From: Verrucomicrobiota bacterium
Lineage (GTDB): Bacteria > Verrucomicrobiota > Verrucomicrobiia > Chthoniobacterales > JAFAMB01
Direction of reading: 5' to 3'
NCBI GenBank assembly: GCA_019247695.1
Contig: JAFBAP010000187.1
Span: 1-55,130, forward strand
DNA length: 55,130 bases
Shown here: positions 1 to 55,130 of the stretch, piece by piece
How positions within the stretch are numbered: the stretch's first letter is position 1
How the letters are laid out: every line of letters begins with the position of its first letter
Notes under the pieces: model-generated
What the model was told of the DNA's origin: nothing
The model's input: only the letters and a program-made list of their open reading frames with translations
The model's database searches: none
Made by a program: the position numbers and the translations under genes

Positions 1-179
1 GGGTGCAAAAGCTGGCGCAGCGCAGAGCAGCGGGCGTGCCAAGGCCTAAAAGAACCATAAAAAAGGGGTTTTACCAGAGGGGCGGGCCCGGGCCGGGCGG
101 GCCCGGCCGGCCCCCGCTAGGCAAAAAGGCCCTGCCCCCGCCCTTCCTGACCCGGAAAATTTTGCCGTGCGTGCCCGCT
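1..179. other. GC-rich non-coding edge with perfect palindrome
   Basis: No convincing gene. The stretch is almost pure G and C around 80-120 and holds an inverted repeat at 91-108 with 8-bp arms (GGCCGGGC / GCCCGGCC) and a 2-nt spacer. On the minus strand it lies downstream of the PPOX-like gene, and a run of six T follows it at 59-64, about 27 nt further on. That is too far for a classical intrinsic terminator, so a terminator role is only possible. The long frames across this stretch are low-complexity readings of GC-rich sequence. Confidence 0.4.
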
Positions 180-584
180 TCAGGCAAAATTCCACTGTTC
201 CGTGTGCCGGATATCGATTCGGAGCAACGCCAGGTCCGGATCGGAAACGCCCTGCGGGAACCAGCGGCTCAGTTCCGTCGTCCAAAGTTTTTGGAGCAAT
301 TTTTGATCGTGGACCACCTGAGCTTGTCCGGTAACGGACACGTATGCTTCCTTTTCAGGGGAGGCAAACGTGACGTTCACCGCCTGGTGCTCCTGCGCTT
401 CGGCAACCTTCGGCGTGTGTTCTTTGGTGATAAACCAGAGCGCATCCTGATCCAGGCCGGCGCACACCATCGGTCGCGAACGTAACCCGCCGTCCTTCTC
501 CTGGGTGGTTAACATTGCCACCCGGATACTTTTAACTGCCTCGCCGAGAGCTTCGCTTGCGGAGGGTTTCGAATCTTGAGCCAT
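180..584 (-). CDS. Pyridoxamine 5'-phosphate oxidase-like general stress protein, short C-terminus
   Basis: Predicted 134-residue protein of the general stress protein 26 / PPOX-like split-barrel family, which binds flavin or a related cofactor in the cytoplasm. Visible family signatures are RVAMLTTQEKDGGLRSRPM near the N-terminus, LWFITKEHTPKVAE, VNVTFASPEKEAYVSVTG and WFPQGVSDPDLALLRID near the end. The start at 584 (MAQDSKPS) is preferred because the frame upstream of it has no family similarity and GGAAAGC sits just before it. The family usually continues some 20-40 residues beyond the point where this protein stops (EQWNFA), so the C-terminus looks trimmed, next to a GC-rich non-coding stretch. 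A frameshift or natural shortening are both possible. Substrate unknown. Confidence 0.8.
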   Translation of the reverse strand: MAQDSKPSASEALGEAVKSIRVAMLTTQEKDGGLRSRPMVCAGLDQDALWFITKEHTPKVAEAQEHQAVNVTFASPEKEAYVSVTGQAQVVHDQKLLQKLWTTELSRWFPQGVSDPDLALLRIDIRHTEQWNFA

Positions 585-717
585 AATTGCTTTCCGTGGA
601 TTCCCTGGAAGGTGAGGGCATCCCATGTTCGGCCGGTCCTGCAAACTGGATGTAACCGGACGGGCGTGCCGGAGGCGCGTCACGAGGCCAATCCCCCTAC
701 GGCCGCCGTGTGACCTT

Positions 718-876
718 AATCTGTGTCAATCTGTGTAATCTGTGGATGCTTTCCTCTTTTCTGCCTTCTCTGCGTGTTCTGCGGATGATTTAATCTTTCC
801 GCCGTGGTCGCCGTGGCTCGCCGTGTTCGCCGTGTGAACTCTTACGTCGTGCCCGCCACCCCCGCTGTGGCCGCCG
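718..876 (-). repeat. Composite dispersed element, copy A (minus orientation)
   Basis: About 155 bp of non-coding sequence. Read on the minus strand it matches the copy at 54782-54940 almost base for base. It has three blocks. The first is built on CACGGCGACCACGGCGAGCC and ends in GTAAGAGTTCACACGGCG. The second is AATCATCCGCAGAACACGCA followed by a GCAGAAAAG tail. The third is ATCCACAGATTACACAGATT. The ORFs that cross it are repeat readings, not genes. It fills most of the 463-bp gap between the PPOX-like and DUF892 genes. A short GAACCCC-like remnant follows at 889-900. Confidence 0.85.
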
Positions 877-956
877 TCCCGAGCTTCGAACCCCCAAACG
901 CCAGACTTTACTCGGCACCCGCCACTCCCCTTCTTCATTTGGGGCATTCGAAAAAG

Positions 957-985
957 AAAGGCGCATTCCTGGAGAAAGCGCCTTT
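957..985 (-). terminator. Probable intrinsic terminator of the DUF892 gene
   Basis: Inverted repeat AAAGGCGC / GCGCCTTT (8-bp arms, 13-nt loop). On the minus strand it is followed by a T-rich run (CTTTTTC, complement of 950-956). It lies about 60 nt downstream of the DUF892 stop codon, in the right orientation to end that transcript. Confidence 0.55.
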
Positions 986-1047
986 CCGATTAACCGGTGG
1001 CTCCCGTGAGGGCGACCGCGGTTAATTTATGATTTCCTCTAAGCTTA

Positions 1048-1557
1048 TCACCTGGACGCCGCTTGCTGGTTAACGCGGCTTTCAGCGATTTCCGTCAATT
1101 TCTTGTCTGCCTCTTTTTCCTCGTCTAACGTTTGTTCAAGGATCTGGGAAATCTGGTTTTCACCGACCTGCCGCGCCAAAGTGCGAGCCGTGCCGTACCC
1201 GGCCATTTCGTAATGTTCAACCCGCTGAGCGGCGCCGATCAACCCGGCATCAATCACATTCTTATCGCCCTGAGCCTTCACGAAGTGCTGGCCTTCCGTG
1301 ACCAACCCCTTCATCGCTTCACAGGTTTCACCCTGCGGTTTTTCGCCGAGCTGTTCAAATATCCGGTCCAGACGGGTCACGTGCTCCTGGGTCTGGTTCA
1401 GGTGCATTTCGAAGGCCGACTTCAACTGAGAAGAGCCGGCGGCCTCAGCCATCTTAGGCAGCGCGTCGACCAGCTGGTTTTCGGCACTGTAGAGGTCCCG
1501 CAACTCCTCAAGCAGAAGATCACGAACGGAATTCAACTTAAGGGATGTAAATCTCAT
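1048..1557 (-). CDS. DUF892 / YciE-YciF family ferritin-like protein
   Basis: Predicted 169-residue helical protein of the DUF892 (YciE/YciF) family, a ferritin-like four-helix bundle associated with stress and possibly di-iron binding. The N-terminal VRDLLLEELRDLYSAENQLV, the FEMHLNQTQEHVTRLDRIFE helix and VEHYEMAGYGTARTLA are the usual family blocks, with Glu and His residues spaced as in ferritin-like metal sites. Length is normal for the family. It is a single-gene unit on the minus strand with a probable terminator at 957-985. Biochemical activity in this family is poorly defined, so only a general stress or metal-handling role is inferred. Confidence 0.9.
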   Translation of the reverse strand: MRFTSLKLNSVRDLLLEELRDLYSAENQLVDALPKMAEAAGSSQLKSAFEMHLNQTQEHVTRLDRIFEQLGEKPQGETCEAMKGLVTEGQHFVKAQGDKNVIDAGLIGAAQRVEHYEMAGYGTARTLARQVGENQISQILEQTLDEEKEADKKLTEIAESRVNQQAASR

Positions 1558-1611
1558 AACGTAATGGTTCGCACCGCCCCGGCCTGATGGTCGTTTTACG
1601 AGTACGTCAGG

Positions 1612-2667
1612 TTAAAGCCGGTCCAGAAATTCGAGGCCCGTCGCCTTCGGTTCCAGGTTTTTCGCCTTCAGCCACTCGGCGTTGAACAGGCGGGAAAGGT
1701 AACGGGCACCGGAATCGCAAAGGATCGTGGTGATCAACTGGCCGGGGCCATAATCCTTCGCCGCCTTGACGGCGCCGCACACGTTGATGGCCGAGGACAT
1801 CCCGAGAAACAACCCTTCGTGCCGCAAGAGGTGGTAAACCATTTCGATCCCGAGGGCGTCCGGGATCCGGTAGGCACGATCGACCTCGATTCCTTCAAGA
1901 TTTTTTGTTACCCGGCTCTGGCCGATCCCTTCAGCAACCGAATCACCATCATTGATTTCGGTGTGGCGATGGGTAAACCAGGACCACATCGCCGCCCCGT
2001 AAGGGTCGGCGCAGATGACTTTGATCCGGGGATCGCACTCCTTCAGAAAAATGCCGGTCCCGGCCAGCGTTCCGCCGGTGCCGATCGAGGCCACGAAGGC
2101 AGTCACCCGGCGATCGGTCTGTTCCCAGATTTCCGGCCCGGTCGTTTGGTAATGGGCGCGGCGATTGGCCAGGTTATCAAACTGGTTGGCCCAAAAGCCA
2201 TTCCCGGTTTCCGCCGCCACCCGCTCCGATACGCGGATGTAATTGTTCGGATTGCTGTAAGGCGCATCCGGGACGGTTCGGACTTCGGCGCCCATGGCAC
2301 GCAGGCCCTCGATTTTCTCCTGCGACACCGTTTCGGGCACCACGATGATACAATGGTAACCGCGCGCGTTTCCCACCAGCGCCAAGCCGATCCCCGTGTT
2401 GCCGGCGGTCCCCTCGACGATCGTGCCACCGGGGGCCAGCGCTCCCGACTTTTCGGCTTCGAGCACAATCCCAAGCGCAGCCCGATCCTTTACAGATCCC
2501 CCGGGATTCATAAACTCTGCTTTACCGTAGATTTCAGACCCGGTGGCTTCGGAAAGGGCATTGAGGCGGATCAAGGGTGTGCGACCGATCGCCTCAGAGA
2601 AACCGGCTGTCCGGAATCCGAGGGCAGAAACGCTCAACTCTGGCTGCATCCGTGAAGGGTACATCAT
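1612..2667 (-). CDS. Cysteine synthase family PLP-dependent enzyme
   Basis: 351-residue fold-type II PLP enzyme of the cysteine synthase / cystathionine beta-synthase family. The PLP lysine is K60 in the motif NPGGSVKDR. The phosphate-binding region is SIGTGGTLAGTG. The substrate-loop motif is EGTAGNTGIG, with EGTA in place of the EPTS of classical bacterial CysK. The EGTA variant occurs in a subgroup that includes fungal cysteine synthases and mycobacterial Cds1-type cysteine desulfhydrases. The reaction may therefore be O-acetylserine sulfhydrylation or cysteine desulfhydration, and sequence alone does not decide. The start at 2667 gives a 20-residue lead before the conserved fold; MQPELS (residue 7) is an alternative. 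No cysE or sulfate genes are adjacent. Confidence 0.88.
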   Translation of the reverse strand: MMYPSRMQPELSVSALGFRTAGFSEAIGRTPLIRLNALSEATGSEIYGKAEFMNPGGSVKDRAALGIVLEAEKSGALAPGGTIVEGTAGNTGIGLALVGNARGYHCIIVVPETVSQEKIEGLRAMGAEVRTVPDAPYSNPNNYIRVSERVAAETGNGFWANQFDNLANRRAHYQTTGPEIWEQTDRRVTAFVASIGTGGTLAGTGIFLKECDPRIKVICADPYGAAMWSWFTHRHTEINDGDSVAEGIGQSRVTKNLEGIEVDRAYRIPDALGIEMVYHLLRHEGLFLGMSSAINVCGAVKAAKDYGPGQLITTILCDSGARYLSRLFNAEWLKAKNLEPKATGLEFLDRL

Positions 2668-2836
2668 TCCTGCGGTTGTGACAGACCGACCTGCACGGCG
2701 GCCCGGTGCCGGCGCCGCGGCACGTCCGGCCCGGCCTCCGGCTGGTTTAACTTCGTGAAATTCTGAAGTTCAATGCACATCCCCTGCCATACCCTTCTGC
2801 GTACAGTTAGGGGCTGCACTGGGACTGATTCTTGCT

Positions 2837-3901
2837 ATGCCTCGCCTTTCTGAAGCTGATATCATCGATCGCCTGCGTCACGTCAGGTTCCCGGGTTACA
2901 GCCGGGATATCGTCAGCTTTGGACTGGTGCGGGAAGTGAAAGTTGCCGGCGGCGACGTTCTGGTCCGCCTGAACGTCGCGACCAACAATCCTGCCGTCCC
3001 GCAGCAGCTGAAAACCGACGTTGAACAGGCCGTCCGGGGCATGGTAGGGGTAAGTTCGGCGAAGGTCGTCATCGATATCAGTACCCCCCCGGAAACGGGC
3101 GGGGCGACGCCTGGAACGACGGCCATTCCGGGTGTAAGATACGTGGTCGCCGTTGCCAGCGGCAAAGGTGGCGTGGGCAAATCGACGGTGGCCGCCAACC
3201 TGGCGGCGGCCTTGCAGCAGAGCGGAGTCAAAACCGGCTTGTGCGACTGCGACATCTACGGGCCGTCCATCTCGCTGATGTTCGGCGCCACCCACGAGCA
3301 GCCGATGGCCACGGCGGAGGAGGTCATCATTCCGCTGGAACGCTACGGGATTAAACTGATGTCCATGGGTTCGCTTCTGGAAGATGATTCACCGGCGATC
3401 CTTCGGGGGCCGATGGTGACCCGGGCAACGCAGCAGTTCCTTCGCCAGGTAGACTGGTCAGGGCTCGATTACCTGGTTCTGGACCTGCCCCCGGGCACCG
3501 GCGACATCCAACTCACGGTCGTCCAGACCGTAGCTCTCAACGGCGCAATCATCGTCACCACCCCTCAGGAAGTGGCTTTGATCGACGCCCGGAAGGCTAG
3601 CGCGATGTTTGCCAAAGTGAATGTCCCGGTGCTGGGGATCGTCGAAAACATGAGTTTTTTCCTGAGTCCCAACGATGGAACCGCTTACCACATTTTTGGT
3701 GAAGGAGGGGGCGCCCGGGAGGCCAAACGGCTGCGTGTTCCTCTGCTGGGCCAGATCCCGCTTGACATTGAAACGCGTGAAGCCGGTGATCGGGGCATGC
3801 CTATCGTTTTTGAGAATTCCAAGAACCCGGTGGCGCAGGCATTTATGCGCATGGCCGCACAGCTGCGACAACAAATTGAGGAGCTTCCGCACACCCGGTA
3901 A
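2837..3901 (+). CDS. Mrp/ApbC family P-loop ATPase (iron-sulfur carrier family)
   Basis: 354-residue cytoplasmic ATPase of the Mrp/NBP35/ApbC family, which delivers iron-sulfur clusters to apoproteins. Residues about 1-85 form the DUF59/MIP18 domain. The P-loop ATPase follows, with the deviant Walker A motif SGKGGVGKST near residue 107-116 and LDLPPGTGDIQLT downstream. The family usually has a CPxC pair after VENMS that holds the bridging cluster. Here that segment reads VENMSFFLSPNDGTAYHIFG, with no cysteine. Such cysteine-less Mrp proteins are known in some phyla, so this is a variant rather than clear damage. The gene stands alone, 80 nt before a small conserved ORF. Confidence 0.92.
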   Translation: MPRLSEADIIDRLRHVRFPGYSRDIVSFGLVREVKVAGGDVLVRLNVATNNPAVPQQLKTDVEQAVRGMVGVSSAKVVIDISTPPETGGATPGTTAIPGVRYVVAVASGKGGVGKSTVAANLAAALQQSGVKTGLCDCDIYGPSISLMFGATHEQPMATAEEVIIPLERYGIKLMSMGSLLEDDSPAILRGPMVTRATQQFLRQVDWSGLDYLVLDLPPGTGDIQLTVVQTVALNGAIIVTTPQEVALIDARKASAMFAKVNVPVLGIVENMSFFLSPNDGTAYHIFGEGGGAREAKRLRVPLLGQIPLDIETREAGDRGMPIVFENSKNPVAQAFMRMAAQLRQQIEELPHTR

Positions 3902-3981
3902 CCCCTTGGTTGTCTATGGCCAGGTTACTAATAAAGTCGTTGACTTCGCGCTCCGGGCTCTCCCAAAATAGAGAATCATCC

Positions 3982-4197
3982 ATGGAACCCCCACGGGAAG
4001 ATGCAACTGAACTGGTAAGAAATTCTGTCTTGTACAAAGAATTCCTGGCCGAGCGTGAGGAAATCCTGCGTCACAAATGGATTGAAAGCGAAAAAGCCGG
4101 TTACGACATCGGCTTTGAGCGTGCGCTGCTGGATTGGATCGTGAAGTACCGATCGGCCTGGCGTGAGAAACGCCAGCGCCAGATGAAAGGCTCCTGA
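3982..4197 (+). CDS. Small conserved hypothetical protein
   Basis: 71-residue basic protein, not assigned to a named family. The core LRHKWIESEKAGYDIGFERALLDWIVKYR resembles a short motif (W..SE..G.D.G...A..DW) that I have seen in small proteins and protein tails of this bacterial group. The start at 3982 (MEPPREDA) is chosen over the upstream 3910 because the conserved part begins after it and the extra residues are unremarkable. No signal peptide or membrane segment. It lies 80 nt after mrp and 80 nt before pyrR on the same strand, so co-transcription is possible. No function can be assigned. Confidence 0.65.
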   Translation: MEPPREDATELVRNSVLYKEFLAEREEILRHKWIESEKAGYDIGFERALLDWIVKYRSAWREKRQRQMKGS

Positions 4198-4277
4198 GAT
4201 CCTCCCGGCTGAGTTAAGTCTTTGGCCGGCGCGTCTCGTTTGAATTCGTCCGGTAAGATCCTGCAAGCAGGTTAGGC

Positions 4278-4823
4278 ATGGTTCATACGCTCACGATCCT
4301 GGACGCCGGTGAAATTGCTCGCGCGTTGCGCCGGATGGCCGGTGAGATCCTGGAGCACAATCCCGATCCGGCTGCTTTTGCCCTCGTCGGTATCCCTTTG
4401 CGCGGGCCTGAACTCGCCCGCCGTCTTGCCGATTTGATGATGCAAATCGAAGGGCGCCGCCCGCACGTCGGGGCGGTCGATGTGTCGATGCACCGCGATG
4501 ACCTGAAGCTGCGCCGGTCGTTGCGAAGCGTTCATCCGACCGAATTGCCGTTCCAGGTCGAAGACCTTACCCTCATCCTGGTGGATGACGTTTTGTTCAC
4601 CGGCCGGACTTGCCGCGCGGCGATGGATGCGATCTCATCTTTCGGGCGCCCCGCCCGCATCCAGCTTGCCGCCCTGCTGGACCGCGGTCACCGGGAGCTG
4701 CCGATCCAGCCCGATTACGTCGGGAAAAGTATACGGACCGCACGCCACGAACTGATCAAGGTCCGGCTGGAAAGTATCGACCACGAGCCTGATTCGGTTC
4801 ACCTTCAGAAGCCCGCACCGTGA
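4278..4823 (+). CDS. pyrR: PyrR bifunctional pyrimidine regulator / uracil phosphoribosyltransferase
   Basis: 181-residue type I phosphoribosyltransferase of the PyrR family. In Firmicutes PyrR binds pyr mRNA to control attenuation and also makes UMP from uracil and PRPP. The PRPP-binding loop [20 protein letters not shown] is clear, as are [16 protein letters not shown] and the C-terminal [18 protein letters not shown]. Length matches the family. It overlaps pyrB by 4 nt (GTGA), so the two are translationally coupled. No convincing PyrR-binding stem-loop could be identified in the 80-nt leader, so whether it still regulates by attenuation is open. Confidence 0.93.
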
Positions 4824-5785
4824 ACACTCCGGATTTGGCCCAGGCCGTTGATTGGCGGCGGAAAGATCTCCTGAATATCCGCGAGCTCGAACGGTTTGAA
4901 GTCGAAACCATCCTCGACACCGCCTCCGCCTTCAAAACCGTGGGGGTGCGGGACATCAAAAAGGTTCCGGCCCTGCGTGGGAAGACGTTGATCAACTTTT
5001 TCGTCGAGCCGAGCACGCGGACCCGCATTTCGTTCGAACTGGCGGCGCTACGCCTCAGCGCTGACGTGATTAACATGTCGGCGGCCATGTCGAGCCTGCA
5101 AAAGGGTGAAACCCTCAAGGACACAGCCAGAAACCTGCAAGCCCTGCAGGCGGACATCATTGTCCTGCGGCACGCCTCGGCCGGCGCCCCCAAGTTTCTG
5201 GCGGAACGTCTCGAAGCGAGCATCATTAACGCCGGAGACGGCGCGCACGAACACCCCACCCAGGCGCTGCTGGATGTCTTTACCATCCGGGAACATTTTC
5301 AGCGGGTGGCCGGCCTGAACGTGGTGATTGTGGGCGACATCCTTTTCAGCCGGGTTGCACGCTCAAACCTGTGGGCCCTTAAAAAACTCGGCGCCAACGT
5401 CATCCTGGTCGGGCCGAACACCCTGGTTCCGCGCAATTTCGAAGAAGTGGGCGTATCGGTGGCACGTTCCCTCGACGAGGTTCTACCGTCGGCCGACGTC
5501 GTTAACCTGTTACGCATCCAGCATGAACGGCAGCGGAAAGAGTATTTCCCCAGCTTGAACGAATACGTCCGCTTTTTCGGGTTGACGAAAGAACGGGCCG
5601 CCCGCCTGCGGCCGGGTTGCCTGGTGATGCACCCGGGGCCGATCAACCGCGGCGTTGAGATCGACAGCGAGGTCGCGGACGGGCCGCAGAGCGTCATCCT
5701 CGAGCAGGTCACCAATGGATTGGCGGTGCGTATGGCCGTGCTCTATCTGTGCAGCACCGCTGCGCGGCAGGCTGCACATGAGTAA
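4820..5785 (+). CDS. pyrB: Aspartate carbamoyltransferase catalytic subunit
   Basis: 321-residue enzyme that joins carbamoyl phosphate and aspartate, the committed step of de novo pyrimidine synthesis. The carbamoyl-phosphate motif [14 protein letters not shown] and the [14 protein letters not shown] motif are present, as is the C-terminal [14 protein letters not shown]. It starts with GTG at 4820 inside the pyrR stop region and ends 8 nt inside pyrC, giving a tight pyrR-pyrB-pyrC operon. No pyrI regulatory subunit is adjacent, so a class B/C type complex with PyrC, as in Aquifex or Thermus, is possible but inferred only from gene order. Confidence 0.95.
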
Positions 5786-7055
5786 CCTGATTATTCGCCA
5801 GGGCCGGATCATCGACCCGAGTTCCCGCCGCGATGAGATCGCGGACTTGTTTGTGGCCGCCGGCAAGCTCAGTGCCGATCCGCCTCCGGACCCGGTCGAA
5901 CTTATCGACGCGTCAGGTTTGGTGGTGGCGCCGGGCCTGATCGACATCCATGTTCATCTGCGAGAGCCGGGCCAATCGCATAAGGAGACGATCGAGACCG
6001 GCACGGAGGCGGCTGCCGCGGGCGGTTTCACCTCCATCGTTTGCATGCCGAATACCAGTCCGCCGCTTGATAATCCGAGCGGTGTCGCCTGGGTGCTTGA
6101 CCGGGCGAAACGGGTCGGAACGGTCAACGTTTACGCTACCGGCGCGATCACCAAAGGATTGGCCGGTGAAGAAATGGCCCCGATCGGGTCCATGGTGCAG
6201 GCCGGGGTGGTGGCCATCACCGATGATGGCCGCTGCGTGCAAAATCATGAACTCATGCGGCGTGCCGTCGAGTACGCCAGGATGTTTGATCTGGCCGTCT
6301 TCGATCATTGCCAGGACTATTCGCTCGTGGGCAACGGGGTGATGCACGAAGGACGATGGAGTACGATCCTGGGGCTGCCCGGCTGGCCGCGCGCCGGTGA
6401 GGAACTCATCGTGATGCGCAACCTTCTGCTGGCTGAGCTCTGCGAGACGCGCATCCACTGCCAACACGTCAGCTCCGGGGGAAGCGTGCGGCTGCTGCGG
6501 GAGGCACACCGGCGGGGCGTGCCAATCTCAGGCGAACTTTGCCCGCATCACATTGCCCTGACCGACGATTCGATTCGTCATTTCGATACCAATTACAAGA
6601 TGAACCCGCCGCTGCGTACGCAAAAGGACATCGACAGTCTTTTGGAAGCCGTGGCCGACGGCACCATTTTGGTGTTGGCCAGCGATCACGCCCCGCACGC
6701 CGCGTTCGAAAAGGAAGTGGAGTTTGACCAGGCGCCGTTCGGCATTCTGGGCCTTGAGAGCGAACTGGGTTTGTTTCTGACCTTGTTGATCCACCGGCAC
6801 CGCGTGATTGACCTGCCGAAGCTGATCGAGATGTACACTGCCCACCCTGCGAAGCTTCTTCGCCTCGCCAAGGGCACGCTCCAACCCGGCGCGGACGCGG
6901 ATGTCACCCTGATCGACCCGGACCTGGAATGGACGTACCGCGTAAAGGAGAGCCGCTCGAAATCCCGAAACTCACCGTTTGAGGGCTGGCAGCTCAAAGG
7001 GCGCGCCGTGCGCACGATCGTCGGCGGAAAAACCGTCTGGCGACACGAAAAGTGA
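5778..7055 (+). CDS. pyrC: Dihydroorotase (class I)
   Basis: 425-residue amidohydrolase that closes carbamoyl aspartate to dihydroorotate. Metal and active-site motifs are [36 protein letters not shown] and [13 protein letters not shown]. The C-terminal [20 protein letters not shown] is typical of the family. The start at 5778 ([14 protein letters not shown]) overlaps the end of pyrB by 8 nt. The longer frame upstream reads pyrB sequence out of frame and is discarded. It is the last gene of the operon, and the next gene is convergent. Confidence 0.95.
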
Positions 7056-7158
7056 TACCGTTCAGACAGTTATCTCGGTAGAGTGCCGGCCCAGGGGGGC
7101 GTCGGCTCCGAAGAATGCGCCGTACCCGGTTGAATCGGCCGTCCGGCGGGAATGCCAG

Positions 7159-7182
7159 GGGGGCGTCCCCTCCTGCGCCCCC
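7159..7182. terminator. Possible bidirectional hairpin between convergent genes
   Basis: Inverted repeat GGGGGCG / CGCCCCC with a 10-nt loop, between pyrC (plus) and the secreted hypothetical gene (minus). Only a short GTTTC follows, so it is a weak intrinsic terminator at best. The CAGGGGGGCGTC string of the left arm also occurs about 67 nt upstream. Confidence 0.3.
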
Positions 7183-7198
7183 GTTTCAGCACCCAGAC

Positions 7199-8287
7199 TT
7201 ATTCCGAGTCGTCTGGCGGCGGCACCGGCTGAACCGGCTGGCTGTATCGATCCGGCGGCACGGAACGGTAAGGGTAATTGTAGGAATCCGGCGAACCCCG
7301 TCCCTGTTCGTAGGCCTCACCGGTAGCCTCAAGCGAAATGGTGTCCTGGCCGGTAAACTTCTTCTGGAACCACCCACCGATCCGCCGGGCAGCCCGCTCG
7401 GTCTTGTTCACCACCGTCTCGCCGAAATGCACCACCGTTTCGCCGTATCGATGCGCTTTGCCGGTCAAACTTTCGTCCTGCTGAGAGTAGGTACCGGGGT
7501 TGTAGTACGAGTACGAAGAGTCCGGAGGCGGCGCTTCCGAATACGTATTTTGCTGGGCGTAATAACGGCCGCGCCCATCCGGGTAACTCCGGCTGGAATC
7601 GTCGTCGTAGCCGCGAACTCCGGACGTCGTCGCGGCGTATGCTCCCTGGCCGGCCTGCGAACCAGGCCCGGGCGGAGTCGGCATCGCGGCGTAAGCCTGG
7701 TCCGTCTCATGGGTTCGCAAGGCGGGTGACACGGGTTTTCTGGGCACCGACGCGACGCTGCTGACGGGAACCCAGTCTCTGGCGGCAAGCACGTTCCCGT
7801 TGTCAGCGGCGATCTTTACCGTCCCGACGAGACGCTGCTGTTCGTCCAGCAGGGCAACGGTCCACACCGGCTTGCCCGAGACCGGGTCGGAAGTCAGCGT
7901 ATAGTCGAGCGCGTCGAAGCCGACGTGGTGGCGCCGCGCTTCCGTTTCCGCGACGGTGAATGCACCGTCCGAGTCCGTGTTCAGGTTACTGAGATCGATC
8001 GGCTTGCCGCCGGGACGTTTCACGGGAGCGCGCTCGGCGTTGATACGATTGGCGACGACGTCAAATTCGCGCAAGCCACCGCGTGCCCCCGGGTCCTCGA
8101 CCAAGACCGTCCAGTTGATCGGCTGGGGGTGTCCGGAGCGACCCGAAATCGCCACGACATGGTCGAGGGACTTTTCACCCTGCTTTACGCCGATCGCCCG
8201 CAGCGCCTTGTACGCGGTATCCTCGGCTCTTGCAATCGCACCGACGCCCAGTAAGACCGACGAAATCAGAACCAAACGCCTCATCAC
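7199..8287 (-). CDS. Secreted hypothetical protein with Tyr/Pro/Ser-rich C-terminal half
   Basis: 362-residue protein, not recognised. Residues 1-21 (MMRRLVLISSVLLGVGAIARA) form a signal peptide with probable cleavage before EDTAYK. Residues about 22-175 look like a folded domain built of two similar halves: VKQGEKSLDHVVAISG...WTVLVED, then VGFDALDYTLTSDP...WTVALLDEQ. This is reminiscent of PepSY-like putative peptidase-inhibitor repeats. Residues about 180-285 are low complexity, rich in Tyr, Ser, Pro and Gly. A short helix-prone basic stretch (VVNKTERAARRIGGWFQKKF) precedes a Pro/Tyr-rich tail. A periplasmic or outer-surface location is inferred. It is monocistronic and convergent with pyrC. 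Confidence 0.75.
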   Translation of the reverse strand: MMRRLVLISSVLLGVGAIARAEDTAYKALRAIGVKQGEKSLDHVVAISGRSGHPQPINWTVLVEDPGARGGLREFDVVANRINAERAPVKRPGGKPIDLSNLNTDSDGAFTVAETEARRHHVGFDALDYTLTSDPVSGKPVWTVALLDEQQRLVGTVKIAADNGNVLAARDWVPVSSVASVPRKPVSPALRTHETDQAYAAMPTPPGPGSQAGQGAYAATTSGVRGYDDDSSRSYPDGRGRYYAQQNTYSEAPPPDSSYSYYNPGTYSQQDESLTGKAHRYGETVVHFGETVVNKTERAARRIGGWFQKKFTGQDTISLEATGEAYEQGRGSPDSYNYPYRSVPPDRYSQPVQPVPPPDDSE

Positions 8288-8328
8288 AATCTACCCTTTT
8301 AAGGCGAGTCCGGCCCATTGGCCAGAAA

Positions 8329-8605
8329 AAGGTTCGGCGTTCGGCGTTCGGCGTTTGGAGTTCGGGGCGGCAGCGTACCGGGCGTGGTGCGGTCCCTTTT
8401 TAATCTGCATAATCTGCGTAATCCGTGGATGATTTCTCTCTTCTGCGTCCTTCTGCGGATCCGCCGCTCGCAGCCCTGCCGCCTGGCACGATGTGAGCGT
8501 GGGCGACGGATAATCGTCCTTCCCGCCGTGTTCGCCGTGTCTCGCCGTGGCGCCGTGTGATTCCTCTCCGCTGCGGCCACCGTGTGCCCGAACCCCGAAC
8601 TCCTC
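8329..8605. repeat. Degenerate heptamers and composite-element remnant, copy B
   Basis: Fills most of the gap between divergent genes. Positions 8333-8370 carry GTTCGGC/GTTCGGG 7-bp units. Positions 8401-8461 hold TCTGCNTAATCTGCGTAATC and a GTGGATGATTTCTCT block, followed by CTTCTGCGGAT. Positions 8521-8570 hold GCCGTGTTCGCCGTGTCTCG units. Block order is the same as in copy A but with more divergence and insertions. A final CCCGAACCCCGAACTCC stretch at 8587-8603 runs into the extended N-terminal frame of the next gene. Confidence 0.7.
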
Positions 8606-8659
8606 TCTCTGCGGCCTCGACCCGGGCCGGAGAATTGTTTAGAGTCCTTTCTGAATCTG

Positions 8660-9958
8660 ATGGAGGATCGCAGCGGCACAACGCTCACCGACAAGGACCT
8701 GGAACGCTCAGTCACGCTCTACAAGGGGTTACTCGAGGTCAGCCGGCTGATCAGTTCAATCACCGATATGGACGAACTGCTGGCCGCGATCCTGGACGTT
8801 GCCCGGCGCGTGATGGCGGCTGAAGCCAGTTCGTTGTTCCTGGTCGACGAAAAGACGGGCGATCTCGAGCTGACGATCGCCCGCGGCAAACGCCCTGCTG
8901 CCGCCGCGTCGCTGCCGATTAAGGTTCCGCGCGGCAAAGGCATTGCCGGCTGGGTCCGGCAACGGCGTCAGAGCTTGCTGGTGGAACACGCTTATGATGA
9001 TCCGCGGTTCTATCCGGAAATGGACCGGTCGACCGGGTTTATCACCCGCTCGCTGATTGCGGTGCCGCTCTTCCAGGATGCGCAGGACATCGGCGTGCTG
9101 GAAGTGCTTAATCCCTTGGGGAAACCGGCCTTCGACGACCTCGATCTCGAGGGTTTCCAAGCCTATGGCGATCTGGTGGCGACCTCGATCCAAAAGTTGC
9201 GTCTGATCAAGCGCGAAGGTGAACGGCGGCAATGGGAAAAAGACCTGGTACTTGCCACGGAGATTCAGCACTCGTTTCTGCCCGATGTGCTTCCGTCCAC
9301 TGAACTGCTGTCGCTCGCAGCCCATTACCGGCCCGCTAAAGACATCGCCGGCGATTTCTATGACGTCTTTGAACGTGACCCAGGCGAATTTTACTTTGTG
9401 GTCGGCGACGTTTCGGGTAAAGGCGTTTCGGCTGCGCTGATGATGGCCCAGGCGCTCAGCATGCTCCGCCTGATCGTGCATTCGGGCATGTCACCGGGCG
9501 CTGCGCTTGCTCGCTGGAACGGCCGGATCTGCCGCCGGACGGTTCGCGGCATGTTTATTACCGCCATCCTGGGCCGAATCCGTCCCGAGCAAGGCCTGCT
9601 TGATTTCGCCGCGGCCGGGCACGTCGGTCCTTTGCTGCGGCAGGCGAACCTGGAAATTCGGGCCCCGGCCATCGCGGCAGCGCCTCCGCTCGGAATCGTT
9701 TCGGATCTTGAGTTTCCCGTAAACCAAATCAAGTTGTTGCCTGGAGACCAGGCCATTTTCTATACTGATGGCCTCGTGGAATCTTTTAATGCCGCACGGG
9801 AGCCGTTCTCCTTGGATCGGGTCAGGGCCTTGCTGGCGAGACCCTACGGCCGAGGAGGTGCGGAGATCCTCGATGCGCTAATGACGGAAGAAGCGATTCA
9901 CCGCGGTAAAGTGCCACCGCACGATGACCTCACGATTTTAGCCATTGGTTTGAAATGA
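8660..9958 (+). CDS. GAF domain - SpoIIE/RsbU-type PP2C serine phosphatase
   Basis: 432-residue regulator. Residues about 25-180 form a GAF sensor domain (DELLAAILDVARRVMAAEAS...GKGIAGWVRQRRQSLLVEHA). After a linker the PP2C-type SpoIIE phosphatase domain follows, with GDFYDVFERDPGEFYFVVGD, VSGKGVSAALMMAQAL, FYTDGLVESFNA and the closing HDDLTILAIGLK. In such modules the phosphatase dephosphorylates an anti-sigma-factor antagonist and so frees a partner-switching cascade. The start at 8660 (MEDRSGTT) is preferred to 8582, because the extra residues are encoded by CCGAACCCC repeat sequence. It overlaps the RsbW-like gene by 4 nt (ATGA). No SpoIIAA/RsbV antagonist is seen nearby. Confidence 0.9.
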   Translation: MEDRSGTTLTDKDLERSVTLYKGLLEVSRLISSITDMDELLAAILDVARRVMAAEASSLFLVDEKTGDLELTIARGKRPAAAASLPIKVPRGKGIAGWVRQRRQSLLVEHAYDDPRFYPEMDRSTGFITRSLIAVPLFQDAQDIGVLEVLNPLGKPAFDDLDLEGFQAYGDLVATSIQKLRLIKREGERRQWEKDLVLATEIQHSFLPDVLPSTELLSLAAHYRPAKDIAGDFYDVFERDPGEFYFVVGDVSGKGVSAALMMAQALSMLRLIVHSGMSPGAALARWNGRICRRTVRGMFITAILGRIRPEQGLLDFAAAGHVGPLLRQANLEIRAPAIAAAPPLGIVSDLEFPVNQIKLLPGDQAIFYTDGLVESFNAAREPFSLDRVRALLARPYGRGGAEILDALMTEEAIHRGKVPPHDDLTILAIGLK

Positions 9959-10392
9959 AGAAGAAGATCGAGTTTGCGAGCCACCCGGCCAATCTCTGGC
10001 TAGTCCGGCATTGCGTACGACAGTTTCTTCAGGATCATTCATTTACGAGCAGGGAAATCGATCTGATGGTTTTGGGCGTGGATGAGGCATGCACGAACAT
10101 CATTCGCCACGCTTACCATCTGGCGGAAGATCAGCTGATTTGTCTCTCCCTGGAATCCTACCAGCAAGGAGTCCGGTTCCGCCTGCGTGATTACGGCGAA
10201 GGCTTTGACGGTACGCGGTACACCAGCCGGTCTCTGGACAGCCCGCGTCCCGGCGGCCTCGGCATGCACCTGATCCGGCATGCGTTCGACCACGTTCACT
10301 ATCTGATGAAGCGAAAGGGCACCCTGCTGGTCCTGACCAAATTCCAAGGCAAGACCTCCGCCGTCGCCGCATCGACCGCGCTGGCGGGTTAA
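9955..10392 (+). CDS. RsbW/SpoIIAB-type serine kinase, anti-sigma regulatory factor
   Basis: 145-residue GHKL ATPase of the HATPase_c_2 family. The N box is DEACTNIIRHAYH, the G1 box RDYGEGFD and the G2 box PGGLGMHLIRHAFDHV. In partner switching this class phosphorylates an antagonist (STAS protein) and sequesters a sigma factor or other target. The 4-nt overlap with the upstream SpoIIE-type phosphatase says the two are co-translated and act as an opposing kinase/phosphatase pair. No STAS-domain protein and no matching sigma factor follow; the next gene, 121 nt on, is a sigma-54 activator. The target is therefore unknown. Confidence 0.9.
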   Translation: MKKKIEFASHPANLWLVRHCVRQFLQDHSFTSREIDLMVLGVDEACTNIIRHAYHLAEDQLICLSLESYQQGVRFRLRDYGEGFDGTRYTSRSLDSPRPGGLGMHLIRHAFDHVHYLMKRKGTLLVLTKFQGKTSAVAASTALAG

Positions 10393-10472
10393 ATGCCGTG
10401 AACGGCTTTTTTCGTGCAATCTTATGAGGCAAAAACTGCCGGGCGCGCCACAAATCACGGGGGACTTTCCGC

Positions 10473-10511
10473 CATTTGTGGCATTTTTCCGCTTGTGGCA
10501 TTTGTGGCATT
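10473..10511 (-). repeat. AATGCCACAAATG-type dispersed repeat
   Basis: Three CATTTGTGGCAT or CTTGTGGCAT units in 39 bp, ending 2 nt before the ATG of the response regulator. The same block occurs at 22699-22730 and 34365-34407, with a single unit at 54752-54764. It occupies the position where a ribosome binding site would be expected, and no Shine-Dalgarno-like sequence is visible. Confidence 0.75.
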
Positions 10512-10513
10512 AA

Positions 10514-11899
10514 ATGCGTGAGACCAAGCCCAGGGTCCTGATTGCTGATGACCAAAGCGATATCCTGAACGCTCTGGCGTTCATCTGCTCTGAGGAAGGG
10601 TATGAAACGATAACCGCCGATTCGCCGCAGGCGGTATTGGCCCTGGTGCGCTCAGGTGAGTTCGACCTGTTGTTGATGGACATGAACTTCGACGTCCGCG
10701 AAACGACCGGTGAGGGCGGGCTCGAACTCCTCCGGCAGGTTTTACAGCTCGACTCGCTCCTCAGCGTCGTGGTGATGACCGCCTACGGTTCGATCCCGCT
10801 CGCCGTTAAGGCGCTTCACCTCGGGGCCAAGGACTTTCTGCAGAAGCCGTGGGAAAACGAGCGCTTGCTGTCCATTCTGCGGACCCAGCTGCAGCTGCGC
10901 CGGGCCTTGCGCCGGCACGCCCGTCTGGAGGCGGAAAACCAGATTTTACGCCAGGCACAAACCATCCGGCCCGCGAGTTTCATTGCGCATTCGCCGGCCA
11001 TGGAACGCATTGAGCGCGTCATCCGGCAGGTCGCACCCTCCGACGCCAACCTCCTCATCACCGGGGAGAACGGCACCGGCAAAGGGGTCGTGGCGCGCGC
11101 CATCCACCAGCTTTCGCCGCGGGCGCAAGGGGCATTTATCAGCGTCAACATGGGTGGACTGCCCGATTCCCTTTTCGAGAGCGAAATGTTCGGCCACGTA
11201 AAAGGCGCGTTTACCGATGCCCGCAGCGAACGGGTCGGCCGGTTCGAACTGGCGGACAACGGGACGATTTTCCTTGATGAAATCGCCAACCTGACCGCGC
11301 CGCAGCAGGCCAAAATCCTCCGCGTCCTGGAGACCGGCGAATTTGAGAAGGTCGGATCATCCAAAACCCTGCGGGTGAATGCCCGGGTCGTGAGTGCAAC
11401 CAATGCCGACCTGCGGGCTGAGATTGGCGCCGGCCGGTTCCGCGAGGATTTATTTTTCCGGCTTAACACGATCGAGATTCACCTGCCGCCGTTACGTGAC
11501 CGGATTGAAGACATCCCGGCCCTGGCCAATTACTTTCTTGACGAACTCGCGCACCGTTACCGTAAAGAGATCACGGGTTTAAGCCCGGCCGCCCTCGAAC
11601 GGCTCAAGCGGCATTCCTGGCCGGGCAACGTCCGCGAATTACGGCACGCGCTTGAGCGTGCGGTGCTCCTCACGGGTGATGGGGAGATCAAAGCCGAAGA
11701 CTTCGGGCTCCAGGGGCCGGGCCCCCGAGCCGCGTCCCTGGACGACATGGATCTGGAGTCGGTCGAAGCGCACCTGATTCGTAAAGCCCTTGATCGATGC
11801 GAAGGCAACGCCCTGCAGGCAGCCGAAATTCTAGGGCTCAGCCGCAGTGCTTTCTACCGGCGCCTGCAAAAGCACGGGATCAACCCAAAACCAAAGTAA
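10514..11899 (+). CDS. NtrC-family sigma-54-dependent response regulator
   Basis: 461-residue transcription activator with three parts. The receiver domain spans about residues 1-125, with D12-D13, phospho-acceptor D56 in LLLMDMNFD, VVMTAYGS and the lysine in LQKPWENE. The AAA+ sigma-54 interaction domain spans about 145-385, with Walker A GENGTGKGVVARAI, FGHVKGAFTDARSERVGRFE, Walker B GTIFLDEIANL, RVLETGEFEKVGSS and SWPGNVREL. A Fis-type helix-turn-helix ends the protein (GNALQAAEILGLSRSAFYRR). The GAFTGA loop that touches sigma-54 reads GAFTDA, a natural but uncommon variant. No histidine kinase is adjacent; the upstream pair is an SpoIIE phosphatase and RsbW kinase, an unusual partner set. 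Confidence 0.94.
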   Translation: MRETKPRVLIADDQSDILNALAFICSEEGYETITADSPQAVLALVRSGEFDLLLMDMNFDVRETTGEGGLELLRQVLQLDSLLSVVVMTAYGSIPLAVKALHLGAKDFLQKPWENERLLSILRTQLQLRRALRRHARLEAENQILRQAQTIRPASFIAHSPAMERIERVIRQVAPSDANLLITGENGTGKGVVARAIHQLSPRAQGAFISVNMGGLPDSLFESEMFGHVKGAFTDARSERVGRFELADNGTIFLDEIANLTAPQQAKILRVLETGEFEKVGSSKTLRVNARVVSATNADLRAEIGAGRFREDLFFRLNTIEIHLPPLRDRIEDIPALANYFLDELAHRYRKEITGLSPAALERLKRHSWPGNVRELRHALERAVLLTGDGEIKAEDFGLQGPGPRAASLDDMDLESVEAHLIRKALDRCEGNALQAAEILGLSRSAFYRRLQKHGINPKPK

Positions 11900-11953
11900 G
11901 ATGGGTTTGGAACATGATTGAAAGGTGCTCGGAATCGGGTAGGCTGCCATGCC

Positions 11954-12238
11954 GTGTCTGCTGGCGAACAAACATCGGCGGGAAACCCGATCGAGCAAGA
12001 CCCTCGGCTGGTTGAATTCGTGGCTGCTTTCCGTGAATCGAAACATTATCTCCTGAATTCGGTAGCCATTTGGATGGCGCAGGCCGAACTGGGCAGCCGG
12101 AACCCTGATTTTCACGAAAAACTGGCTCAGTCGATCCTTGAACGCTCCGAAAAGCTGGTCGCGTTGACGCGGGAGACCGAGGCCAAGCTGAAGGCCTTTG
12201 TGCCTTACGGATGCGACGTAAGCCCGTCCCGGCATTAG
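11954..12238 (+). CDS. Small hypothetical helical protein
   Basis: 94-residue protein from a GTG start at 11954, with TTG at 11918 as an alternative. Not recognised. The region LVEFVAAFRESKHYLLNSVAIWMAQAE... is predicted mostly helical and is followed by a second helix, EKLAQSILERSEKLVALTRETEAKL. No signal peptide or membrane segment. It lies 55 nt after the response regulator and 73 nt before uvrA on the same strand. Both start codons are weak and no clear Shine-Dalgarno precedes them, so the gene itself is only moderately supported. Confidence 0.4.
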   Translation: MSAGEQTSAGNPIEQDPRLVEFVAAFRESKHYLLNSVAIWMAQAELGSRNPDFHEKLAQSILERSEKLVALTRETEAKLKAFVPYGCDVSPSRH

Positions 12239-12311
12239 CCGGTGTTCAACGGAATCCACTTTCCGCAGCCTACCGGTTGTGCTTTTGTGAGCATTTACCG
12301 GTTTTCGCCCG

Positions 12312-15224
12312 ATGGCAGCTGAGAACATTCGTATCCAGGGTGCCCGCCAGCACAACCTGAAAGGGGTCAACGTCGAACTCCCCCGGGAACGGCTCGTGGT
12401 GGTCACGGGCCTGAGCGGCTCGGGCAAATCTTCGCTCGCCTTTGATACCTTGTACGCCGAAGGGCAACGGCGGTACGTGGAAAGCTTGTCGGCCTACGCC
12501 CGCCAGTTTCTCGACAAGATGGAGAAACCGGAGGTGGATTTTATCGAGGGGCTGTCCCCGGCCATCGCCATTGAGCAACGAGGCTCGGTTGCCAACCCGC
12601 GCTCGACTATTGCGACCACCACGGAGATCTTCGACTACCTGCGGGTTCTTTACGCCGCCATCGGCCAGCCGCACGACCCCATTACAGGCGAGAAGGTCTT
12701 CAAGCAGACGCCCCAGCAGATCGTCGACCAGATCATGGCTTTCCCGGAAGACACACGGGTCCTGGTCATCGCCCCGGTGGTACGAAACGAAGCGGGCGAG
12801 TTTCGCGACGTGTTGGAAAAGATCAAACGGGAGGGTTTCGTACGCGTCCGGATCGACGGGGAGATCCTGGAACTGGCCCGGCCGGAGCCGATCCGGCTCA
12901 GCCGCAACGTGCAGCATACGATCGAGGTGGTCGTGGACCGGCTGGTAATGCGGGAAGGGGTCCGCCCGCGTTTGGCTGATTCGGTCGATACCGCTCTACG
13001 CTGGGGCAACAATCGCGTGATCGCAGCCCGCCAGCGGCCCGGCGAAACCGGCTGGGAAGATATCCCCTACTCGACGGGTTATTGTAACCCGAAGACCGAC
13101 TTCATCCTGCCGGAGCTCACCCCCAAGCATTTCTCGTTCAACAGCCTGGCCGGCGCGTGCCCGGCGTGCCAGGGGTTGGGCAGCGAAACCTTTTTCGATC
13201 CGGACCTCGTGGTTCCAGACCTGAAAAAGTCCCTGGCCGCAGGCGCGATCGCACCCTGGCGCAAGGCGCCCAAGAGCCTCCAGGCCTTTCGCCAAACCCT
13301 TCTTAAAGCCCTCCTCCGGGAGTTCGGGGGCGACCTGGAAACACCCTTCGAGGAACTGCCCAAGGACCTGCGCGGGGCTGTCCTTCACGGGACCGGCAAC
13401 CGCGCAATTTCTTTCGAGTTCGGGGGTAAGGAGGTGAATCAACCTTTTGAGGGTGTGCTCGAGCAACTCGACCGACTGTTGGCCGAGACGGACAGCGAGG
13501 CGACCAGAACCCGTCTCAAGGCGTTTCAAAACCGGCGTACCTGCCGCGTCTGCCACGGGGCGCGGCTGCGGCCTGAGGTCCTCGCCGTGACGCTGGCGGA
13601 CGAGCATGGCTCCGAACAAACTATCCATACGTTCTGCTCCCTGACGATCGGCAAAGCCCAGCGTTTTCTCGAGGAGATCGCCCTTTCCAAGCAACATCGG
13701 CTGATCGCCGCGGAGGTACTCCGCGAGATCTGGAACCGGTTGACGTTCCTGGTCGAAGTGGGACTCGGCTACCTGACCCTTAACCGCGAGAGCGGCACCC
13801 TCTCCGGGGGCGAGGCGCAACGAATCCGGCTCGGCACCCAGATCGGCTCCGGGCTCGCCGGCGTCCTTTACGTGCTGGACGAACCCAGTATCGGGCTGCA
13901 CCAGCGCGATAACGACCGCTTGATCGCGACGTTGAAACGGCTGCGCGACCTCGGGAATACCGTCGTGGTGGTCGAACACGACGAGGATACCATCCGGGCC
14001 GCCGATTACGTGGTCGACCTCGGCCCGGGTGCCGGTCCCCGGGGCGGCCAGATCGTTGCGGCCGGATCGGTGGCCGAAATCGAAGCCAATTCCGATTCAC
14101 TCACCGGCCAATACCTTGCGCGCCGGCTCACCATTCCCGTACCGCGGACGCGCGTGCTCCCGAAAGGGCTGCTCTATAATCAAGGCCAGCCGCCTGCACC
14201 CGGTGCGGACGGATGGCTTACCGTCGTCGGGGCCAGGGAAAACAATCTCCAGGACCTCACCGTTTCCTTTCCGCTCGGTTGCCTCGTGTGCGTTACCGGG
14301 GTGTCGGGCAGCGGTAAGTCAACCCTCATCGACGACATTCTCCGGCGCGCGTTGTTCCGGTATTTTTACAAAGCGAAAGACCGCCCCGGCGAACACAAGA
14401 CAATCATCGGCCTCGACCAGATTGATAAAGCGATCATTATCGACCAGAGCCCCATCGGGCGTACCCCCCGCTCGAATGCCGCAACCTATTCGGGGGCGTT
14501 CGGTCCCATCCGCGACTTGTTCAGCCAGCTTCCCGCCTCGCGCGTGCGCGGGTACGACAGCGGCCGTTTCAGCTTTAACCTGAAGGGGGGCCGTTGCGAG
14601 AACTGCCAGGGTGACGGCGTGATCAAAATCGAGATGCATTTCCTGGCCGATGTTTACGTCCAATGTGAAATCTGCCACGGCGCGCGTTACAACCGGGAAA
14701 CCCTGGAAGTCACTTACCGTGGCAAAAACGTTGCCGACGTGCTGGCCATGTCGGTGGACGAAGCGGCCCGGTTCTTTCGAAATGTCCCGTCCGTGTATGA
14801 CCGGTTAGCGCCGCTGGTTGATGTGGGTCTGGGTTATCTGACGCTGGGCCAGTCTGGCACGGAGCTGTCGGGTGGCGAGGCGCAAAGGGTCAAACTGGCG
14901 GCAGAACTGGCCAAGAAAGCGACCGGTCGCACCCTGTACATTCTGGACGAGCCTACGACCGGGTTGCACTTTGCCGACATTCACCAGCTGCTCGGGGTAC
15001 TGATGAAGCTGCGGGACCAGGGCAACACGCTGGTGGTCATCGAGCATAACCTCGAAGTGATCAAGTGCGCAGACTGGATTATTGATCTGGGACCGGAAGG
15101 CGGTACCCAAGGCGGACGGCTGGTCGGGCAAGGGACCCCGGAGCAGCTGGCAGAGATCGGCGAGAGCTACACCGGTCAATACCTCCGCAGGATGCTGGTT
15201 GAGGCGGCAGGCCGGGTCAGATGA
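12312..15224 (+). CDS. uvrA: Excinuclease ABC subunit A (UvrA)
   Basis: 970-residue damage-recognition ATPase of nucleotide excision repair, acting with UvrB and UvrC in the cytoplasm. It has two ABC ATPase modules, with Walker A GLSGSGKSSLAFDT near residue 34 and GVSGSGKSTLIDD near 663. The signature motifs are LSGGEAQRIRL and LSGGEAQRVKL. Two zinc modules are visible, CPACQGLG...CRVCHGARL in the first half and CENCQGDG...CEICHGARY in the second. Length and motif order are complete. It starts at MAAENIRIQGARQHNLK, the standard N-terminus. About 45 nt after the stop lies a large block of G-rich heptamer repeats. Confidence 0.97.
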   Translation: MAAENIRIQGARQHNLKGVNVELPRERLVVVTGLSGSGKSSLAFDTLYAEGQRRYVESLSAYARQFLDKMEKPEVDFIEGLSPAIAIEQRGSVANPRSTIATTTEIFDYLRVLYAAIGQPHDPITGEKVFKQTPQQIVDQIMAFPEDTRVLVIAPVVRNEAGEFRDVLEKIKREGFVRVRIDGEILELARPEPIRLSRNVQHTIEVVVDRLVMREGVRPRLADSVDTALRWGNNRVIAARQRPGETGWEDIPYSTGYCNPKTDFILPELTPKHFSFNSLAGACPACQGLGSETFFDPDLVVPDLKKSLAAGAIAPWRKAPKSLQAFRQTLLKALLREFGGDLETPFEELPKDLRGAVLHGTGNRAISFEFGGKEVNQPFEGVLEQLDRLLAETDSEATRTRLKAFQNRRTCRVCHGARLRPEVLAVTLADEHGSEQTIHTFCSLTIGKAQRFLEEIALSKQHRLIAAEVLREIWNRLTFLVEVGLGYLTLNRESGTLSGGEAQRIRLGTQIGSGLAGVLYVLDEPSIGLHQRDNDRLIATLKRLRDLGNTVVVVEHDEDTIRAADYVVDLGPGAGPRGGQIVAAGSVAEIEANSDSLTGQYLARRLTIPVPRTRVLPKGLLYNQGQPPAPGADGWLTVVGARENNLQDLTVSFPLGCLVCVTGVSGSGKSTLIDDILRRALFRYFYKAKDRPGEHKTIIGLDQIDKAIIIDQSPIGRTPRSNAATYSGAFGPIRDLFSQLPASRVRGYDSGRFSFNLKGGRCENCQGDGVIKIEMHFLADVYVQCEICHGARYNRETLEVTYRGKNVADVLAMSVDEAARFFRNVPSVYDRLAPLVDVGLGYLTLGQSGTELSGGEAQRVKLAAELAKKATGRTLYILDEPTTGLHFADIHQLLGVLMKLRDQGNTLVVIEHNLEVIKCADWIIDLGPEGGTQGGRLVGQGTPEQLAEIGESYTGQYLRRMLVEAAGRVR

Positions 15225-15267
15225 GGCCAACCGTGAGCTGCTTCGCGGCTGAAGCGCCCGGCGGGGC

Positions 15268-15386
15268 GGGTAACGGGTAACGGGTAACGGGTAACGGGTA
15301 ACGGGTAACGGGGGTCGGGTAACGGGGGTCGGGGGTCGGGGGTCGAGTGTGGAGTGTGGAGTGTGGAGTGTGGAGTGTGGAGTGTC
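15268..15386 (+). repeat. Heptamer arrays (GGGTAAC)6, GGGGGTC units and (GAGTGTG)5-6
   Basis: Six perfect GGGTAAC units run from 15268 to 15309. GGGGGTC/GGGTAAC units follow to about 15344. Five perfect GAGTGTG units and one GAGTGTC occupy 15345-15386. Two different 7-bp families are thus fused head to tail. On the plus strand the first part has more than four GGG runs spaced by TAAC, which fits the G-quadruplex pattern. The orientation of GGGTAAC is the same as that of uvrA just upstream. Confidence 0.95.
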
Positions 15387-15459
15387 GGGGGTTGTCCCGG
15401 GACGGTTGACCTTAGCCATGGACTTGAACGTTTGGTGCGAGTTAACGTTTCCCGTCTGA

Positions 15460-18039
15460 ATGGGCGCAAATAAACAGGCCCCGAAAGTCGATTTCAGCCC
15501 CGAAGGGGCGGCAGATCATAGCCCAGGGTTCCGCCCTGGACTATGTTCCCGCGCCCCTTCGGGGCTGAGGGCCGTTGCCCTTCAGCTTGCTTCTATCGCC
15601 ATGCTGGCAGCCACCAGCCTCGCCGGATCGGCCGGGGCCGGGCAAACCGGCGATCTCCTGGCCGAGGCGGAGCGGGCCGCCCGGGAAGGTGTGATCGAGG
15701 TGAGCATCATCAAACTTGAGCAGTACCTGCAGGGTTCGCCGGATCCGGCGTCGAGCCGTCGAGCCAGGATGCTGCTCGCGGAAGATTTTCTTAATGTGCG
15801 CAAAGGGACCGAAGCCCTGCGGGTTCTTGCCGGCCCGGATCTGCCTGTGCCCGAGGCGGATTTCCTGCGCGCGCGCGCGGCTTTGCGCCTGCAGCGCTGG
15901 GATACGGCGGAGAAAACCTATACACGACTCCTGCAGACGGCGCCCGAGCCCGCTCTACAGGAACGTGCGCGGCTGGGATTGGCCGCAGCCAGGTACGGCG
16001 CGAAAGATCTCGACGGCGCGTTGAAGGTGCTGGATTCGCTGCTGCAGGCGCCGGCTCCTTTAAACGAGCGCGCCGTTTTGCTCGCGGCGCAGATCTGCCT
16101 GGAGCAGGCACGCTTTTCGGATGCGCAAGCGTGGCTGGACCGCCTCGGAAATCCGGGACCGCGCGAGGCCATTCTGCGCCGGTGCCTGCAAGGTGAACTG
16201 TTCCTGAAGCAGGGACATACGTCCCAGGCCCGGCAGGCGTTTGAGGACGTCGTGAATGCGACCACCGGGAAAACGGGGCGCGCCCTGGTCATCGCTCAGA
16301 CGGGCTTAAGCCAAATCGACCTGGCCGCGCAGGATTTCGAAGATGCGGAAACGCGAATCGAAAAGGTTATCGCCGACCAGCCCCGCACCCCGCTGCTGCC
16401 GCAGCTTTTCCGGACGTTATTCAATATCTACACGCTCGAAAGCAGCGCTTCGGGCAGCGATCTTGCCGGGTGGTCCGCAGAGGATCCCGCGGTCGCCGGC
16501 CCCGAACGGCCTGCTTACGCCCTCTTTTACCTGGGTAAGCTGGCCCAGAACCAGGGAGCGGCCGAGCGTGCGCATGACCTGTTCAAGCAGACGGCACAGC
16601 GTTTTGCGGACCAGGCTGCCGCCTCCTTGGCGATGATGGAACTGGCACAGGATGATTTATCGGCCGGACGGACGGATGAAGCCATTCGCCGGCTTGCCGG
16701 AACCGAACCCCAAAAGCTCGGGAACGAAGAGAGAACCGCCTGGTGCGCTCTGCTGGCGGAAGCTTACGCGCATAAGGGATCATTCGACCAGGCCCATGCG
16801 GCTTACGGCCGCGCCCTGGAAACCGCCGGCGGGCCAACCCGCGCGCGCGTCCTGTACAACATGGCCCTTTGTGCGCTCCGGCTCCGCAAAGACCAGCTGT
16901 TTGCCGACGACCGGAAAGCGCTCCTGGAAGCTGATCCCGAATCGGCGTGGTCGGGGGAACTGGAATTTCAGAAAGGCCGCTTGGAGGCGGCGGCCGGCGA
17001 CCGGCGCGCCGCCACGCAAACGCTCCGCCAGTTTCTGGCGCATTACCCCAACCACGCGCGCGTTTCAGAAGCGCACCTGCTTCTGGCCGAGTGCACCTAT
17101 CAGGCGAAACCCGTGAATTTCACCCGTGTCGCGGATGAGCTGTCAAAAGATGTTCCGGCCGACCCCAAGCTGACAGAACAAAAAGAACGCCTCGCCTTCT
17201 TTGCCGCGGCTGACGACCCTGACGCATCGTTAACCGACGCACCCCGCCTTGCCGAAGCGTTCTTTGCGCATTACCCCACGTCGCCGGCGCGCGCGGAGAT
17301 TCACCTTAAACTCGGCGAAGTGTACTTTCAGGCGAATGATTACGCCAACGCGCGAACCCAGTTCGAGCTGGTCCCCGACGAACAACCGGAATCGCCTTTG
17401 GTGGAAGCCGCACTTTTTCTGGCGGGTGAAGCCGCGCGCCGCAGCCTGAACCCGTCGTCTGTGGACGAGGCAATCGCGCTCTTTGAGGAAGTGTATAAAC
17501 TCGGGGGCACGCTTCGTTTCCAGGCTCGGCTTGAGCAGGCGTACGCCAAGCGCCAGGTTCATCAGGAAAGTGAGGCGATCACGCTCCTGGACGACCTGCT
17601 GGCATTGAAACCGCCCGCCGACATACGTCTTCAGGCGCTCGAGGCGAAGGGTCAGGCCCAGTTCGCCCTCGGGGCGCAGGACCCGGCATCTTACCCGCAG
17701 GCCAAAGAGACGTTCGCAGCCTTGGCTAATCCTGAAAACCCGGTGGACTGGCGCCAGCGCGGTTTATACCAAGCCGGTAAGTGCTTCGAAAAACTTGGCC
17801 GGCCGGATGATGCTTTGGCTGCCTACTACGACACGCTGGACCTTGTTGGTACAACCGGCGATCAGGTCTGGTTTTTCCGCGCCGGATTCGACGCTGCGCA
17901 AATCCTGGAGCAACGCCATGCCTGGAGCTCAGCGGGAGCCGTGTACGAGAAACTGGCGAATACCCGCAGCGGGCGAGCCGCAGAAGCCAGGGAACGCCTT
18001 ACAAAGTTGAGGCTGGAACATTTCCTCTGGCCGGACTGA
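15460..18039 (+). CDS. Large secreted tetratricopeptide-repeat protein
   Basis: 859-residue protein made almost wholly of TPR helices, for example YALFYLGKLAQNQGAAERAH, MALCALRLRKDQLFADD and AEIHLKLGEVYFQANDYANA. TPR proteins of this size in Gram-negative bacteria act as periplasmic scaffolds, which is inferred here. A signal-peptide-like stretch is GLRAVALQLASIAMLAATSL. The start is uncertain. ATG at 15460 includes that stretch after about 35 residues encoded by a palindromic repeat; ATG at 15601 would cut the hydrophobic stretch in half and leave no basic n-region. No typical ribosome binding site is seen at either. The gene is monocistronic and convergent with the GNAT gene. Confidence 0.85.
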   Translation: MGANKQAPKVDFSPEGAADHSPGFRPGLCSRAPSGLRAVALQLASIAMLAATSLAGSAGAGQTGDLLAEAERAAREGVIEVSIIKLEQYLQGSPDPASSRRARMLLAEDFLNVRKGTEALRVLAGPDLPVPEADFLRARAALRLQRWDTAEKTYTRLLQTAPEPALQERARLGLAAARYGAKDLDGALKVLDSLLQAPAPLNERAVLLAAQICLEQARFSDAQAWLDRLGNPGPREAILRRCLQGELFLKQGHTSQARQAFEDVVNATTGKTGRALVIAQTGLSQIDLAAQDFEDAETRIEKVIADQPRTPLLPQLFRTLFNIYTLESSASGSDLAGWSAEDPAVAGPERPAYALFYLGKLAQNQGAAERAHDLFKQTAQRFADQAAASLAMMELAQDDLSAGRTDEAIRRLAGTEPQKLGNEERTAWCALLAEAYAHKGSFDQAHAAYGRALETAGGPTRARVLYNMALCALRLRKDQLFADDRKALLEADPESAWSGELEFQKGRLEAAAGDRRAATQTLRQFLAHYPNHARVSEAHLLLAECTYQAKPVNFTRVADELSKDVPADPKLTEQKERLAFFAAADDPDASLTDAPRLAEAFFAHYPTSPARAEIHLKLGEVYFQANDYANARTQFELVPDEQPESPLVEAALFLAGEAARRSLNPSSVDEAIALFEEVYKLGGTLRFQARLEQAYAKRQVHQESEAITLLDDLLALKPPADIRLQALEAKGQAQFALGAQDPASYPQAKETFAALANPENPVDWRQRGLYQAGKCFEKLGRPDDALAAYYDTLDLVGTTGDQVWFFRAGFDAAQILEQRHAWSSAGAVYEKLANTRSGRAAEARERLTKLRLEHFLWPD
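15494..15568. repeat. Long palindromic repeat at the TPR gene 5' end
   Basis: Perfect 17-bp arms: TCAGCCCCGAAGGGGCG at 15494-15510 and its complement at 15552-15568. Inside is a second near-palindrome (TAGCCCAGGG...CCCTGGACTA, one G-T pair). It shares the string CCCTGG-CTATGTTCC and the arm CTTCGGGGCTGA with the block at 41960-41998, so the two belong to one dispersed family. It is open in the frame of the TPR protein and would encode residues about 12-37 if the 15460 start is used. Confidence 0.85.
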
Positions 18040-18077
18040 AGCCGAGTTCGCCGCGGGACAAACGGCCCAGCCCCCCT

Positions 18078-18650
18078 TCAGTCCAGGGGACGATTCGTTT
18101 CGGCCGCAACAAACGCCACCGCTGCCTTTCTGCGAGGTTCACCCAAGGTGCGCCCCAACGCCAGTTGCAGATAACCGTCCGCCGTCGCAAAACCGAACTG
18201 GCGGAAAACGGACGCGGATGCTTCCGACGCGCTGACCAGCAGCAACGAAACGCCCGCTTGCCGCGCCCACAAAGCCGCATTTTCCAGCAGATCGCGCTGC
18301 AGGCCCCGGCTCCAGAAGGTTCGGTCAACGTGCAAACCGCTCAGTAAAGCCTGGCTGTTCGGTTCGCCCTTCGGCGCGGGCAATCGCAGTATTTTTTGAA
18401 TGCAGACCGTGCCGACAAGGTGTTCGCCGACGTCACCGACGATGATCCCCCAGTCGCGATCTTTGAACTTGTCGGCCAGGAACGCCGAAAATGTGTTGGC
18501 GAACTCATCGTAATCCTGGGCCGGCGATTGGCCGCCGCAATCCTCCCACCGTAACCGGATTATCTCGGGCAGGTCACGAACGGTAGCCTGACGAATCAGC
18601 ACCGACCGGACACGACGATGGGTGGCGGGAATCGGAGTCGCATGCTTCAT
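18078..18650 (-). CDS. GNAT family N-acetyltransferase
   Basis: 190-residue acetyl-CoA-dependent transferase of the GNAT superfamily. Core features are LIRQATVRDLPEIIRLRWED near the N-terminus, the central strand GEHLVGTVCIQKI, and the acetyl-CoA segment LLSGLHVDRTFWSRGLQRDL, in which the usual Q/R-x-x-G-x-G/A is reduced to WSRGLQ. The late VFRQFGFATADGYLQL is the common C-terminal block. Substrate cannot be told from sequence. It lies convergent to the TPR gene and just downstream of the class V aminotransferase (32 nt), so the two may share a transcript. Confidence 0.85.
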   Translation of the reverse strand: MKHATPIPATHRRVRSVLIRQATVRDLPEIIRLRWEDCGGQSPAQDYDEFANTFSAFLADKFKDRDWGIIVGDVGEHLVGTVCIQKILRLPAPKGEPNSQALLSGLHVDRTFWSRGLQRDLLENAALWARQAGVSLLLVSASEASASVFRQFGFATADGYLQLALGRTLGEPRRKAAVAFVAAETNRPLD

Positions 18651-18682
18651 GCGATTCAGTTACGACCGCCCACCGAATAAAT

Positions 18683-19759
18683 TTAACCGCGCAAAACCGC
18701 GCTCATCGCTTCAAGCAACGGCTTCATGCTCGCAACCGTCTCATCCCCCATGTTGGAAATGCGGAACGTGTGCCCCTTAACCTTGCCGTACCCGCCATCG
18801 ATCTGAAAACCGTGCTCCTGGCGCAGCCTCTTGACGAACGCGGCAACATCAATGCCACGGTTATTCCGGACGCAGGTCAAGGTGACCGATCGGAACCCTT
18901 CCCTGGCGAAAAATTCAAAGCCGTTGGAGTCCACCCACCGGTGCACAAGCGCATTCGTGTCCCGGTGACGCTGGTACCGGGCTTCCAAGCCTTCCTGAAA
19001 GATGTCTTCCAGCTTGGAACGAAGCGCATAAATGTGGGGAATCGCCGGCGTGCTCGGCGTCATAAACTGCTCCGCATTTTTCTTGAATTCGATCAGGTCG
19101 AAATAATACCCGCGATCCGGAAGCTCAGCCGCTCGCCGGTAAGCCTTCTCTGAACACGCGAACAGCGAAAGGCCGGGCGGCAAGGCAAGGGCTTTCTGGC
19201 TGCCGGTCAGCATCAGGTCGATGCCAAGCTGGTCCATCAAAATGGGCACCGCCGAGAAAGACGAAACCGTATCGACGATAAACGCCACCTCCGGGTAGTT
19301 GCGAACCACGGCGCTGATTTCCGTAAGCGGGCTCATCACACCCGTTGAGGTCTCATTGTGGATCAGCGTCACGGCGTCAAAACGGCCCGTGGCAAGCCGG
19401 CGGTCGACTTCAGCCGGGTCAATCGGCTCGCCCCAGTCGACTTGCAGCGGCTCGGCCGGTTTGCCGCAGCGTTTGGACACGTCGTACCACTTGTCCGAGA
19501 AAGCGCCGCACATGCAGTTCAGCACACCCTTCTTCACCAGGTTGCGCACGGCGCCTTCCATGATGCCCCAGGCGGAGGATGTCGAGAGCAACACCGGCTG
19601 CTGAGTACCGAAAAGGGTCTTCAGGCCAGGCATGAGCCCCTCGTACAGCGCTTTGAAATCGTTGCCGCGGTGGCCGATCATCGGAGCCGTCATGGCGGCA
19701 AGCGTCCTGGCGGAAACCTCGACCGGCCCGGGAATGAAAAGCTTAACTGGCTGAGACAT
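18683..19759 (-). CDS. Class V aminotransferase, alanine/serine-glyoxylate type
   Basis: 358-residue PLP enzyme of the alanine-glyoxylate / serine-pyruvate aminotransferase group. It begins KLFIPGPVEVSARTLAAM and has HNETSTGVMSPL, IVDTVSSFSAVP and the PLP lysine motif LTGSQKALALPPGLS. PHIYALRSKLEDI and an Arg near the C-terminus (HTFRISNMGD) for the substrate carboxylate are also present. Expected reaction: transfer of an amino group to glyoxylate or pyruvate. The related phosphoserine- or hydrogenase-associated members cannot be excluded. It may connect with glyoxylate metabolism (malate synthase is elsewhere in the window), but they are far apart. Confidence 0.9.
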   Translation of the reverse strand: MSQPVKLFIPGPVEVSARTLAAMTAPMIGHRGNDFKALYEGLMPGLKTLFGTQQPVLLSTSSAWGIMEGAVRNLVKKGVLNCMCGAFSDKWYDVSKRCGKPAEPLQVDWGEPIDPAEVDRRLATGRFDAVTLIHNETSTGVMSPLTEISAVVRNYPEVAFIVDTVSSFSAVPILMDQLGIDLMLTGSQKALALPPGLSLFACSEKAYRRAAELPDRGYYFDLIEFKKNAEQFMTPSTPAIPHIYALRSKLEDIFQEGLEARYQRHRDTNALVHRWVDSNGFEFFAREGFRSVTLTCVRNNRGIDVAAFVKRLRQEHGFQIDGGYGKVKGHTFRISNMGDETVASMKPLLEAMSAVLRG

Positions 19760-19824
19760 CGTCCGGTTACATTGACGGTCCCCGTTCCAATCTCAACTGA
19801 AAAGCGATGACGCGCAGCGGCGAC

Positions 19825-20931
19825 CTAATACAGGGGCAAGCTCAGGTTCTTGCCGGCGTCAACGAACATCTGGCGCAGGTGATCCCGGATCAGCGTAGGC
19901 TCGGCGCCCAGGGTCAAATTCGACTTGCTCGAATCCCAGGTATGGCTCCAGTCGACACTGGCATTGACACGCGGCACCAGCGGTAACGGGCCCAGGGACT
20001 CTTCCGGAGGCTCCAGGCAGAACAACTTGGTCTTGCCCCGCAGATTCTTCGGCGTTTGTGCCGCGGTTGCCTGCTTGATTTGGTACTTCATGCAGGTGAT
20101 CTGGTGCAGTTCGCGCACATAGACCGCGTCCGAGGCCTTATTGATGCCGCCGATCAGGATATCATCGCCGCGCGGATCGTTGAGAAGTACGAAACTCACG
20201 CGAGCCCGCATGGCGCCCTGGATCCAGGCCGCGGTCTTCTGCAGCGGCCAGACCTCGGTGCCGCCCACGGAGGCATGCACCGAACTCGACAGGGTTTGCT
20301 TCTTTTTCTCCTCGGACGTGAGGGTGCCCTTCGAAGACACGCGGTAAAGGATGACGGGCAGGTTCTTCTCCTTCAGTTCGATCGCCGTGTTGTAGGCCAT
20401 CAGCGCAATCTCGAGCATCTGGTCTGCCGTGATGTCGACTTTGATGATATTGGGCACCGTCTTGTAGATGGGGATCCTCTCCTCCACCGTTTCGTCGACC
20501 ACCCTTTTGAATTTTCGCCCTTTAACGTCGGTCTTCTCAACTGTGATCTTCTTCCCGGTCTTCTTTACGGAAACTTTTACCCGATCAAGCACTTCCTTAG
20601 TCCCGCGCTGCTGCATGTGGACGGCCTCTTTGTGAAACTCGCTTCCCACTTCATGCTCCATCGCCAACGGGCGCACGGCCGTCGACACCTCGCTTACCTG
20701 AGACAGCGTGGACGGATCATTGTCGAGCCAGCCGCGCTGCATGACCAGGCCCAGCACCTGCTCGCCCGATATCGACCAGGTGGCCTTCTTGAGGTCCCTC
20801 TCGTTCAGGAAAAATAGAAAGTTGTTGCGCGTTTTCCACTTCGCCTCACAGTCTGCGCTGCACCAGGGGTGCATGCCGCCTTCCTCCACAGTTCGGTAAG
20901 GAACCTCGTTTCCGCAGATCACACATTTCAT
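19825..20931 (-). CDS. Hypothetical protein with N-terminal zinc-binding motif
   Basis: 368-residue protein, not recognised. The first 30 residues carry CVICGNEVPY...HPWCSADCEAKW, a CxxC...CxxxC treble-clef-like zinc site similar to short zinc fingers in other bacterial proteins. A charged basic region follows (DRVKVSVKKTGKKITVEKTD), then KTVPNIIKVDITADQMLEIA and a globular C-terminal half (ILYRVSSKGTLTSEEKKKQT, FVLLNDPRGDDILIGGINKA). No signal peptide or membrane segment, so it is probably cytoplasmic. It is a single gene preceded by 368 bp without genes. No function is proposed. Confidence 0.75.
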   Translation of the reverse strand: MKCVICGNEVPYRTVEEGGMHPWCSADCEAKWKTRNNFLFFLNERDLKKATWSISGEQVLGLVMQRGWLDNDPSTLSQVSEVSTAVRPLAMEHEVGSEFHKEAVHMQQRGTKEVLDRVKVSVKKTGKKITVEKTDVKGRKFKRVVDETVEERIPIYKTVPNIIKVDITADQMLEIALMAYNTAIELKEKNLPVILYRVSSKGTLTSEEKKKQTLSSSVHASVGGTEVWPLQKTAAWIQGAMRARVSFVLLNDPRGDDILIGGINKASDAVYVRELHQITCMKYQIKQATAAQTPKNLRGKTKLFCLEPPEESLGPLPLVPRVNASVDWSHTWDSSKSNLTLGAEPTLIRDHLRQMFVDAGKNLSLPLY

Positions 20932-21299
20932 TTCATGCCTCCGGGGGTTGCTGGTAACGGCACACGATCACCACGCCATAATTGTTAGTCATAGGAAATC
21001 GCTCTTGGCCTTCCGAAGCGTTGGCCCCGAAGATGAAGCCAAAAGCGTGCGTTTCCACGATCGCAGATGAGCGTAATGATGGGGAGGTGCAGAAGTCAAA
21101 CACGGGCTTTTTCAGGTTACGGTTCTGCCCGTAGTTTTGCCTTGGCAGGGTAATAGAGTCTTAAGGGTAGCTTGCCTCAACGTTCCCCATTCTCACGCGC
21201 CTCCTACACCGAACCGTGCCGCCCGCCGCCTGAGCATGATCTGCGGTCTTCTTTTCTGCTGTTGCCGGTCACCCCGAACGCTTATGTAAGTTTCCGGCA
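20932..21299. other. Gene-free stretch, no recognised element
   Basis: 368 bp between divergent genes. No ORF with coding character, no tRNA cloverleaf and none of the dispersed repeats found elsewhere in the window. It presumably holds the promoters of both flanking genes, but no consensus -35/-10 pair stands out. Confidence 0.5.
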
Positions 21300-22007
21300 A
21301 TGATGTCGCGGTCAGAAACAGCCCTGCACTCCAAACTTAAGCAAGTCGTTGCCTTTTGGGCGTACGAGCGGGGCTTTCGCAGCCTGGCCTTTGAGGTTGC
21401 CGCCCCTCGTTCTTCCTTCCGGGTCGACGTTGCGGCGTACCGGGCCTTCCGGAACGCGGACGCGGATTTCTGCCCGAGCGCGCTCGTGGCGGTTTTCGAG
21501 TGCAAACAGGCGCGCAGCGATCTTTTGAAGGACAACCGGCGCCGGAACCGCCTGCAGGAGCAGTTGGCCGCCTTGCAACAGCGGCGGATCGATCTGGAGC
21601 GCCTGCTGCGGGTGCACCATCCGCACCTCTGCCGCGGCGATTCACTCTTCCCTGAGTACGATACCTTCGACACCAGCCTCCTTGAGCATCAAGGCTACCG
21701 GCTGACGATCGATAAAATCGCCCGGATTCACCGGCAACTGCGTGCGGGGACCAAGTTCGACCAGATGGGCCGTTACGAACTGGCCGACCTGCATTACCTG
21801 GTCACGCCGCCTGATTTGATTCGTGCTGAGGAAGCGCCGGTCGGCTGGGGTCTGCTGGAACTGCAACCCACGGGCGAACTCGTCGAATCGATCGCCGCCC
21901 TGCGCTTCCGGTGTCCCGACCGGTTACGCTGGCTGGAGCGGATCGCGAAGTCGGCAACGGCAGCCCTCCTGAAAAATGCCATCAACTCAGTGCCGAGTAA
22001 CGGGTAA
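21300..22007 (+). CDS. Hypothetical protein, possible PD-(D/E)xK nuclease-like fold
   Basis: 235-residue protein, not assigned to a family. Near the N-terminus, SSFRVDVAAYRA is followed about 20 residues later by LVAVFECKQARSDLL. An acidic residue in one strand and E-x-K in the next is the arrangement of PD-(D/E)xK nucleases and of sequence-related non-catalytic proteins, so a DNA-cleaving or DNA-repair role is possible but unproven. A helix-rich basic region follows (DNRRRNRLQEQLAALQQRRI), then a C-terminal part with HYLVTPPDLI and VGWGLLEL, which recalls similar nuclease-like hypotheticals. The stop codon TAA is formed by a GGGTAAC heptamer, so the last residues (SNG) are repeat-encoded. 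Confidence 0.7.
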   Translation: MMSRSETALHSKLKQVVAFWAYERGFRSLAFEVAAPRSSFRVDVAAYRAFRNADADFCPSALVAVFECKQARSDLLKDNRRRNRLQEQLAALQQRRIDLERLLRVHHPHLCRGDSLFPEYDTFDTSLLEHQGYRLTIDKIARIHRQLRAGTKFDQMGRYELADLHYLVTPPDLIRAEEAPVGWGLLELQPTGELVESIAALRFRCPDRLRWLERIAKSATAALLKNAINSVPSNG

Positions 22008-22015
22008 CGGGTAAC
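21995..22015 (+). repeat. GAGTAAC/GGGTAAC heptamers at a stop codon
   Basis: Three 7-bp units (GAGTAAC, GGGTAAC, GGGTAAC) followed by GGGTGCA. The second unit provides the TAA stop of the upstream hypothetical gene at 22005-22007. Same orientation as the gene. Confidence 0.9.
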
Positions 22016-22075
22016 GGGTGCAAGGATCGAAGCGGCCGCATGAGTGCCGGAGAGCGGCGTACGATGCCACCTTGT

Positions 22076-22207
22076 TCTGTGTCAATCGGTGTAATCTGTG
22101 GATGATTTCTCTTTTTTGCGTTGTCCGAGGGCGCCGCGGATTTTTTTCTTTCCGTGGCTTTGGCGTGTAACCGCACCCGCTACCCGTCACGCGTTACTCG
22201 CTACCCG
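22076..22207 (-). repeat. Composite-element remnant (copy C) plus degenerate heptamers
   Basis: 22076-22108 matches the TCTGTGTCAATC / TAATCTGTGGATGATTTCTC block of the composite element. A broken GCCGCGGAT/CTTTCCGTGGC part follows to about 22160. From 22172 degenerate 7-bp units GCTACCC and GTCACGC, GTTACTC, GCTACCC read on the minus strand as GGGTAGC/GAGTAAC. They run into the stop codon of the VOC-family gene. Confidence 0.65.
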
Positions 22208-22588
22208 TCACTGCGTACCGGAACCCGTTTTCCGTTTGTGAATGATGAGCGTATTGCCTTCCGAATCAAACACGCCGGCCATACGGCAGACCGGCGTCTC
22301 CATCGGTTCAAAGATAAACCTGCAACCGCGCTCCTTTAACTCCCGGATGGCCTCTTCAAAATTTTCCATTTCAAGCGCGACGGTACCGCCGTCACCCGAT
22401 GGTTTGAATTGTTCGACACCGAACCCCAGGGCCAGCACGCCCGGTCCAACCTCGTATTCGACCCACGCCATCCCGTGACCTTCGTGAACCACGCTCGGCG
22501 TGAGGCCGAGAACGCCTTCATAAAACTCCCGGGCCCTTTGCACGTTGGTCACAGGATTAACGGTGAATGCGAGTTCGACGATTTTCAT
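22208..22588 (-). CDS. VOC (glyoxalase/bleomycin resistance) superfamily protein
   Basis: 126-residue single-domain protein of the vicinal oxygen chelate fold. It shows the paired beta-alpha-beta modules: IVELAFTVNPVTNVQRAREF and YEGVLGLTP, then the C-terminal GGTVALEMENFEEAIRELKE and PVCRMAGVFDSEGNTLIIHK. Candidate metal ligands are a His/Glu set on the strands, not fully resolvable by eye. The substrate is unknown. The stop codon TGA falls in a TGACGGG unit of the adjoining degenerate heptamers. It is on the minus strand, 143 nt downstream of ilvD, with a repeat between. Confidence 0.85.
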   Translation of the reverse strand: MKIVELAFTVNPVTNVQRAREFYEGVLGLTPSVVHEGHGMAWVEYEVGPGVLALGFGVEQFKPSGDGGTVALEMENFEEAIRELKERGCRFIFEPMETPVCRMAGVFDSEGNTLIIHKRKTGSGTQ

Positions 22589-22698
22589 AAGGCATCACGA
22601 TGGTAAGTGAAAAATTTCGGGATCGGCGCAAGCTCCGACCCAAGAAGCCGTAATTCGGGACCTTGTTCTCCTGCCCGGAGCCTTGAACGCAGCTCTGT

Positions 22699-22730
22699 CA
22701 TTTGTGGCATTTTTCCGCTTGTGGCATTTG
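22699..22730 (-). repeat. AATGCCACAAATG-type repeat touching the ilvD stop codon
   Basis: On the minus strand GCAAATGCCACAAGCGGAAA continues to a second AATGCCACAAATGAC unit. It begins 1 nt after the TAA stop of ilvD (22732-22734). The same two-unit arrangement with the same GCGGAAAA spacer is present at 10473-10511 and, slightly changed, at 34365-34407. Confidence 0.8.
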
Positions 22731-22731
22731 C

Positions 22732-24423
22732 TTACAGGTCCGTCACCGCTCCCAGGGATGCCGAACTGACCTGGCGCGCGTACTTGGCCAGGGCACCCCG
22801 GTTATAACGGGGCGGGGGTTGTCTCCACGCGGCCAGCCGGGCGGCAAGTTCGCTTTCCGGGATCGCCAGTTCGATCTTGCGTCCCTGCCCATCGATGACG
22901 ATCGGGTCACCGTCTTTTACAACCGCGATCGGCCCTCCGGCAAAAGCTTCGGGCGTGATGTGGCCGATCACAAAACCATGGCTGCCGCCTGAGAACCGGC
23001 CATCAGTGATGAGGGCAACGTCTTGACCCAAACCTTTGCCCATGATGGCGGAAGTCGGAGACAACATTTCACGCATCCCCGGACCACCCCGCGGCCCTTC
23101 GTACCGGATCACGACGACATCGCCCTTCTGCACGTGGCCGTCCAGGATGGCACGCATGGCAGTCTCTTCCGATTCGAAAACGCGGGCTGTACCTTCAAAG
23201 CGCAGTCCTTCCTTGCCGGAAATCTTGGCCACCGCGCCTTCCGGCGCCAGGCTGCCGTAAAGCACGACCAAATGGCTATCCGGTTTGATCGGGTCCGCCA
23301 GCGGATGCACGATCGTCTGGCCTTTCGGATATTCTTTCACGCCGGCAAGATTTTCGGCCAGCGTTTTACCGCTGACGGTGAGGCAGTCGCCGTGCAGAAG
23401 TCCTTCTTGCAGCAACGTTTTCATCAGGGGCATGATCCCGCCGATCTGGACCAGCTCCCACATCACGTGTTTGCCGCTGGGTTTCAGATCGGCCAAAACC
23501 GGCACGCGTTTGCCGATACGCGTCCAGTCATCGAGCTTCAGGGGAATATTCGCCGCGTGCGCCATGGCCAGCAGGTGCAGCACCGCGTTGGTTGATCCGC
23601 CCAGCGCGATCGCGACCGTCATCGCGTTCTCAAACGCTTCCTTTGTTATGATGTCCGAGGGCCGGACCCCGCGTTTGAGCAGGTCGAGCACGGCGGCGCC
23701 GGCGGCGGCACAATCGGCGAGCTTCTCGCGGGAAACGGCCGCCTGGGCTGAACTGTTCGGCAAACTCATCCCGAGGGCTTCAATCGCCGACGCCATCGTA
23801 TTCGCAGTGTACATACCCCCGCACGAACCCGGACCGGGAATGGCGCAAGATTCCACCTGCTCAAGTTCGGCGTCGGAGATCCTCCCAGTGGAATGCGCGC
23901 CGATCGCTTCACAAATGGACACGAAATCGACGTACTTATCGTTGAGGCAACCGGGTAGAATCGTGCCGCCGTAAACAAAAACCGAGGGCCGGTTCAGCCG
24001 CGCCAGCGCGATAAGGCAACCGGGCATGTTCTTGTCGCAGCCGCCGATCGCCACCACGCCGTCGAACCCTTCGCAGCCGGTCACCGCCTCGATTGAATCA
24101 GCGATGATTTCCCGGGACACGAGCGAATATCTCATGCCCTCGGTGCCCATCGAAATGCCGTCCGAGATGGTGATGGTGTTAAAAATCACCGACTTACCCC
24201 CCGCCGCGTCCACGCCCTGGGCCGCAGCCTTTGCCAGACCATCGATGTGCACGTTGCAGGGCGTGACCATGCTCCACGTCGAGGCGATCCCGATGATCGA
24301 CTTGGTAAAATCCTCTTTCTTAAAACCTACGGCGTACAACATGCCCCGGCTGAACGCGCGTTCCGGTCCGTCAACGACAGGGGCAGAGTGTTCTCGTGGA
24401 TTGGGCGGGGCCTCGGGTGTCAT
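22732..24423 (-). CDS. ilvD: Dihydroxy-acid dehydratase
   Basis: 563-residue iron-sulfur dehydratase that makes the 2-keto acid precursors of valine, leucine and isoleucine. Cluster cysteines appear in GGCDKNMPGCLIALARL and PGPGSCGGMYTANTMAS, and a third lies in MVTPCNVHID. Also present are ALGGSTNAVLHLLAMAH and TDGRFSGGSHGFVIGHITPE. The start at 24423 (MTPEAPPNP) gives the normal family length; the 114 further in-frame residues upstream have no similarity and cross heptamer repeats. It is monocistronic and divergent from the lycopene cyclase gene. No other ilv genes are in the window. Confidence 0.96.
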   Translation of the reverse strand: MTPEAPPNPREHSAPVVDGPERAFSRGMLYAVGFKKEDFTKSIIGIASTWSMVTPCNVHIDGLAKAAAQGVDAAGGKSVIFNTITISDGISMGTEGMRYSLVSREIIADSIEAVTGCEGFDGVVAIGGCDKNMPGCLIALARLNRPSVFVYGGTILPGCLNDKYVDFVSICEAIGAHSTGRISDAELEQVESCAIPGPGSCGGMYTANTMASAIEALGMSLPNSSAQAAVSREKLADCAAAGAAVLDLLKRGVRPSDIITKEAFENAMTVAIALGGSTNAVLHLLAMAHAANIPLKLDDWTRIGKRVPVLADLKPSGKHVMWELVQIGGIMPLMKTLLQEGLLHGDCLTVSGKTLAENLAGVKEYPKGQTIVHPLADPIKPDSHLVVLYGSLAPEGAVAKISGKEGLRFEGTARVFESEETAMRAILDGHVQKGDVVVIRYEGPRGGPGMREMLSPTSAIMGKGLGQDVALITDGRFSGGSHGFVIGHITPEAFAGGPIAVVKDGDPIVIDGQGRKIELAIPESELAARLAAWRQPPPRYNRGALAKYARQVSSASLGAVTDL

Positions 24424-24463
24424 ACGTCGTGCTTTAACTGCGCTTTGAGCGCCTGACAAATCA

Positions 24464-24491
24464 AAGTAACGGGTAACGAGTAGCGGGTGAG
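24464..24491 (+). repeat. Degenerate GGGTAAC heptamers in a divergent promoter region
   Basis: Four 7-bp units (AAGTAAC, GGGTAAC, GAGTAGC, GGGTGAG) between ilvD (minus) and the lycopene cyclase gene (plus). They probably lie in or near the upstream regulatory DNA of both genes. Confidence 0.8.
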
Positions 24492-24549
24492 ACAAAATGC
24501 GTTGCGGAACGTAGAAGGCAAAGATGCACCTTTCACCACCCTTCATGCC

Positions 24550-25287
24550 GTGACCTACAGCCAATTCCATTTCCGGTTTAACGTTCCGCTCCTGGCGTTT
24601 GCGGGCGCGATTTCCTGCCTGGCGCCCTGGCGGGCTTCGGTCTGGGCGGCTTTTCTCGTCATCCTCGCCATTGTGGTCGCCTTTACAACCCCGTGGGATA
24701 ATTTCGCCGTTGCTCAGGGCATCTGGAGTTTTCCCGGCGGCAGGCACGCCTTCCGGATCTGGCACTTACCCGTCGAAGAATACTGCTTTTTTGTCATCCA
24801 GAGCGTCGAGGTGCTGTTGCTTTGTCATGGGTTAACCGGTCTGGCGGGTTTTCGAAAACCATCCACTCCCCCGCTCAATTCGCCCGGTGTCGTTGCCGGT
24901 GTGGGCGCCATTGCTGCACTCTGGGCGTTTACCGGGCTCCGGTTCGGACGGTGTCTGCCACGGCGGGCGCAATACCTGTTTCACCTCCTTTACTGGTTCG
25001 GGCCCGTCGTGGCTTTCCACTGGGTGCTGGCGGCTCCGTTGCTGCTCGCCAACTTGCCTCCCATCCTTCTCGCGACGGCGACGGTCGGCGCCTGGCTGAC
25101 CTTCGCGGACCTGACCGCCGTCCGGCAGGGAATCTGGGAATTCGATGAAAGGCAGATTCTCGGCCTTAAGTGGCGCAACCAGTTACCGGTTGAGGAAATC
25201 CTCTTTTTTTTCGTCTCGAGTCTCCTGGTGGCGCAGAGTTACGTCATATTGGCGCCTGCGGCAGCCAGGATTATCGCCGGAGGGTAA
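24550..25287 (+). CDS. Fused heterodimer-type (CrtYc-CrtYd) lycopene cyclase
   Basis: 245-residue membrane protein with about seven hydrophobic segments. It carries two copies of the lycopene cyclase domain found as separate CrtYc/CrtYd in Actinobacteria and fused in archaea, Bacteroidetes and fungi. First-half motifs are FTTPWDNFAVAQGIWSF and HLPVEEYCFFVIQ; second-half motifs are VRQGIWEFDERQILGLKWRN and LPVEEILFFFVSS. The reaction is cyclisation of lycopene ends to beta-rings. The GTG start at 24550 gives VTYSQFHFRFNVPLL, matching the normal N-terminus, so the earlier frame start in the repeat is rejected. No other crt gene is nearby. Confidence 0.9.
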   Translation: MTYSQFHFRFNVPLLAFAGAISCLAPWRASVWAAFLVILAIVVAFTTPWDNFAVAQGIWSFPGGRHAFRIWHLPVEEYCFFVIQSVEVLLLCHGLTGLAGFRKPSTPPLNSPGVVAGVGAIAALWAFTGLRFGRCLPRRAQYLFHLLYWFGPVVAFHWVLAAPLLLANLPPILLATATVGAWLTFADLTAVRQGIWEFDERQILGLKWRNQLPVEEILFFFVSSLLVAQSYVILAPAAARIIAGG

Positions 25288-25394
25288 GCCGCAGCCCTTC
25301 ACCTTTTGCCAGGAATAAATCGCAGCGTGACGGCTCTGTTCCACCGGAGACGTGACGCCCGCCCAATGCGCCCAATGCAGATGCCCCAAAGCTC

Positions 25395-25949
25395 ATGATC
25401 GGCCAAACGATTAACCTTGAGGCGGCAGTGGCGAGTTTTTACCAACCGCTTTACCGGTTTGCCTACTCGTTGACCCGCAACGAAGCCGAGGCGTTGGACC
25501 TCACGCAGCAAACCTTCCTGATCCTGACCCAGCATGTCCACCAGATCAGGGAGCAGGAAAAACTCAAGAGCTGGCTTTTCACAACGTTGCGACGCGAGTT
25601 CCTGAAAACCGCACGGCGCCAGAGCAGTTACCCGGAAGTTGAATTTCACCCCGGGCAGCACGACGCCCCATCAGCCGAAGATGCCGGGGGCACGGCGGCT
25701 GATGCCCACACCATCCTGCAGGCACTTGACCAGGTGGACGAAATTTACCGCGTCACGCTGAAACTCTTCTATTTGGGGGAACTTTCCTACCGCGAGATTG
25801 CCGACACGCTCGAGGTGCCGGTCGGAACGGTCATGTCGCGCCTTTCGCGCGGCAAAGAGCAACTTCGGACCAAAATCGCCGGCCTCGAGACCGGGGTTGA
25901 TCCGAAAATCATCACGATGCCTCAACGCAAACGAAAGGGCCATGAATAA
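25395..25949 (+). CDS. ECF-type RNA polymerase sigma factor
   Basis: 184-residue sigma-70 family protein of the extracytoplasmic-function type. Region 2 is FYQPLYRFAYSLTRNEAEAL and TQQTFLILTQH, with KLKSWLFTTLRREFL. Region 4 is LFYLGELSYREIADTLEVPV and GTVMSRLSRGKEQLR. A Gly/Ala-rich linker joins them. The C-terminal tail (DPKIITMPQRKRKG) is basic. It overlaps the downstream gene by 8 nt, which marks that gene as its cognate anti-sigma factor. The inducing signal and the promoters it reads are unknown. Confidence 0.92.
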   Translation: MIGQTINLEAAVASFYQPLYRFAYSLTRNEAEALDLTQQTFLILTQHVHQIREQEKLKSWLFTTLRREFLKTARRQSSYPEVEFHPGQHDAPSAEDAGGTAADAHTILQALDQVDEIYRVTLKLFYLGELSYREIADTLEVPVGTVMSRLSRGKEQLRTKIAGLETGVDPKIITMPQRKRKGHE

Positions 25950-26700
25950 CGAGACCGCCAAGGTGATCCTGAGCGCATACCGCCATGACGGCGCTGACGC
26001 CCAGGATCCGTTATTTACCGATGCTCTCCAGCAGGCGCGCCTCGATCCGGAACTGGGTAAGTGGTTCGAGGAGCAACGCGCCTTCGACCAACGCATTTTC
26101 CAGGCTGCCCAGCGCATTAAAACGCCGGCTTCGCTCAAAGAAGTTTTGATTGCCGTCGCGCAAGGCGCCAAGGCGCGGCCCCGGTCGCGTTCACGGATTC
26201 CCTGGTCCTGGCTGGCCCTGGCTGCGGTCCTGGTCATCGCCGGCCTTGTGCTGGTCGGGCCGCTGGGCGTAAATCGCTCCAACGGCGAGAATACCCTGGC
26301 CGTATTCCAGCAGGACGCACTCGCCATGTTGTCGGGGCAGCCGGGACCCAAGCTCGACTTCTTAACGCCCAGCCTGCCGGCAACCCAGGATTACATCGCC
26401 AAAGAACAGGGCCCGCTCGCGCCAACGCTGCCGGCGGCTCTTAAGGGGATGCATACGGCAGGCTGCCTGGTGACCGAATGGCATCATTACCGCATCTCGC
26501 TCACGTGCTTCCTCATGCACGACGGCCAATTGGTCCACCTGGTCGTTCTCCCCAAGGACGCCCTGGCCGGCGCCCGGTTGCCCGGCGACTTCCAGGCAGC
26601 CGACGGATGGCGGATCGTTTATCGGGAACGGGATGGCATGGTAATGTTCTGGGCGACGCACGCGCCCATGAACGAATTTGAAAACCTGCTTCAGAGCTGA
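25942..26700 (+). CDS. Probable membrane-anchored anti-sigma factor
   Basis: 252-residue protein overlapping the ECF sigma gene by 8 nt (ATGAATAA). Residues 1-86 are cytoplasmic and helical (LFTDALQQARLDPELGKWFE). One membrane segment is at 88-108 (WSWLALAAVLVIAGLVLVGP). The remaining about 145 residues are predicted periplasmic, with LDFLTPSLPATQDYIAKEQG, HTAGCLVTEWHHYRISLTCF and a C-terminal WATHAPMNEFENLL. There is no HxxxCxxC zinc motif, so it is not a classical ZAS-type anti-sigma factor. The role is inferred from gene order and topology, not from a family match. Confidence 0.75.
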   Translation: MNNETAKVILSAYRHDGADAQDPLFTDALQQARLDPELGKWFEEQRAFDQRIFQAAQRIKTPASLKEVLIAVAQGAKARPRSRSRIPWSWLALAAVLVIAGLVLVGPLGVNRSNGENTLAVFQQDALAMLSGQPGPKLDFLTPSLPATQDYIAKEQGPLAPTLPAALKGMHTAGCLVTEWHHYRISLTCFLMHDGQLVHLVVLPKDALAGARLPGDFQAADGWRIVYRERDGMVMFWATHAPMNEFENLLQS

Positions 26701-26776
26701 CGGCGCCGCCCTGTCCCGCGTCCTTTTGATCGATTTCGCTTGCCTGGGCGGCATGTTTTAACGAAGAGACCTTCTT

Positions 26777-27298
26777 GTGAGCGACGCCGTGGCTCTGATC
26801 ATGATCGGTGTGTCCGGCTCGGGTAAATCCCAGGTCGGCGAGGAAGCTGCCAAGACACTCGGGTTGAAGTTCTTCGACGCGGACGACTTCCATTCGGCTG
26901 TCAACAAGGAAAAGATGCATCTGGGCATCCCGCTGACCGATGACGACCGGCAGGGTTGGCTGCAGTCCCTCCACGACCTATTGCAAAAGGAATTGGAAGC
27001 GGGCGAGTCGTGCGTGCTCGCCTGTTCGGCGCTCAAACGGGTCTACCGGGAACGGCTCAAGGGCGGTCTGAAAGGCGTTTACTTCTTTTATCTGAAGGTC
27101 GACCATCACGTCGTGGCCGAACGCCTCCAACTGCGCCAACACCACTTCTTCGCCAAAGAATTGCTGGACACGCAATTTGCCATCCTGGAGGAACCCGGAC
27201 CGGACGAAGCATTCGTCGTCGACCAGAACCGGCCCCTGCAAGAAGCTGTGCAGCAGGTGCTGGGGTATGCCGCGCAACTGGGCCTCAAGCCCGTATAG
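26777..27298 (+). CDS. gntK: Gluconokinase
   Basis: 173-residue P-loop kinase that phosphorylates gluconate to 6-phosphogluconate, feeding the pentose phosphate or Entner-Doudoroff route. The Walker A is MIGVSGSGKSQVGEE. The substrate region FFDADDFHSAVNKEKMHLGI matches the family consensus, as do PLTDDDRQGWLQSLHD and CSALKRVYRERLKGG. A GTG start is used. The next gene on the same strand (67 nt) is a gluconate permease, so the two form a small gluconate uptake-and-use unit. Confidence 0.95.
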   Translation: MSDAVALIMIGVSGSGKSQVGEEAAKTLGLKFFDADDFHSAVNKEKMHLGIPLTDDDRQGWLQSLHDLLQKELEAGESCVLACSALKRVYRERLKGGLKGVYFFYLKVDHHVVAERLQLRQHHFFAKELLDTQFAILEEPGPDEAFVVDQNRPLQEAVQQVLGYAAQLGLKPV

Positions 27299-27365
27299 TT
27301 GCGAGCGAATTTTTCGACGGCAGCCCGTCACTTTGCTTCCGGCGGAACCCTGCTAGTGTCGGGAC

Positions 27366-28721
27366 ATGTCCCCCGACACCTTGCGCGTTGTTGCAACCCT
27401 CTTTGCAATTGTTCTGCTCATCGTTTTAATCACCCGTTTCAAGATCCACCCATTTATCTCGCTGATCATCGCCTCGTTCTGCCTGGGGCTGCTGGGCGGC
27501 CTTAAGCCGGATGAAGTGGTGAAGAACTTCGAGAAAGGCTTCGGCGACGTCCTGAGTTTCGTCGGCATCGTGATCGGGCTGGGCACGATGCTCGGGGGAT
27601 TGCTGGTCGCCTCCGGGGGTGCTGACCGCCTGGCCAACGCGCTGGTGTCGCTCGGCGGTAACCGCTGGGTGCCCTGGACCATCTTTTTCGCCGCGCTGCT
27701 GATCGGGCTGCCGCTGTTCTTCGAGGTGGGCTTTGTCCTGCTCGCCCCCCTGGCCGTGACCATCGCCTTGCGGATGAAGGCGCCCGTCACGGCGATCGGC
27801 CTGCCGATGCTGGCCGGCTTATCGGTCGCGCACGGGTTGGTGCCGCCGCACCCGGCGCCGACGCTCGCGGCCGCCACGTTCCACGCCGATATCGGTAAAA
27901 CCATCCTTTTGGGCATTCTCGTGGGTATCCCGGTAGGCTTGCTGTCCGGCCCGGGCTACGCGTTGGTGGCGACGAAGTTCCTGCGGATCGGAGCCCACCC
28001 GGCGCTGGAAACCATCGAAGAGGTGCGCCAGAATAAGCCCACCGGCAACCCGCCCCCGCTCGGTCCGGTGCTGGTGGCCATCCTGCTGCCGCCCGTCCTG
28101 ATGATGGGACGCTCCGTCGCCGACGCCTTTATCGCGGCAGGCTCGCCGGTACGCCCGCCGATCGACTTTATCGGCGATCCGGTCATGGCGCTGCTGATCG
28201 CCCTGCTTTATGCCTTGTTTGCCCTCGGCCTGCGCGAGGGCCGAACCCTGACGAACATCGAAGGGCTGCTCGGCAGAAGCCTGGAACCGATCGCGGCCGT
28301 GGTGCTCATCGTGGGGGCAGGAGGCGGGTTCAAACAGATGCTGATCGCAGTCAAGATTGGTGACCTGATCAGCCAGGTTGCCACCCAGGCGCACCTGTCG
28401 CCGTTGTTCCTGGCGTGGCTGGTTGCCGCCCTGGTCCGTGTTGCCACCGGTTCGGCCACGGTCGCCACGATCACCGGCGCGGGCATCACCGCCCCGCTGC
28501 TGGCGACCAATCCGACGGTGAGCCCGGAACTGATGGTCCTGGCCATCGGCGCAGGCTCACTCATCCTGTCGCACGTCAATGACGCGGGCTTCTGGCTGGT
28601 GAAAGAATACTTCGGCCTGAGCCTGGGAGATACGTTCAAGTCGTGGACCGTCATGGAAACGTTGCTGTCGGTCTTCGGCCTTCTCGGGGTGCTCGCCCTC
28701 GGCACCGGGGTACATCGGTGA
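27366..28721 (+). CDS. Gluconate:H+ symporter, GntP family
   Basis: 451-residue inner-membrane permease with about a dozen hydrophobic segments. Family signatures include IVIGLGTMLGGLLVASGGAD and GLSVAHGLVPPHPAPTLAA, plus VRVATGSATVATITGAGITA and SHVNDAGFWLVKEYFGLSL. It takes up gluconate or a related sugar acid with protons; the adjacent gluconokinase supports gluconate. Length is normal. The stop TGA is followed within 2 nt by a block of repeats (GAGTGCC GGGCGTC GGGTGGA). Confidence 0.93.
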   Translation: MSPDTLRVVATLFAIVLLIVLITRFKIHPFISLIIASFCLGLLGGLKPDEVVKNFEKGFGDVLSFVGIVIGLGTMLGGLLVASGGADRLANALVSLGGNRWVPWTIFFAALLIGLPLFFEVGFVLLAPLAVTIALRMKAPVTAIGLPMLAGLSVAHGLVPPHPAPTLAAATFHADIGKTILLGILVGIPVGLLSGPGYALVATKFLRIGAHPALETIEEVRQNKPTGNPPPLGPVLVAILLPPVLMMGRSVADAFIAAGSPVRPPIDFIGDPVMALLIALLYALFALGLREGRTLTNIEGLLGRSLEPIAAVVLIVGAGGGFKQMLIAVKIGDLISQVATQAHLSPLFLAWLVAALVRVATGSATVATITGAGITAPLLATNPTVSPELMVLAIGAGSLILSHVNDAGFWLVKEYFGLSLGDTFKSWTVMETLLSVFGLLGVLALGTGVHR

Positions 28722-28723
28722 CG

Positions 28724-28990
28724 AGTGCCGGGCGTCGGGTGGAGTTCGGAGTTCGGGGTTCGGGGTTCGGAGCGGCGGAGAATGCCGCAAATGAAGAAGT
28801 GGCGAGTAACGAGTAACGAGTAACGAGTAACGGGGGCGAGCTTGGAGGAGAGCCGCCGATGTCAACTCCAAAGTTCCTTTTTCCCCGCCGTGGTCGCCGT
28901 GGTCGCCGTGTGAACTCTTACGTTGTGCCCGCCCCACCCGCTGCGCCCGCCGTGTGACCGTGTGAACTCGTACCCGCCAAACCCGCTGCG
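28724..28990. repeat. Mixed repeat block: heptamers and composite-element copy D
   Basis: 28724-28773 has GGGCGTC, GGAGTTC and GGGGTTC units. 28804-28831 is four perfect GAGTAAC units in gntP orientation. 28885-28990 is the CCGCCGTGGTCGCCGTGG part of the composite element with GTGTGAACTCTTACGTTGTG, in minus orientation, without the CTGTGTAATC part. A short reversed AATGCCGCAAATG unit lies at 28781-28793. No gene is present. Confidence 0.85.
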
Positions 28991-29007
28991 GCAAATTCTA
29001 ACGCTAT

Positions 29008-30282
29008 CTACAGGTTCAACTCTTCCACCCAGCGCTCGACCGCGTCCTGTTCGACCGGTCCCACGACGGCCATCCCCAGGCATTCCGGTGCGAAGCAGGT
29101 CCGGGCGGCGGCCTGGATCATCTCCGGCGTGACCTGCTTGAACCTGGCATGGACGTTATCGGGATCGACCACTTCGCCGTAAGCAAGGATCGACTCGCCC
29201 ATCCACATGATCTGGTTCGTCGTGCTCTCCAGGCCGAGTTCATTCTGGCCGACCGTGTATTCCTGGGCCTGCCGGAGTTCCTTTTTAGTCGGAGGACGCC
29301 CGCAGAGCTTTTCCAACTCGCGTGCAATCGCGCGCAGCGCACTCCGCAACTTACCGGGCTCAAGTCCGACGCAGATGCTGACGAGCCCGGAATCTTCCAG
29401 GAGCAACGTCCCGCTCTGGATCGAGTAGCAGAAGGCGTACCGCTCGCGCAGCTGCTGGAACAGCCTCGAGCTCATGTTCTCGCCAAGAATCACGCTTAAC
29501 AATTTAAGGGCGTGCCGGCGTTCATCGGTCCGGCTCACCGCGTGATACCCGATGGCCAGGTGCGTCTGCTCGGTGTCCTGGCGGGAAATCAGGATGCGTC
29601 GCGGCCGTTTACCCGGCTGCCACCGGTGCGGATCCGGCACCCGTCCGTGCGGCAAAGCGCTTAAGCGAGCGCCAAATTCATTCAGAACCTGCTGGTGCGA
29701 GCAGTTGCCGGCGACCGTGATAACGGTCGTTTGGCCGTTATAATTCTGGCTGACGTAATTGACCAGCTCGGGCCGCCCGATCCGGGCAATCGTTTCTTCC
29801 GTCCCGGTCAAAGGCCGCCCGAGCGAGTGCTCCGGCCACATCACTTCCGAGAGTAACTCGTGCGAATACTGCGCCGGCTGATCCTTGTACATGAGGATCT
29901 CTTCCCGGATGACGTCGCGTTCGCGGTCAATCTCATGTTCGGCGAACACAGAATCCACGTACATGTCACACAGGACATCAGCGAGCACCGGTAAGTGCTG
30001 GGCGCTCGCTTTCGCATAAAAGCAGGTGTGATCCTCGGTGGTAAACGCGTTGACGAAACCGCCCAGACCTTCCACCTGTTCGGTAATCTGGCGGGCCGTG
30101 CGGCGTTTCGTGCCTTTGAACAGCAGGTGCTCCAGAAAATGCGAGATACCGCAACACCGCTCGGACTCGTGACGCCCGCCCACGCCGACCCAAATCCCGA
30201 TGCTTACACTCTTCATTTGCGGCATTTCGCGCGTGGCCACGCGGACGCCGTTGGCGAGGGTAGTAGTCTGGTACTGCATCAT
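29008..30282 (-). CDS. M16 family zinc metallopeptidase (processing-protease type)
   Basis: 424-residue peptidase of the M16 family (pitrilysin / mitochondrial processing peptidase beta type). The inverted zinc motif is HFLEH, within GISHFLEHLLFKGTKRRTAR, with the third ligand expected in the downstream RDVIREEI segment. The C-terminal half is the inactive M16_C domain (LGENMSSRLFQQLRERYAFC). No signal peptide, so cytoplasmic. The start at 30282 (MMQYQTTTLANG) is preferred over 30336, which would overlap ispD by 38 nt. It is the third gene of a yqeY-ispD-M16 operon on the minus strand. Substrate unknown. Confidence 0.9.
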   Translation of the reverse strand: MMQYQTTTLANGVRVATREMPQMKSVSIGIWVGVGGRHESERCCGISHFLEHLLFKGTKRRTARQITEQVEGLGGFVNAFTTEDHTCFYAKASAQHLPVLADVLCDMYVDSVFAEHEIDRERDVIREEILMYKDQPAQYSHELLSEVMWPEHSLGRPLTGTEETIARIGRPELVNYVSQNYNGQTTVITVAGNCSHQQVLNEFGARLSALPHGRVPDPHRWQPGKRPRRILISRQDTEQTHLAIGYHAVSRTDERRHALKLLSVILGENMSSRLFQQLRERYAFCYSIQSGTLLLEDSGLVSICVGLEPGKLRSALRAIARELEKLCGRPPTKKELRQAQEYTVGQNELGLESTTNQIMWMGESILAYGEVVDPDNVHARFKQVTPEMIQAAARTCFAPECLGMAVVGPVEQDAVERWVEELNL

Positions 30283-30298
30283 CAGACAAAAGTCATCT

Positions 30299-31021
30299 TT
30301 ACGGCCGATTGTTCTCTCGCGCGTCTCGAATCGCATTTTGAATTGGTCTCAGCAAGCTTTCAGCCACCGCGAGGTCACGCGGAAAAGTAATTTTCAGGTT
30401 CCAGTTCGGATTTTCCAATAACCTGACCGGGTACCCAAGGGCCTGCACGGCGGACACCTCATCGGTAACGGCTTCACCTTTGGCCAGCACGGCCTGGTAA
30501 GCCGCCAGCAGCCAGCCTTTGCGAAAAATCTGAGGGGTCTGCATGGCCCACAATCCCTGGCGATTCACACTGCCTGTCACCACGTTTCCTTTGCCGGCTC
30601 GTTTCAAAGTTTCCACCACCGGCGCGGCCAACGCCGCTGCGCCGGCGTCCGCAGCCGCTTCGATGGCAAACCCGATCGTTTCAGCACTCACCAGGGGCCG
30701 GGCGGCATCATGGACGGCGACGAGATCCGCCGCGTCATGGACCGCTTGTAATCCCGCCCACACCGAAAGGTGCCGTTCGCTGCCGCCGTCGACCACGCGG
30801 CGGAGTTTACTGTAGGGGCCGGCGCATTCGATTGCTGCCCGGACCCGGTCTCGACTTTCCGGATGCAGGACCAGCACCACCTCCGAGATCGCCGGGCATT
30901 GCTCGAAGCGGTCCAGGGAATGCATCAGCACCGGCCGGCCGGCAAGTTCCACCAACAATTTGTCGAATCCCATCCGCTGGCTCCGGCCGGCGGCTACGAG
31001 GACGGCGCTTACAAAGGGCAT
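30299..31021 (-). CDS. ispD: 2-C-methyl-D-erythritol 4-phosphate cytidylyltransferase
   Basis: 240-residue nucleotidyltransferase of the MEP isoprenoid pathway, joining CTP and MEP. The nucleotide-binding N-terminus AVLVAAGRSQRMGFDK, then LVAVHDAARPLVS, LWAMQTPQIFR, AVTDEVSAVQALGY and NLKITFPRDLAVAE are all family blocks. Its ATG shares one base with the TGA of the upstream yqeY gene (TGATG), so translation is coupled. Isoprenoid supply would feed the carotenoid made by the lycopene cyclase elsewhere in the window. No ispF is fused or adjacent. Confidence 0.95.
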   Translation of the reverse strand: MPFVSAVLVAAGRSQRMGFDKLLVELAGRPVLMHSLDRFEQCPAISEVVLVLHPESRDRVRAAIECAGPYSKLRRVVDGGSERHLSVWAGLQAVHDAADLVAVHDAARPLVSAETIGFAIEAAADAGAAALAAPVVETLKRAGKGNVVTGSVNRQGLWAMQTPQIFRKGWLLAAYQAVLAKGEAVTDEVSAVQALGYPVRLLENPNWNLKITFPRDLAVAESLLRPIQNAIRDARENNRP

Positions 31022-31473
31022 CAGCTCAAATGCTTCTGTACGACCTGGCTCAGGGTTTTGCCCTCCACCCGACCGGCCGCGCGTTCCGTGGCCAGTTTCA
31101 TCACCTGGCCCATCTGCGCCTTCGAGGTGGCCCCTGTCTCCTGAATCACTGCGCGTACGAGCTCGTCAATGTCGGCTGCAGATAATGGTTTTGGCAAGTA
31201 TTCTGACAGGTATACGATCTCTTGCTGTTCCTTTTGCGCCAACTCGGGCCGCCCGCCCTGGTCAAAACTGGCGATCGCATCCTGGCGCTGCTTCACCTGT
31301 TTTCTAATCACCGCCAACGCCTCCGGGTCAGCCAATTTCCCGCCTGCACCGTACTTCTCGATCGCGGCATTCATGAGCGCCGCCTTGGCCATGCGTAACA
31401 CGGAGAGCCGGCCGGCATCCCGGGCGCGCATCGCCTCCTTGAGGTCGTGGTCGACTTGCTCCTGGATCGTCAT
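31021..31473 (-). CDS. GatB/YqeY domain-containing protein
   Basis: 150-residue protein of the YqeY family, a small relative of the C-terminal tRNA-binding domain of the GatB amidotransferase subunit. Typical blocks are VLRMAKAALMNAAIEK, RQDAIASFDQGGRPELAQKE, EQQEIVYLSEYLPKPLS and TGATSKAQMGQVMKLATERA. Cytoplasmic; the exact role is unsettled even in model bacteria. It is the first gene of the yqeY-ispD-M16 unit. Confidence 0.93.
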   Translation of the reverse strand: MTIQEQVDHDLKEAMRARDAGRLSVLRMAKAALMNAAIEKYGAGGKLADPEALAVIRKQVKQRQDAIASFDQGGRPELAQKEQQEIVYLSEYLPKPLSAADIDELVRAVIQETGATSKAQMGQVMKLATERAAGRVEGKTLSQVVQKHLS

Positions 31474-31729
31474 GGTGACGAGTGTAGACTCTCGAGAGGG
31501 CTTTTCGCAAACGCTACCAGCATGGATTACGTCCCATCGGTGCCGCCGCCGTCAGGATCGATGCCGCGCCTGGATCGCTCGTCCCAGGCAAACAAAACGA
31601 GCGAAGACCGGCGCCCCCCGCGCATTCACACCGGCTTCACAAACCGCCCGACTCCGGCGGATATGCCTGGACGGCAGGGACGCCGCACCATAAAATCCCC
31701 GCCACTTTCTTCTCCATTCCTACTCCCGT

Positions 31730-32662
31730 ATGCGCCAGGTATTGTTGTTTTGCGCTGCTCTGCTCCTGCTGTTCACCGGGCTACCCGCGCTCCCGGCAAG
31801 TTCTCTCCCCTTCAGAATCGTCTTCCAGGGCGAACCCATCTTCAACGAGCTCGTGGCACAAGCCGAGCGGGAAAACTGGCGGGCGTTGCCGTTGGGAGAA
31901 CGGACGGTAGCCGCCGGGAAAGCTCTCCTGGGCCGGCCTTACCGTAATTTCACCCTGGAAATTGATAACTACATCGAGGCGCCTTCGGTCAACCTCTATG
32001 GAGTCGACTGCTGGACCTATTTCGAGATCTCGCTCGGGTTCGCCCGGATGCTGGCCGTCAAAAACCCGCCCTACAGCCCGCAGGACCTCCTGGCCATGAT
32101 CGAGCTTGACCGTTACCGGGGCGGCCACTGCAACGGCGTCTACACGTCGCGCCTGCATCACCTGGAGGATTGGATCGCCGACAACCGGCGCCGCGGCCTG
32201 GTTACCGACCTTACCCGGTCCCTTGGAGGCGTGCCGATGTGGGGGCACTACGAAAACGAAATGAGCGCGAGCTGGCGAAGCTCGCGTTACCTCCGCCACA
32301 ACTTGGCCCTGGTACCGGAGATCCGCCGCATCGAGGCCAGGATTTCGGCGCGAACGATTTACCACATTCCCAAGAATCGCGTGGCCGCCATCGAACCGGC
32401 TCTGCGCGACGGCGACGTGATCTGCATCAGCAGCACGTATCGCGGAGGGTTTACCGAACACGTCGGCCTGGCTTACCGCGATGAGCGCGGGGTTCTGCGG
32501 TTCATGCACGCCTCGAAAGACGCGCGCCAGGTCATCATCGACGCACCCCTGCACCAGTACCTGTACCGCTACCGGAAGTTTGCCGGCATCATGGTTGCCC
32601 GGCCGCGGGAAGTGTCCGGTTCGGTCCACGTGGCCATGCTCGATGAAAACGCAGGCGGTTAA
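31730..32662 (+). CDS. Secreted DUF1460 protein, NlpC/P60-like amidase family
   Basis: 310-residue exported protein. The signal peptide is about residues 1-24 (VLLFCAALLLLFTGLPA). The body matches DUF1460 (N-acetylmuramoyl-L-alanine amidase-like, papain-like fold): KALLGRPYRNFTLEID, VNLYGVDCWTYFEISL, YTSRLHHLEDWIADN and ALRDGDVICISSTY. Candidate catalytic residues are C94 in the DCWT motif and H244 in TEHVGLAY. A periplasmic role on peptidoglycan or muropeptides is inferred from the fold. It precedes the radical SAM gene by 24 nt; a functional link is not evident. Confidence 0.85.
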   Translation: MRQVLLFCAALLLLFTGLPALPASSLPFRIVFQGEPIFNELVAQAERENWRALPLGERTVAAGKALLGRPYRNFTLEIDNYIEAPSVNLYGVDCWTYFEISLGFARMLAVKNPPYSPQDLLAMIELDRYRGGHCNGVYTSRLHHLEDWIADNRRRGLVTDLTRSLGGVPMWGHYENEMSASWRSSRYLRHNLALVPEIRRIEARISARTIYHIPKNRVAAIEPALRDGDVICISSTYRGGFTEHVGLAYRDERGVLRFMHASKDARQVIIDAPLHQYLYRYRKFAGIMVARPREVSGSVHVAMLDENAGG

Positions 32663-32686
32663 AACGTCGCCGTCCCTGGTAAATGC

Positions 32687-33757
32687 ATGAATCCGCCGGC
32701 TTCGGGTGATCAGCTGCCCCGGCGTGGCCGCGGTGCGCCCGGCAACCCGGCCAACCGCTTTGAACGGTCTCACTACGAGGCCGACGAGTTCTGCGAACCG
32801 GCAGACCAACCCTCTGCCATGCCCACGCACCTTTACCCTGATGACGCGCAATCGATCATCGCGTACAACGAAAGCCCGGACGTCGGCTTCGCCGCGAGCG
32901 TAAATCCGTATCGCGGGTGCGAACACGGCTGCATTTATTGTTATGCCCGGCCAACCCACGAATTCCTCGGGTGCTCCGCCGGCCTGGATTTCGAGACCAA
33001 GCTTTTCGTCAAGTACCGGGCGGCAGAACTACTGACTCGGGAGCTGAATGCGCCCGGTTGGCAGCCGCAAACGCTCACGATGAGCGGGGTCACCGACTGC
33101 TACCAACCGGTTGAAGCGAGGCTGAAGATCACGCGGGCATGCCTCGAGGTGCTGGCGGAATTTCGCAACCCGGTATTCATCGTGACCAAGAGCCGGCTGG
33201 TAACGAGGGACATCGACCTTCTGGCCGAACTCGCCGGGTTCGGGGCGGCGGGCGTTTCGATCTCGATCACCACGCTCGACCCGGCGCTCGCGCGGACCAT
33301 GGAGCCGCGGGCAGCGTCACCCGGCGCGCGCCTGGAAGCCATCGAACGCCTCCGGGCAGCCGGGGTGCCGGCGGGCGTCAACTTCGCGCCGGTCATTCCG
33401 GGCTTGAACGACCATGAAGCGCCGGCTTTGCTCAGCGCTGCCGCCCGGGCCGGCGCGCAGTTCGCCGGTATGACGATGATCCGGCTGCCGTTGGCGGTAG
33501 CCCCGCTGTTTACTGAATGGCTGGAACGGCATTACCCGGATCGGAAAGAAAAAATCCTTGGCCGGATCCGCTCCATGCGCGACGGCAAACTCAACTCGAC
33601 CCGGTTCGGCGACCGGATGCGCGGGCACGGACCGGTGGCGGAACAAATCCGGCAATTATTCAAGGTCAGCTGCCGGCGGGCAGGCCTGACGCGCATCTCG
33701 GATCTCAGCACCGCCGCGTTCCGGCGCAGCGACCGTGGCCAATTGGAACTCTGGTAA
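32687..33757 (+). CDS. PA0069-type radical SAM protein
   Basis: 356-residue radical SAM enzyme of the PA0069 family, related to spore photoproduct lyase. The cluster motif is C78-EHG-C82-IY-C85 in NPYRGCEHGCIYCYARPTHE. LTMSGVTDCYQPVEARLKIT, IVTKSRLVTRDIDLL, ISITTLDPALARTMEPR and NFAPVIPGLNDHE are family blocks. The reaction is unknown; proteins of this group are often described as possible DNA-repair factors because of the lyase similarity. It ends with TGGTAACACCG, so the TAA stop is the first part of the repeat block that follows. Confidence 0.9.
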   Translation: MNPPASGDQLPRRGRGAPGNPANRFERSHYEADEFCEPADQPSAMPTHLYPDDAQSIIAYNESPDVGFAASVNPYRGCEHGCIYCYARPTHEFLGCSAGLDFETKLFVKYRAAELLTRELNAPGWQPQTLTMSGVTDCYQPVEARLKITRACLEVLAEFRNPVFIVTKSRLVTRDIDLLAELAGFGAAGVSISITTLDPALARTMEPRAASPGARLEAIERLRAAGVPAGVNFAPVIPGLNDHEAPALLSAAARAGAQFAGMTMIRLPLAVAPLFTEWLERHYPDRKEKILGRIRSMRDGKLNSTRFGDRMRGHGPVAEQIRQLFKVSCRRAGLTRISDLSTAAFRRSDRGQLELW

Positions 33758-33760
33758 CAC

Positions 33761-34004
33761 CGTCACACGGTCACACGGCGGCCACAGCGATTTGGCGGGC
33801 ACAACGTAAGAGTTCACACGGCGAACACGGCGAGCCACGGCGACCACGGCGGGAAGAGGGGGGAAAGAGTTTGGAGTTCGGAGTTCGGGGTTCGGAGCTC
33901 GGAGGCGTCGTAGAACCACGTCCGATCTCCCCGGAGGGTCACGTTCACACGGTGCGAAGACCGAATCATCCGCAGAACACGCAGAGAACGCAGAAAAAGA
34001 TCCA
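33761..34004 (+). repeat. Composite dispersed element, copy F, interrupted by heptamers
   Basis: 33761-33853 is the GTCACACGG/GCGGGCACAACGTAAGAG/CACGGCGAACACGGCG part. 33964-34000 is AATCATCCGCAGAACACGCA with the GCAGAAAAAG tail. Between them are TTTGGAGTTCGGAGTTCGGG heptamers (33870-33904) and about 55 bp of other sequence. Block order and orientation match the copy at 54782-54940, where the two parts are adjacent. This reads as one element split by a later heptamer insertion. Confidence 0.8.
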
Positions 34005-34046
34005 CGAAACCGGAGCTTGACACCGGCAACTCGCCCCCATGCTGCC

Positions 34047-34154
34047 GCTCCGAACTCCGAACTCCGAACTCCGAACTCCGAACTCCGAACTCCGAACTCC
34101 GAACTCCGAACTCCGAACTCCGAACTCCGAACTCCGAACTCCGAACTCCGAACG
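34047..34154 (+). repeat. (GAACTCC)14 heptamer array
   Basis: Fourteen perfect GAACTCC units (34052-34149) with degenerate ends. The left flank CCCCCAT-CTGCCGCTCC is shared, with one difference, by the array at 55002. GAACTCC has no stop codon in any of the six frames, so long repetitive ORFs appear here that are not genes. Confidence 0.97.
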
Positions 34155-34186
34155 CTTTCCCCTTCTTCCTCTTCCTCTTCGTCTTC

Positions 34187-34345
34187 CCGCCGTGGTCGCC
34201 GCGGCCCGCCGTGTTCGCCGTGTGAACTCTTCCGTTGTGCCCGCCCTCCTCACTGTGCCCGCCCTCCTCACTGTGCCCGCCCTCCTAACTGTGCCCCCCG
34301 TGTTACCGTGTGAACGCAGTCGTTGTGCCCGCCGTGTAACCGGCA
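34187..34345 (-). repeat. Composite element copy G (inverted) with an 18-bp triplication
   Basis: Minus-orientation GCCGTGGTCGCC...GCCGTGTTCGCCGTGTGAAC block, followed by three tandem 18-bp units GTGCCCGCCCTCCTCACT at 34237, 34255 and 34273 (the last with one change), then GTGTAACCGG. With copy F it forms an inverted pair flanking the (GAACTCC)14 array. Confidence 0.85.
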
Positions 34346-34364
34346 CTCGGCACCCGGCACTCTC

Positions 34365-34407
34365 CATTTGTGGCATTTTTCGGCTTGTGGCATTCATTTG
34401 TGGCATT
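34365..34407 (-). repeat. AATGCCACAAATG-type repeat at a stop codon
   Basis: Three CATTTGTGGCATT / CTTGTGGCATT units. Read on the minus strand they begin 2 nt after the TAG stop of the membrane protein gene (34410-34412), just as at ilvD. A short GGCACTC/GGCACCC heptamer remnant lies on the other side (34343-34362). Confidence 0.8.
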
Positions 34408-34409
34408 CT

Positions 34410-35087
34410 CTAGGGCCCGCCGCGAAGTGTGAGGTACACCTGGTCCTGTTCGATGCGAAATCCCTCGAGTCGGGCAAGCAGGAGGTCGCCTGCCGGCAGG
34501 CGGGCGCGAATTCCCCGTTTGATGCCGTTGGCAATGGTTTCGCGGTAACTCTGGCCGGTGAACAGCCATGCGAGGCGCCGTCCGTTGCCTTCGAGGTCAA
34601 AATTCTTTACCGTCAGTTCCCGGTTCTCCACGGCAAAGCGGGCGGCGATCCGGCCATCGAAGAATCGTTGGCTGATTCCAGGCAAGAACGGCACGTCGCG
34701 CATGAACGCCAGGGGCACGCTGAGTTCGCCGACGAGCCAGTCCTGTTCGATTCTCAAGCGGAGGTGTTTCGCCAGGTCGGCATTGGTGCCGCCGGCCCAG
34801 AGCCATGCGTTGAGATCGGCGGCCGAGAAGGCGTACTCTTTGGTCCCGTTTTCCTGCAGTCCCTGGCGCACCAGCGCCAGTTTGGATTGAAAACTGTTCT
34901 CTTCGGCGGCTGTGGGCGGCGGCCCCAGATCACGCGGTGTGCCGGACGTCATCTGGTAAGCGCCTTCGTAGGTCGACACCGCCCCCCACAACAGTGCGCC
35001 GACGACGAGCACGAGGCCCAGCAAAAGCATCAGGCATCCACCGGTACAAGCGCCCCTTTCCGTCGTGATCTGCCGCGGCAACCTCAT
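34410..35087 (-). CDS. Hypothetical single-span membrane protein in the rhamnose operon
   Basis: 225-residue protein, not recognised. One membrane segment at about 18-38 (LMLLLGLVLVVGALLWGAVS) leaves about 185 residues probably in the periplasm. These contain KEYAFSAADLNAWLW, FLPGISQRFFDGRIAARFAV and NFDLEGNGRRLAWLF, and resemble short lipid-binding or AsmA-like beta structure, though no family was identified. Its start overlaps the rfbD stop by 4 nt (ATGA), so it is the last gene of the rfbB-rfbD transcript and may relate to cell-surface polysaccharide. Confidence 0.75.
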   Translation of the reverse strand: MRLPRQITTERGACTGGCLMLLLGLVLVVGALLWGAVSTYEGAYQMTSGTPRDLGPPPTAAEENSFQSKLALVRQGLQENGTKEYAFSAADLNAWLWAGGTNADLAKHLRLRIEQDWLVGELSVPLAFMRDVPFLPGISQRFFDGRIAARFAVENRELTVKNFDLEGNGRRLAWLFTGQSYRETIANGIKRGIRARLPAGDLLLARLEGFRIEQDQVYLTLRGGP

Positions 35088-35956
35088 GCGGTTTGATAAT
35101 GCCGGTCGACGTACGCGGCCACTGCTTCCTGCCAGGGCCGGGGTTGCACGCCGGCCAACGTCTGGAATTTCTTGGTGGCCATGACGGTATGCACCGGTCG
35201 TAGCGCCTTGAACTGCTTCATCTCAGCCAGGGTGAGCGACGCTACCTCCGTGGTCCTGATCGGTATCCCGAGCCGTCTTGCGGCGGCGAGCGCAACTTCA
35301 CCCCACTCCTTCCAGCTGCAACGGCCGGCGTTGCACAGGTGCAGAATCCCATTTACCGATCGTTCCGGCAGGATCGGGTGCAACCATTGGGCAATGTCCA
35401 GGGTGTAAGACGGCGCGGACCATTTATCGGCGACGGCGGCAACGGCCGCTTCGCTCTGCGCTCGGGCGATCAACTGGTCGATAAAACTCGGACGGTCCGG
35501 GCCAAACACCCACGAGACCCGCACCACCAGGTGGTCCGGGCTGGCTGTAAGAACCGCGAGTTCACCTAGCCGTTTGCTCCGGCCATACCGGTTGACCGGG
35601 TCAGGCGCGTTCTCTTCCGTCAGGGGAGCCGGACTTTTGCCGTCGAACACGTAGTCGGTGCTGACGTGAACCAGACGGGCACGGCGGCGCGCGCAAAACT
35701 CGGCGAGCTCGCCCGCCGCCTCGCCGTTCAACCGTTGCGCCAATCCGGGATTTTGCTCGCACCAGTCGACGCTGGTCGCGGCAGCGCAGTTGAGCATCGT
35801 TTCGAATTCGGGCAAGGCAAGCTGCCCGGCGACCGGAGCGGACAAATTAAGGTCCTCTCGTCCCAGGGCGATGACTTCGTACCCGGAGGCAAACTCTCGG
35901 GCTAACGCGGCGCCGAGCCGGCCGCGCTTGCCGACGATTACGATCCGTTTGGCCAT
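35084..35956 (-). CDS. rfbD: dTDP-4-dehydrorhamnose reductase
   Basis: 290-residue NAD(P)-dependent reductase making dTDP-L-rhamnose, the last step of the pathway for cell-surface sugars. The cofactor site is IVIVGKRGRLGAALARE, with a GxxGxxG variant. VSTDYVFDGKSPAPLTEENA and the catalytic YGRSK (YxxxK) are present, followed by RVSWVFGPDRPSFI. The start at 35956 (MAKRIVIV) overlaps the end of rfbB by 19 nt. The genes for the first and third steps (rfbA, rfbC) are not in the window. Confidence 0.92.
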   Translation of the reverse strand: MAKRIVIVGKRGRLGAALAREFASGYEVIALGREDLNLSAPVAGQLALPEFETMLNCAAATSVDWCEQNPGLAQRLNGEAAGELAEFCARRRARLVHVSTDYVFDGKSPAPLTEENAPDPVNRYGRSKRLGELAVLTASPDHLVVRVSWVFGPDRPSFIDQLIARAQSEAAVAAVADKWSAPSYTLDIAQWLHPILPERSVNGILHLCNAGRCSWKEWGEVALAAARRLGIPIRTTEVASLTLAEMKQFKALRPVHTVMATKKFQTLAGVQPRPWQEAVAAYVDRHYQTA

Positions 35957-36948
35957 GGCCTGCCGGGCGAAACGGTTTGGACGGCTGCGTACCACCAGGG
36001 ACGGCTCTGCTGGTACCAGCGGATGGTTTTGGCAAGCGACGTCTCAAGCCGGTGCAGCGGCTTCCAGCCAAGCTCATCCCGGATCTTGCGCGTTGAAATT
36101 CCATAACGGCGGTCATGCGCGGGCCGATCCGGAACGTGCTGCAGGAGCTTTTCCGAAGCGCCTAACTCGGTCAGGATCGCCCGGATCACGTCCAGGTTCG
36201 CCCGTTCCTCGCCCGAGGCGACGTTGTAAATTTCCCCGGCTCTTCCGTTCATCAACGCCGTGAAGATCGCGCTGCAGTTATCCTCCACGTAGAGCCAGTC
36301 CCGCTGCTGGCGCCCGTCGCCGTAAATCGGGATCATGTGCCCTTCCAATGCCCGCACGATAACCAGCGGGATCAGCTTTTCCGGGTGTTGATAGGGACCG
36401 TAATTGTTCGAACTCCTGGTGATGACAACGTCTTGCCCGAACGTTTTGAAATAGGAAAACACGATCAGGTCGGCCGCTGCCTTGCTAGCGGAGTAGGGCG
36501 AACTCGGGTTCATTCGGCTTTCCTCGGTAAACTCCTCGTGGTCACCGGCGGGGCCGTAAACTTCGTCAGTCGAGACCTGGACGAAGCGTTTGACCCCGTG
36601 GCGCCGTGCCGCGTCCAGCAACACTGCCACCCCGGCCACATTGCTGTGCACAAAATGTTGCGGTGAAGCGATGCTGCGATCCACGTGGCTTTCCGCGGCA
36701 AAGTTGACCACCGCATAAAAACTGTGGGCGCCCAGGATGCGGTCCATAGCTTCGGGATCGGCAACATCGGCGTGCATAAACTCGTAGCGATCCCCGAAGC
36801 GCAGCGGAAGATCCGCCGTCGTGGCCAGCGATCCGGCGTACGTGAGCGCGTCGACGTTGGTAATGAATTCCGGATCGTAATGATCCAGCACGTAACGAAT
36901 GAAATTGCTCCCGATAAACCCACACCCGCCGGTGACGAGCAGACGCAT
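35938..36948 (-). CDS. rfbB: dTDP-glucose 4,6-dehydratase
   Basis: 336-residue short-chain dehydrogenase/reductase family enzyme. The NAD site is LLVTGGCGFIGSNFIRYVLD. AAESHVDRSIASPQHFVHSN, VSTDEVYG and the catalytic YSASKAAAD (YxxxK) are present, as are NNYGPYQHPEKLIPLVI and GDGRQQRDWLYVEDNC. It converts dTDP-glucose to the 4-keto-6-deoxy sugar, the substrate used after epimerisation by RfbD. It is first in an rfbB-rfbD-membrane protein operon. The C-terminal tail (WWYAAVQTVSPGRPWPNG) is a little longer than usual. Confidence 0.95.
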   Translation of the reverse strand: MRLLVTGGCGFIGSNFIRYVLDHYDPEFITNVDALTYAGSLATTADLPLRFGDRYEFMHADVADPEAMDRILGAHSFYAVVNFAAESHVDRSIASPQHFVHSNVAGVAVLLDAARRHGVKRFVQVSTDEVYGPAGDHEEFTEESRMNPSSPYSASKAAADLIVFSYFKTFGQDVVITRSSNNYGPYQHPEKLIPLVIVRALEGHMIPIYGDGRQQRDWLYVEDNCSAIFTALMNGRAGEIYNVASGEERANLDVIRAILTELGASEKLLQHVPDRPAHDRRYGISTRKIRDELGWKPLHRLETSLAKTIRWYQQSRPWWYAAVQTVSPGRPWPNGS

Positions 36949-37109
36949 GCCTCGCCTACTATCACGTTATTATCGGGTTGCAACGATCGCCGCCCGATTT
37001 CCGGGCCGATTCACGGTGTGGCTGGTCACGCGCATAGCTTGGATCTAATGTTTTGAGGTGCAATCCACCGTTTGTAAGCTGCCAGAAGGACCGCAGAGGA
37101 GGCCGTGAA

Positions 37110-37307
37110 ATGGATCCCGAACTGCAGGGCGCAGCGCCCAAGCTTTTAACCGACTACCTTGCCGCCAAAAGACGCCGGCGAAAAACCCGGGCGGCATTGC
37201 CCATGTCGGAAAAGGTGAAAGTGTTAGAAAAACTCCGCGTCCGAAATCAAGAGTTTCGGCAGTCCAGGCACCAGCGCTCAAAGGATAGGCTCCCTGAGCC
37301 CCGCTGA
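37110..37307 (+). CDS. Small conserved hypothetical protein with strong ribosome binding site
   Basis: 65-residue basic protein. The sequence LLTDYLAAKRRRRKTRAALP then SEKVKVLEKLRVRNQEFRQS resembles a group of short proteins (Y..AK..RR..AALP..EK) often seen beside toxin-antitoxin loci, but no partner gene is adjacent here. AGAGGAGG precedes the ATG at 37110 by 7 nt, the clearest Shine-Dalgarno sequence noticed in the window and the reason for this start. It stands alone, flanked by the divergent rfbB and a heptamer repeat. Function unknown. Confidence 0.65.
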   Translation: MDPELQGAAPKLLTDYLAAKRRRRKTRAALPMSEKVKVLEKLRVRNQEFRQSRHQRSKDRLPEPR

Positions 37308-37402
37308 CCTTGGCTGCTCCGATTAACTCATGCAGGTCCTACTTTTGTATCACCGGCTGAGCACCTGAGGTTAGACCGGCCTGAAGACGGAGTCCATCCC
37401 CT

Positions 37403-37437
37403 ACCCGACACCCGACACCCGACACCCGTTCCCGTTA
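37403..37437 (-). repeat. ACCCGAC heptamers running into a stop codon
   Basis: Three perfect ACCCGAC units (37403-37423), then ACCCGTT and CCCGTTACCG. On the minus strand the last unit reads CGGTAACGGG and supplies the TAA stop of the acyltransferase gene. Confidence 0.9.
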
Positions 37438-38097
37438 CCGCATCACCATGCGCTCGACCATCGCCGTCTCGATCCCGGCGCGCGCCCGTTCAAACGCTTG
37501 CTCGGACAAATCAGGCGGCACCGTAACCATCGGGAGCAACGTCACCGTGACCTGCGAAAACGGCTTAGGGATGGCGAAACCGTCCCAGGATTTCAACCGC
37601 CAGTAACGGCTGTACTCGATCAGGAACGGCATCAGCGGGACCCCGGCCCGTTGTGCAAGGAGAAGCGCCCCCGGCTGCAACCGGTACCGGGGACCCCTGG
37701 GGCCGTCCGGCGTAATGCAGATATCATACCGTTCCTCGACCCGCCGCGTGAGGTGGAGCAACGCAGCTGCGCCCCGGCGCGAACTGGAACCCCGAACCGC
37801 GCCCATGCGAAACTGCCGGACGAATTCCGCCAGGTAAGCGCCATCCCGGCTCGGGCTGGTGAGGACGATCAACCCTTTGCGCTTAGGGTATCGGCGCACA
37901 AACAAGGCCGGCATCGCCAGGATCCGGTTATGCCAGATCAGCATGATCACCGGAGTCGGATACGGTCCGCGGAGGAACCCAGCCTCGTCGAGAATGCGGT
38001 AACGAAGGGTGCGGCAAAGCGCCTTCAGCAGCAGCGACGCCAGCCAGACGGCGCCCCTGGCAGAAAAGGACAATTGATGAATGGTCGACGCCGGCAC
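37435..38097 (-). CDS. DUF374 lysophospholipid acyltransferase family protein
   Basis: 220-residue protein of the DUF374 group within the LPLAT acyltransferase superfamily, which adds acyl chains to lipid A or related lipids at the inner membrane. Visible blocks are VIMLIWHNRILAMPALFVRR (conserved His), VLTSPSRDGAYLAEFVRQF, GAVRGSSSRRGAAALLHLTR, the ITPDGPRGPRYRLQPGALLL region and AQRAGVPLMPF. A hydrophobic N-terminal part (VWLASLLLKALC) could anchor it. The exact acceptor is unknown. The stop codon lies inside a heptamer repeat. Confidence 0.88.
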   Translation of the reverse strand: MPASTIHQLSFSARGAVWLASLLLKALCRTLRYRILDEAGFLRGPYPTPVIMLIWHNRILAMPALFVRRYPKRKGLIVLTSPSRDGAYLAEFVRQFRMGAVRGSSSRRGAAALLHLTRRVEERYDICITPDGPRGPRYRLQPGALLLAQRAGVPLMPFLIEYSRYWRLKSWDGFAIPKPFSQVTVTLLPMVTVPPDLSEQAFERARAGIETAMVERMVMR

Positions 38098-38171
38098 GCC
38101 TGCATATCGGCGGCAGCGGCTTTGCCGTCAAACGCTTCGGCCGGCGCGGCGGCTATGAACCGCGTCGTCAG

Positions 38172-38663
38172 TCAGATCGCCACCTCGTCGGTGCCGGAAC
38201 GTTCGCGCTCGAGTCGCAACACCGCGTCGGTCATCCAACAGCCCCGGCATTCGGCGCTCTGTTGCTTCGAAAGCAGAAACAGGTAATAGACCTCGTGTCC
38301 GCTTGCTGAGACGATCTGCACCAGCACCTTGGCCTGATCGCCTTCTACCTGGGTATCGGTCACCGTCCCGGAGATCGAATTGAGCAGCGGCGAGTAAGGC
38401 GGGCTTCGCACGATCGTGGTAAAATGAGCCAGGGGGCCGGTGACCAACCGGTTGGAGGGTGACGCGAATCGAAAGGACCGCTCAATCCCGGCGTCAGGAC
38501 TCGGAATATCGTTGCGGCGTAAGGCATCGATCTGGACCTGCACCACTTCCTCGGGCGTCAGGGACGGGCTTGGTTGCAGATCCTGGGCCGAGGACGAACC
38601 CGCCCAGAGTACGAATGCGAAGGCAAGCGCAAACCGGATGCAGCGCTGCCGCGAAACGTTCAT
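38172..38663 (-). CDS. Secreted DUF4864-like protein
   Basis: 163-residue protein with a signal peptide (residues about 1-27; FALAFAFVLWAGSSSAQ). The body VVQVQIDALRRNDIPSPDAG, FRFASPSNRLVTGPLAHFTT and IVRSPPYSPLLN resembles DUF4864, an uncharacterised NTF2-like family, although the match is judged by eye only. The start at 38663 (MNVSRQRC) gives the better signal peptide; 38684 is an alternative. It is divergent from pstS. Location probably periplasmic, function unknown. Confidence 0.7.
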   Translation of the reverse strand: MNVSRQRCIRFALAFAFVLWAGSSSAQDLQPSPSLTPEEVVQVQIDALRRNDIPSPDAGIERSFRFASPSNRLVTGPLAHFTTIVRSPPYSPLLNSISGTVTDTQVEGDQAKVLVQIVSASGHEVYYLFLLSKQQSAECRGCWMTDAVLRLERERSGTDEVAI

Positions 38664-38800
38664 CGAAGAAAGTTCGCACCCCAAAGTGCACCAGATGCAC
38701 CCTCCGGGCGTAAAAAGCCGCAGGAGTGACGGAAATGTAACAAACTTCGGTTTGCCGCAAAACGCATCTTCGACAATCGAAATGGGGTCCGGGTCCCGTT

Positions 38801-39823
38801 ATGAGAAAACTCGCGTTACGCATCCTACTACTGTTGTCCGTCCTGCCGGTTTCGCTCGTTGCCACTTCAGGGTTTGCGGCAACCCAGCTCCAAGGCGCCG
38901 GGGCGACCTTTCCCGCTCCGCTTTACCAGCGTTGGATTGCTGAATTCACAAAGGCCCACTCAGGGATTCAGATCAATTATCAAGGGATCGGCAGCGGCGC
39001 CGGGATCAAGCAATTCACCCAGGGGCTGGTAACCTTCGGTGCGAGCGACGCCGCCATGACCGACGAAGAGATCGCGAAGGTTAAACCGGGCGTGGTGCTG
39101 ATCCCGGCCACGGCCGGCAGCATCGTGCTCGCGTATAATCTGCCCGAGGTCAACGATCTGAAACTATCCCGAGAGGCTTACGCAGGGATCTTTCTGGGCA
39201 AAGTGACCAAGTGGAACGATCCGTCGATCGCCAAGGCAAACCCCGGCGTCAAGCTGCCGGATCTCCCGATCTCGGCCTGCGAACGATCCGACGGCAGCGG
39301 TACGACGTTTGTTTTTACCCAGCACCTCAGCGCCGTCAGCCCGGAATTTCAGGATAAAGTGGGCAAAGGCACCACCGTCACCTGGCCGGTAGGCGTTGCC
39401 GGCAAAGGAAACGACGGCGTTACCGCGCTGATCAAGCAATCCCCCGGGGCCATCGGCTACGTCGAGTACGGGTACGCGGTGATCAACAGACTGAAGTTTG
39501 CCGCCCTCGAGAACAAGTCCGGCAATTACGTCAAAGCCACGCCCGAATCCGGCGCGGCCACGCTGGCGGAGGCGCAATTCCCGCCCAACCTGCTGCGCGC
39601 CTGGGTCCCGGATCCGGCCGGCAAAGACGCCTACCCGATCGCCACCTTTACGTGGTTGCTGCTGTATAAGACGTACGCCGACCAAACCAAGTGGAACACG
39701 CTTAAGTCGTTCGTAAACTTCGGGCTGGCCGATGGTCAGAAGTTCTCGGAGGGCCTGGGCTACATCCCTTTGCCGAAAGCGGTTGCCGATAAAAGCCTGG
39801 AGGCATTGAACGAGGTCAAATAG
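38801..39823 (+). CDS. pstS: Phosphate ABC transporter substrate-binding protein
   Basis: 340-residue periplasmic phosphate receptor. The signal peptide spans residues 1-26, with cleavage after SGFA before ATQLQGAGATFPAPLYQRW. Phosphate-site motifs are QGIGSGAGIKQF, FGASDAAMTD, CERSDGSGTTFVFTQHL and GAIGYVEYGYA. It feeds the PstCA channel encoded next. No sequence close to the enterobacterial Pho box was found in the 137-bp upstream region. Its first position in the operon suggests phosphate-starvation control, which is inference. Confidence 0.95.
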   Translation: MRKLALRILLLLSVLPVSLVATSGFAATQLQGAGATFPAPLYQRWIAEFTKAHSGIQINYQGIGSGAGIKQFTQGLVTFGASDAAMTDEEIAKVKPGVVLIPATAGSIVLAYNLPEVNDLKLSREAYAGIFLGKVTKWNDPSIAKANPGVKLPDLPISACERSDGSGTTFVFTQHLSAVSPEFQDKVGKGTTVTWPVGVAGKGNDGVTALIKQSPGAIGYVEYGYAVINRLKFAALENKSGNYVKATPESGAATLAEAQFPPNLLRAWVPDPAGKDAYPIATFTWLLLYKTYADQTKWNTLKSFVNFGLADGQKFSEGLGYIPLPKAVADKSLEALNEVK

Positions 39824-39867
39824 CGATAGCAGCCGTTTCCTGAGCCGAAAAAATCGGGCGCACCCGT

Positions 39868-40827
39868 ATGGCTGAAAACCAAAAAGCATCTTCTTCCACC
39901 GGCCCGTTTCGGAAGCGAGGTTTGCAGCTCGACCCGTTCCTGGTCATTTGCTGGGCTGCTTCGGCCGCGACGGTAGGAACCCTGATCTGGATCGTCGCGG
40001 GCATCCTGGTTCAGGCCTGGCCGGCCATGCAGAAAGCCGGCCTGGCTTTTTTTACCCAGGCGGTTTGGAACCCGAACCGCCAGCAGTTCGGGGCCTTCCC
40101 GTTTTTGTTCGGGACGGCCCTGAGTTCCACCATTGCCTTGGTGATCGCGCTGCCGCTGGGTGTGGCGATCGCCGTGTTCCTGAGTGAGAATTTCCTGCCT
40201 TCGGCCGTGCGGCAATCGATCCGGTTTGTCGTGGAAATGCTCGCCGCGATCCCGAGCGTGGTTTACGGCTTGTGGGGCATCGCGGTGGTTATCCCGCTCG
40301 TGGAACGCTGGGGCGGATTGCTCAGCGCGAAACTCGGCTTTATTCCTGCCTTCAAAGGGCCCGTCTACGGAAACAGCATGCTCACGGCGAGCCTGGTCCT
40401 CGCCTTGATGGTCCTGCCCACCATCACCGCAATCTCCCGAACCGCCCTCGTCGCCGTACCCAGGACGTTGCGCGAAGGTTCCTACGCCATCGGCGCCACG
40501 CGCTGGGAAACGATTTTCAGGATTCTGCTGCCGACCGCCTCGCCCGGCATTGTGGCGGCGACGATTCTTGGTTTCGGCCGCGCGATGGGCGAGACGATGG
40601 CCGTGGCCATGCTCATCGGCAACAGCCCGCGCTTGTCCTGGTCACTCCTGTCACCGGCGGGCACCCTGGCCAGCCTGCTTGCCAACCAATTCCCTGAAGC
40701 ATCCGGCATCCAGGTAAGCGCGCTGATGTACGCCGCATTCTCGCTCGTGCTGCTTACTCTCCTGGTGAACATGGCCGGCGAGTTTATTCTTCGCCAGACC
40801 CAAAAAGCTACCGCCGGTTTGCGCTAA
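39868..40827 (+). CDS. pstC: Phosphate ABC transporter permease PstC
   Basis: 319-residue inner-membrane protein with about six membrane segments. Family blocks include LGVAIAVFLSENFLP, EMLAAIPSVVYGLWGIAVVI and the EAA-type loop that contacts the ATPase (TLREGSYAIGATRWETIFRI), then AMGETMAVAMLIGN. The N-terminal 30 residues are polar and poorly conserved. It pairs with PstA to form the phosphate channel. It lies 44 nt after pstS and 44 nt before pstA. Confidence 0.95.
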   Translation: MAENQKASSSTGPFRKRGLQLDPFLVICWAASAATVGTLIWIVAGILVQAWPAMQKAGLAFFTQAVWNPNRQQFGAFPFLFGTALSSTIALVIALPLGVAIAVFLSENFLPSAVRQSIRFVVEMLAAIPSVVYGLWGIAVVIPLVERWGGLLSAKLGFIPAFKGPVYGNSMLTASLVLALMVLPTITAISRTALVAVPRTLREGSYAIGATRWETIFRILLPTASPGIVAATILGFGRAMGETMAVAMLIGNSPRLSWSLLSPAGTLASLLANQFPEASGIQVSALMYAAFSLVLLTLLVNMAGEFILRQTQKATAGLR

Positions 40828-40871
40828 CGTCACGCCTCCGCCCCCCCGCCTTCAAGCAAGGTTACCTCCCT

Positions 40872-41816
40872 ATGGACTCTGCCGGCGCCACCCTCACCGC
40901 TCCTCAAACCCTGAAAGCTGAAAAGCCGCGCGACAAGGCCCGCCTCGGGATGGACAAGTTCTGGACCATCCTCTGCGTCGCCATCTCCTTTCTGACGCTG
41001 ATCCCTCTGTTTTCGATCGTGTACCTGGTCGTGCGGAACGGCAGCGAACTCCTGCGACCGAGCATTTTTACGGGCCTGCCCCCGGCGCCCGGGCTTGAAG
41101 GGGGTGGATTCGGCAACGCCATTCAAGGCACGATCGTCATGGTAGTCATTGCGCTCGTGTTATCTGCGCCCTTGGGGATCTGTTCCGCGATTTACATTTG
41201 CGAATACGACCGTCATTCCCGCCTCGCACGCATGGTCCGGTTCATCGCCAAATTGTTGACGGGCATTCCTTCAATTATCTGCGGCGTTTTCGCCTACGCC
41301 GTGGTGGTCATCACCACCGGCGGGTTTTCGGCCCTGGCCGGCGGGGTTGCGCTGGCGGTGCTCGCTCTGCCGACCGTCCTGCTCACTTCGGAACAAGCTT
41401 TGTTGGGCGTTCCAAATGCCCTCCGGGAGGCTGCCTATGGACTCGGTTCCACGCGGTTTCAAACCATTTACCGAATTGTTCTGCCCGAGGCGTTGCCGGC
41501 CATCATGACCGGGATCATGCTGGCCGTCGCCCGCGCCGCAGGCGAAACCGCGCCGGTTCTGTTCACCGCGCTTTTCAGCGAGTACTGGCTTCAGAACATC
41601 ATGCAGCCGACCGCGTCTTTGTCCGTGCTGATCTACAACTTCTCAGGGCTGCCCTACCCGTATCAGATCAAGCTGGCCTGGACGGCATCCCTGGTCCTGG
41701 TCGCCCTGGTCACGCTGGCGAACGTCATCGCCCAGCTCGTGTTCAGCAAACGCGTTCCCGGCAGAAGGCGGTTTAAGATGGGATGGTTTCTGAATATCCG
41801 TCGCCCGGGAAGTTGA
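40872..41816 (+). CDS. pstA: Phosphate ABC transporter permease PstA
   Basis: 314-residue inner-membrane permease. Blocks: APLGICSAIYICEYDRHSRL, FIAKLLTGIPSIICGVFAYA, the EAA loop ALREAAYGLGSTRFQTIYRI and AVARAAGETAPVLFTALFSE. About six membrane segments. The expected next genes, pstB (ATPase) and phoU, are missing; the operon ends here in a palindromic repeat. The ATPase must be encoded elsewhere for the transporter to work. Confidence 0.95.
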   Translation: MDSAGATLTAPQTLKAEKPRDKARLGMDKFWTILCVAISFLTLIPLFSIVYLVVRNGSELLRPSIFTGLPPAPGLEGGGFGNAIQGTIVMVVIALVLSAPLGICSAIYICEYDRHSRLARMVRFIAKLLTGIPSIICGVFAYAVVVITTGGFSALAGGVALAVLALPTVLLTSEQALLGVPNALREAAYGLGSTRFQTIYRIVLPEALPAIMTGIMLAVARAAGETAPVLFTALFSEYWLQNIMQPTASLSVLIYNFSGLPYPYQIKLAWTASLVLVALVTLANVIAQLVFSKRVPGRRRFKMGWFLNIRRPGS

Positions 41817-41852
41817 GGCGATAGGCCGAAGGGGTGGCGGAACTTAGCCTAC

Positions 41853-41998
41853 GGTTTACCCCACGGCCCTGCAGTCAGGGGCGAGGGGGATGCTTTCGTC
41901 CCGCAGGGACGAAGACCACGCCCGGCCTGCCGCCTTTAACTAAGGGGCCGTGGGGTAAACCCTGGGCTATGTTCCAGCGCCGCTTCGGGGCTGAAATC
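41853..41998. repeat. Nested palindromic repeat after pstA
   Basis: Outer arms are a perfect 17-bp inverted repeat, GGTTTACCCCACGGCCC (41853-41869) and its complement (41945-41961). Inside is a small hairpin TTCGTCCC-GCA-GGGACGAA (41895-41913). The right flank CCCTGGGCTATGTTCC and CTTCGGGGCTGAAAT (41960-41998) matches half of the palindrome at 15494-15568. A further hairpin, GGGTGC-GGA-GCACCC, lies at 42052-42066. The other 200 bp up to the FadL gene show nothing identifiable. Confidence 0.8.
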
Positions 41999-42269
41999 CG
42001 GTCGAAATTCCACCACGATAACTGTCTAAATGGTGTAAGACCAATTCAACAGGGTGCGGAGCACCCAGCAGTAACCCCCTCCCGCCGGGCTTCTACCGCA
42101 ATAAGCGTTTAATTGGTATTGATTTCTCGTAGCGCTGCCGGGATTTCACGTACAAGAAGCGGCCTTGTAGCCCGAAAAATTCGGAGTCTTTCGGTTTCTC
42201 GAGGGGAGTTGCTTCGATGCTCCGGAACTTAGGTTTGCCCCGGCTATGGCCCCGGCCGGCTGCCAGGCG

Positions 42270-43841
42270 TCACTTCAGGTAACCCTTGCCTGTCCCTTTC
42301 CCTTCTGTCGACGGCGCTTCGGCCGTCTTCGGCCCGCCCCACAGAAACGTCACCGAGGCGCTCACGATGTCGACGCTCGCGTCGAAGGATCCTCGCACGT
42401 TATGGCCTTGGGCATCGGTGACGTCGACCGCTGCATTACCAACGAACAGGTGCGCGTACCCCACGTCAAACGCTACCCAGGAAGCCGGCCGGTACTGCAG
42501 GCCTCCCGAGACGAAATAACGGTTGTCGTCAGGAATCCGAGGATTGCGCGTTTCCGCGTTGCGGATCGGCGTTTCGTCGTAAGCAAAACCGAGCCGTAAG
42601 GTCAGGCACTTCGATGCGTACCATTCGAACCCGATCGCATAACGCAACGAATCTTTGTAATCGATATTCAGGCTGCTGGCTTGGCCCGCTGCGGCCTCGG
42701 TCAGCGGGTTGCTGTACATAATCGGGACTTGCTGCAACCGGCTCCAGCGCGTCCAGGCAATGTCGCCGAGGAGCGCGAACTGGTGCAAAAATCTCTGGTA
42801 AACGCTGAAATGGTAGACATCCGGCAAGTCGAGACGCGCGCTGACGGCTTGGTTAAAAAAGGTCCCCTGTAAAGCCGCCGCGGCCGGAAACTGCACCGGG
42901 GACCCCGGCGCGGTCAGCGCCGGAACACCCCGGAACTGAGCGGAACCATGGAGATCGTGCGTAATTCCCGAGCGATAGCTGATGCCGATCCGGCCATCCT
43001 GAAAGAACGAATTTTCATCGCCCTTCAGGTACTCAATAATCCCGCCTACCGTGAAGCCGAGGTCCCAGCTACTGGCCGACAATTCCGAAACGCCGTCGCG
43101 GCCTTGAGGTACAAAACCGGCCCGGGCGTACGCGCCCGCTACCGCCCCCCGAACCGCCGGCGGCAACAACGGAAAAAATGTCTGGTTCAAAACCCCGGCG
43201 CCGATTGCGCCGAAGTCTACTGCCTGGCTGAGCCGGGCCGAGGCGTACTGAACGTCCAGGTTTGCGCCAATCGAGATGCGGTCCAGAAACCGGTAGGCGA
43301 TGGATGGCTGGAGATCCAGCGTGGTCAGTTTGCTGCGAAGGGCGACGTAACGTCCGACCCAGGTCGGATCGTAATCCGTCTCCAGGCCGAACGGGACACT
43401 CAGGCCGAAACCGACGGATAAATCCCCGTAGTTGCGGCTGCGAAAGACCGGTTGGGACAGGTAAAAATTCGGCAAGAGCTTGTCTTTGCCGCTGTCACCG
43501 CTGTCGATGCCGGTCAGCGGTTCACCGTTGAAGGGAGTGCCCGGAGCTCGCAGTCGAGAGCCGTCGTTGTGGAAATAGGCGGTCGGGATGAGGTATTGGC
43601 CGCCTGCCTGCAACTCGCCGCGGTCCAGCAGGGCCATTCCGGCCGGGTTGAAGAAGATCGTGGAGGCATCTTCGGCCTGCGCGGCGCCGCCGGCGTAGGC
43701 CGACCCCAGACCGCTTACGCTTTGTTCGTTCAACAGGAAACTGCCGGCACGCGAATTGCCGGGAAACGCAAAGGTCGCCAGACCCGCGCAAACCAGGATG
43801 GCCCTGGCCGCTCTTCCATTAATCGTCACTGGTTTGACCAT
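42270..43841 (-). CDS. OmpP1/FadL/TodX family outer-membrane transport protein
   Basis: 523-residue outer-membrane beta-barrel. Signal peptide residues about 1-32 (AILVCAGLATFAFPGNSRAG). Family N-terminus of the mature protein is GSFLLNEQSVSGLGSAYAGG and ASTIFFNPAGMALLD. The rest alternates as barrel strands and ends with aromatic-containing strands (VDIVSASVTFLWG). It takes long-chain fatty acids across the outer membrane. The start at 43841 (MVKPVT) is preferred to the TTG at 43871. It is divergent from the beta-oxidation operon, whose first gene is the acyl-CoA synthetase, which supports the substrate. Confidence 0.92.
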   Translation of the reverse strand: MVKPVTINGRAARAILVCAGLATFAFPGNSRAGSFLLNEQSVSGLGSAYAGGAAQAEDASTIFFNPAGMALLDRGELQAGGQYLIPTAYFHNDGSRLRAPGTPFNGEPLTGIDSGDSGKDKLLPNFYLSQPVFRSRNYGDLSVGFGLSVPFGLETDYDPTWVGRYVALRSKLTTLDLQPSIAYRFLDRISIGANLDVQYASARLSQAVDFGAIGAGVLNQTFFPLLPPAVRGAVAGAYARAGFVPQGRDGVSELSASSWDLGFTVGGIIEYLKGDENSFFQDGRIGISYRSGITHDLHGSAQFRGVPALTAPGSPVQFPAAAALQGTFFNQAVSARLDLPDVYHFSVYQRFLHQFALLGDIAWTRWSRLQQVPIMYSNPLTEAAAGQASSLNIDYKDSLRYAIGFEWYASKCLTLRLGFAYDETPIRNAETRNPRIPDDNRYFVSGGLQYRPASWVAFDVGYAHLFVGNAAVDVTDAQGHNVRGSFDASVDIVSASVTFLWGGPKTAEAPSTEGKGTGKGYLK

Positions 43842-44039
43842 TGAGGGGGATAAATTTAAGGAAAACGCCAATCATACGGAGTTTCCAAACCGAGGAAACG
43901 CAAACTCGGCCGCGAAGACAATCCAATTCTATACCCCAATGGTGCATCCCGGCAGCGCCCGAAAAGGATTGCATTCCGGGGCGTCTCACCGGATACTTTA
44001 GGGGGTTAACTAATTTGCGATTTCAGGTTCACGCCCTGT

Positions 44040-45923
44040 ATGGCTGAGTGCACCCAAGCTGTTGCCCCGACCCGGGTCTTTGATTTTATCCGGCACCAAC
44101 TAAACCACTATCCCCAGGCTGACGCCTTCGCGTACAAGGTGGCCGGAGAATGGAAAAAATTTTCGACCGCCGAGGTGATTGAAGCGGCTGATGCCCTGGC
44201 CTGGGGGTTGTACGGCCAGGGTATCAGGCCGGGTGACCGCGTGGCCAGCGTTACCGAAATGAATCGCCCGGAGTGGAACATCATCGACATTGCCGTCATG
44301 TCCCTGGGGGCGGTCCACGTTCCCATCTACCCCAACCTTCCGGTTGAGGAATTCCGGTACGTCCTGGAACACTCGGCGGCCAAACTGGCCTTTGCTTCGA
44401 GCGAACGCCTGTACCGCGCGTTATCCGCGGCCGCGGATGGCTTGCCGGCCCTGCAGCAGATCTATACGTACGATGAAATCGGAGGGGCAACCTCGTGGCG
44501 GGAACTCGCCGCCTCCGCCGCCGCGTCATTAGACGCCGGCGCCAGACAGACGTTGGCGTCGTTACGGGACCGGGTACAACCCGACGACCTGGCGACGCTC
44601 CTTTACACCTCCGGGACCACCGGAACTCCCAAGGGGGTGATGCTTTCGCACCGCAATCTTACGAGCAACGCGATCGTCTGCGCAGAACTGGTGCTGAGCG
44701 CGCACCACGAGCGCGCGCTCTCTTTTCTGCCGCTCTGTCACATCTACGAACGCACGCTCATCAATATTTACATCTATTCCGGCGTCTCTGTCTATTACGC
44801 CGAGAACCTGAACACGATACCGGCCAACCTGCGCGAGGTGCGGCCTCACCTCTTTTCGACTGTGCCTCGCTTGCTCGAGAAAATTTACGAAACGATCCTG
44901 GAAAAAATTGAGCACCTGCCTGCGCCGCAACGAATCATTGCTCGCTGGGCGCTCCGGCTGGCTATGCGGTACGACCCTGAGCGCCCGCCGACCATCTCCC
45001 AACAGGTGAGCCGGGCCGTGGCCGATCGTCTCGTGTACCGGAAGTGGCGGGCGGCGTTCGGCGGCCGCGTGCGCGCCATCATCTCCGGCTCGGCCGCCCT
45101 GCAGCCGAGGTTGGCGCGAATCTTCTGGGCCGCCGGAATGCCGGTGTACGAAGGCTACGGTCCGACTGAGGCTGCCCCAGTGATCTCCGTTAACCGACCG
45201 CGGGGCAATCGCCACCGGATCGGCACGGTGGGTCCCGTCATCCCCGGCGGCGAAGTTAAAATCGCCGAAGACGGCGAGATCCTTTATCGTGGGCCGAACG
45301 TGATGGCGGGTTACTACCTGCGCCCGGACCTCACCACGGAAACGATCGACCCGCAAGGGTGGCTCCACACCGGAGACGTCGGGGAATTCGACGGAGAGTT
45401 TCTTAAAATCACCGACCGCAAAAAGGAGATATTCAAGACGTCCGGCGGGAAATACGTCGCGCCGCAACAAGTCGAAAACAGGTTCAAGGAGTCACCTTAC
45501 ATCGCCCAGGTCATGGTCGTCGGCGAAAATCATAAATTCCCGGCGGCGTTGATCGTACCGAATTTTGCCGCCTTGACCGGCACTCTCGGCCTTCAGGATG
45601 GGACCCCGGCGGAACGAGGGCGAATCCTGCACCGTCCGGAGGTAAAACGTTTGTTCGATGCGGAGGTTGCCCGGTTGAACACCGGCTTCGGCCGGTACCT
45701 GCAGATCAAGAAGTATGCGCTCCTGCCGTCCGAATGGTCGATTGCGAATGGAGAACTCACCCCCACGATGAAACTGCGCCGGAAGCGCATCGCCGAGCGT
45801 TATGCCCCGACCATCGCCGGCTTGTACGCCGGAGAGGAGCAACTCGCTGCCAAGCTCGACCGGTATGAGCCGGCCGGCCGGCGCCGCGCCGAGGGTAGCC
45901 TGGGTCCTTCGACTACAACCTGA
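44040..45923 (+). CDS. Long-chain acyl-CoA synthetase (AMP-binding)
   Basis: 627-residue adenylate-forming enzyme that activates fatty acids to acyl-CoA for beta-oxidation. The AMP-binding motif LLYTSGTTGTPKGVMLSH lies near residue 187-205. Also present are YEGYGPTEAAPVISVNRP, GWLHTGDVGEFDGEFLKITD and DRKKEIFKTSGGKYVAPQQV. Length fits the long-chain FACS group with the DRKKE hinge. It leads the operon acyl-CoA synthetase - thiolase - FadB-like - acyl-CoA dehydrogenase. The C-terminal about 20 residues (ERRR-rich, RRRAEGSLGPSTT) are not conserved. Confidence 0.94.
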   Translation: MAECTQAVAPTRVFDFIRHQLNHYPQADAFAYKVAGEWKKFSTAEVIEAADALAWGLYGQGIRPGDRVASVTEMNRPEWNIIDIAVMSLGAVHVPIYPNLPVEEFRYVLEHSAAKLAFASSERLYRALSAAADGLPALQQIYTYDEIGGATSWRELAASAAASLDAGARQTLASLRDRVQPDDLATLLYTSGTTGTPKGVMLSHRNLTSNAIVCAELVLSAHHERALSFLPLCHIYERTLINIYIYSGVSVYYAENLNTIPANLREVRPHLFSTVPRLLEKIYETILEKIEHLPAPQRIIARWALRLAMRYDPERPPTISQQVSRAVADRLVYRKWRAAFGGRVRAIISGSAALQPRLARIFWAAGMPVYEGYGPTEAAPVISVNRPRGNRHRIGTVGPVIPGGEVKIAEDGEILYRGPNVMAGYYLRPDLTTETIDPQGWLHTGDVGEFDGEFLKITDRKKEIFKTSGGKYVAPQQVENRFKESPYIAQVMVVGENHKFPAALIVPNFAALTGTLGLQDGTPAERGRILHRPEVKRLFDAEVARLNTGFGRYLQIKKYALLPSEWSIANGELTPTMKLRRKRIAERYAPTIAGLYAGEEQLAAKLDRYEPAGRRRAEGSLGPSTTT

Positions 45924-45970
45924 TCTTCCAGCGATCTTGCGCCGGCGAGCAAGATGGCCCGATTGAACCT

Positions 45971-47260
45971 ATGAACGAACCTATTTACATCGTCGACGGC
46001 CTCCGCACAGCGTTCGCGAAAGCGGGCACCGCCCTGGCCGACAGTGACCCCGTCGAACTGGGCAAAGCCGCCATGAGCATGCTGCTCGCCCGCACCGGTA
46101 TTGATCCGGCTGCCATTGAGGAAGTCATCCTGGGTTGCGTCGGCCAGCCTGCTGAAGCCGCCAATGTCGCGCGCGTCGTGGCCCTCCGGGCGGGCGTCCC
46201 CGACTCGGTCCCGGCTATTACCGTCCACCGGAACTGCGCTTCCGGATTTGAAGCAGTGACGCAAGCAGCGGAAAAAATGCTCGTCGGACGAGGCGACGTC
46301 TACGTCGTCGGAGGGGTCGAGAGCATGTCCCAGGTGCCCCTGCTCTACCAGTACGAAACGGCTAAAAAGATCGGAGCCCTGGCGCGCGCCAAAACCCTTC
46401 CGCAAAAGCTGGGCGCGATAGCCAGTTTCCGCCCGGCTGACCTGCGGCCGCGCATCGGATTGCAGCTCGGCCTGTCGGATCCGATCAGCGGGTTGAACAT
46501 GGGCCAAACGGCTGAAAACCTCAGCCGGGATTTCAATATCTCGCGGGAGCAACAGGATGAGTTTGCCCTGAGATCACACCACAAAGCGATCGCCGCCCGC
46601 CCGAGGCTGCGTGAAGAGATCACCCCCGTCTACCTGACCAAATCCAAAAACGGCAAGCCTTATTTCGATCAGGACAACGGTCCGCGCGAAAACCAGACCA
46701 TGGAAGCGTTAGGAAAGCTCAAGCCCGTTTTTGAACCCGTGACCGGTACGGTAACAGCCGGCAACTCTTCGCAGATTACCGACGGGGCTGCCGTGTTGCT
46801 CCTGATGACCGAAAAGGCCTTGCGCGAATCCGGCCTGCAACCCCTTGGGCGCCTCGAGGCTTACGCTTACGCAGGGCTTGACCCTTCCCGGATGGGGCTC
46901 GGGCCGGTCTACGCGATCCAACGGGCCGAACAGAAAACCGGCCTGGGATTGAAAGACGCCGAACTTATCGAAATCAACGAAGCGTTTGCCGCCCAGGTGC
47001 TGGCTTGCCAGCTCGCGGCGCGCTCGGCCGAGTACTGCCGCCAGCACCTTGGACGTGAGGATGCGCTGGGAGAAATTCCTGACGAAATCCTTAACGTGAA
47101 CGGCGGCGCCGTCGCGCTGGGGCACCCGGTCGGGGTTACCGGAACACGCCTGGTGCTTACGGCCCTGAAAGAATTGCATCGCCGCAACCAGCATCGGGCG
47201 CTCGTCTCCCTCTGCGTCGGCGGCGGTCAGGGCGGTGCGCTTTGGTTGAATCGTAATTAA
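45971..47260 (+). CDS. Acetyl-CoA C-acyltransferase (thiolase)
   Basis: 429-residue thiolase that cleaves 3-ketoacyl-CoA in the last step of beta-oxidation. The acyl-binding cysteine is C89 in HRNCASGFEAVTQAAEKM. The histidine site is INEAFAAQVLACQ and GGAVALGHPVGVTGTRL, and the second cysteine is in SLCVGGGQGGALWL. Its length is close to the FadI/trifunctional-beta group, longer than short PhaA thiolases. It is 47 nt downstream of the acyl-CoA synthetase and 17 nt upstream of the FadB-like gene. Confidence 0.95.
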   Translation: MNEPIYIVDGLRTAFAKAGTALADSDPVELGKAAMSMLLARTGIDPAAIEEVILGCVGQPAEAANVARVVALRAGVPDSVPAITVHRNCASGFEAVTQAAEKMLVGRGDVYVVGGVESMSQVPLLYQYETAKKIGALARAKTLPQKLGAIASFRPADLRPRIGLQLGLSDPISGLNMGQTAENLSRDFNISREQQDEFALRSHHKAIAARPRLREEITPVYLTKSKNGKPYFDQDNGPRENQTMEALGKLKPVFEPVTGTVTAGNSSQITDGAAVLLLMTEKALRESGLQPLGRLEAYAYAGLDPSRMGLGPVYAIQRAEQKTGLGLKDAELIEINEAFAAQVLACQLAARSAEYCRQHLGREDALGEIPDEILNVNGGAVALGHPVGVTGTRLVLTALKELHRRNQHRALVSLCVGGGQGGALWLNRN

Positions 47261-47277
47261 CCCACTTTACCAGGACC

Positions 47278-49425
47278 ATGGCCGTGAGCGGCAATCTCCG
47301 TTGCGAACTTCTTGATTCCGGCGTTGCCGTCCTGACGTTTGATCGTCCGGACTCCGCCGCCAACATTTTTGACCAGCCGACTTTCGACGAACTCAACCAG
47401 CAACTCGAGTCGCTGGAGGCGAAGGGCGGGAGCCTCAAGGGGCTGGTCCTCCGGAGCGCGAAACCCAGGATCTTCATTGCGGGTGCAGACCTGAATGGGT
47501 TCAGCCGGGAACGCGATCCGCAACGCCTGGGCCGCTTGATTGACCAAGGCCAGCAGACTTTCGACCGGATCGCCCGCCTGCCGTTCCCGACCGCAGCAGC
47601 CATTCACGGCGTTGCCTTGGGAGGCGGCCTGGAAATCGCGCTGGCCTGCGATTACCGGGTGGCTTCCCTGGATTCCGCAACCAAGCTGGGCCTTCCGGAA
47701 ACCAACCTCGGCATTCTGCCAGCCTGGGGCGGCTCGACCCGCCTGCCGCGGCTGATCGGTTTGCCTGCCGCGCTCGAGATGATTTTAGCCGGAAAACAGC
47801 ACGCCGCGAAACCTGCGCTCAAGATCGGGTTGGTCGACGGCGTGGCTTACCCGGAACGGATCCTCGCCGAAGCCGTAAAACTCGTGCTCCAGGGCAAAAA
47901 GCGCCGCCTCAAACCTCACCTGGCCAACCGGGCTCCCCTCTCCAAGGTGATCGCGGCGCAGGCGCGAAAACGGGTCCTGGCAAAGACGCGGGGTAATTAC
48001 CCCGCTCCCCTCAAAGCGTTGGAGGTTGCCGTGGCGGGGCTGACATCATCGCCCGCGCAATCGCTTGCCAATGAGCGGCGCGAGTTTATCAACCTGGCGA
48101 TGGGCGAGCCGGCCGCTAGCCTGATCCGGGTATTCTTCCTGCAGGAACGGGCAAAGAAGCTGGCGGTCGAATCCGCGGAAAAGCCGTTGCCGGTCAGGCG
48201 GGCCATGGTGGTCGGCGCCGGCATTATGGGTTCCGGGATCGCGCAATGGCTCAGCGCGCGCGGGCTGCGGGTCGTGCTGAAGGACATCGGGCCCGAGCCG
48301 CTCGGCAAAGGCATGCAGGCCATCGCCAAGCTTTATCGTGACGCGGTTAAACGGCGCATCTTTACCGAAGCGGAAGCCCGCGCCGGGTCTGACCGCATCC
48401 TGCCGGTATTTGAGGACAACATCCCGCTGCACGATGTTGATCTTGTAATTGAGGCCGCCGTCGAAAAACTGGATCTGAAATGCCAGGTGTTCCGCCAACT
48501 TGAGGAAAAGGTTCCGTTCTGCCGGGTGCTGGCCACCAACACCTCGGCGCTGTCGATCGACGCCATCGCGGACGGCCTGCCGCATCCGGAAAAAGTGGTC
48601 GGCATCCATTTCTTCAACCCCGTCCACCGGATGCAACTGGTGGAGATCGTGCGGGGCCCGCGCACGGGTCCGCTTGCGCTGGCTACCGCCGTGCAGCTCG
48701 CGAAAGCCATCGGCAAACTGCCCGTCCTCGTGAAGGACAGCCCGGGCTTTCTCGTTAACCGCATCCTGTTGCCTTACCTGATAGAGGCGGTTCGTATTTT
48801 CCAGGAAGGTTATCCGGCGGAGCGCATCGACCGCCTCATGCTCGACTTCGGGATGCCGATGGGGCCGCTCCGCCTCGGCGACGAAGTCGGGCTCGACGTC
48901 GCGGCCCACGTCGCCACGGATCTGACTCAGCGGCTTTCCCATCTCCCTCCGGTTAACGCCGTCCTGCCGCGCATGCTCGAGAAAGGCTGGCTGGGCCGCA
49001 AATCGGGAAAGGGCTTTTACGATTACCAGACCAAAGGCAAGGAGACGCTCAACTCCCAATTGAACGAATTTCAGGCGCTGCAGGCGCCCCAGGTCGACGA
49101 CGCTGAACTCCGGGACCGCATGGTCCTGCTGATGGTGAACGAGGCGGCCCGGTGCCTGGAGGAGGGCGTGGTGACCGCTCCGGAGGATGTCGATTTCGGC
49201 ATGATCATGGGGACGGGCTGGGCACCGTTCCGCGGCGGCCCGCTGAATTACGCGGATTCCACCAGTCTGCCGGCCGTCGTCGCCCGTTTGCAGGAACTAC
49301 AGAAACGCGTCGGCAATTACTTCGCCCCTTGCGCTCTCCTGGCCGACAAAGCCGCGCGGGGGGACCGCTTTTACGCTTCGGCGCCCGGGCCTGAATCGAG
49401 TGCCGGTGGTCCGCCGCAATCCTGA
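47278..49425 (+). CDS. Bifunctional enoyl-CoA hydratase / 3-hydroxyacyl-CoA dehydrogenase (FadB/FadJ type)
   Basis: 715-residue multifunctional beta-oxidation enzyme. Residues about 1-190 form the crotonase domain: FIAGADLNGF (oxyanion loop), HGVALGGGLEIALACDYRVA and KLGLPETNLGILPAWGGSTR, with its catalytic Glu residues. From about 310 the NAD domain follows: AMVVGAGIMGSGIAQWLSAR, ATNTSALSIDAIADGLPHPE, VVGIHFFNPVHRMQLVEI and DSPGFLVNRIL. The C-terminal double 3HCDH domain ends at GWAPFRGGPLNYAD. The alpha partner of the adjacent thiolase. Confidence 0.95.
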   Translation: MAVSGNLRCELLDSGVAVLTFDRPDSAANIFDQPTFDELNQQLESLEAKGGSLKGLVLRSAKPRIFIAGADLNGFSRERDPQRLGRLIDQGQQTFDRIARLPFPTAAAIHGVALGGGLEIALACDYRVASLDSATKLGLPETNLGILPAWGGSTRLPRLIGLPAALEMILAGKQHAAKPALKIGLVDGVAYPERILAEAVKLVLQGKKRRLKPHLANRAPLSKVIAAQARKRVLAKTRGNYPAPLKALEVAVAGLTSSPAQSLANERREFINLAMGEPAASLIRVFFLQERAKKLAVESAEKPLPVRRAMVVGAGIMGSGIAQWLSARGLRVVLKDIGPEPLGKGMQAIAKLYRDAVKRRIFTEAEARAGSDRILPVFEDNIPLHDVDLVIEAAVEKLDLKCQVFRQLEEKVPFCRVLATNTSALSIDAIADGLPHPEKVVGIHFFNPVHRMQLVEIVRGPRTGPLALATAVQLAKAIGKLPVLVKDSPGFLVNRILLPYLIEAVRIFQEGYPAERIDRLMLDFGMPMGPLRLGDEVGLDVAAHVATDLTQRLSHLPPVNAVLPRMLEKGWLGRKSGKGFYDYQTKGKETLNSQLNEFQALQAPQVDDAELRDRMVLLMVNEAARCLEEGVVTAPEDVDFGMIMGTGWAPFRGGPLNYADSTSLPAVVARLQELQKRVGNYFAPCALLADKAARGDRFYASAPGPESSAGGPPQS

Positions 49426-49440
49426 AGGTCGTGTCGTGTT

Positions 49441-51480
49441 ATGAAAGAAACGTTGTCCAAACCTGCGCTCAACCTGGATCGCCCCTTGCCGGACGCCCCT
49501 CCGGACCGGCCCCCGCAAGGGCCGGTCTTTCCGCCGATCGAACGCAAACCGGTCGCGTTTGAGGTCAGAGCGTTACAAGCCTTGCTCGACGGCGAGTTTG
49601 CCGAGACCAGGACCATGGTCAAAAATCTGGTGTCGCAGTTTTCCTACGATGACGGCCTGGACGTGCCCGCCTACCGCGCCAAAGTGCTGGCCTGGACCGT
49701 TAGCCTCGCTGAAGCCGGACTCGGCCGCATTTTCATCCCACGCGAACTGGGCGGCGAAGAAAATCTGCCGAAGTTCATCGCCGCCTTTGAAGCCCTGGCG
49801 TTCCACGACCTCAGCCTGGTCATCAAGGTCGGCGTGCAGTTCGGATTATTTGCCGGGAGCATCCAGCGACTGGGAACCGAATACCATCGCCGCAAATACC
49901 TGGTGGACGCCGTGACAGCACGCCTGCCGGGCTGCTTTGCCATGACGGAGATCGGTCACGGGTCAAACGTGCAGGGGCTCGAAACCACGGCCGTGTACGA
50001 TCGCGCGACGGACGCGTTTATCATCAACAGCCCTTCCTATTCGTCCGGGAAAACTTATATCGGCAACGCCGGCGAACATGGACGCCTGGCGACGGTCTTT
50101 GCCCAACTCGAGGTAAACGGCGAGCGGCACGGCGTGCATGCGTTTCTGGTCCCGATCCGGGACGAGGCCGGTCACCCGCTGCCGGGCATCACCACTGCAG
50201 ATAACGGCCTGAAAATGGGCCTGAACGGGGTCGACAACGGTCAACTCTGGTTTGACCACGTCCGGGTGCCGCGGCTCGAAATGCTGAACCGCTTTGCCGA
50301 AGTCACCCCGGAGGGCGTTTACCGCAGCGAAATCAAGAGCGCCAGCGCCCGCTTTTTCACCATGATCGGCACCCTCGTGACCGGACGGATAAGCATCGCG
50401 GCCACGGCCAACAGCGCCGCCAAATCCGCGCTGACGATCGCGATCCGCTACGCGGCGCGCCGGCGCCAGTTCGGACCGCCGAAAGCCGGCCGGGAAACGC
50501 TGCTCCTGGATTACCCCGCACACCAGACGAGGCTGATGCCCCTCCTGGCGAACGCCTATGCACTCGACTTCGCTTTGAAACGCCTCGTACGGCTGAACGA
50601 AAAGGCAACGCCGGGCAATTCCCGCGACGTCGAAACGCTGGCGGCAGCCCTAAAGGCTTTTGTCACCTGGAATACCACCAAAACCATTCAAACCTGCCGG
50701 GAAAGTTGCGGGGGCGAAGGCTACATGGCGGTGAACCGGTTTGCCGCGCTGAAGGCCGACACCGACGTCTACGCTACGTTCGAAGGTGACAACACGGTGC
50801 TGATGCAACTCGTCGCCAAAAACCTGCTCACCGAGTTCGGCGATAAATTAAAGCATCTGCGTCCGGCGCAGCTGGCTGGTTTTTTTGTCCGGCGAAAGTT
50901 TGCCCAGGTGGTAAAGCAGAGCCCGCACTTATGCCTGAACGTTGCCAAGGAGCATCTGCTCGATCCGGCCGTGCAGCAGATGTATTTCAAGTATCGCGAG
51001 GACGCATTGTTGTCGAAAATTGCGCAGCTGTTTCGCCGGGTGCTTTCATCTGAACAGGCCGCTGACCCGAACCCCGAACGCCGAACCCCGAACCCCGAAC
51101 GCCGAACTCCGAACGCCGAACTCCGAACCCCGAACTCCGCTTCCTACACGGCCTTTACTCGTTTGCAGCCCGAATTGCTCGAACTGGCGCACGCCTACTC
51201 GGAGCGGATCATCCTGGAGTATTTCACGGAGGCGATCGCCGGGGTCGAAAACCGGCCGCTGCAGGCCGTACTCAAGCGGATGGCGGACCTGTTTGCCCTG
51301 ACGCACCTCGACGAGCATCGAGCCTGGTACCTGGAACAGGGTGTTTTCACGACCGCGAAAAGCGGCGCCATCCGTGCCGTCGCGCTCAGGTTGTGCCGCG
51401 ACCTCAGCCAGGAGGCCGTCGCCTTGGTCGATGCGTTCGGCATTCCGGATGCGTGCCTTGCCGCGCCGATCGCGCTTTAA
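49441..51480 (+). CDS. Acyl-CoA dehydrogenase/oxidase family protein with embedded heptamer repeat
   Basis: 679-residue flavoenzyme catalysing the first step of beta-oxidation. Features: GCFAMTEIGHGSNVQGLETT, FSYDDGLDV..., TGRISIAATANSAAKSALTI and RETLLLDYPAHQTRLMPLLA. The catalytic-region motif CGGEGYMAVNRFAALKADTD with TFEGDNTVLMQLVAKNLL is characteristic of the acyl-CoA oxidase branch, so the electron acceptor may be oxygen or an ETF. Residues 542-567 are encoded by ten GAAC-type heptamers (51069-51138) and read RTPNPER/RTPNAEL repeats. They sit between the catalytic domain and the C-terminal helical domain, and the frame is kept. Confidence 0.88.
   Translation: MKETLSKPALNLDRPLPDAPPDRPPQGPVFPPIERKPVAFEVRALQALLDGEFAETRTMVKNLVSQFSYDDGLDVPAYRAKVLAWTVSLAEAGLGRIFIPRELGGEENLPKFIAAFEALAFHDLSLVIKVGVQFGLFAGSIQRLGTEYHRRKYLVDAVTARLPGCFAMTEIGHGSNVQGLETTAVYDRATDAFIINSPSYSSGKTYIGNAGEHGRLATVFAQLEVNGERHGVHAFLVPIRDEAGHPLPGITTADNGLKMGLNGVDNGQLWFDHVRVPRLEMLNRFAEVTPEGVYRSEIKSASARFFTMIGTLVTGRISIAATANSAAKSALTIAIRYAARRRQFGPPKAGRETLLLDYPAHQTRLMPLLANAYALDFALKRLVRLNEKATPGNSRDVETLAAALKAFVTWNTTKTIQTCRESCGGEGYMAVNRFAALKADTDVYATFEGDNTVLMQLVAKNLLTEFGDKLKHLRPAQLAGFFVRRKFAQVVKQSPHLCLNVAKEHLLDPAVQQMYFKYREDALLSKIAQLFRRVLSSEQAADPNPERRTPNPERRTPNAELRTPNSASYTAFTRLQPELLELAHAYSERIILEYFTEAIAGVENRPLQAVLKRMADLFALTHLDEHRAWYLEQGVFTTAKSGAIRAVALRLCRDLSQEAVALVDAFGIPDACLAAPIAL
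51069..51138 (+). repeat. Coding heptamer array (GAACCCC/GAACGCC/GAACTCC)10
   Basis: Ten consecutive 7-bp units GAAC(C/G/T)CC, variable only at the fifth base, inside the acyl-CoA dehydrogenase ORF. The unit is that of the intergenic arrays at 34052 and 55002. Every 21 bp (three units) encode one 7-residue repeat, RTPN[AP]E[RL]. Confidence 0.95.
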
Positions 51481-51521
51481 GGCGATCGCGGCCAAATACT
51501 GCCCCGGCCCCGGCCCTTACC

Positions 51522-51899
51522 TTACACCGCCCGGCGGGTTACCCGGTTCCACTCGCCGTTGTTAAGAAAGTCAATGTCGAGGCGGAACCGCCCGTTCTCG
51601 CTCCGGGTTACGTCGGCCGAAAACATGCTCTCGGCGCCGCAGAGATGCGCAACGACCGAGAGTTCGTTGATCCGGTCGGCAACCGCCTCGGCGGCCCGGT
51701 TGGTCGCGTAGCTGTACTGTTGGGCTTCCTCCGCCACGAAACGCACTTTGTCCTTGGCAAATGCGTCCGTCACCATCCGTCCCACCACTTCGTTCAAGTA
51801 GAACTCCGGCGTCATGCCGAGAATCATCGCGACCTCTTCCAGGGCCGCCCAGTTCTCGCGGGTCAAATTCATGCTCAATTTCTCTAACGGCGTTTCCAT
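51522..51899 (-). CDS. Small hypothetical protein
   Basis: 125-residue protein, not recognised. METPLEKLSMNLTRENWAALEE suggests an N-terminal short helix-rich part; VGRMVTDAFAKDKVRFVAEE and AAEAVADRINELSVVAHLCG follow, and it ends with a beta-rich segment, FRLDIDFLNNGEWNRVTRRA. No membrane segment or signal peptide. The start at 51899 follows AGGTGTTTT; the upstream extension to 52070 reads ACCCGGC/ACCCGAC repeats as protein ([11 protein letters not shown]) and is discarded. Convergent with the acyl-CoA dehydrogenase gene. Confidence 0.65.
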   Translation of the reverse strand: METPLEKLSMNLTRENWAALEEVAMILGMTPEFYLNEVVGRMVTDAFAKDKVRFVAEEAQQYSYATNRAAEAVADRINELSVVAHLCGAESMFSADVTRSENGRFRLDIDFLNNGEWNRVTRRAV

Positions 51900-51992
51900 A
51901 AAACACCTGAGCGGCACCTCAGCACTTTTTATGCTCACAACCGAAAAATTCGACGCAGATCTGCAATTCCCGGATTTCGCATGACTCGCGAC

Positions 51993-52034
51993 ACCCGGCA
52001 CCCGGCACTCGACACCCGGCACCCGACACCCGAC
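51993..52034. repeat. ACCCGGC/ACCCGAC heptamers just upstream of malate synthase
   Basis: Six contiguous 7-bp units: ACCCGGC, ACCCGGC, ACTCGAC, ACCCGGC, ACCCGAC, ACCCGAC. The last ends 10 nt before the ATG of the malate synthase gene. No Shine-Dalgarno sequence is visible in the remaining space. Confidence 0.95.
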
Positions 52035-52044
52035 ACTACTTCCC

Positions 52045-53643
52045 ATGAACGACTCTTCGTCCGACCCCATCGTCGTCTCCGGCCCGCCCAGCGCTTCTCA
52101 GGAAATGATCCTGTCGGCCGGCGCACTTGAGTTGCTGGCTGAACTCCACCATACCTTTGACCAGAGGCGCCTGGACCTTTTAGACCGTCGCCAGCAACTC
52201 CAACGCGAGTTGGATCGCGGCAAAAACCTCGATTTTCTACCCGAAACCGCGCACGTCCGGGAATCCGAATGGCGCGTCGCGCCGATCCCGGCGGACCTTA
52301 TGGATCGCCGCGTTGAGATCACGGGACCGACCGATCGCAAGATGGTGATCAACGCGCTGAACTCCGGCGCGAAAGTCTTCATGGCGGACTTCGAAGATGC
52401 CAACGCCCCCGTTTGGGCTAACATGATTGAGGGTCAGCGCAACCTCTATGACGCGGTCCGGCGCACGATCACCTATACGGGTCCGGAGGGTAGGAGCTAT
52501 CAATTAAACGAGAATCCGGCGGTTCTGTTCGTGCGGCCGCGCGGCTGGCATCTGGTCGAGAAACACATCCGGATCGACGGTCGTCCGGTCTCCGGCTCGC
52601 TCTTCGATTTTGCGCTCTACTTTTACCATAATGCCAAGGAATTGCTGGCTCGCGGTACCGGCCCTTACTTTTACCTTCCTAAGATGGAAAGCTACCTGGA
52701 GGCGAGGCTTTGGAACGACGTCTTTAACCTGGCCCAGGATAAAGTAGGCGTTCCCAGAGGCAGCATTCGCGCAACGGTGCTGATCGAGACCATCCCGGCC
52801 GCCTTCCAGATGGATGAGATCCTGCACGAACTCAGGGACCATTCCGCCGGCCTGAATTGCGGGCGTTGGGACTACATCTTCAATTGTATCAAGCGTTTTC
52901 GGAGCCGTGAGGACTTCGTGCTGGCTGACCGCGCTCTGGTGACCATGACCACCCATTTCATGCGTTCCTATTCCCTCCTCTGCATCAAGACCTGCCATCG
53001 CCGGCAGATTCATGCGATGGGCGGAATGGCCGCGCAGATCCCGGTGAAGAACAACGATGAAGCCAACCGCCAGGCGTTTGCAAAGGTGCAAGCCGACAAG
53101 GACCGTGAAGCCACCGACGGACACGACGGGACCTGGGTGGCGCACCCGGGTCTGGTGCCGGTAGCTTATAAAGCCTTTGACCAGGTCATGCCGGCCGCTA
53201 ACCAGATTGATCGCCGGCGTGACGACGTTAACGTCAGCGCGGCCGACTTGCTGCGGTTCGAACCGAAGGCCCCGATCACAGAACAGGGCGCCCGGATCAA
53301 CATCAGCGTCGGTATCCAATACCTTGAAGCCTGGCTTCGCGGTTCCGGCGCCGTGCCGATCTTCAATCTCATGGAAGACGCCGCCACGGCAGAGATTTCC
53401 CGGGCGCAACTCTGGCAATGGTTACGCAGTCCGAACGGAAAACTCGAGGACGGCCGCAAGTTGGATCCGGACCTGTTCCGAACCCTGTTCACGGACGAGA
53501 TGTCCAAACTCGAAACGCTGGTCGGTCCGGAAAGATTTCGTTCCGGCCGTTACGAGGCGGCCGGCAATCTTTTTCAGCGATTGATCACCACGGAAGAGTT
53601 TGTCGAATTCCTTACTTTGCCCGGTTACGACCTGTTAGACTGA
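52045..53643 (+). CDS. aceB: Malate synthase (A-type)
   Basis: 532-residue enzyme that joins glyoxylate and acetyl-CoA to malate in the glyoxylate shunt. Family blocks: [66 protein letters not shown] and the [15 protein letters not shown] motif. Length is typical of malate synthase A. Following a beta-oxidation operon, it fits growth on fatty acids or acetate. Isocitrate lyase is not in the window. A TTPCCATG start without a ribosome binding site lies directly after heptamer repeats. Confidence 0.96.
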
Positions 53644-53764
53644 GATCCGCCTGGTGTTGTTATGGATTTTCCCACTATCTATTAAGAAGATGTAAGCCCC
53701 GTAAATGTAGCTTGTTACCGTTGCCCCGACCTTATACATCAGCTCTGCGGAAAGAGAACTTCGC

Positions 53765-54745
53765 ATGCGCTGGACAGAAAAGCTGGGATTTCACTTCAAC
53801 CACTACGCGTGGCTGTTTCAGGAAAAGCGAGATTGGGGCGTGAGCGGTCTATGGAGTCGGCGGGCCAGTCTGAACGACGCGACTAACCTTCAGCTGCCGC
53901 CCCCTCGCAACGGTGAAACCACCCGGGTGCATGTTCTGATCGGCCGTCGCTGCTGGGAGCGCGGCCTCTGGATGCTCGCGTCGCTCTTCCATGCCTGCGG
54001 CAAAGCGTGGCCGGTGACGTTTCACGATGACGGCACGTGCGACCGCACCGTTCAGGCGCAGCTTATGGCCGTGGCGCCATTCGCGCAGTTCCTTACTCGA
54101 GCTGACGCAGATGCCCGGATGGCAGAGCAGCTGAAGGCTTTCCCGCACACGCGCTTGCTCCGCCGGGACTGCCCATCGCTGGTCAGGCTGCTGGACACGT
54201 GCACGCTTTTTGAGGAATTCAACCAGCTCGTTCTCAGCTGTGACCTCCTCTTTTTTCTCACGCCCAAAGAGTTGCTCTGGTGGGACCAGGACGGGTGGCA
54301 GGAAAGCCTGTTCCTCGGGAGTGCCGGGAATCTCTCTTCAGAACTTCTCTCGGCGATAAACCACCGGCTTGGGATCGAACCCCTCCGCCAGCTCAACTCC
54401 GGGGTCGCCGCCCTTCGGAACGGCTTCCTCGATCTGCCGTTGATCGAGAAAACCCTCGTCCGAACCGGAGCAGTCCATGCGGAACAGCGCTGGGCGGTCG
54501 AACACGCCCTGTTTGCGATGTTGGCGGCAGTGAAGCCGTCAAGCCTGTTGCCATCCAGTTACGTGATTTCTGCCGGCCACACCAAGCCGGCCACGGCGAC
54601 CATGCGCTTTTACGTCGGCCACGCTCACGACCAGTTATATTCCGAAGGGCTAAGCACCATGGCTCCCATCCTCTCGTCGAGGTTCGGCCGCCGGCATCCC
54701 CATCGCCACCGCCCGACCCGCCCCGTCCGGTTGCCGGCTTCCTGA
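53765..54745 (+). CDS. Hypothetical protein, possibly nucleotide-sugar-transferase-like
   Basis: 326-residue protein, not assigned. VTFHDDGTCDRTVQAQLM, a D-x-D-like acidic stretch, and a Trp-rich region (LTPKELLWWDQDGWQESLFL) recall short nucleotide-diphospho-sugar transferases, but this is only a suggestion by eye. MRFYVGHAHDQLYSEGLSTM is near the end. The last 18 residues (HPHRHRPTRPVRLPAS) are basic and Pro-rich, and may be an extension beyond the natural end. A TATACAT box lies at 53733-53739, about 26 nt before the start. No signal peptide. It ends 6 nt before an AATGCCACAAATG unit. Confidence 0.6.
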   Translation: MRWTEKLGFHFNHYAWLFQEKRDWGVSGLWSRRASLNDATNLQLPPPRNGETTRVHVLIGRRCWERGLWMLASLFHACGKAWPVTFHDDGTCDRTVQAQLMAVAPFAQFLTRADADARMAEQLKAFPHTRLLRRDCPSLVRLLDTCTLFEEFNQLVLSCDLLFFLTPKELLWWDQDGWQESLFLGSAGNLSSELLSAINHRLGIEPLRQLNSGVAALRNGFLDLPLIEKTLVRTGAVHAEQRWAVEHALFAMLAAVKPSSLLPSSYVISAGHTKPATATMRFYVGHAHDQLYSEGLSTMAPILSSRFGRRHPHRHRPTRPVRLPAS

Positions 54746-54751
54746 TAAGGA

Positions 54752-54940
54752 AATGCCACAAATGGAGCGTTTCGTGTCACACGGCGGGCACAGCGAAATG
54801 GCGGGCACAACGTAAGAGTTCACACGGCGACCACGGCGAGCCACGGCGACCACGGCGGAAAGACTAAATCATCCGCAGAACACGCAGAAGAACGCAGAAA
54901 AGAGAGAAACATCCACAGATTACACAGATTGACACGGATT
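54752..54940 (+). repeat. AATGCCACAAATG unit and composite element copy H
   Basis: A single AATGCCACAAATGG unit (54752-54764) is followed by the full composite element, 54782-54940. The three blocks are contiguous: CACGGCGACCACGGCGAGCC, AATCATCCGCAGAACACGCA and ATCCACAGATTACACAGATT. This is the most complete copy and matches copy A (718-876, opposite strand) over nearly its whole length. The stretch 54941-55001 joins it to the heptamer array. Confidence 0.9.
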
Positions 54941-55001
54941 AAGAGGACCGGGCGGCAACTCTAAGGTTGACACTCGCACCTAACCCCCATCCTGCCGCTC
55001 C

Positions 55002-55120
55002 GAACTCCGAACTCCGAACTCCGAACTCCGAACTCCGAACTCCGAACTCCGAACTCCGAACTCCGAACTCCGAACTCCGAACTCCGAACTCCGAACTCCG
55101 AACTCCGAACTCCGAACTCC
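55002..55120 (+). repeat. (GAACTCC)17 heptamer array at the window edge
   Basis: Seventeen perfect units, preceded by CCCCCATCCTGCCGCTCC, nearly identical to the left flank of the array at 34047. It is the longest array in the window, and flanking sequence on its right is cut off after GACCTCTTTC. Confidence 0.97.
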
Positions 55121-55130
55121 GACCTCTTTC

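Follow-up and report, generated by a model that had tools for sequence, protein, structure and literature searches.

An in-frame heptamer array in an acyl-CoA oxidase-type gene of a Verrucomicrobiota bacterium is a probable remnant of a dispersed composite element

The stretch of DNA analyzed here (the window, 55,130 nucleotides from a Verrucomicrobiota bacterium) carries a gene for an acyl-CoA oxidase-type enzyme that is interrupted, in frame, by a short array of heptameric repeats (Table 1). Pfam matches to Acyl-CoA_dh_N/M, ACOX_C_alpha1 (PF22924, residues 310-463, 153.6 bits against a cut-off of 27), and ACOX (PF01756, residues 567-678, 77.7 bits against a cut-off of 22.1) all lie above their cut-offs, and the core of the enzyme is intact, including the invariant FEGDN block. 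The first-pass annotation had called the protein an acyl-CoA dehydrogenase. This label is broadly right, but Pfam groups the protein with the acyl-CoA oxidases, and its predicted type is thus that of an oxidase rather than a plain dehydrogenase. The FadJ/FadB-like gene upstream is separated from it by a gap of just 15 bases and is its probable operon partner; the product of this neighbor scores 617 bits with the FadJ model, short of the 869 bits required for an equivalog. Downstream lies a gene for malate synthase A.

Table 1. Coordinates of the genes, repeats, and elements discussed in the text (positions in the window).
Feature	Position	Strand	Basis or remarks
FadJ/FadB-like multifunctional beta-oxidation protein, upstream neighbor	47278..49425	+	NCBIfam NF008363
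Acyl-CoA oxidase-type gene, 679 aa, intact	49441..51480	+	Pfam; best PDB relatives are acyl-CoA oxidases
Insert of ~26 codons relative to all homologs outside the genus	51063..51140 (boundaries +/- few bases)	+	Segment lengths, alignment
Heptamer units GAAC(C/G/T)CC, 10 full	51069-51138	+	TRF and direct reading; at most 2 identical neighbors
C-terminal ACOX helical domain	51141..51480	+	Frame depends on array; dN 0.049, dS 0.582; pLDDT mostly >90
Composite element, example: nonamer blocks, inverted heptamer array, CGCAGAAAA block, forward heptamers x15, nonamers	33816..34223 (within 33753-34362)	.	TRF, sequence
Second composite element, heptamer array of 18 units, contig end	54823..55126	.	TRF, sequence

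The array itself was delimited by TRF at positions 51066-51139 (period 7, 10.6 copies, 88% match), with partial units at its flanks. It is read in the same frame as the open reading frame of the gene and encodes the peptide ...PNPERRTPNPERRTPNAELRTPNS. TRF, direct reading, and the reading frame together confirm the initial claim that ten in-frame GAAC(C/G/T)CC units lie in an intact gene, and the further claim that intergenic arrays are built on the same unit also holds, because arrays at 34048-34153 and 54998-55126 contain it. A GCCGCT motif precedes the heptamers in the gene and is also present ahead of intergenic arrays. The commonest unit accounts for four of the ten, and a higher-order periodicity of 21 bases (three units) was not significant in this array when unit order was shuffled (P = 0.44). 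Tandem arrays with other units of seven bases (CGGGTAA, GAGTGTG, ACCCGAC, and CGACACC) occur elsewhere in the window, at 15267-15385, 37403-37428, and 51989-52036.

Comparison with homologs reveals that the array lies within an insertion. Measured from conserved R519 to conserved Q576, the segment comprises 58 amino acids in the window protein and 81 in its counterpart from the only other known species of the genus (hereafter the genus-mate), compared with 29-33 in 26 homologs from Verrucomicrobiota, Bacteroidetes, Actinobacteria, and other groups. When family members and other homologs are aligned, these two proteins alone show additional residues in the interval from LSSEQA to SYTAF. The insert is absent from nine other family members, from further homologs, and from the window genome's own paralog (C127, 66% identical). 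The insertion is real, restricted to the genus, and variable in both length and content, and the peptides of the two inserts have little in common beyond a few residues of the heptapeptide. Its location had been proposed as residues 542-567, to be checked by alignment with homologs, and the alignment places it at about those residues, which the outgroups lack. Two observations had been named in advance as arguing against the proposal, namely homologs that have the same residues without heptamer coding and an array length that is fixed across distant lineages. Both were looked for; the homologs are without the residues, and the length of the insert is not fixed.

Heptamers of this type are numerous in the window genome. 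Three consecutive units are matched 876 times, compared with zero matches to a reversed control pattern, and the repeat is therefore not a product of chance. The same pattern is matched 14 times in the genus-mate, 0-25 times in other family members, and almost never in the rest of the order. These numbers suggest either a recent massive expansion in the window lineage or loss of copies from fragmented assemblies. To place the arrays relative to genes, we surveyed 1.94 Mb (37% of the genome) in sampled stretches, which are not random because some were picked for bearing arrays. About 79% of the surveyed DNA is coding according to a simple codon-usage gene caller, whose calls are approximate. 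Nearly all of the 187 arrays of at least three units found in this DNA are intergenic. Random placement would put about 149 of them in genes, whereas only the array described here is convincingly located inside a gene, and four others overlap the ends of called genes. A three-unit candidate in a gene (L224:1630) was rejected as degenerate and probably due to chance. Long open frames that run through arrays (C129, C80, C77, C134, and others) were likewise rejected as in-gene cases, given that a positive coding score was obtained on no more than one flank of the array.

Several other features of the arrays were noticed. At the sampled loci of the window genome, 39 of 117 classified arrays lie between convergent genes, compared with 218 of 1450 gene pairs (Fisher P about 2e-7, with arrays that are not independent). 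This enrichment would be consistent with arrays that act where transcripts end or that simply stay clear of promoters. Many contigs stop in or near a heptamer array, including the window (54998-55126) and L119, L128, L146, L197, L206, L254, and others. Because the assembly breaks at these arrays, the array counts are probably underestimates. In the genus-mate, contig C196 (L141:405-467) carries a nine-unit array immediately before a glycosyltransferase-like gene, whose frame it shares. An ATG precedes this array, which may form an N-terminal extension of the encoded protein.

Most long arrays of the window genome are part of one composite element, with the consensus flanks CCATGMTGCCGCTCC[GAACTCC]n TTCC..CCGCCGTGG. 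Its blocks are the nonamers CACGGCGAC, CGCAGAAAA, and CACAGATTA together with heptamer arrays, and a further heptamer array in inverted orientation often lies at a distance of 50-250 bases. In addition to the examples listed in Table 1, the element occurs at window positions 717-834, 8332-8558, and 28741-28965, and in L177 at about 1350-1650. No match to an Rfam RNA family was found in the window between 33600 and 55130.

The insert of the genus-mate is a partial copy of this dispersed intergenic element, in which a linker joins a CACGGCG-type nonamer block to the heptamers that follow. Dispersed copies from the two genomes match this insert at 74-81% over stretches of about 77-88 bases. The closest of them (G001:C400:2375-2451, 81% over 77 bases) is intergenic and has the same nonamer-linker-heptamer junction, which includes 21 bases that are identical. 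When the DNA of the two species is aligned, the preceding CGCT and the heptamer block fall at one site, and the two gaps, of 78 and 9 bases, are both multiples of 3.

We consider it likely, with a probability of roughly 0.83, that the array in the gene is a remnant of the dispersed composite element, which entered in the ancestor of the genus and has been tolerated while selection kept its total length a multiple of 3. According to this proposal, an intergenic element composed of a nonamer block, a linker, and GAACNCC heptamers would have entered the acyl-CoA oxidase gene at a turn between two helices in the C-terminal region. An in-frame total length would have produced a hydrophilic, disordered loop that the enzyme could tolerate. 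Selection would then have held the total length at a multiple of 3, made up of heptamers only in the window species and of nonamers plus heptamers in the genus-mate. A single ancestral insertion, after which the window lineage lost the nonamer block through an in-frame deletion, appears to be the simplest reading of the two sequences. With only two species carrying an insert, this history is not firmly distinguishable from one in which a permissive turn received an insertion independently in each species.

It is quite unlikely that the array arose within the gene, through slippage on a short GAAC-like seed and independently of the intergenic elements. The window insert is indeed almost pure heptamer, and its resemblance to the flank of the element is limited to the GCCGCT motif. 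However, its unit is identical to that of the dispersed element, the genus-mate insert at the same site has the nonamers and linker of the element, and outgroups have no corresponding residues.

The proposed tolerance of element-derived DNA can be related to the repeat unit, which lacks stop codons in all six frames. Because 7 is coprime with 3, the repeat encodes one stop-free heptapeptide that is identical in all three forward frames. Therefore, any in-frame total length yields an uninterrupted polar, proline-rich loop. The AlphaFold2 model of the window protein (mean pLDDT 86) has a helix at residues 509-541, a loop at 542-565 with pLDDT of about 46-56, and helices from residue 566. The structure prediction recommended by the first-pass annotation as a check for a surface loop thus returned a low-confidence coil between two confident helices, which is predicted to be disordered. 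The earlier description of the array as an evolving linker is also largely right, in that the insert is made of the intergenic unit, forms a predicted disordered loop, and differs in length in the genus-mate.

Relative to the genus-mate, dN/dS is 0.12 before the insert (0.069/0.597) and 0.08 after it (values in Table 1), which indicates that the domain 3' of the array is under purifying selection. This conservation suggests that the extra loop is tolerated by the enzyme, and the loop is presumably neutral for catalysis. There is a low probability that the loop has instead a selected role, for example as a proline-rich charged linker that alters oxidase dimer contacts or the binding of a partner. 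Such a role would be compatible with an origin from the element, and the insert has been kept in both species over a dS of about 0.6 even though the sequences differ. Yet the two inserts share few heptapeptide residues, and the model shows a low-confidence coil. An adjustable linker, whereby element-derived DNA keeps remodeling a loop of a beta-oxidation enzyme in frame-preserving steps and with functional effect, in a genus that has undergone massive expansion of the composite element, is a speculative and rather unlikely extension.

Changes in array length had also been proposed to switch the gene between full-length and truncated forms. Because 7 is not divisible by 3, changes of one or two units do break the frame, and changes of three units preserve it. 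The predicted products are not both truncations, however: loss of one unit gives a truncated protein of 617 residues, but gain of one gives a longer protein of 817 residues with a nonsense tail. Slippage that alternates the 679-residue product with these frameshifted forms would have a precedent in Haemophilus influenzae, for which frameshifting heptanucleotide tracts within reading frames are reported (PMC2651432), but such a phase-variable switch is highly improbable here. Phase-variation tracts feature uniform tandem units that are able to slip, and the array in the gene does not have them; it ranks among the least uniform of the genome, with no more than 2 identical units in a row, compared with a median of 10 among 61 arrays of at least eight units. 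The two species, which have diverged by ~0.6 at synonymous sites, both keep the frame, and the domain encoded downstream is conserved. The genus-mate insert represents a piece of the composite element and not an expansion of the array, and the two species differ by a nonamer block and 9 bases, not by whole heptamer units. Finally, the gene is catabolic and sits beside a FadJ-like gene, and its product is not a surface antigen. The array is probably not an on/off switch.

Rickettsia palindromic elements (RPEs) provide a known parallel. RPEs occur in frame in protein genes, and an RPE-bearing guanylate kinase is translated and active (reviewed in PMC2229807). The element described here is similarly a small dispersed repeat that is both intergenic and tolerated in frame inside a conserved enzyme, and its extra peptide is absent from orthologs while the frame is kept. 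RPEs, in contrast, are palindromes of 105-146 bp, whereas the insert consists of tandem heptamers that are probably left over from a composite element, with only one clear intragenic case. Membership in the RPE sequence family is ruled out by the different phylum and by an insert that is tandem and non-palindromic.

Heptamer repeats are also known from other bacteria. In Beggiatoaceae, Cyanobacteria, and Bacteroidetes, TAACTGA direct repeats are intergenic throughout the genome, and the few that fall in reading frames mostly encode the ends of proteins (PMC4679880). They share with GAACNCC the intergenic arrays across the genome and the occasional copies in reading frames. However, forward TAACTGA copies contain stops in all frames and sit just before start codons, whereas GAACNCC is stop-free in both directions, belongs to a larger composite element, and is here internal to a conserved enzyme. 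The GGGAATC and GGGGA(C/T)T heptamers of Xanthomonas and Nostoc form many intergenic tracts and are under-represented in coding regions (PMC4692102). These heptamers have been shown to form G-quadruplexes in vitro, and their units differ from GAACNCC. The heptanucleotide tracts of H. influenzae, for which a potential role in phase variation has been described (PMC2651432), are likewise 7-base units in or before genes that can shift the frame. Those tracts vary between strains and are found mainly in or before surface-protein genes, whereas the array described here is heterogeneous, lies in a catabolic enzyme, and is in frame in both species. The case therefore behaves like RPEs and the TAACTGA and Xanthomonas/Nostoc repeats, and it lacks the uniform tract of the Haemophilus system.

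A limited literature search, which is no proof of novelty, found no report of such heptamers or of the composite element in Verrucomicrobiota. Small repeats that a protein loop accommodates in frame are of a kind already known, and the Verrucomicrobiota example is new. It is a clean natural example from this phylum of noncoding repeat DNA turned into protein sequence, in which a stop-free 7-base unit is retained, in frame, at a helix-helix turn in a conserved enzyme. The case also shows that the same repeats are otherwise strongly excluded from genes.
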